Positions 1 through 36,269 of a stretch of 36,269 bases of DNA are shown in pieces. The notes under the pieces were generated by a model. It was given only the letters and a program-made list of their open reading frames with translations, ran no database searches and was not told the DNA's origin. Numbering within the stretch: the stretch's first letter is position 1; each line of letters starts with the position of its first letter. The DNA comes from Segetibacter sp. (GTDB lineage Bacteria; Bacteroidota; Bacteroidia; Chitinophagales; Chitinophagaceae): positions 1 through 36,269 of the forward strand of contig JAOQAJ010000429.1 in the NCBI GenBank assembly GCA_025963675.1, in the 5' to 3' direction. A program made the translations under genes and the position numbers.

Positions 1-1059
1 TAGTATTTGTACAAGATCCTTGTTTCCTTTTGTTGGTTCCATAGAAGGAATTCCATCTTGAAACGAAATTTCTGCCCGTGTACCCGCGAGGTTTTGCGAT
101 GAGGCAATTGATCTCATTTTTTGCCGGGCGGCTAATTTCTGTGCTTCAGTTAAAAAACGAAGATCGCCCTGTACAAAGGCCGAGGGTGAAATAATATTTG
201 TTTTGCCTGACACCAGGGCTTTAATAGCACCAGAGTCATAATTAAGCTCAGAACCGCCAACAAAAATTCCGGGGTTAAACGTGAGGTATTTTTCTTTGCT
301 AAGCTGTTCCCTAAATTCATTTACAATTCTTGACGCTTCATAAATAGCGCCGTAACCTACATTAAAAACGCCCGAAGAATGTGCCTGTTTTCCATACACA
401 TTTAATTGCCATCCACTCGATCCACGTCTCGCATCGGCCACAGTTGTAAGTCCGCCTGCACCTTCAAATGCCAAAGCAATTTGCGCCTGTTGCGCCCTTT
501 CGATAAAGTCTTTCCGGCTGACTGCAACAGGAGATCCCGACTTTTCTTCGTCTCCGGTGAAGTAGGCGGTAATGTGCGTGTTTTTCAAATACCCTGCTTT
601 GTACAATGCTTTCAGTGCTGCAAGTATCACCACATCACCGCCTTTCATGTCGTTCACCCCCTGCCCGGTAGCAGTGGAGTCATTCAGAAGCGTGTATGGA
701 TTAGCAGGCATATCAAGTTCAAAAACTGTATCAAGATGTCCAATTAAAAACAATTTTTTCCCCTGTGCACCGTGTCGGTAAGCAACAAGGTGTCCAGCCC
801 TCTTAAGAGAATCAGGCAGCGAAACCCATTCGGTGGTAAATCCTATTTTATCAAATTCGCGGCGCAATACTTCCCCTGTTTTACGAACTCCTTCCACATT
901 CAGAGTGCCGCTATTGATATTCACCAGCCGCTCAAGCATCTGTAATGTGTGGGGCATTTCTTTGTTGATGTTTAGAATAATTTTCCTCTCTTCTTTAGTG
1001 AGTTGTCCGGTTGCTTTTAGTGCGTAAAATAAAAGCAATGATGCTAGTAGTTTTTTCAT
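1..1059 (-). CDS. M20 family metallopeptidase, 3' end beyond window
   Basis: The frame is open from an ATG at 1059 to the window edge (353 codons visible), so the C-terminus is missing. Residues 1-19 form a signal peptide (MKKLL, then a leucine-rich stretch ending ATGQ), so the enzyme is exported. M20 zinc-site motifs are in order: GHLDTV (H108, D110), GQGVNDMKGG (bridging D137), GDEEKSGS (catalytic E171, ligand E172) and FEGAG (E199). An AHSSG motif near 227 fits the dimerisation-domain histidine. The layout matches carboxypeptidase G2/ArgE-like secreted peptidases that remove C-terminal or N-acyl residues; the substrate cannot be told. It lies on the same strand as the M28 peptidase upstream, with a 213-nt gap holding a copy of the interspersed 19-mer repeat. 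Family is secure, specificity is not. Confidence 0.9.
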   Translation of the reverse strand, partial: MKKLLASLLLFYALKATGQLTKEERKIILNINKEMPHTLQMLERLVNINSGTLNVEGVRKTGEVLRREFDKIGFTTEWVSLPDSLKRAGHLVAYRHGAQGKKLFLIGHLDTVFELDMPANPYTLLNDSTATGQGVNDMKGGDVVILAALKALYKAGYLKNTHITAYFTGDEEKSGSPVAVSRKDFIERAQQAQIALAFEGAGGLTTVADARRGSSGWQLNVYGKQAHSSGVFNVGYGAIYEASRIVNEFREQLSKEKYLTFNPGIFVGGSELNYDSGAIKALVSGKTNIISPSAFVQGDLRFLTEAQKLAARQKMRSIASSQNLAGTRAEISFQDGIPSMEPTKGNKDLVQIL

Positions 1060-1224
1060 GTTTCTGTTCTCTGTCGGTCAGTTTAAACTAAAATAATAAT
1101 ACGTGTTCATTCCCTCGTGAGCGTTTGTGCCCCGGTATTAGGATGTAATTTAAATGAGGTGGCTTTGATTTATTACAAGTGTAGTTTTTTTGGTACCAGG
1201 CTTTTGAAAATAAATGTATCATCC

Positions 1225-1243
1225 GTTGCGTCGCACACTTGTA
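1225..1243 (-). repeat. Interspersed 19-mer repeat, copy A (GCGACGCAAC subtype)
   Basis: Read on the minus strand it is TACAAGTGTGCGACGCAAC. It differs from copy D by one base. It lies 166 nt upstream of the M20 peptidase start, in that gene's sense. Confidence 0.7.
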
Positions 1244-1272
1244 CTTTAGATTGATTATTCAACGCTTTTCTA

Positions 1273-2136
1273 TCAACCCATGTTGATGATGGCACTATAC
1301 GAACTGTTTATTACCGCTGTCATTTTTTTAAAGTCAAGTGTTTCAATTGTATCCGTTTTCATATGATAATGTGGGTTACGAATGAACGCAGTGTCATTAA
1401 TCATAAGCGCATTGTAACCGAACTTCCAATAACTGCGCTGGTCAGATAATCCTGCCAATCCTTCGCTGGTAGGAAAATTAATTATCTGCACGTCTATTTC
1501 AGAATCTGCTGACATCAGGCGATGCACTTTCTTATTAAAATCTGCATACTTCTCGCTTCCAATAACAATAATAAAATTTGCTGTGGACGGGTATAGCTTA
1601 GCTAATTCGGGCGACGGATATGGTTGAGAATTTGGTGCATCAGAAAAATAACCAATCATCTCCAGCGATATCATTCCAATTACATCAACATTATTATCAA
1701 ACAACGATTTCGCGTGTATATAACTTCCCATAAATTCGGATGCAAAAAAAGGTGGCTCTTCCAGACAGTAAGCAACAAAATCAATAGTGTAATCTATTTG
1801 CGGGCTATTTTTAAATATCATTCTCACAATTTCGAGTAAACCCGCCACTGCACTGGCATTATCATCTGCTCCCGGTTGGTCGCCACACACGTCATAATGA
1901 GCACCCACAATTAGTCTTTTCGTTTTACCGGGATTGTATGACGTTATCACATTCGTATATTCTTTTCCTTGGGCGATCCACGTCTGTTTGTGCGGTGTAC
2001 CTCCAGCCTTTGAAAACTCACCTTCAATATATGACCAGGCTTTTTCCAAGGATTTCAGATGTTGATAGTTTCTGGCTGGCTTAATCAATGTCAAAAACTC
2101 AACATCTTTATATATTCGATCAGTGTTTGCTTTCAT
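1273..2136 (-). CDS. M28 family zinc metallopeptidase
   Basis: A 287-residue protein starting at ATG 2136, with no signal peptide or membrane segment, so it appears cytoplasmic. M28 co-catalytic zinc-site motifs are in order: VGAHYDV (H80), GADDNASA (D91), CLEEPPF (catalytic E126, ligand E127), SLEMIGY (E159, where many relatives have Asp) and the closing PHYHMKTDT (H259). The family comprises aminopeptidases and related exopeptidases; the substrate is not evident. It is upstream of an M20 peptidase on the same strand, separated by 213 nt, so co-transcription is possible but not obvious. The length is near that of single-domain M28 enzymes and no truncation is seen. Confidence 0.9.
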   Translation of the reverse strand: MKANTDRIYKDVEFLTLIKPARNYQHLKSLEKAWSYIEGEFSKAGGTPHKQTWIAQGKEYTNVITSYNPGKTKRLIVGAHYDVCGDQPGADDNASAVAGLLEIVRMIFKNSPQIDYTIDFVAYCLEEPPFFASEFMGSYIHAKSLFDNNVDVIGMISLEMIGYFSDAPNSQPYPSPELAKLYPSTANFIIVIGSEKYADFNKKVHRLMSADSEIDVQIINFPTSEGLAGLSDQRSYWKFGYNALMINDTAFIRNPHYHMKTDTIETLDFKKMTAVINSSYSAIINMG

Positions 2137-2543
2137 TCTATTTTTTATTATTACAATTCGTGTCAGGTGAACCGCCGCAAGTTAAAATATTGAAGTTTAA
2201 TTTAATTTGTTGTTTAGTTATCAATTCTTCCGTTTCAGACTTTCAGCTTTTGTTTCCAATAAAGGTCAACCAAAGCTTGAAATAATTTTCTTTTCTAAAA
2301 ATAAAACCACCGCATGGTTTCTTTTCTTATAAAAATCTTTTTCATATTTTATTGCCTTCATCTATCTGAAAGAAGGGGAAATTATGTTATTTATAAAATA
2401 CTGGTAAATAGAACCAATAAGAATAAGCGTATTATAAATATTTCATGATCTAATACTAAAAGGCGAAAAGCATCGTTAGAAAAAACAATTGTTTTAATCA
2501 GTTTAATCAGGCGAAAAAAGATTTTCCAATATATTTGGGCCTT
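2137..2543. other. Intergenic region between divergent genes, no gene seen
   Basis: About 400 nt of very AT-rich DNA between the divergently transcribed M28 peptidase and the lipoprotein gene. It should hold both promoters. No convincing paired Bacteroidota promoter boxes (TTTG near -33 and TAnnTTTG near -7) were found. The short open frames here lack homology signals and look like chance. Confidence 0.5.
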
Positions 2544-3608
2544 ATGAAAAAGATATCTTACTTCAATATTCTACCATTTCTATTGGTCTTATTTACCAAT
2601 TGCGGAGGCTCGCAGACGAGCAATGAGAAAAAAGCAGATTCGACTTCGGCAGTATCGGCTGAGGGTCCGGCAGCGGCAGCAAACGATGCACCGGGAACGA
2701 CGCCTTTTGCTGCTATGACACCTATTGACACCGCCGCTTACGACCGTATCAACAAGGAGCTTGCCAACGGAGACTCATCAGGCAAATGGCCTGTAAAAGC
2801 CCCCTATCCTACCCCCGGAGCTGTTTTGCCGTTTCACAGAATTGTTGCCTTTTATGGCAATCTTTATTCAAAGAGAATGGGTGCTTTAGGCGAATACCCT
2901 AAAGATGAAATGATCGCAAAGTTGAAAGGTGAAGTGAAAGCATGGCACGACGCAGATCCATCTTTACCCGTGATACCTGCCCTTCATTATGTAGCTGTGA
3001 CCGCCCAGGGTGCTCCTGGTAAAGATGGAAAATTCAGAGCGCGGATGCCTTATCACCAGATAGACACAATTGTGCAATGGGCAAATGAGATTAAAGGTCT
3101 TGCTTTTGTAGACATACAGGTTGGGCTAAGTACGCTTCCGGCAGAAGTTCCGCCTTTGGAAAAATACCTCATCATGCCCAACGTTCATTTGGGTATCGAT
3201 CCTGAATTTGCCATGTTAGGAAAAGGTGGCAAAAAACCTGGATCTGTAATAGGAACTTACAATGCAGATGATATCAACTATGTAATAGATTACCTTGCTG
3301 GTCTTGTAAAGAAACACAACATTCCCCCAAAAATTCTCGTTGTGCATCGTTTTACCAACCCGATGGTGAGAGAATATGAAAGAATTAAGAGAGTACCACA
3401 GGTACAAATTGTAATGGATATGGATGGCTGGGGCGATAAAACACTTAAGAAGTCTTCATATTTATTGTATGAGAAAAGAGATCCGGTTCAATTCACCGGT
3501 TTCAAGATCTTTTATAAGAACGATATAAGATCCGGAGCTGATCAATTATACTCTCCCAAAGAAGTGTTGAGCTTCCAGCCCAAACCAATTTATATTCAGT
3601 ATCAATAA
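2544..3608 (+). CDS. Lipoprotein of unknown function, about 354 aa
   Basis: ATG 2544 is preferred because it begins a clean lipoprotein signal (MKKISYFN, a hydrophobic core, then LFTNCGG with lipidated C20). An in-frame TTG nine bases upstream would add three residues. After a low-complexity Ser/Ala/Asp/Lys linker (about residues 21-60) comes one globular domain of about 290 residues. Conserved-looking stretches are FYGNLYSKRMGALGEYP, VDIQVGLSTLP, MPNVHLGIDPEFAM, PKILVVHRFTNPMV and VQIVMDMDGWG. The regular alternation of beta-strand-like and helical segments, with charged residues at strand ends, suggests a TIM-barrel-like fold, but no catalytic signature is recognised. It is probably anchored in a membrane facing the periplasm or surface. 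A shared terminator follows. Confidence 0.8.
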   Translation: MKKISYFNILPFLLVLFTNCGGSQTSNEKKADSTSAVSAEGPAAAANDAPGTTPFAAMTPIDTAAYDRINKELANGDSSGKWPVKAPYPTPGAVLPFHRIVAFYGNLYSKRMGALGEYPKDEMIAKLKGEVKAWHDADPSLPVIPALHYVAVTAQGAPGKDGKFRARMPYHQIDTIVQWANEIKGLAFVDIQVGLSTLPAEVPPLEKYLIMPNVHLGIDPEFAMLGKGGKKPGSVIGTYNADDINYVIDYLAGLVKKHNIPPKILVVHRFTNPMVREYERIKRVPQVQIVMDMDGWGDKTLKKSSYLLYEKRDPVQFTGFKIFYKNDIRSGADQLYSPKEVLSFQPKPIYIQYQ

Positions 3609-3630
3609 CATTATTTTAAAAATCAATAAT

Positions 3631-3665
3631 AAAAAAACCCGGTCAGTTTAGGACCGGGTTTTTTA
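3631..3665. terminator. Bidirectional intrinsic terminator
   Basis: A 7-bp perfect GC-rich stem (CCCGGTC at 3638-3644 with GACCGGG at 3652-3658) has A7 on one side and T6 on the other. It lies between two convergent genes and can end transcription from both sides. Confidence 0.9.
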
Positions 3666-3669
3666 TTAT

Positions 3670-4383
3670 TTATATCTCCTCCACCGCTTTATTTGCTGTT
3701 TCATTTCCTGGAAATATCAGTGTATGAATAAATTCTTCCTCTTTTAAAACAAACTCGTTAATTGGTTTTCTTAGCGCCTCTACTGTTGAGTCTGTGTGAT
3801 AAATTAATCCACCGCCTGCTGGTATTTCATAAGCACGCTTAATGGAAGTTGATTCTTTCAAAAGTTGTTCTACTTCATTTATACCGTTTTTGTCTACATG
3901 TACCATTACCATAAAAGGGATAAATTTAAATGCATCCGTCAGTTCATTTTTCCCGTTCGCGGTTTTGGTGAAGAACTGCCAGCCTAACTGGATCGCTCCA
4001 GCCGATACACCGATGAGCGCAGTTCCCTCATTATACTTTTTTTGTAGTATTTCTGCGATTCCGTTTTCTTTGAAAATTTGAAATCCTTTCTCAGTGTCTC
4101 CGCCAGCTAAAAGAATGAGGTCAGCCTTATCTAAAAAATCCTGTTCTTCGTAATCAAATTTCGATGTGATCATTTTACAATTAGAAAGTCCGACACTATT
4201 CATAGCAGCAGTAAATAAGTCATAGTAAACAGGGTCGTCGCCATTTGAAGCACCTAAATAAGCACATTTCGGATCTTCGGCTTTTATCTCATCTACTATT
4301 GATTTTAGATAAGATTCCTGGTTTTCATTTTTTAAAAAAAGCAGTTGGCTATCTGCTAATAAAAGTATAGGTTTTGTCTCCAT
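3670..4383 (-). CDS. Peptidase E / S51-like class I glutamine amidotransferase-fold protein
   Basis: A 237-residue protein starting at ATG 4383, without a signal peptide. Residues 88-100 (LILLAGGDTEKG) and the nucleophile elbow GVSAGA (S127) are the hallmarks of the S51 dipeptidase E family. H162 in MVHVDKNG is a plausible catalytic histidine. Family members cleave Asp-X dipeptides or cyanophycin dipeptides, but many are uncharacterised, so only the fold and Ser nucleophile are asserted. No cyanophycin synthetase is visible nearby. The gene shares the hairpin terminator at 3631-3665 with the convergent lipoprotein gene. It is transcribed divergently from the small gene at 4602. Confidence 0.85.
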   Translation of the reverse strand: METKPILLLADSQLLFLKNENQESYLKSIVDEIKAEDPKCAYLGASNGDDPVYYDLFTAAMNSVGLSNCKMITSKFDYEEQDFLDKADLILLAGGDTEKGFQIFKENGIAEILQKKYNEGTALIGVSAGAIQLGWQFFTKTANGKNELTDAFKFIPFMVMVHVDKNGINEVEQLLKESTSIKRAYEIPAGGGLIYHTDSTVEALRKPINEFVLKEEEFIHTLIFPGNETANKAVEEI

Positions 4384-4601
4384 TGATTATTCGAATATTG
4401 AAATGTGAAATTAGTTGAAGTTGGTTAATTCTCTTCAATCCGCTGCTTTAGCGTTTAACATGGGAAGTTGTCATTTTCCACATTTTTCATCAATCGCCCA
4501 TAATATCCCACATAAAATGCTCAAATTCCATAAGCAACTAAAGGCATTTGATTTGCATCTACTATCTGTTTAGAACCCGTGATTAACCAAAAATTTAAGG
4601 A

Positions 4602-4898
4602 ATGCACAACCAGTTTACACCAGACCCTCAGTTTGAAATTATAAAATATCTCTACCAGTTTAAAGATGATAACAAGTTTTACAAACTGGATGAAAATTCG
4701 TTAAGAATTAGATCAGAGAAGGAAAAACACATTTCAATTCACACACTTCGCGACAACGCATTCATTGCGACTGATACGGAACTTTACTATAATCACAACG
4801 AAGAGAATTTAACCGGTTATTTCACTACCCCCGAAGAAATAAGGGCCCGGATTTTACCTAAAGGAGTTGTAGCGGTTGAGTCTGCTTTAAGAAAATAA
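4602..4898 (+). CDS. Small hypothetical protein (98 aa)
   Basis: The frame starts at ATG 4602 and is followed 144 nt later by a strong terminator. The protein is acidic and soluble, without signal peptide, membrane segment or recognised motif. Its composition (charged, with regular hydrophobics such as FEIIKYLYQF and ISIHTLRDNAFIATD) is that of a real folded protein. No function is proposed. The upstream gap (4384-4601) holds no other candidate. Confidence 0.6.
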   Translation: MHNQFTPDPQFEIIKYLYQFKDDNKFYKLDENSLRIRSEKEKHISIHTLRDNAFIATDTELYYNHNEENLTGYFTTPEEIRARILPKGVVAVESALRK

Positions 4899-5042
4899 TT
4901 TACATCTGACTTATCACTTTCTATTGTTCGCAACGATTGAAATACTGTTTTATGTAGTTGACTAATGAATCTAATTATTACTTACGCAGAACACCGGGAG
5001 CATTAAGAGTAAATTGATTAGAATAATAATGCTTTATTAGTG

Positions 5043-5064
5043 ACCCGCAATTGCGGGTTTTTTT
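5043..5064 (+). terminator. Intrinsic terminator
   Basis: A perfect hairpin ACCCGC-AATT-GCGGGT (5043-5058) is followed by a T tract. It ends the transcript of the 98-aa gene. Confidence 0.85.
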
Positions 5065-5126
5065 GTGTCTTACCTCAAGGACTTATACGTCAGCAACAAG
5101 GCAGGAAGCTGAAGGATGCACACCGG

Positions 5127-5145
5127 TAAAAGAGTGCGACGCAAC
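5127..5145 (+). repeat. Interspersed 19-mer repeat, copy B (GCGACGCAAC subtype)
   Basis: TAAAAGAGTGCGACGCAAC differs from copy D by one base. It lies 281 nt upstream of the next plus-strand gene, in the same sense. Confidence 0.65.
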
Positions 5146-5426
5146 AAAAGCATCAAACATGTTTTACAGTTCGGCACATAAGATTTCTTATTACTTTATT
5201 TTCTGCTACCGATAATAGTCACAGCGTTTTTAACACAACGGCGGTTCACCCGTTCTTAAATAAGTTAAACGGCGTCGGTTTTGCTAATATCAAAATTAGT
5301 TGTCCTTTTGGCTGTTTCCTGTAGTTATAAAAAACGGCGAAGTGGTCGGCATGATTTTGAAATAGTGGCTATTCGATAAACAATTCGAAAAATACTGTGT
5401 TTGTAACTAAACTAAATTTCAATAAT

Positions 5427-5963
5427 ATGGATACCATTAATCGCAATCAGAAGGAAGAAAACTACAAAGACCTGCAAGGATCTGAGGCAGGAAAAAAAAT
5501 AAAGGAATTGGCTGGTAAAAATAATACTTGCTTTTTCTGTTCAGATATTGAAACAGGTAAACCTGTAACTGTACGTCCAATGTCAGTTCAAAAGATGGAC
5601 GAAGAAGGAAACTTTTGGTTTTTAAGTTCAAACGACAGCCATAAGAATCAGGAAATAAAAAGTGATCAAAACGTACAGCTTTTGTTTCAGGGGTCAGCGC
5701 ATTCTGATTTCCTAAGTATTTATGGCACTGCAACTATTTCAACTGATAAAGAGCTAATAAAGGAACTATGGGAACCAATGCTCAAAACATGGTTTACAGA
5801 AGGTATTGACGACCCAAGAATTACCGTTATTAAAGTAGAAACAAAACAAGGATACTATTGGGACAATAAGCATGGCGATGCAATTGCCTTTGCGAAAATG
5901 GCGGTAGGTGCCGCACTAGGTAAAACGATGGACGACTCTATTGAAGGCAAGTTAAAGGTGTAA
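5427..5963 (+). CDS. Pyridoxamine 5'-phosphate oxidase family / general stress protein 26-like
   Basis: ATG 5427 is chosen over an in-frame GTG at 5397; the extra ten residues do not resemble the family start. The 178-residue protein has the split-barrel flavin-binding fold pattern of COG3871-type proteins: TCFFCSDIE, PVTVRPMSVQKMDEEG, FWFLSSNDSHKNQEI, SIYGTATIS, then ELWEPMLKTWFTEGIDDPRI and GYYWDNKHG. Proteins of this group bind FMN or related cofactors and are linked to general stress responses. They are not the pdxH enzyme of vitamin B6 synthesis, which is longer and has different motifs. Cytoplasmic, apparently monocistronic. Confidence 0.88.
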   Translation: MDTINRNQKEENYKDLQGSEAGKKIKELAGKNNTCFFCSDIETGKPVTVRPMSVQKMDEEGNFWFLSSNDSHKNQEIKSDQNVQLLFQGSAHSDFLSIYGTATISTDKELIKELWEPMLKTWFTEGIDDPRITVIKVETKQGYYWDNKHGDAIAFAKMAVGAALGKTMDDSIEGKLKV

Positions 5964-6096
5964 AAGCTTTCTGAAAGAGGAAGTTGGTGGCATGGATTTT
6001 TAGTATGCTTCTAAGTAAAAAGGTGAAGACAAATAACTGAAAATCATCATGTTACTTGACTCTTTGCCGGATTTGTAAAGTTTAAAAAAAGAAGTT

Positions 6097-6636
6097 ATGA
6101 AAAAAATTATTGCTCTTGCTATTGCTGCCGTTTCATTTGCCGCCTGCAACAATCCGACGACCGACACGGCAACTGTCGATTCTACAACTACCAGTAGTAC
6201 AACCACTGCAACAACGTCAGGGACAGCGGACTCTGTCACCACCTCGTCTACTTCGACTACTTACACCGCTAAAGACGGCGATGTAACCTATCGCGACAAA
6301 AAATTGAGGGTGATGCGTGGTGGCCAGTGGGTAGATGCTGATAATGATGTGACGTTAGACGACGGTGTAGTAGTTTATAGAAATGGCCAGGTTAAAAGAA
6401 ATGGTAAAGTAATAGTACTGGAAGATGGTGGAGTGGTAGATCGTACCGGAAACTTCTTCGATAAAACCGGAAATGCAGTTGGAAATGCGTGGGATGCTAC
6501 AAAAGAAGGTGCGAAAGATGCAGGATCAGCAATTAAAGAAGGTGCAAAAGATGCAGGTAGTGCCATAAAGAAAGCAGCCAATAAAGTTGGTGATAAAGTT
6601 GAGTCTGCAGTTGATAAAGACAAGGATAATAATTAA
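6097..6636 (+). CDS. DUF6799-type lipoprotein with amphipathic repeat tail
   Basis: This 179-residue protein begins with a lipoprotein signal (MKKIIALAIAAVSFAAC, lipidated C17). A Thr/Ser-rich linker follows (about 18-60, with runs of TTT and SST). A DUF6799-like domain then holds short beta repeats: KDGDVTYRDKKLRVMRGGQW, VTLDDGVVVYRNGQVKRNGK and VLEDGGVVDRTGNFFD. The tail carries a tandem 11-residue repeat (KEGAKDAGSAI twice, then a third degenerate copy), giving an alanine/lysine amphipathic helix like LEA-type stress proteins. It is probably a periplasm- or surface-anchored envelope protein; function unknown. A strong terminator follows directly. Confidence 0.8.
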   Translation: MKKIIALAIAAVSFAACNNPTTDTATVDSTTTSSTTTATTSGTADSVTTSSTSTTYTAKDGDVTYRDKKLRVMRGGQWVDADNDVTLDDGVVVYRNGQVKRNGKVIVLEDGGVVDRTGNFFDKTGNAVGNAWDATKEGAKDAGSAIKEGAKDAGSAIKKAANKVGDKVESAVDKDKDNN

Positions 6637-6654
6637 TCTAATTATTTTTATTTT

Positions 6655-6693
6655 AACCCTGTATACTAGGAAGTGTACAGGGTTATTTTTTTG
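6655..6693 (+). terminator. Intrinsic terminator
   Basis: A 13-bp stem (6655-6667 with 6672-6684, one G-T pair) with a 4-nt AGGA loop is followed by a T run, 18 nt after the lipoprotein stop codon. Confidence 0.88.
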
Positions 6694-6798
6694 TAGTGGT
6701 TTACTAAAATCTTTGAATAACTCATTTACTGAAAAAGAATTGGTCCAATCAAAATTTCATGGTGGTCCATTGAGCAGGGGTTCCTTAATTTTACTTTT

Positions 6799-7200
6799 AT
6801 GATCGAGGCTTCAGAATTACGAATAGGCAATTATATTTTGCATAAAGCGGCAGTACGTATTTTACCGGTAAAATGTACACTTCAACATTTTGAACTTTTA
6901 GCAAAAGGATTGGCAAAAGATATGTTTCCGATTGCACTAAAGCAAGATACTCTTCAAAAGTGTGGCTTCGTAGAAAACAAAAAATATTATCTTCTTCCAG
7001 ACGCAAGAGAATTTGTACTTACCCTGCCTGTCATGGGAAACAATAAAAACGAAGTGTATGCCTACATCAATTCCAATAAAGAGAGTTATGCCCGGGCTAC
7101 AGTGAATGATCTCGTCATCACCAACAACTTCTACCATGTCCACCAACTTCAAAATGTATACTACGCTCTTGTTGGTAAAGAATTGGAGATAATGTTATAA
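6799..7200 (+). CDS. Conserved small Bacteroidota protein (LRIGN ... VHQLQN type)
   Basis: A 133-residue protein starting at ATG 6799. The start (ASELRIGNYIL) and end (FYHVHQLQNVYYALVGKELEI) match a widespread Bacteroidota family of unknown function recognised by LRIGN near the N-terminus and VHQLQNLYFALTGEEL near the C-terminus. Members often occur in accessory or phage-like contexts; that is recalled knowledge, not shown here. The middle (residues 30-110) is less typical. No signal peptide or membrane segment. It precedes a decayed regulator fragment, which fits an accessory patch. Confidence 0.65.
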   Translation: MIEASELRIGNYILHKAAVRILPVKCTLQHFELLAKGLAKDMFPIALKQDTLQKCGFVENKKYYLLPDAREFVLTLPVMGNNKNEVYAYINSNKESYARATVNDLVITNNFYHVHQLQNVYYALVGKELEIML

Positions 7201-7327
7201 ATCCACGAATAAGCGCTGGTGGAATATTTATCGTTGTTAATTCCTGGAGACACCCACCTGACTTTTCGTTTCTAAAGTAAAATGACCATTTATCCGTCAT
7301 TCATGCCATTTACCATGAGGTACATAT

Positions 7328-7404
7328 CGTGTACCATTAGCCATATCGCCTCATACATGGGCATCAGCCAGGAAACACTTAGCAGAATTCGAGGCCGGTT
7401 TTAA
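7328..7404 (+). pseudogene. Remnant of a Crp/Fnr-family regulator (C-terminal helix-turn-helix)
   Basis: The last 21 codons before TAA 7402-7404 read SHIASYMGISQETLSRIRGRF, the typical recognition helix and end of Bacteroidota Crp/Fnr proteins. In the frame one base over, bases 7328-7339 read RVPL, the residues expected just before. Restoring one A near 7339 joins them. Upstream, both frames lose similarity and a stop lies just before. The cyclic-nucleotide-binding domain is absent, so this is a dead fragment, possibly a deletion scar next to yiaA. Confidence 0.75.
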
Positions 7405-7409
7405 CATTG

Positions 7410-7434
7410 GACATTTACCTTTTTGATAAATGTC
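7410..7434. promoter_or_regulatory. Inverted repeat GACATTTA-N9-TAAATGTC
   Basis: Perfect 8-bp arms (7410-7417 and 7427-7434) lie between the regulator remnant and yiaA, 51 nt before the yiaA ATG. The dyad could be an operator bound by a relative of the lost regulator, or a weak terminator; it lacks a GC-rich stem. Confidence 0.4.
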
Positions 7435-7484
7435 AAAAAGTATATGGCAGGTGGCAAATAGTTTTGTTTCATAAAAAAAGCTAT

Positions 7485-7894
7485 ATGAAACAACAAAACA
7501 ACCAAGAACTTCTGCGGCATTTATCGGCACTTCCTGGACGGCCTTAATAATTGGTGTTACTGCTTTTATTATCGGCCTGTGGAATGCTGAAATGGAATTG
7601 AACGAAAAGGGATATTATTTCACCGTGCTGATGTTTGGATTGTTCTCGGCGATCTCCGTTCAGAAGGCGGTACGTGACCAAATGGAAGGCATCCCTGTTA
7701 CAAACATGTATTACGGATTTTCATGGTTTACAACAATTCTATCAATTGTTTTACTAACTGTCGGTCTCCGGAACGCAACTCTGTTAAGAAGTGAAAAAGG
7801 CTTTTATGCTATGTCATTTGTTCTAAGCCTTTTTTCTGCCATCGCAGTCGGAAAAAATACGCGTGATATGAAAGCGGCTTTAGATGCGGAATAA
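7485..7894 (+). pseudogene. yiaA: YiaA-like inner membrane protein, broken by a one-base frameshift
   Basis: The frame from 7499 on encodes a full YiaAB-type membrane protein: [71 protein letters not shown] and AVGKNTRD, which is two copies of the two-helix YiaAB unit. E. coli YiaA has the same pattern and about the same length. The natural ATG at 7485 is one base out of phase. Adding one A to the run at 7495-7498 gives [13 protein letters not shown] and a 136-residue product. As it stands, only an internal ATG at 7592 could start, which would lose the first membrane helix. It is either a real frameshift or a homopolymer sequencing error. The family is stress-associated but poorly understood. 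Confidence 0.85.
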
Positions 7895-7912
7895 GATCGT
7901 GTCGATAAGCCT

Positions 7913-7966
7913 TTATAAAAAAAATACCAGAACGCAAAATTCAAAAAATAGGCAGGTTCTGGTATT
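7913..7966 (-). terminator. Terminator for the minus-strand PEBP gene
   Basis: An 11-bp perfect stem (7923-7933 with 7956-7966) with a 22-nt loop. On the minus strand it is followed by a run of T (A tract at 7917-7924). It lies between the convergent yiaA and PEBP genes. Confidence 0.75.
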
Positions 7967-7984
7967 AATATGTTTGTAGCGATG

Positions 7985-8440
7985 TTATAGAAACATTGGG
8001 GAATTCGAATTGCAAATTCCTTCCAGATCAGCTTTAGCAATCACATGACCTTCTATGTTTTGTTCAACAACATCTCTTTCAGTGGCGGCGGGTAAATCCA
8101 ATACTTTGTCTATTGCTAACAGCCTGTACCTGTAGTGATGGATTCCTTCAAAATATTTAGGGCAGGGACCTTCGTAACCATGAGTATGGTTGTTGGCGAG
8201 GCCCTCAACAGCACCTTCAGGAATCGAAGCTTCTTTGATCTCGGTTGTGGTAACAGGAATATTAAATAACATCCAGTGCGTCCAGAGTGGAGCTGAATTT
8301 AGATCTTCAAATAACAAAACAAGGCTTTTAGCTTCCTCAGGTACTTCATCTATGAAAAGAGGTGGATTAACATTGGGTCCAAAGCATGTATACTTTTTTG
8401 GTATTTCGGTTGCATGGTCAAAAACACTTTTTATTGTCAT
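7985..8440 (-). CDS. YbhB/YbcL family PEBP (Raf kinase inhibitor-like) protein
   Basis: A 151-residue protein starting at ATG 8440, without a signal peptide, so cytoplasmic. It has the phosphatidylethanolamine-binding-protein fold signatures: FEDLNSAPLWTHWMLFNIP (ligand-pocket D46 and H55; many relatives have DPDAP here) and HGYEGPCPKYFEGIHHYRYR (GPCP at 91-94, histidines near 101). The length matches the bacterial family. Bacterial members bind small anionic ligands in a conserved pocket, but physiological roles are mostly unknown. The HAD hydrolase gene lies 41 nt upstream on the same strand, so the two are probably co-transcribed. A terminator follows. Confidence 0.92.
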   Translation of the reverse strand: MTIKSVFDHATEIPKKYTCFGPNVNPPLFIDEVPEEAKSLVLLFEDLNSAPLWTHWMLFNIPVTTTEIKEASIPEGAVEGLANNHTHGYEGPCPKYFEGIHHYRYRLLAIDKVLDLPAATERDVVEQNIEGHVIAKADLEGICNSNSPMFL

Positions 8441-8481
8441 GTTATTATTTTTACTGGTTAAGGCTTTGTTGAGTTTTCTTA

Positions 8482-9195
8482 TTAAAAAACTGCTTTCAAC
8501 TTTTCGGTTATCTCCCTGATATCTGCATGTTCATAGGTGTCGATAATAAGGTCAGCAGCACTAAGTTGTTCCGCCTGGTGGGTTTCAGTAATTGCAACGC
8601 ATTTCATGTTTGCGCTCTTTGCAGCAGCTACACCAATTGGGCCATCTTCGATTACCATACATTCTTCAGGACTGAGTCCGAGTCTTTTTGCAGCTAATAG
8701 AAATATGTCTGGCGCAGGTTTGCCATTTGAAACTTCGTCGCCGGTAACAATAGCTTCGAAGTATTGCATAAAGTCTAATTGCTTCAAAACCATTTGCATC
8801 TTTTCTTTTCTTGAACTGGTAGCCAAAGCAACTTTTACAGGGTATTGAGCAAGGCTTTTCAGAAAAGTCTCAGCAGCGAATACAGGCTTTATAGGGTTTT
8901 CGTTTACGTACTCGACGAAATAATCAAACTTCTCTTTGAGTATCCTCTTTACATCCAGTTCGTCGTGAAAGCCGATTTCATTCCTGACCACATCGGCGCT
9001 CTTGACTCCAAGCATTGGTGCGTATTTCTCAAAAGAAAGCTCCTGGTTGTAATTATTGAAAACCTTTTCCCATGCGCGATAATCTGCTTCAGTACTTTCT
9101 AACAAAGTTCCATCCATATCAAAGATTACACCTTTGAAGGCAAGTGCATCAGCAGTATCAGTTGAAGTCAGGGTAGTTTGAAAATTTTCGTTCAT
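8482..9195 (-). CDS. HAD-superfamily sugar-phosphatase / beta-phosphoglucomutase-like hydrolase
   Basis: Start set at ATG 9195 (237 residues, MNENFQ); an in-frame ATG at 9243 would add 16 residues. HAD motifs: FDMDGTLL (nucleophile D26, acid D28), ATSS (motif II, near 125-128), GKPAPDIF (motif III, K159) and VIEDGPIGVAAAK (motif IV, E183/D184). A helical cap lies between motifs I and II, the subclass I arrangement of beta-phosphoglucomutase and sugar-phosphate phosphatases. Cytoplasmic. Substrate unknown; GPIGV instead of the common DSxxG is within family range. It probably forms an operon with the PEBP gene downstream. Confidence 0.9.
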   Translation of the reverse strand: MNENFQTTLTSTDTADALAFKGVIFDMDGTLLESTEADYRAWEKVFNNYNQELSFEKYAPMLGVKSADVVRNEIGFHDELDVKRILKEKFDYFVEYVNENPIKPVFAAETFLKSLAQYPVKVALATSSRKEKMQMVLKQLDFMQYFEAIVTGDEVSNGKPAPDIFLLAAKRLGLSPEECMVIEDGPIGVAAAKSANMKCVAITETHQAEQLSAADLIIDTYEHADIREITEKLKAVF

Positions 9196-9505
9196 TAAAA
9201 TATAATTGTTAACTGAATGAGCAAGGTTAAAATATTTAGCCATGCTTTAAAAGCGCGAAGTAATACCTTTTTTAGAAAATGTATTAAATAAAGAAATATG
9301 GGTGCTGGAATTATAAAGCTTCATGTTCATGATAAAGAAAACAATTGAGAAAATTTCTCTACAATCCTTTTTGCAGGAAATTATTTCTATCACTACTACA
9401 CCTAATAATATCAAATAAGCAGATATGTAGTGAAGCAACTGCAAGGCATAATATTTTTCTTATAATGAATGAGTTATGAAAGAATAAACTGAAGAATTAG
9501 ACGAA
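9196..9505. other. Intergenic region between divergent transcription units, no gene seen
   Basis: About 310 nt, AT-rich, between the HAD gene (minus) and the first glycan-cluster gene (plus). It should hold promoters for both. No repeat copy, hairpin or credible ORF was found. Confidence 0.5.
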
Positions 9506-10657
9506 ATGGCCTTAATTATACCGAAATTAAAAAACATACAAAAAATAGCAGTATTAAGAGCCAATGCTTTAGGAGACTTCATCGTTACACTGCCTGCTTT
9601 AAAAGCTTTACGAAATACTTACCCTGATGCTGAAATTGTTCTTTTAGGTAAACCCTGGCATCAGCCATTTTTAATTAAAGGCCGCACGCCTGTAGACAGG
9701 GTTATCGTTGTTCCGGTAAAGAAGGGAATACGAAATGAAACCGGGCAACAAGAAGATCCCGCTGAAGTCGGGAATTTTCTGGATCAAATGCGGAAAGAAC
9801 AATTTGATGTTGTTTTAAATTTCCAGGGAAATGGAATATCAGCAAATCCATTCATAAAACAATTTGGGGCAACATTAACTGTAGGTTTAACCTGTGAACA
9901 AGCTGAAAAGTTAGACAGGTCAATTGATTATTATTATTACCAAAGTGAGGCTATCCGGTTTCTTGAAGTGGTAAAACTTATTGGAGCGACAACCGCGTCA
10001 ATAGAACCAGAATTAAATGTTTTACCAGACGACGAAGATGATGTTGCCGCATTCATGTTAACCGTGAAAAACAAACCTTATATCGTTCTTCACCCTGTTG
10101 CGATGGACACGAGAAGAATGTGGCCTTTAGAAAATTATGCAAGGCTTGCGGATGAACTTAAGCAAAGACAATATGAAGTAGTTTTTAGCGGCGCACCAGA
10201 AGATAAAGCAGTGATTGATGACATTATTTATAGTATGAATTACAGCGCCGTTAATACTTGTGGTAGCTTCAGTTTAGGCGGTATGACTGCGGTGTTGTCT
10301 CACGCAGCTTTAATGATTTCTGCTGATACTGGTCCCCTTCACCTGGCAAGAGCTGTTAGCGCCCCAACCATTGGCTTTTATTGGGCTCCTAACCTGATTA
10401 ACTGGGGACCGCTTACGCGTACCATTCATCGCCCCCTGATTTCCTGGAAGATGGAATGCCCTATTTGTGGCATTGTACCAAATGATCCCTATCCCTTTGA
10501 GCCGAAAAGTGATACATGCGATCATCCTGTTTCCTTCGTAAGAGACATTTCGATAGAGCAGGTTTTAAACGCGGTTGACAACTTATTGCCGTCTGAAGAA
10601 AAAATACAAGTAAACGGGACTGTTCAGGATTTGGATCGCAAAACTGTTCACACATGA
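9506..10657 (+). CDS. Glycosyltransferase family 9 (ADP-heptose:LPS heptosyltransferase-like)
   Basis: This 383-residue protein starting at ATG 9506 has the GT-B layout of GT9. The N-terminal acceptor domain opens with AVLRANALGDFIVTLPALKA (17-36). The C-terminal donor domain has IVLHPVAMDTRRMWPLENYA (194-212), TCGSFSLGGMTAVL and SADTGPLHLARA (272-283; D274 and H279 in the sugar-nucleotide site). A Cys/His group (C318, C321, C338, H340) resembles the Cys-rich segment of many GT9 proteins. It is predicted to transfer heptose from ADP-heptose at the inner membrane, consistent with hldE about 2.1 kb downstream. First gene of the plus-strand glycan cluster; acceptor unknown. Confidence 0.9.
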   Translation: MALIIPKLKNIQKIAVLRANALGDFIVTLPALKALRNTYPDAEIVLLGKPWHQPFLIKGRTPVDRVIVVPVKKGIRNETGQQEDPAEVGNFLDQMRKEQFDVVLNFQGNGISANPFIKQFGATLTVGLTCEQAEKLDRSIDYYYYQSEAIRFLEVVKLIGATTASIEPELNVLPDDEDDVAAFMLTVKNKPYIVLHPVAMDTRRMWPLENYARLADELKQRQYEVVFSGAPEDKAVIDDIIYSMNYSAVNTCGSFSLGGMTAVLSHAALMISADTGPLHLARAVSAPTIGFYWAPNLINWGPLTRTIHRPLISWKMECPICGIVPNDPYPFEPKSDTCDHPVSFVRDISIEQVLNAVDNLLPSEEKIQVNGTVQDLDRKTVHT

Positions 10658-10835
10658 GGAAAAGTTTTGTTTTTGCAGCTTGGGCAGAATAGTAGTATTG
10701 CAAAGCCCTGAAGGGGCTTGAAGAACTGACATTGAAACAGATAAACTAATCATAGCAAAGTAACTTTTAATTGGAGGGTTAATTGTTACAGTAGTAGAGA
10801 TTCGAAATGTAAAAAGATGAATAGAACTCTGCAAG

Positions 10836-10854
10836 TACAAGTGAGTGACACAAC
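10836..10854 (+). repeat. Interspersed 19-mer repeat, copy C (TGACACAAC subtype)
   Basis: TACAAGTGAGTGACACAAC is identical over all 19 bases to copy E. It lies 85 nt upstream of the GT4-like gene in the same sense. Confidence 0.7.
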
Positions 10855-10919
10855 TTAAGCTGAAAAAAGACTCAGCGTTGATTACATAAAAGAAAATATA
10901 TTAAATAACCACTTAAATT

Positions 10920-10938
10920 CCCCTTTAGGGGTTAGGGG
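10920..10938 (+). promoter_or_regulatory. C4/G4 hairpin immediately before a start codon
   Basis: CCCC-TTTA-GGGG (10920-10931) is followed by a second G4 run (10935-10938), one base before ATG 10940. Either G run can pair with the C run, so the leader could switch between two short hairpins near the translation start. Confidence 0.45.
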
Positions 10939-10939
10939 C

Positions 10940-11923
10940 ATGAAACCATTACGAGTATTAACATGGCACATTCACGGAAGTTATTTGTATTACCTCACCC
11001 AAACTCCCTGCACCTTTTACCTGCCAAAGAAAAACAGTACCGAAGAAGGCTATGGCGGAAGAACACCGAGTTTTCCGTGGGGCGACAATGTGGTAGATGT
11101 ACCGGCGGAAGATGTAAAAAATATTGAGTTTGATTGCATTTTATTCCAGTCGAAGAAGAACTATCTCGAGGATCAGTACAGTATTTTGAGCGAAGAGCAG
11201 AGGGCGCTGCCAAAGATTTACCTTGAACACGATCCGCCACGTGAAGTGCCAACCGACACGAAGCATGTGGTTGATGATCCGAAGATGTTGCTAGTGCACG
11301 TAACACATTTCAACAACCTGATGTGGGATAATAATCAGACTCCTTCGACTGTGATTGACCATGGAGTGATGGTTGATAAAAATGTACAATATACAGGCGA
11401 ACTCAACAGAGGGATTGTGGTGATTAACGGAATTGTGAAAAGAGGAAGAAGATTGGGGTATGATGTATTTAAAAAAGTAAGCGAAAAAATTCCATTGGAT
11501 ATTGTCGGCATGTTCTCGGAAGATGCCGGCGGTTTGGGCGAAATAAATAACCGGCAACTGTCTTCATTTATATCAAAATACAGGTTCTTCTTTAACCCCA
11601 TTCGCTACACAAGTCTGGGTCTTTCAGTATGCGAAGCAATGATGACAGGTGTGCCAGTTGTTGGACTGGCAACGACCGAAATGGTGGTAACAGTTAAAAA
11701 TGATTACTCGGGATATGTGCATACAGACGTTGATTTTTTAATCGGGAAAATGCAGATGCTTTTAGATAATCCGGATAAAGCAATGGAATTGGGACGAGGT
11801 GCACAGGCATATGCAAACGAGCGGTTCAATATAGAGCGCTTTAAACAAGATTGGCTGAACACTTTTGATAAGGTTATCACTAGTGCTTCAAAAAATAAAA
11901 ACAGGTTATATAAAGTAGCTTAG
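10940..11923 (+). CDS. GT4-like glycosyltransferase
   Basis: A 327-residue protein starting at ATG 10940. The C-terminal half carries the donor-site signature of GT-B retaining enzymes: GIVVINGIVKRGRRLGYDVF (158-177), LDIVGMF, FFFNPIRYTSLGLSVCEAMM (with E232 in the E-x7-E region), TGVPVVGLATTEM, and a closing amphipathic helix (RFNIERFKQDWLNTFDKVI). The N-terminal half (WHIHGSYLYYLT, IYLEHDPPREVP) is the acceptor domain and is short. Likely cytoplasmic or membrane-peripheral. It is followed 55 nt later by the SDR gene. Donor and acceptor sugars are unknown. Confidence 0.85.
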   Translation: MKPLRVLTWHIHGSYLYYLTQTPCTFYLPKKNSTEEGYGGRTPSFPWGDNVVDVPAEDVKNIEFDCILFQSKKNYLEDQYSILSEEQRALPKIYLEHDPPREVPTDTKHVVDDPKMLLVHVTHFNNLMWDNNQTPSTVIDHGVMVDKNVQYTGELNRGIVVINGIVKRGRRLGYDVFKKVSEKIPLDIVGMFSEDAGGLGEINNRQLSSFISKYRFFFNPIRYTSLGLSVCEAMMTGVPVVGLATTEMVVTVKNDYSGYVHTDVDFLIGKMQMLLDNPDKAMELGRGAQAYANERFNIERFKQDWLNTFDKVITSASKNKNRLYKVA

Positions 11924-11978
11924 AAATATTTTATAAACACAATTTTTACTAAACAAAACAAACAACTTAAAGAGAATT

Positions 11979-12704
11979 ATGAGCACAGTAAATGGAAAAG
12001 TTATACTGGTGACAGGTGGCGGCCAAGGGTTGGGCGCTGCTATTTGCAGGTCGCTTGCAGCAGATGGAGCAACCGTGATACCGGTAGATATAAAGCCTGA
12101 AAATCTTACGAAAATAACAGAAGAGATCAAGGGCACTGGTGGACAGATACAAGGTTACCAAATGAACGTAGCTGATGTAAATAATGTAGAGCAAGTTATT
12201 AACCAGATCATAGAAAAGCATGGAAGAATAGATGCAGTTATAAATAACGCAGGTATCGACTATACACTCGCAATTGACGAGATAAGTAATAACCAGTTCC
12301 AGCAAGTTATTGATGTAAACTTAGTTGGGCCATTTAATGTATCAAAAGCAATCTATGCTCATTTTAAATCAAACGGTGCAGGTCATATTGTAAACATTGC
12401 ATCAACAGCCTCTAAGAGAGCATGGCCAAATGCATCAGCATATCATGCAAGCAAATGGGGCCTGTTGGGCCTTAGCCATGCCTTACATGCCGAGCTAAGA
12501 AAAGACAAAATAAAAGTAACTGCGGTAGTTGCCGGTGGTATGCAGACGCCATTTATTTTAGAGCGTTTCCCTGATACCCCATTAAACGTATTACAAGACC
12601 CTAAGGAAGTGGCAGATACCGTAAAATTTGTGCTGTGCATGCCGGCAACTTCGGTAATACCTGAAGTGATGGTAGTGCCTATGACAGAAACCTCGTGGCC
12701 TTAG
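11979..12704 (+). CDS. Short-chain dehydrogenase/reductase (SDR, classical type)
   Basis: This 241-residue Rossmann-fold enzyme starts at ATG 11979. The nucleotide-binding motif is TGGGQGLG (12-19), followed by VDIKP at the end of strand 2 (D37 suggests NAD preference), NNAG (89-92), catalytic S142 in NIASTAS, and YHASK (Y155, K159). All catalytic residues are intact. The length and order are those of classical SDRs acting on hydroxyl or keto groups of small molecules, sugars or acyl chains. Its place between a GT and hldE suggests a role in making or modifying a glycan precursor, but that is inferred from position only. Confidence 0.92.
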   Translation: MSTVNGKVILVTGGGQGLGAAICRSLAADGATVIPVDIKPENLTKITEEIKGTGGQIQGYQMNVADVNNVEQVINQIIEKHGRIDAVINNAGIDYTLAIDEISNNQFQQVIDVNLVGPFNVSKAIYAHFKSNGAGHIVNIASTASKRAWPNASAYHASKWGLLGLSHALHAELRKDKIKVTAVVAGGMQTPFILERFPDTPLNVLQDPKEVADTVKFVLCMPATSVIPEVMVVPMTETSWP

Positions 12705-12714
12705 AAGACAGGTG

Positions 12715-12782
12715 TAAGGTGTAGGGCATAAGGTGTAGGACATGTAGAATGTCTTGCCTTAAACCTTAAACCCAACACCTTA
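12715..12782. repeat. Imperfect 25-bp inverted repeat
   Basis: The left arm (12715-12739, built from AAGGTGTAGG units) pairs imperfectly with the right arm (12757-12782, built from CCTTAAACC units) around a 17-nt loop. It fills most of the SDR-hldE gap, ending 12 nt before the hldE ATG. It could be an attenuating or stabilising mRNA hairpin. Confidence 0.6.
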
Positions 12783-12794
12783 AACCTTTTAATT

Positions 12795-14306
12795 ATGAAA
12801 GAGAAGTTAAGCGACGTTATTGAGAACTTTAAGAACATGAAGGTTCTGGTAATCGGCGATGCTATTTTAGATACTTATGTAAAGGGTGCTCCGGACAGGG
12901 TTAGTCGTGAGGCTCCTGTTTTAGTGTTTAATGTAGATGAACAGGAACACCAGTGCGGTGGAGCGGCAAACACTGCTATAAACGTCGCAGCTTTAGGCGC
13001 TGAGACTTACTTTCTTACTGTTGTTGGAAAAGATTCAAGCTCACGTGAACTGATGGATGTTCTTAAAAAAAATCGCGTACATACAGATTATGTGCTTCGC
13101 GATAAAGGAAGAGTGACGATTGCAAAAAAGAGAATCACGTCTGCATCGCATCAATTAATGCGTATCGACGAAGGCACCACCTCTCCTATTAGCCAGATGT
13201 GTGAGAAGGAAATGTTGCAACACGTTGCTGCATTGCTTCCAGCTATAGATGCCATCATTGTTTCTGATTACGGTTTCGGCATTATCACTTCTGGTATAAT
13301 TAACGGATTAAAGGGATTGCTAGCTGCCGAACATAAAACACTGGTCGCAGATGCAAGAGACCTGAGTAGGTTCAAAACATTGAAACCAGATGCTGTAAAA
13401 CCCAATTACGAAGAAACGATCAAGCTGCTGCAAATTGAAAAGGCCAGCTTTAACAGGGCAGACCAAATACAGGAATACAGCAAAAAATTGCACGAGATAA
13501 CAGGTGCAGCTAAAGTGGCTGTTACATTAGATGTTGATGGGGTTTTATTTCTTGAAAAAGGAAAATCACCGTATAGAGTACTCGCGGTTCCTCAAGACCA
13601 CAAAAAGGCGATTGGTGCGGGTGATACTTTCATCAGCGCTATGACACTGTCTCTTGCATCGAAGGTAAAAGGTGAAGTTGCAGCGCAAATTGCAGCGGCG
13701 GCAGCGGCTGTTGTCGTGCAAAAAGAAGGTACAGCTGGCTGTTCCAATATTGAGCTAAAAGCTTACTTCACTGCTGTTCCGAAATACATTACACAAACGG
13801 GTCAGTTGTTAGAAATTTTAAAGGAATTAAAAAAACAGGGTAAAAAGATCGTTTTCACAAACGGCTGTTTCGATATCATACATAAGGGACATATTGCTTT
13901 ACTAAACAAAGCGCGTGAAGCCGGCGATATTCTGATTGTTGGTGTAAACAACGATAATAGTATCAGAAAATTGAAAGGACCCGAAAGACCGATCAATAAT
14001 TTGGAGGATCGTATAACGGTCCTGGCGGGCTTTCAAAGCGTCGATTATCTGATTGCTTTTGAAGATGAAAGCCCCGTTGAACTAATCAAAGAAGTACATC
14101 CCGATGTGTTTGTAAAAGGTGGCAATTATACTGAGACATCTATACCTGAAGCACCTCTGCTGAAGAAGCTTGCATGCCAGGTAAAAATCGTTCCGTATAT
14201 AGAAGAACATTCCACAACTCATATCATCAATAAAATCCGCGACATAAATCATGAAGTTGAAATTGAGGTATCACCCAAAGACCTTTCAAAAGCGCAATTA
14301 AACTAA
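12795..14306 (+). CDS. hldE: Bifunctional heptose-7-phosphate kinase / heptose-1-phosphate adenylyltransferase
   Basis: A 503-residue protein starting at ATG 12795. Residues 1 to about 325 are a PfkB/ribokinase-type kinase: VLVIGDAILDTYVKG, CGGAANTAINVAALGA (54-69) and AIGAGDTF (catalytic base D277). Residues about 340-490 are a nucleotidyltransferase: FTNGCFDIIHKGH (HxGH at 363-366), GVNNDNSIRKLKGPERP and VKGGNY. This is the full HldE (RfaE) architecture, slightly longer than the E. coli enzyme. It phosphorylates D-glycero-D-manno-heptose 7-phosphate and then adenylates the 1-phosphate to ADP-heptose in the cytoplasm. The product is the expected donor for the GT9 upstream. GmhA, GmhB and HldD partners are not in the window. 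The receiver gene follows after 29 nt. Confidence 0.95.
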   Translation: MKEKLSDVIENFKNMKVLVIGDAILDTYVKGAPDRVSREAPVLVFNVDEQEHQCGGAANTAINVAALGAETYFLTVVGKDSSSRELMDVLKKNRVHTDYVLRDKGRVTIAKKRITSASHQLMRIDEGTTSPISQMCEKEMLQHVAALLPAIDAIIVSDYGFGIITSGIINGLKGLLAAEHKTLVADARDLSRFKTLKPDAVKPNYEETIKLLQIEKASFNRADQIQEYSKKLHEITGAAKVAVTLDVDGVLFLEKGKSPYRVLAVPQDHKKAIGAGDTFISAMTLSLASKVKGEVAAQIAAAAAAVVVQKEGTAGCSNIELKAYFTAVPKYITQTGQLLEILKELKKQGKKIVFTNGCFDIIHKGHIALLNKAREAGDILIVGVNNDNSIRKLKGPERPINNLEDRITVLAGFQSVDYLIAFEDESPVELIKEVHPDVFVKGGNYTETSIPEAPLLKKLACQVKIVPYIEEHSTTHIINKIRDINHEVEIEVSPKDLSKAQLN

Positions 14307-14335
14307 ACAAATAATTGTAGTAGTAAAATCAACAA

Positions 14336-14749
14336 ATGAATATTGAGCCGATATTAATAGTAGATGATGATACCGATGACAGAGAGTTTATACAGGAAGC
14401 GTGGAAGGATTTGAACTATCAAAACCGGTTAATCTTTTTCAAGACGGGTGAAGATGTATTGAAGTTCCTGGACGCAGAAAAAATAACTCCATTTCTAATT
14501 ATTTCAGACGTCAACTTGCGAAAAATGGATGGCTTTGAATTAAAAGAGAAGTTGTTGAAACATCCTTCTACGAGGTATAGCAGCGTTCCATTTATTTTTT
14601 GGTCATCTGCAGTTTCGAATGCGCAGGTAAAAAAAGCTTATGATTTAGGAGTTAATGGCATTTTCATAAAAGAAAATAATTTTGAAGGAATCAAACAGGC
14701 GTTAACAGATATAGTAAAGTACTGGGAAAAAAGCAAAGCCCCCGAATAA
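14336..14749 (+). CDS. Stand-alone response-regulator receiver protein (CheY-like)
   Basis: This 137-residue protein starting at ATG 14336 is a single receiver domain without an output domain. The acidic pocket is VDDD (D10-D12), the phosphoacceptor D58 is in IISDVNL, and the switch Ser/Thr is in FWSSA (S90/S91). The conserved lysine is K112, in IFIKENNF, where most receivers have KP. It belongs to the Bacteroidota group often placed with hybrid kinases, but no kinase is visible here. It sits 29 nt after hldE and is probably co-transcribed with it, suggesting two-component control, or a protein-interaction switch, within the glycan cluster. Confidence 0.9.
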   Translation: MNIEPILIVDDDTDDREFIQEAWKDLNYQNRLIFFKTGEDVLKFLDAEKITPFLIISDVNLRKMDGFELKEKLLKHPSTRYSSVPFIFWSSAVSNAQVKKAYDLGVNGIFIKENNFEGIKQALTDIVKYWEKSKAPE

Positions 14750-14831
14750 CTTTTTTCTTACATCTCTCACTGGTGTATATCTGAAGGAGAAATAGATATT
14801 GGTGCCCGGCATTGTTTTTCATGGCATCATC

Positions 14832-14850
14832 GTTGCGTCGCACTCTTGTA
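14832..14850 (-). repeat. Interspersed 19-mer repeat, copy D (GCGACGCAAC subtype)
   Basis: On the minus strand it reads TACAAGAGTGCGACGCAAC. It lies 56 nt upstream of the GT2 gene, in the opposite sense to it. It is the only copy antisense to the following gene. Confidence 0.7.
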
Positions 14851-14906
14851 CTTTGATCACTTTGACCTGGCTAAGCAAACATTGGGGTACTAATTAAACA
14901 GATGAA

Positions 14907-15716
14907 ATGAAGACAAAAGATATTCATATTCTTATCCCAACATATAAAAGGATAAAAGCCCTGGCTGTTACTTTGACTAGTTTGTATTATCAATCTGAAA
15001 CAAGTTTTGATATTGTAATTGCCGATCAGTCTGCTGATGATGCTCTGGAAGAGGACCAATCGATACAAACGATTAAAAGATTGTTGGAGACAAAAGGACA
15101 TGCGGTCTCCATTTTAAAAAACCTTCCGCCAAAAGGGATGGCGCAGCAACGCCAGTTTCTCCTGGATCAATCCACTTCCAGATACAGTCTTTTCTTAGAT
15201 GATGATCTGATCCTCGATTCGTATGTCGTGAAGAATATGAAACAGACTCTGGAAAAACAGCAAATCGGTTTTGTTGGCTGTGCCGTTATAGGTTTAAGTT
15301 ATAAAAATGATGTTCGTCCACACCAACAGGATATAGAATTTTGGGATGGAGCAATAACGCCGGAGACAATCGTTCCAAAAAGTAGCGAATGGGAAAGATA
15401 CAGGGTACACAATGCTGCTAACATTTATCATATCGAACAAAAGTTCAATGCAACTTCAGACAATCCCGTTCCTTATAAAATAGCATGGGTTGGTGGCTGT
15501 GTTATGTATGATACAGAAAAACTAAGAGAGGTTGGGGGTTTTTCGTTTTGGAAAGATTTGCCCCATAAGCATTGCGGCGAGGATGTACTGGCCCAATTAC
15601 GGGTTATGAAAAAATATGCAGGCTGTGCTATTATTCCAAGCGGGGTTTATCACCAGGAACTGGAGACAACGGTTCCGGAAAGAAATGTAAATGCACCTGA
15701 GTATTTGGAGATTTAA
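14907..15716 (+). CDS. GT2 family glycosyltransferase
   Basis: A 269-residue GT-A fold enzyme starting at ATG 14907. It opens with IHILIPTYKRIKALAVTLTS (6-25), continues with IVIADQSADDA, and has the metal-binding acidic cluster LFLDDDLIL (D98-D100). A later WVGGCVMYDTEKLREVGGFS segment and HCGEDVLAQLRVMKKYAG give the acceptor-side signature (GGF and ED) of GT2. No membrane segment is present, so it is cytoplasmic or peripheral. It lies 157 nt after the receiver gene. Predicted to add one sugar to a surface glycan; donor unknown. Confidence 0.9.
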   Translation: MKTKDIHILIPTYKRIKALAVTLTSLYYQSETSFDIVIADQSADDALEEDQSIQTIKRLLETKGHAVSILKNLPPKGMAQQRQFLLDQSTSRYSLFLDDDLILDSYVVKNMKQTLEKQQIGFVGCAVIGLSYKNDVRPHQQDIEFWDGAITPETIVPKSSEWERYRVHNAANIYHIEQKFNATSDNPVPYKIAWVGGCVMYDTEKLREVGGFSFWKDLPHKHCGEDVLAQLRVMKKYAGCAIIPSGVYHQELETTVPERNVNAPEYLEI

Positions 15717-15721
15717 GGTGA

Positions 15722-15793
15722 GTCATTAGATTAGTCAGTAAGGCATTTGGTCCATTCGTCATTAAGGCATTTAGTCGATAAGTCATTAGGGAA
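15722..15793. repeat. Period-12/24 degenerate tandem repeat
   Basis: Six consecutive 12-nt blocks can be written from 15722. The odd-even pattern is GTCATTAAGGCA (blocks at 15734 and 15758, with related blocks at 15722 and 15782) alternating with TTTAGTCxATxx (15746 and 15770). It directly follows the GT2 stop. The 12-nt period keeps frame, but no start codon or gene is evident. Confidence 0.6.
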
Positions 15794-15914
15794 GAAGCTA
15801 AAAGTTCAAGGATAAATGTGTTAACAATAGGGTTGAACATTCATGGAAAATGCATGACCGCCATCTCTGCGAAGAGAGGGATTAAAGGTGAGGCGGCTAA
15901 TTGAAACGCAAATG

Positions 15915-15933
15915 TACAAGTGAGTGACACAAC
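15915..15933 (+). repeat. Interspersed 19-mer repeat, copy E (TGACACAAC subtype)
   Basis: TACAAGTGAGTGACACAAC is identical to copy C. It lies 63 nt upstream of the GT2/GT-B fusion gene in the same sense. Confidence 0.7.
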
Positions 15934-15996
15934 AAAAGCTCCACAAAGAACAAAAGCAGACTACCAATAAAGTAAGACAAAATAAGAATTAAGCAA

Positions 15997-17934
15997 ATGA
16001 ATAAGGATTTAAGAACACCTGCTATTTCGGTAATAATGCCTACTTATAAGCACGAGATGTTTATTCGCCGGGCAATTTCATCTTTACTTGAACAAACTTT
16101 TACAAAATGGGAATTGATCATTATAAATGATGATTCTCCTGATAATACTGAAGATGCTATTCAACCTTTTTTAAAAGACGATAGAATACGTTATTACAGG
16201 AACAGGCATAATAAGGGCTTAGGTAGTTGTTTGAATTTTGGAATTTCCATTGCGCTTGCTTCGTACATCACTTACCTTCCTTCAGATGATGTTATTTACT
16301 TTGATCATCTACAATCTTTATATGACACGCTTGAGCAAAATAAAAATGCTGTCTTAGCATATTCATCAATACGGCATCATTACAACCGTACCGCCGAAGG
16401 AATTGTAAACAATGAATGGCTGCAACTAGTGCAGGTAATGCACAGAAATAACGAAGAGCGATGGACAGAACGAAAGGAACTTGAAAGCGATGACCTGAAC
16501 CGATTATTCTGGAGCAAATTGCAGGGTGACCAGGTGGGGACAAATCAACTAACATGCGAGTGGGTAGATCATCCTGATCAGCGCTACAAAATCATGCAGG
16601 AACCTGTGGGTGGTATTAATACTTTCAGGTCTTATTATAATGTAAGTGATCCGCTGATCTATCATACAACCAAAGGGAACTTCATGAACGAGGTGGAAAG
16701 ATATACTTCATATCGTGAAAGAGTTTCTACCCCATTGAAAGAAAACGGCTTGAAAATCTTGCTTGTCGGTGAGTTGGCATATAATGCAGAAAGAGTGCTG
16801 GCGCTCGAAGAACATGGGCATAAATTGTACGGTTTGTGGATGGAACAGCCTTATTGGTATAACTATGTTGGTCCGCTACCATTTGGTCATGTTGAAGATA
16901 TATCAGGAGACAACTGGCAGGAGGAAATAAAAAGAATTCAGCCTGACATTATTTATGCTTTGCTGAATTGGCAAGCAGTACCGATATGCCATAAAGTTTT
17001 AAAAGCAAATACAGGAATTCCTTTTGTATGGCACTTTAAAGAAGGACCTTTTATTTGTATGGAAAAAGGCACATGGAATGAATTGATGGAGCTATACAAT
17101 AAAGCCGACGGCAGAATATATACGAGCGATGAAATGAGATGGTGGCTCGAGGAATTTATCACGAAAGAAAAACACTCGTTGGATTATGTATTAGATGGTG
17201 ACTTGCCCAAAAAAGATTGGTTTGACCAACCTAAGTCTCAGTTGATATCTGACATTACGCCGGGAGAATTTCATACCGTTGTTCCCGGCCGTCCTATCGG
17301 TTTGCATCCTCATACAGTTGTGGAACTTGCAAAGGAAAAAATTCACTTGCATTTTTATGGTGACTTCACCCACGGACAATGGAAACAATGGATCGAAAAA
17401 ACGCACCTGATGGCTCCTGGTTTCCTTCATATTCACCCTAATGTTGACCAGGAAAACTGGGTGAAAGAATTTTCGCAATACGACGCGGGATGGCTGCATT
17501 TTTTTAAAAGTGAAAACAATGGAGAAATGAAGCGTTCTAATTGGGACGATCTGAACATTCCGGCCCGAATGGCAACTCTTGCATTGGCTGGAGTCCCAAT
17601 GCTGCAAAGGAACAACAATGAACATGTAGTAGCTACGCAGTCACTGGTAAGAAAATTGGATGTCGGCCTTTTATTTGATGATATGGAAGAATTAGGAAGA
17701 TTGATGCGAAACAAAAAGCTCATGACCTGCCTGCGCGACAACGCCTGGAGACAAAGGCATCTGTTTATGTTTGATCATCATGTCGATGACTTGATTAAAT
17801 TCTTCAGGCTTGTAATAAAGAACTTCAAAAACAAGGCGAAGTTTGAAGTAGATCAGTCAGAACCAGTCTTTCCATCTATTCATCAAAAGGTCGCTGTGGA
17901 TAAGACTTATCATGCTCCGCCTAAGCCTTTTTAA
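15997..17934 (+). CDS. Two-domain glycosyltransferase: GT2 plus GT-B (GT4-like)
   Basis: A 645-residue protein starting at ATG 15997. The N-terminal GT2 domain (about 8-240) begins ISVIMPTYKHEMFIRRAISS, has IIINDDSPDNT and the metal site YLPSDDVIYF (D97/D98). The C-terminal GT-B-like domain (about 250-625) begins LKILLVGELAYNAERVLALE. It continues with IIYALLNWQAVP, WHFKEGPF, YTSDEMRWWLEEF, HLHFYGDF, and the donor-site region DAGWLHFF, NIPARMATLALAGVPMLQ. Such fusions perform two sequential sugar additions. It ends the glycan cluster and meets the convergent HNH gene. Sugars are unknown. No premature stop or frame change is seen. Confidence 0.88.
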   Translation: MNKDLRTPAISVIMPTYKHEMFIRRAISSLLEQTFTKWELIIINDDSPDNTEDAIQPFLKDDRIRYYRNRHNKGLGSCLNFGISIALASYITYLPSDDVIYFDHLQSLYDTLEQNKNAVLAYSSIRHHYNRTAEGIVNNEWLQLVQVMHRNNEERWTERKELESDDLNRLFWSKLQGDQVGTNQLTCEWVDHPDQRYKIMQEPVGGINTFRSYYNVSDPLIYHTTKGNFMNEVERYTSYRERVSTPLKENGLKILLVGELAYNAERVLALEEHGHKLYGLWMEQPYWYNYVGPLPFGHVEDISGDNWQEEIKRIQPDIIYALLNWQAVPICHKVLKANTGIPFVWHFKEGPFICMEKGTWNELMELYNKADGRIYTSDEMRWWLEEFITKEKHSLDYVLDGDLPKKDWFDQPKSQLISDITPGEFHTVVPGRPIGLHPHTVVELAKEKIHLHFYGDFTHGQWKQWIEKTHLMAPGFLHIHPNVDQENWVKEFSQYDAGWLHFFKSENNGEMKRSNWDDLNIPARMATLALAGVPMLQRNNNEHVVATQSLVRKLDVGLLFDDMEELGRLMRNKKLMTCLRDNAWRQRHLFMFDHHVDDLIKFFRLVIKNFKNKAKFEVDQSEPVFPSIHQKVAVDKTYHAPPKPF

Positions 17935-17957
17935 ATAAAAGGCTGAGATTTTATTTA
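17932..17957. terminator. Weak A/T-only hairpin between convergent genes
   Basis: A 9-bp TAAATAAAA / TTTTATTTA stem with an 8-nt loop overlaps both stop codons in the 16-nt gap. It has no GC pairs, so termination would be weak. Confidence 0.35.
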
Positions 17958-18250
17958 ACTCTTCTGCTTTTTGTTTTTACTGACTTATCATAGAACTCAG
18001 GCTCTTTTTTCCGCACCCATTTTATAAATGCTGCGATCTCTTGCTGCTGCTGTAAAAGTTCTATTGTGTAATACTGTCGCTTCAGTTCATTCCCGGTAAA
18101 CACTGCATGTATTTTATCATGACAAATTTTATGAAGCACAATTGTAGGCGTATTCTTTCCACCTTTACTAACAGGAATCAGATGATGTTTGTTAGCAGGT
18201 TCAGCTAACTCACGACCACACAAAAGGCAGATGTTTTCATTGTCTTCCAT
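17951..18250 (-). CDS. HNH endonuclease family protein
   Basis: A 99-residue protein starting at ATG 18250. It has an HNH/McrA-like nuclease core: CLLCGREL (zinc Cys pair), NKHHLIPVSKGGKNT (catalytic HH), and LHKICHDKIHAVF (second zinc Cys/His pair). The tail is basic (KTKSRRVK). No other domain is present, so it is a stand-alone HNH protein as found in phage, mobile-element or restriction contexts. No methylase or methylation-dependent restriction partner is visible here. It sits convergent to the last glycosyltransferase and next to the accessory ORF6N patch. Confidence 0.85.
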   Translation of the reverse strand: MEDNENICLLCGRELAEPANKHHLIPVSKGGKNTPTIVLHKICHDKIHAVFTGNELKRQYYTIELLQQQQEIAAFIKWVRKKEPEFYDKSVKTKSRRVK

Positions 18251-18354
18251 CGTCTTTTTAAAGCAATTGATATACCTTAATTGCTCCGAAAGATTTTATC
18301 ATTGGCGACTATTTTTGTTTGCTGTACCTTATTGTACACCCCACCAAATATTCC

Positions 18355-18393
18355 GGTATGAATGCGGTCACATCCTGTGACCGCATTCATACC
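18355..18393. repeat. Perfect 39-bp palindrome (18-bp arms, 3-nt loop)
   Basis: GGTATGAATGCGGTCACA (18355-18372) is exactly complementary to 18376-18393 around a TCC loop. It lies 37 nt upstream of the ORF6N start. No T tract follows, so it is not a standard terminator. Confidence 0.9.
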
Positions 18394-18430
18394 CCGGTAG
18401 TTATTGAATAAAGAATACAAACCGATACAA

Positions 18431-18991
18431 ATGATAATTATACAAAGCATACAAAACAGGATATACGAATTGAGAGGCGAAAGGGTAATGCTTGACAGAG
18501 ACCTGGCCGCGTTATATGAAACAGAGACTAAAGCACTGAACCTGGCAGTTAAACGAAATATTAAGCGATTTCCAAATGATTTTATGTTTCAACTTACCAG
18601 AGAAGAATTTGATGGTTTGAGGTTTCAAATTGAAACCTTAGAAAAAACTGATCATCCTTTGAGGTTGCAAATTGAAACCTCAAAAGGCAGGGGCGGAACA
18701 AGATATTTACCTTACGCCTTTACCGAACAAGGTGTTGCGATGCTAAGCGGCATACTCAATTCTGACAAAGCAATTAATATGAACATTGCTATCATGCGTG
18801 CTTTTGTCGAAATTCGAAAACTTGCATTAAAACAGACTGATTTAAAAGACCAATTGCAGGAAATAAAAGACAGGATAGGCGAACACGATGTACAACTGTC
18901 ACAGATTTATGATGCAATAGAAAACATGCTGGATGAAAAGGCAGGGCAAAGAAAATGGGATGAAAGAGAAAGGATCGGGTTTAAAAAGTAA
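18431..18991 (+). CDS. ORF6N domain-containing protein
   Basis: ATG 18431 is preferred to an in-frame TTG at 18404; it begins MIIIQSIQNRIYELRGERVM, the usual start of the family. The 186-residue protein has the ORF6N DNA-binding domain at about 10-125: LDRDLAALYETETKALNLAV, RNIKRFPNDFMFQL, RGGTRYLPYAFTEQGVAMLS. A helical tail follows (about 130-175, coiled-coil-like LKDQLQEIKDRIGEHDVQLS). ORF6N/KilA-N proteins are phage- or mobile-element-associated DNA-binding proteins, also common singly in Bacteroidota genomes. The large palindrome 37 nt upstream is a candidate autoregulatory site. Two similar 'RFQIET'/'RLQIET' segments around 58 and 76 form a small internal repeat. Confidence 0.9.
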   Translation: MIIIQSIQNRIYELRGERVMLDRDLAALYETETKALNLAVKRNIKRFPNDFMFQLTREEFDGLRFQIETLEKTDHPLRLQIETSKGRGGTRYLPYAFTEQGVAMLSGILNSDKAINMNIAIMRAFVEIRKLALKQTDLKDQLQEIKDRIGEHDVQLSQIYDAIENMLDEKAGQRKWDERERIGFKK

Positions 18992-19032
18992 AGGTTGGTT
19001 GCATTTAAATTAAAAGGATCGCGACCACAACT

Positions 19033-19060
19033 AAAATCAAAATGGGCTATTTTTGATTTT
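19033..19060 (+). terminator. A/T-rich hairpin after ORF6N gene
   Basis: A perfect 10-bp AAAATCAAAA / TTTTGATTTT stem with an 8-nt loop lies 41 nt after the ORF6N stop. It could serve as a weak terminator. Confidence 0.4.
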
Positions 19061-19080
19061 ATCCTACACATAATTCCTTT

Positions 19081-19893
19081 ATGAGAAGATCCATTCAACT
19101 CTTTCAAAAATTACCGCGTTTTTACTATCGTTGACCACAGGTACTTGTTGTCTTGCTCAAGCAACTTTGGAGAAAGGCACAACCGTTTCAAATACAGGAA
19201 CCCCTTACTTTTCAGATCCCGCAATTTCACCGGATGCGGCTGAAATCGCCTTTGTATCCGGCGGCGATATATGACTGTTCCTGCAAATGGTGGTGAGGCC
19301 CGCTTACTGATTTCTCACCCCGATTATGAATCACGGCCCGTTTATTCTCCTGACGGAAAATATCTTGCTTTTACTTCAACCCGTTCTGGAAACGGAGACA
19401 TTTATGCTCTAAATCTTGCAGGTGGCCAATTAACCCGACTAACCTACGATGACGCAGCCGATAATGTAAATGCCTGGTCTCGTGATGGAAAATTCATTTA
19501 CTTCGTGGATTGCCTTCTGCGCCCGCCCGTAATCAATTAGGACAGCGGGCTTTGGATGCACCAACTATTCTTGTTACCAATCAACATTCTTTGTCTGATG
19601 CTGAAGATTTTACCGAAGGTTATCGTACCCTCAAGCTGGGAAAGGTGGTAGGCGAGCCAACAGGTGGTTGGATCATTTACACCTCTGCTGCTACATTGGT
19701 CGATGGAACAACTATTCGTTTGCCATTTATAAAAGTTACTGACCACGAAGGCAAGGACATGGAATTAAACCCTCGCCCTGTTGATATTCCGGTTTCAAAG
19801 CCGTTAGGCGAGTACAATAAAGACTCGCAGTTGGATGTTGCTGTAAAGGAATTGTTACGGCAAATAGATGGGACAAAGGCTGCGACCAAATAA
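19081..19893 (+). pseudogene. Tricorn-type S41 protease, internally deleted and frameshifted
   Basis: The 5' part encodes a secretion signal and the first beta-propeller blades of a tricorn-like protease: SDPAISPDAAEIAFVSGGD, SRPVYSPDGKYLAFTSTRSG and NVNAWSRDGKFIYF. The 3' part encodes the S41 catalytic end: TILVTNQHSLSDAEDFTEGY (nucleophile Ser before DAED), GKVVGEPTGGWIIYTSA and DMELNPRPVDIPV. A whole protein is about 1,000 residues; most of the middle is missing across a junction near 19505. The two ends are in different frames. The 5' part also needs one A restored near 19110 and one G near 19273. All this indicates a dead gene, or a deletion plus sequence errors. A terminator remains behind it. 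Confidence 0.85.
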
Positions 19894-19925
19894 ACTTTAA
19901 ACGAGGCTTTTTTGGCCGATAATCG

Positions 19926-19970
19926 AAAAAAAAAGAGAAGGTGCATGTAATGGTGCACTTTCTCTTTTTT
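19926..19970 (+). terminator. Intrinsic terminator
   Basis: A 12-bp stem (19934-19945 with 19954-19965, one G-T pair), 8-nt loop, T5 after it and an A tract before it, downstream of the protease remnant. Confidence 0.85.
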
Positions 19971-20172
19971 AATTCATTTTTAGCGTCCTTCCTTAAAAAA
20001 ATATTTTTCCCCGGCCTGTAGAATGTTGTGTTAAGAGCATTTTATAAAATAGTTTTTACAGAATTAATAAAAAAGACTGGTAAAGTAGTAGAAGCACTTT
20101 TAGGAATTTTTGAAAACCCAGGTAAAAGACCCTTATATGTAAAACGACCCTGAAGTATAGTTATTTAATAAG

Positions 20173-21195
20173 TTAGAACTTTGGGCACAAGGTTTTATCC
20201 CTGGTTGATGAACTAGAGTTTAAGAAGCCTGTGAAAGAACCTGTTAATTCAAATCCACCACGTAGTTGTGATGCTGTCTTAAGTTTAGAAACATTTGCAT
20301 CGTAGCTTATTCCCAATACAACCCTGTGGCACGCAAGTCGCACTACTGGAATTAAGGCATCGTTGAAACGATAAAAAGCACCGTAAGAAAGAGCGATCTT
20401 GTCGTTTTCGTCATATTGCACCACATCTGTTTCGTATAACAACCCGCCCAAAAACTGTCTCATTCCGCCTTGCCTGAAGTAATCAGCAAAACCAATTAAA
20501 CGCGAGTGATCACTTGTTTCGGTAGTTAAGCCGGCGTTTAATACCCACTTTTGGTCTATCACTGTCTCCGAGTTGTTGTTATAGAAATTGATCTTCGGTT
20601 TATTGAAGTGAAATAAGGCGGCACCAACATAATAACGAAAACCTTCATTTGCGGAACTGCTAAAGGTTAGCCCTGTAGAAAGGTCGAGGTAAGAATATCC
20701 TGTTCTTGAAAATGTTTGAAGCGTTTGATTGGAGGAAGCGTATGAGCCATTAACAAACTGATCATCAAATTTCCCCTGTGTTGGATCAAACTGGCTTTGC
20801 ACCGGTCCACCCATAAAAGCAAGTGACAAATAGTTATCTACATCTCCACTTAATGATTTATGAAAGTTAGCCACAGGTAGCAGGTGTGTTCTTTTCAACT
20901 TAACATCGCCTGCAACGTCAAGTGAAGTCTGCACCCCGAGCGTCAGAAAATCGTTGAAACTGAAAATAGGAAGTTTGTATTCAACAGCTAAAGCAGAAGT
21001 TTGAAACGGAACAGTAACACTTTGCCACTGAGACCTGTGTACCGCGCTTACTCTTATGTCTCCGTTATAAATCCCTGCCAGAGATGGATTTCTAAGCAAA
21101 GGGGTTTCGTAAAATTGAGAGAATTGAAGATCCTGGCTTGAACCGATAACGGCGAACCCAATGGTAAATTGTAATAGAAGATAGAGTTTTTTCAT
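20173..21195 (-). CDS. PorP/SprF family type IX secretion-associated outer membrane protein
   Basis: A 340-residue protein starting at ATG 21195. It has a signal peptide (MKKLYLLLQFTIGFAVIGSS) followed by the family hallmark QDLQFSQFYETPLLRNPSLAG and RVSAVHRSQWQS. The rest alternates polar and aromatic residues as in an outer-membrane beta-barrel (SYLDLSTGLTFSSSA, FRYYVGAALFHFNKP, IALSYGAFYRFNDAL). PorP/SprF proteins assist secretion or surface attachment of T9SS cargo with type-B C-terminal domains, as SprF does for SprB. The start lies 3 nt after the stop of the giant repeat protein, so the two genes are translated from one mRNA and almost certainly work as a pair. Confidence 0.93.
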   Translation of the reverse strand: MKKLYLLLQFTIGFAVIGSSQDLQFSQFYETPLLRNPSLAGIYNGDIRVSAVHRSQWQSVTVPFQTSALAVEYKLPIFSFNDFLTLGVQTSLDVAGDVKLKRTHLLPVANFHKSLSGDVDNYLSLAFMGGPVQSQFDPTQGKFDDQFVNGSYASSNQTLQTFSRTGYSYLDLSTGLTFSSSANEGFRYYVGAALFHFNKPKINFYNNNSETVIDQKWVLNAGLTTETSDHSRLIGFADYFRQGGMRQFLGGLLYETDVVQYDENDKIALSYGAFYRFNDALIPVVRLACHRVVLGISYDANVSKLKTASQLRGGFELTGSFTGFLNSSSSTRDKTLCPKF

Positions 21196-21198
21196 AGA

Positions 21199-24100
21199 CT
21201 ATTTTATAATTGCGACATTACCTTTATAAACAAACGAATTGCCATTTTCACATACAACTTCGCAAGTGTATACATAGACATCTGTTGGTGCTTTTGCTCC
21301 CCGTACAGTACCATCCCAGCCATTTGATTTCTCATTAACCCGGAAGTTTGATTTTTCAAAAACTATCTCGCCCCACCGGTTAAAGATTCTGAATGATTTG
21401 ACACTGTTAATTCCCGTACCTCTTACCATTAGTATGTCGTTTACACCGTCTCCGTCCGGAGTGAAAATGTTGGGAATAAAGACTTGAGCGCTTTCGCAGA
21501 ATACCTTAATATTTATTGTGTCACTTGCCGTACAGCCATATGCATTTGTAGTAGTTACGGCGTAAGTAATATCCTTTTTGATGTTAGCTACGGGGGTTGC
21601 ACAATTATTACAGGAAAGATCAGCTGATGGATTCCAGGACCACTTACTAATCGGGCCGTTAGTAGTTGCAGGCGTAAGAGGAAAGGCGGTGCCGGCAGAG
21701 AGCACTTTATCGGGACCTAAATTTACTGTTGGATATTTACCGACCGAAATAGTAAGATATGCAGTGTCAGTAAAGCACCTGTTACTATCTGTACCAACGA
21801 CACGGTATTGTGTAGTTAGCGATGGAACTGCAACGGGATTAGAAATTTCGCTGTTGCTTAGCCCTGTCGCAGGACTCCATTTATACTTATCGGCACCTGC
21901 GGCAAAAAGCTCTGTTTTGTCACCGATACAAAGTGAATCATTCGGCGAAGCTTTAATTTTAAATGGCTGAGTAATGTTAATTGTCACGGTATCAATACTT
22001 TCACAGCCGAAACTATTTACTCCTTTTACTGTATATCGTGTAGTCGCAACAGGAGTAGCAATAGGACTTGAACAATTGATACAGCTGAGATTACTGGCAG
22101 GTCCCCATGTGAACTTATTGGCACCAGAAGCATTTAACTGAACACTCTGCCCGCGACATAAGATTTGATCATTTGTTGAACTAATTGCTGGTGCAGGGTT
22201 AATAGTAATTGCTCTTGAAGTTGTATCAAGACAGCCATTGATTGTACTTACGATCAGAGTCGCTTTGTAGGTACCCGCATTAGCATACATATTGTTTGCT
22301 GAAGTGCCGTTAGTGTTTACTCCATTGCTAAAACTCCAACGATAAGATAAAACTGTATCAGCTGAAACGACGGACGAAGTAAAAACAATTTTGCTGTTTG
22401 CACATGCCGTAGAGTCGCTGATAATAGCTGCAACAGGACGTGCATTTACAGATACCGCCACCGGTTGGGTCGCAGTGTCTGCACAGCCATATTTGCTGGT
22501 AGATATTAACTGTACGAGCCAACTGTTTGCTGCCTTATACACGTGAGTAGGATGTGGTACTGAGTCCAAAGCCCCATCGCCAAACTTCCAGACGCAAGAT
22601 GCTACGCCTGTGTACGCAGCAGACGTATCTCTGAAAGAGACTGTTGTATTTTCACAAGCTGCTGTCATCGACTGCCTAAACCCTGCTTTAATAAGGTCTA
22701 CTCTGATAGTATCAGGCCCTGCTAATAATTGCTGGCATGATGCTCCTCCAAACAATTTTAAAGAAGGTAAATAATTTCCTGGTTTAGCATAGGTATGATA
22801 CACCAGATCCGTCGTTGATTTCGAAATGGTGCCGTCACCAAAATCCCATCTTACTGAATCGACCCGTACGAGAGATGTCTTAAACCTTACCGGCGTTTTA
22901 TCACATTTCACTGCACTTTCATAAGTAAAGGAGCCTGCAGGTCCGTCTACTACTACCCTTTTCGCATCCGTATATTTACAACCTCCGGGGTCTAATGAAG
23001 TCATTTTAATATTGAAGGTTCCGTTATTTAAAAAAGTATGCTTAACAACATCACCTGTATCTTTTCTGCCATCACCAAAATCCCAAACGGTAGACTTTGA
23101 AGGAAGATTTTTGTTGCGGAACGTTACCGTAAATGGAGTGCAACGACCGACACTATCAGACATGGTAAATGATCCAGGTAGGGATTCAATAACTGTCACT
23201 GTCTTATGCACACTGTCGACACAGCCACTTCCTGCGGGATATTGTCTTATTCCTGTTAAGCTAACAGTATACACACCGGCTGTCGTATATGTGTGTTTTG
23301 GACTGGTAAGATTGGAGAAGGTGCCGTCACCAAAGCTCCAGGTTGAACCTGTGATTGTATCACTAAGATTTGTGAAATGAATCGTATCTCCAAGGCACAC
23401 AGTTGAAGGCTGCAATGAAAAATCCACCGCGGGTTTGCGATACACCACGATTGAGTCACTCGTTGAACTTTCAGAGCAACTATTAGACGCAAAGAGTTTA
23501 ATCGTATAGTTGCCTGGTAGCACATATCGATGGGTAATTGTATCGATGTTGCGGGTAGTTGTGAGGGTATTACCATCACCCAGATCCCAACGGAAAGATG
23601 TTGCACCCTTTGAATTATTAATCAGCTGAACAGTATGTGGTGAACATCCGGCCCTCTGATCGCCATTAACAGTTAGTATTAGCCTGATATTATTAGGAGA
23701 TATCACAATAGAATAATACTGTGTATCGCTTCCGCATTCGCTTCTTGCGATAAGTGATACACGGAAAGTATCCTGAACAGCAGAGGTAAACGTGTGCTGT
23801 AATGAACCTGTTTGTGTTGTATTAACGATAGTCCCATCGTCAAAATTCCAGGTAAAGTCATTTGCACCGGCAGAGTAGTTAGTGAAGGTTACAGTCATGG
23901 GTGAACAACCAACTGTACGGTCTGGTTTAAATAGTGCCTGCGCTGCAGATCTTACTTTTATATTTTCATACACCGTAATAGAATCGCACGCCGAGTATAC
24001 AGTTAGTGATACTTTATAAACAGTATCACCATACTCAGGGTTAGACCGAAAAATGATATTTCCCGGGTTTGCTGAAGTTGACGTGATACCATTGCCAAAG

Positions 24101-27100
24101 TTCCATTTGTAAGTGAAATGACTTATATCAGGAGTCCCGTTTGTAAAGGCAACTGACAGTGGACCGCAACCTTCAGAATTACTAACTGTAAATGCGGGTT
24201 GAGAAACGGTCCTCGTTGTGAAAAACTTATGTTGAGTGGTATCATCTTTACAACCAAAGCTGCTTACAGTTACCAGTTTGATATTAACAGAGTCATTACC
24301 ATGCGCCAAAGTATAACCAGGAAAGGTAATACCAGTACCAATAAGTTTATTGTTTGCATACCAGTTGTAAGTACCATTAGCAGCACTGGATCCGCTGGTT
24401 GTTATTACGGTATTGTCAATTACAAACGGAGGGCAGTTTGTATCTTTTGTATAAGTGAATTCGGCTTTTGTATCAAGGTTTACAACAACTGTAACTACGT
24501 TGCTTGAATTGCTCTGGTCCCCTACGCAATATCCTGAAGTAAGAATTCTTCTGAAGCTGGTTGTAACTTTTAATGTACCCGGGTCATAGTTTTGAGCGGC
24601 GGCATTGAATATAGTTACCCATGTCTTACCCGTATCTATACTTTGCTGCCACTCATATGCATAGCTTCCTGTTGCACCTGTTGGTAAAGAGCCATTTAGT
24701 AATGCTGCAGGCGTGTTGATACAAATTTTTTGATCGCTGTTGATCGTGTTGTTGGTAATAGGAGCCTGAACAATTATGAAAACAGGATCACTAACAGAAG
24801 TGCAAGGCAAAGAATTAATAAGTCGTCTTAAATAAATATTACGGGTGGGAATAATTGTGAGGTTAACATTGTACTCTCCATTCAGGTCGGTCCACGTAGT
24901 TCCGTCATTGCTGCTTTGCCACTGATATTCATACTTACCATTTCCCCCGGTTGCGTTTTTCCCGGATATTGTAACAGTCTGACCTGAACAAATTGTCTTA
25001 CCTACATTATCGATCGTGTTGCCTATAGCCGGATGAATGGTGATATTTACAGTATCATCAGTTGCCGGGCAAACACTGTTTGTGATTGTATAAACAAATG
25101 AATAGGTGCCCGGCTGAAGATCTGAGATAGTTGGATTTGGAACAGTGGTGGAAGAGAATATGACATTACTTCCTTTGACCTGCTTCCAGCTTACCGTTTC
25201 TCCTGTTGCAGCAACGTTCCCATTGAGATTTATTGAAGTAGCAGCACATAGGGTTTGATCAGTTCCTGCCGCAGCAGTTGTCACAATATCGATAACAGTA
25301 ATCTTAGTTATTGATGAGAAAGCACTTCCACAGTTTCCACTTTCAACAACAGCTCTGAATAAAGTAGTTGTATTTAAGTTATTATAATTAAAAGCAGAAG
25401 TTGTGTTATTTATTGTATTCCAATTTGAACCGTTGTTGGCAGAATATTCCCATTTGATAATATTCCCAACATATCCTTTCAATTCGATGTTACCTGAGTT
25501 GCTTCCCTTACAAATGGTAGCGTCAGGGCCGGTAGTACCGGGGATTGTTCCAGGAATAACGTTTACTACTATGGCGTTACTTGTATCGGATGAGTAACAA
25601 CCTAAACCTGCCGCATTTGCGTCTACTATAGCTCTTACACCAAATGTGTCCCGAACGTTTAAGAAATTAATATCTGACGAGGTAACAGCAGTGTCCATCC
25701 AGATGTTGTCGTTGATCGGTGCAGGGTTATATTGCCACTTTCTAATTACTCCCGTATAAGCTCCCATATTCACTGCAACATCGCTTCCTGCACAAACAAC
25801 AGGAGTTGCTGTTATTTTACCGGCAGCAGGTTTTTGAACTACAGTAATCGTAACGGTATCTTTTGTTGGTAAACAGCCGGCATCGTTTGTTATACTCCAT
25901 TCAAGGGCATAAGTACCAGCCGCATTGAAATTGAATATTGCATTAGGATCAGTTACATTACCAAGTGTTGCAATGGCAGTTGTTGGTTGGCTAATAATTT
26001 TCCAGCTCTTTGTTTCGTATTTTCTGTCAGGGTTACCGTTAGATGCGTTGAGTTTGATAAAACCGGATGTAACAAAATCGCAAATGACTGTGTCGCTTCC
26101 TGCAACGGCGGATGTAATGGCGGGACGAACATTGATATTGACAGTATCAGCAGATGAAGGACATGCCCCGTTGCTGATTGTCCAGCTGAATTGGTAGCTG
26201 CCTGCAATAAGATCATAAGCATTTACTGAAGGTGTTGTGATGCCAGATAGTGTAGCAGTATTTGGACCACTGATTTGCTTCCATTCACCTTTTTCAGACG
26301 CAGCAGGTTCGTTGCCTTGTAAAATGGCAGACGAATTACAAATAAGCTGATCGGCACCGGCGTTTGCTTTCGTAACCTCATTCAAAACAGTAATAACGGT
26401 CGTTGTTGAAGTTACCTCGGGACAGTCGCCATTTTTTACGATAGCTCGATAAGATCTGGTAGCTGTAAGGTTATTATATGTAACAGAAGTTGTTGTATTA
26501 TTAATTATTATCCAGCCCGCACTCTCTGAGTATTCCCATCTTATCACTTTGCCGAGATTACCTGTTAATGTAATAGTGCCGGAGTTGCTATTATTACAAA
26601 CGATGGCATCGGGTCCTGTTGAACCTGGTAGCGCTGAAGGAGTAATGTTGATAATTAGTGCATTGCTGGTGTCTGTTGAAGTACAAACATTTTTTGCGTT
26701 TACTGATTCGATGATCACTCTGACTGCGAATGTATCTTGAGCACTTGCAAATGTTATAGTTGGCGTTGTTACCAATGTGTCTCTCCAAATATTATCGTTA
26801 ATGGGCGATGGGTTGTATTGCCATTTTTTGATTGCACCTGTAAACCCGGCGGTTGTTACAACAACATCGCTTGCTCCACAATAATCTGTCGTAGCTGTTA
26901 CCGGCCCTGCAACAGGTTTTTCAACTACGTTAATTGTTACAGTGTCTTTTGTTGGCGGGCAAGCTGCATCGTTAGTAATCGTCCATATAAGTTGATAAGA
27001 GCCCGCGGCCTTAAACGAAAATTCTGAAACCGGGTTGGAAGGATCGATGATGACGCCATTACCGTTAGTGGGCTGACTTAACAGAGTCCATTGACGAGTT

Positions 27101-30100
27101 TCAAAAGCGCCCTTGGTATCAGTATTGGCATTTAATGCAATCGATCGTGCAGTAACAAAATCACACACTACCACATCATTACCGGCATTGGCTGTCGTTA
27201 TAGCCGCCCTAACAAATACGCTAATGGTATCCACCGTCGGCTCACAAGCTGTATTCGATAGTTCCCAAACAAATTTGTACATGCCTGCTGTCAATGATGA
27301 AACTATTACAACGGGTGCTTTATCATCAGAAAATATTGCACTCGCAGGACCTGACACCTGCCTCCATTTACCCTGCTCGCCGGTTGCAGGTGCATTACCT
27401 TCTAATGTAGTTGAAGAGCCACATATGATCTGGTCCGCGCCGACGAGGGCTTGTGACACTGGTTCTACAATAGTGATTGTGGTAGCTGAAGAAGTTTTGA
27501 CGCCGCAATTACCGCTCTCTACAACAGCTCTGAATAGGGTTGTTGATGTCAGGTTAGTATAAGTGATGGATGATGCAGTACTATTTATTGTAGTCCAGCT
27601 TGTCCCATTGTCAGCAGAAGATTCCCACCGAACTATTTTACCGTTGTTGCCTGTCAGCGTAATGTTTCCCCCGTTAACTGCTTTGCACACTTCATTGTCA
27701 GGGCCCGTGGTACCTGGCACAGCCCCCGGCGCCGCATTAATGACCACGATATTGCTTGTATCAGTTGAGGTACATGCTGAAGATGCACCTGGATATCCAA
27801 CAATGACTCTAACAGCAAATGTATCTGCAACACTAATGAAATTAATGGTTGATGTTGTTACAAGGGTGTCTTTCCAGATATTGTCGTTAATGGGGGCAGG
27901 ATTATATTGCCACTTTTTGATATTCCCAAAGTGATTTGCAAGTGATACCAGAACATCACTACCAACACAGATATTTGTATCGGCTGTTATGGTTCCTGCA
28001 ACAGGTTTTTCAACTACGTTTATAGTCACTGTATCTTTTGTCGGATAACAGCCGGCGTCGTTAGAAATGGCCCAAACAAGTTGATAAATACCGGCAGCCA
28101 TGAAGCTAAAAGTTGATTCGGCGTTTGTAGGATCGCTAAAAGTACCCTTGCCATTGGTAGGCTGGGTCAGCAGTGTCCATTCGTGACTTTCAAACGTTCC
28201 TTTGACCTCAGTATTGGCATGTAAAGCGACTGATCCTGAAGTAACGAAATCACAGATTACGGCATCGCTACCTGCATTGGCACCGCTTATCCCGTTGCGA
28301 TTGATAACTTTTACGGTATCAGAGGTTGAAGGACATTGACCTAACCCTGAAATAGCCCACACATAAGTATATGTGCTGTCTGCCTGAAGACCAGTAATTG
28401 AAGAGTTGTATAAGCTTGGATTTACAATCGTTGACACTGGCCCCGATACTTGTTTCCATGAACCAGAACCGACAGTTGCTTCATTCGCATTTAAAACAGC
28501 AGAAGTTTGATTGCAAAGAAGCTGGTCTTTTCCGGCATTTGCCACTGTGGCACCAGGTCTTACAACTACACTTACAGTCTTTGTTTCTCCTGTACAGGTG
28601 GTGTTTGAAACAGAAGATGTAATTGTATAAGTTATTGTGGCAACAGTATTTCCTGTATTGATTAATACCTGATTTATCTTATTAGTCGCCGAAGGAACAA
28701 CCTGGTGAGAAAAACCTGTTACACTCCCTGAAGTTACCGCAGCAGTCCACGAGTATAGTACAGGCGAATATGAACTGCTTAGTGTTATGTTTGTTGCAGC
28801 GCCGGTACAAATTGTATCGGCAGAAGAAGTTACCTGCAGATTCGGTTTAGGTACAACGGTAACGGTGAGCACAAAGGCCTGCCCGGTACAAGTATTTATT
28901 TTAGGAGTTATAGTGTATTTAATTACGGCATCTACAGTTGCAGAACTATTTGTTAGAATATCAGTAATGTTACCTGTACCATTTAAAGAATTACCTGTTA
29001 CACTACCTGAAACTACAGAAGATGTCCAGGAGTAAGTACTGCCCGCTAACGCAGATGGAGCATAATTTACATTGGCACCTGTGCAAATGGTTTTTGCAGA
29101 GGATGTAGTAATTACGTTATTTGGAAGAAGGGTAATAATTACATTGTCGGTTGCAGAGGTACATGCAGAACCTGCAGCGGGGCTGACAGTATATTTTAAG
29201 GTAACGTTTAGACTTGTTCTGTCGCTGTTACTAAAAGTATAAACAGGATTATTTATCAATGGATCTGATATAGATCCCGTACCCTTTACAATGCTCCACA
29301 CCCCCGATGCTGCAGGGCCGGTGGCAGTGCCTTTTAATTGAATAGAAGGCGTGTTGTTACATAGGGTGGTATCATTTATTGCAGTCGCTGTTACAGCAGC
29401 ATCAAAAGCAATTTGTTGACTGGCAGTTTTGGTACCACAGGAATTAGTGAAAGTAAGATTTATGGCGTAGGTGGTATAATCGTCAAACTTAATTTTAGGG
29501 AACGCAGATGTAGCTGACGTGCCACCAAGATAAGAAAAGTTACCGCCTGATATCGTCCACTTATAGCTTTCGGTACCGCTATTAGAATTATAAGTAGGAC
29601 GATGATTTGGATCTGTTGAAAAATCAATCGTTTTTGTCCCGCAATATTTTCTGGTAGCAAAGTTGAAGCTTACACCAGCAATATCGGTAATTGTGACCGG
29701 AAGATTCTTATAGCTGGTACCGCACGCGTTACCAACAGACAATCTTATATAGTATTGTCCCGGCCTTAAAAAAGTAAAGGTTGGATTGGTTGCTGAGTCA
29801 TTCGGCTGGATAGTATAATCTACCCCATAACTCGCGGCTGCTGACGATGATCTTAATAAAACTGTCCAGTTCCATCTGGTCGGGCGGCATTTATAACCAT
29901 TTCCAAAAGTGGTTAGATTATTTACTGTTACAGTTAACGGAGCACAACCACTAAGACTATCCTGCCCGTTTATTTTAAAGTCGGGCTTCAATGGTTCCTC
30001 AATACAGATTTCCTTTGTAATCTCGTCACTGCACGGGTCATTAACTGCTACTAATTTTACAGTATGCATGCCGGTAGTGGTAAAAGTATACGTTAGATTT

Positions 30101-31278
30101 TTACCGGCGTTAAAAATTAGATTACCGTCAACGTACCATTCATACACCGCTACATCTATACAGTTCACAACATTGTTGTAACCCGACAGACCGTTTTGAG
30201 ATGTATTTGGGAAAAGAATCGGAGTATTTAAACATCCGTAAACCGGGTTTACAAAGTCTGCTTTGGGTTTCTGCCATACTTTGGAATAAGTGGTGATGGA
30301 TGTGAAACTGTTAGGGCAAAACTCGTTCGTTGCTTTTACATTCACTCTAAAAGCATTGTATTGAACCGGGTTTAAGTCTACTATCGGCGCCTGGCCACAC
30401 GAAGTCCATTTGTAATCATGCAACAGCAACCCATCCCGTGCAACAAGGTCACAGTGGGTATAACTATCCACTGCACCGTCACCCCACTCGATTGAATATT
30501 TTGTCCCGGGATAGTTATTCTTAATTCCACCATTTCCAGTAATATTAATTGTATATGATTTGGTATCAGGTAGGCACACATCAGTCGCACCGGAGGTTTG
30601 CAGGCTAAGATTATTTGTTGTGGCAAGAACTAAAAAGCTTTTCGCAGAAATATCGTTAGTACTATTGTTTTTCAATTTTACTGTAACCGTATAATAATTT
30701 CCCGGAGACATTGTAAACGCCAGCTGATTAGAAGTTACAGTAGCGGGAACGCTGCTTTCCACTCCATCCTTAATGATGCCGACCAAAGTATATCCTGTAG
30801 GGACAGTTTCCTGCAAGGTTAAAAGCTGGTTAGCCATGATAAGACACCTTCCGTAAGTAGAGTCATTTATCGTATTGCTGGCCGACGTTATTGGATTGGT
30901 AACTGTCGGTAAATTTGTTGACGATATCGAAAAGCTTTGCGTGATTACAGATGCAACCGGGTTAGTGGAAACAATTTTTATTTTGTAATTGTTTCCTGCA
31001 GGGGTGCCTGTTGGTATTACTCCATTGACAAATTTGGTGTAAAAGCCAGCATAAAAACCTATCTGGGAAGGATTTGCAAAACTACCCGATGCATCCGACA
31101 GGTACATTTTGAATTGGTTATCCACAGCAAAACAACCGGTCAATGAAATAGGAACAGTTATACTACCCCCCTTTCCATAAATGTCAGGAGTATAACCTGC
31201 TACACTTATCTGTTGAGAAGAAGCAAGATTTGCAAAAAATATAAGAAATAAAGCAGTAACCAGTCTTCTCCCAACCAT
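21199..31278 (-). CDS. Giant PKD/Ig-like repeat protein with T9SS type-B C-terminal domain
   Basis: This 3359-residue protein starts at ATG 31278 with a signal peptide (MVGRRLVTALFLIFFANLAS, then SQQ). The first 1,000 residues are Ig-like and PKD-like domains with many paired cysteines. Residues about 1002-2086 hold three copies of a 361-363-residue, four-domain block. Residues about 2250-3030 hold at least eight PKD domains (WNFGNG, WNFDDG, WDLGDG, WSFGDG, WDFGDG twice, WKFGDG, WSFSNG). Three related domains follow (RGQSVQLNASGANKFTWGPA, IGDKTELFAAGADKYKWSPA, and one similar). The end is a T9SS type-B (gliding-motility-associated) sorting domain: FIPNIFTPDGDGVNDILMV, FRIFNRWGEIVFE, NGWDG, VYVYTCEV. 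It is exported by Sec and T9SS and is probably a cell-surface adhesin. PorP/SprF is encoded 3 nt downstream. Confidence 0.95.
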   Translation of the reverse strand: MVGRRLVTALFLIFFANLASSQQISVAGYTPDIYGKGGSITVPISLTGCFAVDNQFKMYLSDASGSFANPSQIGFYAGFYTKFVNGVIPTGTPAGNNYKIKIVSTNPVASVITQSFSISSTNLPTVTNPITSASNTINDSTYGRCLIMANQLLTLQETVPTGYTLVGIIKDGVESSVPATVTSNQLAFTMSPGNYYTVTVKLKNNSTNDISAKSFLVLATTNNLSLQTSGATDVCLPDTKSYTINITGNGGIKNNYPGTKYSIEWGDGAVDSYTHCDLVARDGLLLHDYKWTSCGQAPIVDLNPVQYNAFRVNVKATNEFCPNSFTSITTYSKVWQKPKADFVNPVYGCLNTPILFPNTSQNGLSGYNNVVNCIDVAVYEWYVDGNLIFNAGKNLTYTFTTTGMHTVKLVAVNDPCSDEITKEICIEEPLKPDFKINGQDSLSGCAPLTVTVNNLTTFGNGYKCRPTRWNWTVLLRSSSAAASYGVDYTIQPNDSATNPTFTFLRPGQYYIRLSVGNACGTSYKNLPVTITDIAGVSFNFATRKYCGTKTIDFSTDPNHRPTYNSNSGTESYKWTISGGNFSYLGGTSATSAFPKIKFDDYTTYAINLTFTNSCGTKTASQQIAFDAAVTATAINDTTLCNNTPSIQLKGTATGPAASGVWSIVKGTGSISDPLINNPVYTFSNSDRTSLNVTLKYTVSPAAGSACTSATDNVIITLLPNNVITTSSAKTICTGANVNYAPSALAGSTYSWTSSVVSGSVTGNSLNGTGNITDILTNSSATVDAVIKYTITPKINTCTGQAFVLTVTVVPKPNLQVTSSADTICTGAATNITLSSSYSPVLYSWTAAVTSGSVTGFSHQVVPSATNKINQVLINTGNTVATITYTITSSVSNTTCTGETKTVSVVVRPGATVANAGKDQLLCNQTSAVLNANEATVGSGSWKQVSGPVSTIVNPSLYNSSITGLQADSTYTYVWAISGLGQCPSTSDTVKVINRNGISGANAGSDAVICDFVTSGSVALHANTEVKGTFESHEWTLLTQPTNGKGTFSDPTNAESTFSFMAAGIYQLVWAISNDAGCYPTKDTVTINVVEKPVAGTITADTNICVGSDVLVSLANHFGNIKKWQYNPAPINDNIWKDTLVTTSTINFISVADTFAVRVIVGYPGASSACTSTDTSNIVVINAAPGAVPGTTGPDNEVCKAVNGGNITLTGNNGKIVRWESSADNGTSWTTINSTASSITYTNLTSTTLFRAVVESGNCGVKTSSATTITIVEPVSQALVGADQIICGSSTTLEGNAPATGEQGKWRQVSGPASAIFSDDKAPVVIVSSLTAGMYKFVWELSNTACEPTVDTISVFVRAAITTANAGNDVVVCDFVTARSIALNANTDTKGAFETRQWTLLSQPTNGNGVIIDPSNPVSEFSFKAAGSYQLIWTITNDAACPPTKDTVTINVVEKPVAGPVTATTDYCGASDVVVTTAGFTGAIKKWQYNPSPINDNIWRDTLVTTPTITFASAQDTFAVRVIIESVNAKNVCTSTDTSNALIINITPSALPGSTGPDAIVCNNSNSGTITLTGNLGKVIRWEYSESAGWIIINNTTTSVTYNNLTATRSYRAIVKNGDCPEVTSTTTVITVLNEVTKANAGADQLICNSSAILQGNEPAASEKGEWKQISGPNTATLSGITTPSVNAYDLIAGSYQFSWTISNGACPSSADTVNINVRPAITSAVAGSDTVICDFVTSGFIKLNASNGNPDRKYETKSWKIISQPTTAIATLGNVTDPNAIFNFNAAGTYALEWSITNDAGCLPTKDTVTITVVQKPAAGKITATPVVCAGSDVAVNMGAYTGVIRKWQYNPAPINDNIWMDTAVTSSDINFLNVRDTFGVRAIVDANAAGLGCYSSDTSNAIVVNVIPGTIPGTTGPDATICKGSNSGNIELKGYVGNIIKWEYSANNGSNWNTINNTTSAFNYNNLNTTTLFRAVVESGNCGSAFSSITKITVIDIVTTAAAGTDQTLCAATSINLNGNVAATGETVSWKQVKGSNVIFSSTTVPNPTISDLQPGTYSFVYTITNSVCPATDDTVNITIHPAIGNTIDNVGKTICSGQTVTISGKNATGGNGKYEYQWQSSNDGTTWTDLNGEYNVNLTIIPTRNIYLRRLINSLPCTSVSDPVFIIVQAPITNNTINSDQKICINTPAALLNGSLPTGATGSYAYEWQQSIDTGKTWVTIFNAAAQNYDPGTLKVTTSFRRILTSGYCVGDQSNSSNVVTVVVNLDTKAEFTYTKDTNCPPFVIDNTVITTSGSSAANGTYNWYANNKLIGTGITFPGYTLAHGNDSVNIKLVTVSSFGCKDDTTQHKFFTTRTVSQPAFTVSNSEGCGPLSVAFTNGTPDISHFTYKWNFGNGITSTSANPGNIIFRSNPEYGDTVYKVSLTVYSACDSITVYENIKVRSAAQALFKPDRTVGCSPMTVTFTNYSAGANDFTWNFDDGTIVNTTQTGSLQHTFTSAVQDTFRVSLIARSECGSDTQYYSIVISPNNIRLILTVNGDQRAGCSPHTVQLINNSKGATSFRWDLGDGNTLTTTRNIDTITHRYVLPGNYTIKLFASNSCSESSTSDSIVVYRKPAVDFSLQPSTVCLGDTIHFTNLSDTITGSTWSFGDGTFSNLTSPKHTYTTAGVYTVSLTGIRQYPAGSGCVDSVHKTVTVIESLPGSFTMSDSVGRCTPFTVTFRNKNLPSKSTVWDFGDGRKDTGDVVKHTFLNNGTFNIKMTSLDPGGCKYTDAKRVVVDGPAGSFTYESAVKCDKTPVRFKTSLVRVDSVRWDFGDGTISKSTTDLVYHTYAKPGNYLPSLKLFGGASCQQLLAGPDTIRVDLIKAGFRQSMTAACENTTVSFRDTSAAYTGVASCVWKFGDGALDSVPHPTHVYKAANSWLVQLISTSKYGCADTATQPVAVSVNARPVAAIISDSTACANSKIVFTSSVVSADTVLSYRWSFSNGVNTNGTSANNMYANAGTYKATLIVSTINGCLDTTSRAITINPAPAISSTNDQILCRGQSVQLNASGANKFTWGPASNLSCINCSSPIATPVATTRYTVKGVNSFGCESIDTVTINITQPFKIKASPNDSLCIGDKTELFAAGADKYKWSPATGLSNSEISNPVAVPSLTTQYRVVGTDSNRCFTDTAYLTISVGKYPTVNLGPDKVLSAGTAFPLTPATTNGPISKWSWNPSADLSCNNCATPVANIKKDITYAVTTTNAYGCTASDTINIKVFCESAQVFIPNIFTPDGDGVNDILMVRGTGINSVKSFRIFNRWGEIVFEKSNFRVNEKSNGWDGTVRGAKAPTDVYVYTCEVVCENGNSFVYKGNVAIIK
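25020..28275 (-). repeat. Three tandem ~1.09-kb coding repeats (four Ig-like domains each)
   Basis: Within the giant gene, a block of four domain types recurs three times, beginning at about 28275, 27186 and 26103 (spacing 1089 and 1083 nt). Markers per block are: A, CDFVT...TNDAGC.PTKDTVTI; B, KWQYNPAPINDNIW; C, a GTTGPD...RWEYS segment; D, AGADQ.IC...GEWKQISGP. One extra D-type domain precedes the first block. Amino-acid similarity is high but not exact, so the duplications are not very recent. Confidence 0.85.
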
Positions 31279-31635
31279 GGACTCAGTTTCCTTTCATAAC
31301 GACAATTGCAACCTTTTTATTTTCGTTATGATTTAACCAAACGTATCAGTGGGGACAACGGTCGGAAAGGGGTAGAACTATGTCTGGTGTAGCTTTAGAA
31401 AAGGCCCGGCTTGCTTAACAAATTGGGCGTTTATTTCTATAAATGGGAACTATTGTCGTTTTGGGAAAAGGAAGAATTTTCGGGAACACGTCGGACAAAT
31501 TTGCTCGTCTAAAAATCTAACCAACCCTGTAAAATGCAAGCGTCTCCCTGCTACAAGTTTACCTAAACCGCCGCGTAAAAAAAAGTTCCACCTCAATTAG
31601 AGGTGGAACTCACTTAGAGGTGAAAAGAGAAATTA
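31279..31635. other. Intergenic region upstream of the giant gene
   Basis: About 357 nt between two minus-strand genes. The left part must contain the promoter of the giant gene and PorP/SprF operon; no clear box was found. The right end holds the terminator of the aldehyde dehydrogenase gene. No ORF of note. Confidence 0.5.
31577..31610 (-). terminator. Intrinsic terminator of the aldehyde dehydrogenase gene
   Basis: A perfect 11-bp stem (AGTTCCACCTC at 31584-31594 with 31600-31610), 5-nt loop, and a T8 tract on the minus strand (31577-31584). Confidence 0.92.
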
Positions 31636-33261
31636 TTAAAAAATAAATTTAGTACTTAGAAAGTTCGAATCTCCTTCGGTCACAATCTCATTAAGAAGGT
31701 GTTTATTATTATCATTAAGCTTGGTTGCTACAAGAGACCGGATTGAAAATGAACGTAAAGCGTCTACCACAGATAATGTCCCTTCAGCGCTGTCTTTCCG
31801 GCCCGTAAATGGAAATGCATCAGGGCCGCGTTGACATTGAGCATTTATGTTTACACGGCTAACCTGGTTAACCAAAATGTCTATCAATGCTGCAACTTCA
31901 CGGCTATCGTTGCTAAAGACACTCACCTGTTGCCCGTGTGTTGATTCGATTAAGTATTCTATCGGCTCTTCCATACTTTCATAAGGAATAACCGGAATGA
32001 TTGGCCCAAATTGTTCTTCCCTGTAAAGCTTCATTTTGCTGTTAACAGGGTAAACGATCGCAGGATAAAAGAAACTTTCAACAGCCGCTCCCCCATTTTC
32101 ATTGATTACCGAAGCCCCGTTTTGAATCGCATCATCTATACATTCCTTTAAATATGCAGGCTTATTTGGCTCCGGTAACGGAGTAAGGGAAACACCTTTT
32201 TCCCATGGCATTCCGTATTTTAGTTTAGACACTTCTTCAGCTAATTGCTTTAAAAAAGCGTCAGCAATCGTTTTATGTACAAATATGATCTTTAATGCTG
32301 TACAACGTTGGCCATTAAAAGAAAGTGAGCCGAGTACTGTTTCCTGCACAGCGAGTTTTACATCTGCATGGTTGGTAACTATTGCTGCATTCTTTGCATC
32401 GAGACCTAAGATAGCCCGCAACCTGTTTATTTTAGGATGCAGTTTTTTTAACTCATTTGCCACTTTGCTTGAACCAATTAACGTCAACACATTTATCTTT
32501 CCAGACTTCATCAAGTCAGGAATAATGGCATTACCACGACCGTAAATTGTATTTACAACGCCTTTTGGAAAACAGCTTCTAAAAGCCTCTAACAAAGGAT
32601 AATGTAATAAAGTACCATGTTTTGGAGGTTTGAACAAAAGCGTATTCCCCATTATGATGGCAGGAATAAGTGTTGTAAAAGTTTCATTCAGGGGATAATT
32701 GAAAGGACCCATACAAAGAACAACACCCAGTGGTGAACGACGCACCTGGGCAACTATACCTTGTTCAATTTCAAAACGCGAAGAGTCTCTGTCGATATCC
32801 TTTAAAGCATCAATTGTTGCATAAATGTATTCTACTGTACGATCGAACTCCTTTATAGAATCTGCATATGATTTTCCTATTTCCCACATGATCAGCTTTA
32901 CGACGATGTCTTTTTGTTCAATCATCTTTCTCGTAAAGTTTTCTATACATGCAATCCGATCTGCGACACCCATTGTCGGCCATTCTCCCCTTCCATTGTC
33001 ATACGCTGCGACTGCAGCATCCAAAGCAGCCATCGCTTCGGTCGGAGTGCAAACGGGGTATGTTCCAATTAGCTTTCTTTTAAGACCTTCCGGAGTGCGA
33101 ACACACACCGGAGAGTACACCTCATGCACATCTCCATTCCATTGTATCATTTCTCCGTTAGACAAATAACTTCTTTGATGTACCTGGGAAGGAAGCGCAA
33201 ATTCTTTGGGTATTTCATCTTCTGTCACAAAGATTTTTTCCAGTTGTTCAGTAAAGATCAT
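31636..33261 (-). CDS. Aldehyde dehydrogenase, GapN-like, with altered catalytic-Glu motif
   Basis: ATG 33261 (541 residues, MIFTEQ) is preferred to an in-frame TTG 30 bases earlier. The ALDH fold is complete: MGPFNYPLN (transition-state Asn near 188), LLFKPPKHG (cofactor Lys 211), IGSSKVANE (nucleotide turn), FNGQRCTALK (catalytic C320) and EEQFGPIIPVIPY. Length, the FNGQRCTALK context and the N-terminal extension point to the NADP-dependent non-phosphorylating glyceraldehyde-3-phosphate dehydrogenase (GapN/ALDH11) group. The usual ELGGK motif is instead GLDAK (G286 to K290), so the general-base Glu is missing at its normal place. GapN oxidises glyceraldehyde 3-phosphate to 3-phosphoglycerate without making ATP; substrate here is inferred. 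Repeat copy F lies 194 nt upstream. Confidence 0.88.
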   Translation of the reverse strand: MIFTEQLEKIFVTEDEIPKEFALPSQVHQRSYLSNGEMIQWNGDVHEVYSPVCVRTPEGLKRKLIGTYPVCTPTEAMAALDAAVAAYDNGRGEWPTMGVADRIACIENFTRKMIEQKDIVVKLIMWEIGKSYADSIKEFDRTVEYIYATIDALKDIDRDSSRFEIEQGIVAQVRRSPLGVVLCMGPFNYPLNETFTTLIPAIIMGNTLLFKPPKHGTLLHYPLLEAFRSCFPKGVVNTIYGRGNAIIPDLMKSGKINVLTLIGSSKVANELKKLHPKINRLRAILGLDAKNAAIVTNHADVKLAVQETVLGSLSFNGQRCTALKIIFVHKTIADAFLKQLAEEVSKLKYGMPWEKGVSLTPLPEPNKPAYLKECIDDAIQNGASVINENGGAAVESFFYPAIVYPVNSKMKLYREEQFGPIIPVIPYESMEEPIEYLIESTHGQQVSVFSNDSREVAALIDILVNQVSRVNINAQCQRGPDAFPFTGRKDSAEGTLSVVDALRSFSIRSLVATKLNDNNKHLLNEIVTEGDSNFLSTKFIF

Positions 33262-33455
33262 TAGCAGTTGAAGATTAAGGATTAAAGACAATCAATATGT
33301 TGTCACAAACGTTTTTTCAATTTAGCTGCGAAGATAACTTTAAAAATTTTTTACGTTTCTGCCATTTGTTGCTGCGTTTCTTATACCCTGCCGGGGAAAG
33401 ATTTTTAATGTGTCAAGCAATTGGGTACGAGCATTTGTTTTTTATTATCGTCATC

Positions 33456-33474
33456 GTTGCGTCGCATTTCGTTC
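33456..33474 (-). repeat. Interspersed repeat, copy F (core only)
   Basis: On the minus strand the last 11 bases, TGCGACGCAAC, match the core exactly, while the TACAAG part is not conserved. Together with the flanking TCATCG it shares 16 bases with copy D. It lies 194 nt upstream of the aldehyde dehydrogenase, in its sense. Confidence 0.55.
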
Positions 33475-33670
33475 ATCGGAAAATCTTAATGGAGCTTTTA
33501 TGCATTCATTTTCAAAAATTCTTTATGAACAAATTGTGGGTTTTCATGGCAATCTTTTAAAAAAGTACTACAAATCCTGCCTTAAAAGAATTGCTGGTTA
33601 CGCGAACAATTATGGCAGCCGCAATGCCTTCGGCAGCATGGCTTTTTATTGCCCTTTTTATTTATTGTCT

Positions 33671-33708
33671 AAAAACAAAAAACCCCTTGATTTTTACATC
33701 AAGGGGTT
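33671..33708 (-). terminator. Intrinsic terminator of the DUF2723 gene
   Basis: A perfect 11-bp stem (AACCCCTTGAT at 33681-33691 with 33698-33708), 6-nt loop, and a T-rich tract on the minus strand, 19 nt after the stop codon. Confidence 0.92.
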
Positions 33709-33727
33709 AAGAAAAATTTTTGAGACC

Positions 33728-36269
33728 TTATTGAGCCATCTTTTTTGCAGGATTGGTATCTGTGCTTGTTGCATCAGGCCTGTCGGCAGGAACAACAGGA
33801 TTTACAATATTTCCTCCGGTTTCAGGAGTTGCTTGCTTATTAGAAAACATTTGTTCAAGACCAGTTAAAGCCTGTAAATAGTCTTCGGCAGTTTTCCGGT
33901 CATAGGCCATCCATTCAGCTTTGGTCTCACTAAGCGAATTATAGAACTTTATTTGTTGCTGTAAATCCTTACGAACCGAAGTCAAAACCTTAGTTGCAAG
34001 CGCTTTGTCGTCTGAACGATAACAGGCTTCGAGAAAAGCAATACTGTTTCTGTTGTGCATATTGCCGCGACTGATCATACCATAAGGGAAGTTTTCCTGG
34101 AGCAGCATGTTGTCGGCTTTTGCCAATACTTTGCGGGCTTCCTCTTTTCTTCCCTTTGAGGACAAGTCAAATGCTAACTCGGCATATGCTGTACGAATGG
34201 TATTTAAATGACGACGGTTTTCTTCGTCGAAATAAACACCAGGAACGTTGGCGTTACCATAGGCAAACTTGTTCATCAGTTTATCAGTCATCCAATCGGT
34301 GTTGACTTGCTGGTTCATGACCGGCACCAGGCGGTAGCTTAAACCGTCTTTACGTAAATATGGACCAAACCCTAATTCATCAAAAGCTGAAGTGAAATAA
34401 ATTGGTCTTGCCCACTTATTAGCAGCAATGATATTTAAAACAGCAAGGTCGTTTTTCATAAGAGTAGTCTTAGGAATTTCAAATCTCACTTCGCTAACTA
34501 CATTATCTGTCAAGCCTACTGTTCCGTTTTGCTTAACCAAATTTGCATCTACGGGAACCGACACTTTTCTTACAGGGAATGTATTAATCATATCACTTCC
34601 GCCGGCAGACGCCATCTTAGAAGGGTCATCACTGCCGACATAATTTTTCATCAGATCGTACAAGTCGAAATACTGATTTGCAGGCAATCCCGCTTTTTCA
34701 TTATACCTGATATAATCTCTTTTACGTCCCTGTATTTGATCGGCTGTCCAGATTACATCGATCGGGCTACTCTGATTCACTTTATATCTCAACTGGTTAA
34801 TATACCAATCGATACCAAGCAAACTATAATTGATCACACGGATGTCTGGTCTGATTCCTTCTACTTCCTGGGCATACCATAACGGATAAGTGTCATTGTC
34901 ACCAAAAGAGAAAAGGACGGCGTTAGGCGCACAACTTTCGAGGTAGTCTTTCGCGAGGTCTCTTGCTATTAACTTCTTGCTGCGATCATGGTCATCCCAC
35001 TCCTGGGCAGCCATTAATAATGGAACTGCAAGCAGGCAAATTGCAGTAGCAAGATTGGTAGCTACACCTCTGCTAAGTGCTTTAGACAACCACTCTCTTA
35101 CCTGCAACACTCCAAGTCCAATCCAGATGGCGAAAGCATAGAAAGAACCTACATAGGCGTAATCCCGCTCACGTGGTTGGTTTCCTGCCTGGTTCAGGTA
35201 AAGGACAATTGCCATTCCGGTAAAGAAGAACAAAAGGAATACGATGAAATTATCGCGTTTGTCAGTTTTGTTTTGATAGATGATACCAAGGATACCAAGT
35301 ATGAATGGAAGTAAAAACAGTTTGTTATGAGCTTTATTTTCTTTGCTGCTGTCAGGCATCAGGCTTTGATCACCATAAAGGATGTTGTCTATAAAAGGAA
35401 TGCCGGTGATCCAGTTACCATCTCTCAGGTTACCATTCCAAACCCCCTGCACGTCGTTTTGCTTACCGGAGAAATTCCACATGAAATAGCGGAAGTACAT
35501 CCAGTAAGTTTGGTATGAAACAAAGAACTTAATGTTATCTCCAAAGTCAGGATCTCTTTCATACGTTCCATCCTGCTGTTTCCCGATACCTAAAAATTGA
35601 GCATAATAATCGCCGTGCCCCTGGTCGTTGCTTGCATCCCACACCCGTGGGAAAAGCATCATCTTATCCGGCTCATACACATAATGACCATCTTTGCCAT
35701 TCTCAATGTAATGGCCGTTTGCCTTAATATATTTCGTTGAAGTTTCTTTGTAGTCTACTGGTTGTGCTGTAAACTTCTGCCCGTAGAGCAAAGGGAAATC
35801 GCCATATTGCTCACGCCCCAGGTAACCTACCAAACTCATTGGATTGTCTACGTTATACATGTCAACTGCAGGATCTGCATTACTACGGATCATTGTTGTA
35901 ATGTAAGTACTATAGCCAATTAGCATAAATGCAACAGACCACAGACCCAAACGCAAAAAGCCCCAGTTGTTTTTCCTTGCTACTTTCAACCCATACCAGA
36001 TAGCAACAGCGAGCAATAAAAAGAAAATAATAAATCCACTGAAAAAAGGCAATCCAATACTATTAACCATGAAGATATCAAAGTAACCAGCACCGTTAAT
36101 GGTGTATTGTATAACAGCTTTTTGGGCAAAACCAGTGATCAAACAACCAATAAGAAAAGCCCACAAAACACCCTTGGTCGTAACCTTGTAACGCTTATAA
36201 TAGTACACCATTACAATGGCTGGTATAGTCAACAGGTTCAATAAGTGAACACCGATGGAAAGACCCATC
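33728..36269 (-). CDS. DUF2723 multi-pass membrane protein, N-terminus beyond window
   Basis: The frame runs off the right edge. 846 residues from an internal Met are visible, so the first part of the membrane domain is missing. The visible start, MGLSIGVHLLNLLTIPAI, is the well-conserved internal DUF2723 segment. Several membrane helices follow (residues about 1-130 and 330-430), interrupted by a hydrophilic loop (WDASNDQGHGDYYAQFLGIG, FVSYQTYWMYFRYFMWNFSG). A soluble C-terminal domain follows, with FSFGDNDTYPLWYAQEVEGI, DIRVINYSLLGIDWYINQLR and PIYFTSAFDE, ending in a helical, TPR-like stretch and a Pro/Thr tail. DUF2723 includes eukaryotic TMEM260, an O-mannosyltransferase, so a GT-C-type glycosyltransferase role is possible; the bacterial substrate is unknown. 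Confidence 0.93.
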   Translation of the reverse strand, partial: MGLSIGVHLLNLLTIPAIVMVYYYKRYKVTTKGVLWAFLIGCLITGFAQKAVIQYTINGAGYFDIFMVNSIGLPFFSGFIIFFLLLAVAIWYGLKVARKNNWGFLRLGLWSVAFMLIGYSTYITTMIRSNADPAVDMYNVDNPMSLVGYLGREQYGDFPLLYGQKFTAQPVDYKETSTKYIKANGHYIENGKDGHYVYEPDKMMLFPRVWDASNDQGHGDYYAQFLGIGKQQDGTYERDPDFGDNIKFFVSYQTYWMYFRYFMWNFSGKQNDVQGVWNGNLRDGNWITGIPFIDNILYGDQSLMPDSSKENKAHNKLFLLPFILGILGIIYQNKTDKRDNFIVFLLFFFTGMAIVLYLNQAGNQPRERDYAYVGSFYAFAIWIGLGVLQVREWLSKALSRGVATNLATAICLLAVPLLMAAQEWDDHDRSKKLIARDLAKDYLESCAPNAVLFSFGDNDTYPLWYAQEVEGIRPDIRVINYSLLGIDWYINQLRYKVNQSSPIDVIWTADQIQGRKRDYIRYNEKAGLPANQYFDLYDLMKNYVGSDDPSKMASAGGSDMINTFPVRKVSVPVDANLVKQNGTVGLTDNVVSEVRFEIPKTTLMKNDLAVLNIIAANKWARPIYFTSAFDELGFGPYLRKDGLSYRLVPVMNQQVNTDWMTDKLMNKFAYGNANVPGVYFDEENRRHLNTIRTAYAELAFDLSSKGRKEEARKVLAKADNMLLQENFPYGMISRGNMHNRNSIAFLEACYRSDDKALATKVLTSVRKDLQQQIKFYNSLSETKAEWMAYDRKTAEDYLQALTGLEQMFSNKQATPETGGNIVNPVVPADRPDATSTDTNPAKKMAQ

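What the first reader, a model, noticed from the sequence alone, without database searches (positions are those of the whole stretch)
18355..18393. Perfect 39-bp palindrome 37 nt upstream of an ORF6N gene
Two exact 18-nt arms around a 3-nt loop, GC-balanced and without a T tract, make a very stable cruciform or hairpin. It lies just before a DNA-binding phage-type gene and next to an HNH nuclease. It could be an operator for ORF6N autoregulation, a recombination or transposition end, or a REP-like element.
Basis: seen in the sequence. Interest (0 to 1): 0.6.

Follow-up and report, generated by a model that had tools for sequence, protein, structure and literature searches.

The report
Genes carrying their own protein's target
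The perfect palindrome belongs to a family of DNA sites that a widespread group of phage-type genes carry inside their own coding sequence, where the matching gene product is predicted to bind them by a simple residue-to-base code.

Summary
The 39-bp palindrome (18355-18393) is real. It is one member of a palindrome family tied to ORF6N genes (candidate phage-defence family PDC-S05). The striking members lie inside the gene: 136 of 155 usable ORF6N genes from many phyla hold a strong palindrome in one part of the coding sequence, against 1.25% in synonymous recodings. It is coded in two reading frames and shows no G-U preference, so DNA is what is conserved. Two residues of the predicted recognition helix go with palindrome bases (38: Q/E/K/R/L with CA/CG/TC/GC-type/TK; 34: K/R with G/A). 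In 43 sister pairs both changed 20 times, the residue alone never. The rule held in 38 of 38 held-out genes. Bro-N/DinD genes, including E. coli K-12 dinD, carry analogous palindromes. Most likely each protein binds the site in its own gene; the use (aba-like self tag or intragenic autoregulation) is inferred. The flagged upstream copy is non-cognate: the window protein (K34/L38) fits its two internal palindromes, the flagged site fits K34/Q38 relatives. Upstream copies in general fit their own gene at residue 38 about as often as chance. No binding experiment exists.

The parts
18355..18393 (.). flagged palindrome, 18-bp arms, loop TCC; half-site ATGCGGTCACA; class G at offset 7, CA at offsets 5-4 (fits K34/Q38 proteins)
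18431..18991 (+). ORF6N gene (186 aa), PF10543 and PADLOC PDC-S05 match; residues K34, L38
18527..18556 (+). codons of predicted recognition helix, residues 33-42 (K34 at 18530-18532, L38 at 18542-18544)
   Evidence: AlphaFold model; covariation
18620..18638 (.). in-frame palindrome 1, AGGTTTCAAATTGAAACCT (codes RFQIETL); TT class, cognate to L38
18658..18684 (.). in-frame palindrome 2, TTTGAGGTTGCAAATTGAAACCTCAAA, one mismatch; TG class, cognate to L38; centre 42 nt from palindrome 1
17951..18250 (-). divergent HNH gene (99 aa); no evidence that it belongs to the system

Best explanation
ORF6N genes, and by analogy Bro-N/DinD genes, carry inside their reading frame a palindromic DNA site that the encoded helix-turn-helix protein itself binds, probably as a dimer. 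Residue 38 of the predicted recognition helix reads the bases next to the CA-N3-TG core and residue 34 the base three positions further out; protein and site switch specificity together. Shown by computation: the conserved DNA palindrome, its independence of reading frame, and the residue-base rule, including a held-out test. Inferred: physical binding, dimerisation and the use made of it. My split for the use: a cis self-recognition or self-immunity tag like aba of BstA 0.45; autoregulation from within the gene 0.40; something else 0.15. The flagged upstream palindrome is another site of this family, of the K34/Q38 class, hence probably bound by a relative of the neighbouring gene (cross-regulation, counter-immunity tag or relic) rather than by its own product. 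The confidence below is for the binding claim.
For: In-gene palindrome: score >=8 in 136 of 155 genes against 1.25% in synonymous shuffles. Covariation of the arms of 41 palindromes: 113 double-change cells against 33.9 shuffled. Second reading frame: 10 genes with score >=7. Mismatches inside the helix: AC/CA 21, GT/TG 13, others 31 of 1338 cells, so no G-U preference. Within-clade covariation in 129 genes: residue 38 z 32, residue 35 z 20 with offsets 5-4; residue 34 z 22.5 with offsets 8-7. Rule table, 138 genes: Q-CA 76/76, E-CG 24/24, K-TC 13/13, L-TG/TT 8/8, R mixed (GC 9, TC 3, GT 1, CC 1), T-CA 1, two gaps; K34-G 72/72, R34-A 37/45. Sister pairs: 20 both change, 0 residue only, 1 site only, 22 neither, of 43. 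Held-out: 38/38 for residue 38 against 12.8 permuted, 36/37 for residue 34; 33 of the 38 are under 90% identical to the training genes and to each other. Bro-N: 16 of 26 usable genes exceed all 40 shuffles; in 15 tabulated DinD-like genes helix motif goes with half-site; E. coli K-12 dinD.
Against: No binding data. Upstream copies follow the residue-38 rule in only 15 of 33 genes against 12.4 expected, p 0.18, so upstream sites are not generally sites of the adjacent gene's product. In genes with several internal palindromes 23 of 29 copies fit their own protein. No helical phasing between upstream and internal copies. Of the 89 genomes with ORF6N, 28 have no palindrome-model match at E <= 1e-3 (strict filters). 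Four of 155 genes scored below 7: two have a palindrome outside the stretch I scanned, L028 has sites of its own class downstream instead, L191 only a weak one. In the upstream, multi-copy and held-out tests the rule counts as met if either arm fits, and the R38 class is broad. E. coli BLR(DE3) dinD has no palindrome at the threshold used. One residue outside helix and palindrome, 112, also scored z 4.7. Fold matches to DNA-binding winged helices are weak.
Confidence: 0.88

Rival explanations
1. The in-gene and upstream palindromes are operators for ordinary autoregulation: the dimer blocks the promoter or stops RNA polymerase within the gene, which keeps feedback wherever the mobile gene lands.
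For: 27 of 40 upstream copies lie 40-120 nt before the domain start; nearest upstream and internal half-sites of one gene are more alike than across genes, 6.47 against 5.54 of 9, 0 of 20000 permutations; L010, L012, L049 and L105 have upstream copies of their own class; Bernardetia dinD has a matching upstream copy and Thiothrix dinD an upstream copy only.
Against: Only 35 of 161 genes have an upstream copy and the residue-38 rule holds there about as often as chance; no helical phasing.
Confidence: 0.4
2. The palindrome is a self-immunity tag, as aba is for BstA: the defence protein spares DNA that carries its cognate site, and extra non-cognate sites protect against other variants.
For: PDC-S05 profile match E 1.3e-55; BstA has a KilA-N-like domain and a DNA-based, cognate element overlapping its own gene (PMC8585504, passages); site class changes 48 times on a tree where shuffled labels give 55.4; extra non-cognate internal sites in L140, L165, L174 and a non-cognate upstream site in the window.
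Against: Defence by ORF6N is only a database candidate; aba is not described as palindromic and BstA is a different protein; no immunity assay.
Confidence: 0.45
3. The palindromes act as mRNA hairpins (terminator, translation control or RNase site).
For: Strongly covarying inverted repeats in transcribed sequence.
Against: No G-U preference; in 68% of genes complementarity reaches the innermost pair (offset 1); the flagged copy has no T tract; the residue-base rule.
Confidence: 0.04
4. A selfish REP-like or RPE-like palindrome inserts preferentially in ORF6N genes.
For: Tandem internal copies, commonest spacing 42 nt (6 of 16 spacings); unexplained orphan matches (11 of 23 fetched).
Against: Much the same place in the gene across phyla; no Y1-transposase link; the residue-base rule.
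Confidence: 0.04

Closest known systems
BstA / aba prophage self-immunity (Owen et al. 2021, PMC8585504; abstract and passages seen)
   Same: KilA-N-like protein with a short, cognate DNA element that overlaps its own gene and acts as DNA
   Different: aba is 63 bp across the start codon with CCCGCC direct repeats; here a palindrome about 190-250 nt into the window gene and similar places elsewhere, in many phyla, with a readable residue-base rule; immunity not tested
PADLOC PDC-S05 (candidate single-gene phage defence)
   Same: The window ORF6N matches its profiles at E 1.3e-55
   Different: The two papers found by name mention it once each, in a methods line and in a list of counts (PMC12988326, PMC13356809; passages)
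Intragenic operators of autoregulators (for example the lac operator inside lacZ; recalled)
   Same: A protein-binding palindrome inside a coding sequence
   Different: Here present in nearly every gene sampled of one protein family, coded in two reading frames, diversifying together with the recognition helix
Rickettsia palindromic elements (recalled; only search listing seen)
   Same: Palindromic DNA within protein-coding genes
   Different: Those are scattered in unrelated genes (recalled); here one gene family, fixed place, cognate to the protein
REP palindromes with RAYT transposases (recalled; PMC3733652 seen in search listing only)
   Same: 20-40 bp palindromes
   Different: Not dispersed, no linked transposase

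Membership tests
ORF6N (PF10543) | profile match over the curated cut-off | tested here: met
   120.1 bits against 27.8
PDC-S05 candidate defence | PADLOC profile match | tested here: met
   E 1.3e-55
PDC-S05 candidate defence | protects against phage | not testable with these tools
   needs an infection assay
Cognate binding site of the gene's own product (in-gene palindromes 18620-18638, 18658-18684) | half-site fits residues 34 and 38 | tested here: met
   L38 with TT and TG; K34 with G at offset 7 (sequence; rule). The window gene was among the genes from which the rule was drawn
Autoregulatory operator of this gene (flagged 18355-18393) | half-site fits the window protein at residue 38 | tested here: not met
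   CA with L38; L38 genes have TG or TT in 8 of 8, Q38 genes CA in 76 of 76
BstA/aba | 63-bp element across the start codon with CCCGCC direct repeats at its ends | tested here: not met
   palindromes of other sequence and place (definition)
BstA/aba | cognate DNA confers self-immunity | not testable with these tools
   needs a phage assay
REP/RAYT | many dispersed copies | tested here: not met
   one exact site in 4.93 Mb; 6 of the 7 model matches in G000 are listed and all lie at its two ORF6N loci
REP/RAYT | linked Y1 transposase carrying the palindrome | tested here: not met
   four Y1_Tnp matches, no palindrome of this family in their loci
Intrinsic terminator | T tract after the hairpin | tested here: not met
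   flanks read directly

The most novel reading that the evidence does not exclude
A whole superfamily of phage-type proteins (ORF6N, Bro-N, DinD) obeys one rule: each gene contains, in its reading frame, the DNA site that its own product recognises. The pair evolves as fast as a self/non-self marker, with additional non-cognate sites collected as protection against rival variants, so that the gene itself is the identity tag of a defence system.
Probability: 0.4. Interest if true: 0.95.

Novelty: new variant of a known kind. Interest (0 to 1): 0.88.

Why it matters
It predicts DNA targets from sequence alone for a common and little-studied family, gives a residue-to-base recognition rule that can be tested with single mutations, explains a conserved but variable peptide (RSQIVTS-like) as a by-product of DNA constraint, and offers a route to the function of candidate defence family PDC-S05 and of E. 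coli dinD. A protein family whose genes encode their own target in frame would be a surprising rule for specialists.

Tried and rejected
Mobile palindrome or REP: rejected. Terminator: no T tract. RNA hairpin: no G-U preference. DNA looping with helical phasing between upstream and internal copies: not seen (R 0.06 at 10.5, n 27). Upstream copy as operator of the adjacent gene: residue-38 rule 15 of 33 against 12.4 expected. Phage_pRha as an outgroup control: all six matches overlap ORF6N matches, so it gave no control. PDB sequence and fold searches gave nothing convincing (Ski/Dachshund domain Z 5-6, MerR/RacA about 4-5, under the level the tool calls trustworthy).

Orphan palindrome matches: 23 places without a listed ORF6N gene were fetched; by my reading 5 are terminator-like (L062, L064=L090, L073, L224, L226), 3 AT-rich repeats (L074-L076), 4 ORF6N remnants (L080, L225, L227, L229) and 11 unexplained, several of them weak matches (L066, L068, L069, L071, L072, L077, L079, L081, L082, L228, L230).

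Literature: ten searches. Those that joined a family name with palindromes are (one paper, PMC6591296; its passages on palindromes concern CRISPR only; nine papers, eight listed; passages of two seen; the rest listing only; 44 papers hold three of four terms, ten listed) was broader. One search listed 8 of 472 papers, seven of them on a medical abbreviation and one on a place name. So 'not in print' rests on little; subscription journals are mostly not held.

Rows dropped: 12 of 167 genes (listed there); in the Bro-N shuffle test 4 of 30 loci (L249 and L264 not given, L247 and L265 skipped for stops); in the DinD-like tally 15 of 22 loci given to one search were used (L262 motif not found, L271 no palindrome, L274, L275, L278, L279, L280 of other form or weak); in the held-out test 6 of 44 loci where my motif was not found.

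The first dinD table script found nothing because of a wrong pattern; repeated. One search failed on file names, on a wrong index, one search stopped with an error.

Full report
OBSERVATION. The palindrome is exact: two 18-nt arms around TCC at 18355-18393, 37 nt before the ATG (18431) of an ORF6N gene. The exact arm occurs only here in the 4.93-Mb, 88% complete assembly; two further sites have 2-3 mismatches. The assembly has four Y1-transposase matches, none with a palindrome of this family in its locus, and two ORF6N genes.

WHAT LED AWAY FROM IT. The second ORF6N gene (L010) has a palindrome upstream and one with the same core arms inside its coding sequence. Most ORF6N loci of relatives showed a near-perfect palindrome with a CA-N3-TG core inside the gene, and some had more upstream. 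Forty-one of these palindromes align without gaps; pairing covaries strongly (113 cells with a change on both sides against 33.9 shuffled; covariation score 0.550 against 0.172; slid versions 0.084-0.131). The window gene has two internal copies, 18620-18638 and 18658-18684.

TIED TO ORF6N. With a covariance model of the palindrome, 66 of 296 genomes of the phylum match at E <= 1e-3, and ORF6N is found in 89 of the same 296. Reading the two tables together, 61 genomes have both, 5 only the palindrome and 28 only ORF6N. Of the five, four were inspected: two matches look like terminators, two lie by ORF6N remnants; G179 was not inspected. Over the closer relatives and this set I fetched 23 matches without a listed ORF6N gene: by my reading 5 terminator-like, 3 AT-rich repeats, 4 ORF6N remnants, 11 unexplained, several of these weak. 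The model was built from ORF6N loci and its E-values are rough.

NOT EXPLAINED BY THE PROTEIN. I pooled ORF6N genes from relatives, from 80 loci of public genomes of many phyla (the best 80 of 587 confirmed) and from viral contigs: 173 distinct, 167 below 90% identity, 155 usable, 12 excluded (no motif or a stop inside). They were sought by protein similarity; some of the closer relatives' loci (part, and loci) were fetched because of a palindrome match. A palindrome score of 8 or more inside the gene is found in 136 of 155; synonymous codon shuffles of the same peptides give 1.25% (score >=12: 46% against 0.04%). At score >=7 it is 151 of 155. Of the other four, two have one outside the stretch my motif had set, L028 has three copies of its own class downstream of the gene, L191 has a weak one. 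Ten genes with score >=7 code the palindrome in another frame (EVITNCDNLP-like instead of LRSQIVTS-like) at the same place. Mismatches inside the helix show no excess of G-U over A-C (13 against 21, others 31, of 1338 cells), so DNA symmetry rather than an RNA hairpin is kept. In the AlphaFold model of the window protein (mean pLDDT 82, 83 sequences) the peptide lies at the end of a helix and in a stretch with pLDDT below 50, a permissive place.

WHO READS IT. Within-clade permutation tests on 129 frame-0 genes tie the bases at offsets 5-4 from the centre to residues 38 (z 32), 35 (20), 39 (8) and 34 (5.5), and offsets 8-7 to residue 34 (22.5). Residues 65 and 68 (offsets 5-4) and 64, 69, 70 and 88-92 (offsets 8-7) also rank high; these are coded by the palindrome or lie near it. 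Residue 112 (z 4.7) has no such excuse. Residues 34, 35, 38 and 39 are in the second helix (33-42) of the predicted helix-turn-helix; in the window their codons end some 70 nt before the first internal palindrome. In 138 genes Q38 goes with CA 76/76, E38 with CG 24/24, K38 with TC 13/13, L38 with TG 5 and TT 3, R38 with GC 9, TC 3, GT 1, CC 1; one T38 has CA and two rows have a gap; K34 goes with G at offset 7 in 72/72, R34 with A in 37/45. The nine genes of the other frame in that set obey the same residue-38 rule. The pairings fit textbook contacts (Gln-A, Arg/Lys-G, Glu-C; recalled). On a tree built without these columns, 43 sister pairs give 22 with no change, 20 with both changed, 0 with the residue alone and 1 with the site alone (TT/TG, both L38); the site class changes 48 times against 55.4 for shuffled labels, so specificity turns over very fast. 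As a held-out test I took 40 further loci from other genomes plus four fetched but unused (L231, L233, L281, L282). In 6 of 44 my motif was not found; in the other 38 the residue-38 rule held 38 times (permuted mean 12.8; 0 of 20000) and the residue-34 rule 36 of 37. Either arm was allowed to fit. Of the 38, 33 are under 90% identical to the training genes and to each other; two are 90% or more identical to a training gene, and one (L319) gave no alignment of 100 residues in that check.

WIDER. Bro-N loci of the same phylum also hold in-frame palindromes of other sequence: 16 of 26 usable genes (of 30 loci) exceed all 40 synonymous shuffles. DinD-like genes show CATTT-type palindromes whose inner bases go with the helix motif (EWR with TGTTG 4/4, RWE with TCGTG 3/3, EYR with CGAGG 2/2, DYR with CGTTG 2/2, and four singles; 15 of the 22 loci given, tabulated by hand; 0 of 20000 permutations, relatedness not corrected). 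E. coli K-12 dinD has TGACCATTTCGAGGAGATCCTCGATATGGTCA at +173..+204 (15-nt arms, one mismatch); the 87%-identical allele of laboratory strain BLR(DE3) has no palindrome there at the threshold used.

THE FLAGGED SITE. The window protein is K34/L38 and its internal sites are TT and TG: cognate. The flagged upstream palindrome is CA with G at offset 7; the four genes in my set with the same GCGGTCACA stretch inside are all K34/Q38. By the rule it is a site for a relative, not for its neighbour's own product. The other ORF6N of this assembly (L010) is R34/Q38 and would fit it at residue 38 only. The pattern is general: upstream palindromes exist in 35 of 161 genes (2 of 298 control windows), lie mostly just before the gene, and satisfy the residue-38 rule in 15 of 33 cases against 12.4 expected (p 0.18), the residue-34 rule in 22 of 28. 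Their overall resemblance to the internal copy of the same gene (6.47 against 5.54 of 9) therefore probably comes from the outer bases. Some genes also hold non-cognate internal copies (L140, L165, L174; 23 of 29 internal copies in multi-copy genes are cognate).

HOW IT WORKS. Most likely the protein binds, as a dimer, the palindrome in its own gene. Two uses fit. (1) A self tag: the family matches PADLOC candidate defence PDC-S05, and BstA, a defence protein with a KilA-N-like domain, has a cognate, DNA-based immunity element overlapping its gene (PMC8585504, passages). Rapid turnover and extra non-cognate sites would be expected. (2) Autoregulation from within the gene, which travels with a mobile gene. 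Nothing here decides between them; absence of helical phasing and non-cognate upstream sites speak mildly against classical promoter operators.

NOVELTY. Ten full-text searches of an open-access library found no report of it, but only a few joined the family names with palindromes (details in Tried and rejected), and subscription journals are mostly missing. Intragenic operators and aba are the nearest kinds, hence 'new variant of a known kind', although an in-frame self-site over a superfamily may deserve more.

Noticed in passing
window 19271-19893: Remnants of a PD40 beta-propeller and peptidase S41 gene in separate frames, apparently a decayed gene downstream of ORF6N.
   Followed up: no
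window 19929-19970: Hairpin with 17-nt arms AAAAAAGAGAAGGTGCA/TGCACTTTCTCTTTTTT (one mismatch), a likely terminator.
   Followed up: no
window 21199-31278: A 3359-aa ORF on the minus strand next to a PorP/SprF type IX secretion gene (20173-21195); the large ORF was not scanned.
   Followed up: no
L228 1624-1690 (G133:C7): Two family-type palindromes 39 nt apart with no ORF6N gene found nearby; neighbouring ORFs look like a type III restriction-modification system (my reading of the translation).
   Followed up: partly
L077 1996-2032 and L079 585-609: Two genomes of one genus (G009, G005) share an orphan palindrome with half-site TAAGGATTACA away from ORF6N; neither terminator-like nor explained.
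   Followed up: no
L054 and L109: ORF6N halves in inverted or duplicated order around palindromes, as if the palindromes had mediated rearrangement.
   Followed up: no
L270 5761-6585 and L271 401-1225: E. coli dinD exists as at least two alleles at one locus; K-12 and BLR(DE3) differ over most of the N-terminal domain while the end of the first 120 residues is the same, as if DNA-binding region and palindrome were exchanged as a cassette. 2732 of 4668 matching E. coli genomes fall in the 80-90% identity band.
   Followed up: partly
L135, L151, L189: A variant core, CTTGAGGACGAAATTTTCGTCCTCAAG, goes with alanine at residue 38 in all three genes, a possible further letter of the recognition rule.
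   Followed up: no
L018, L111, L120, L165, window 18620-18684: Tandem in-frame cassettes; 42 nt is the commonest spacing between neighbouring palindromes (6 of 16 spacings), about four DNA turns.
   Followed up: partly
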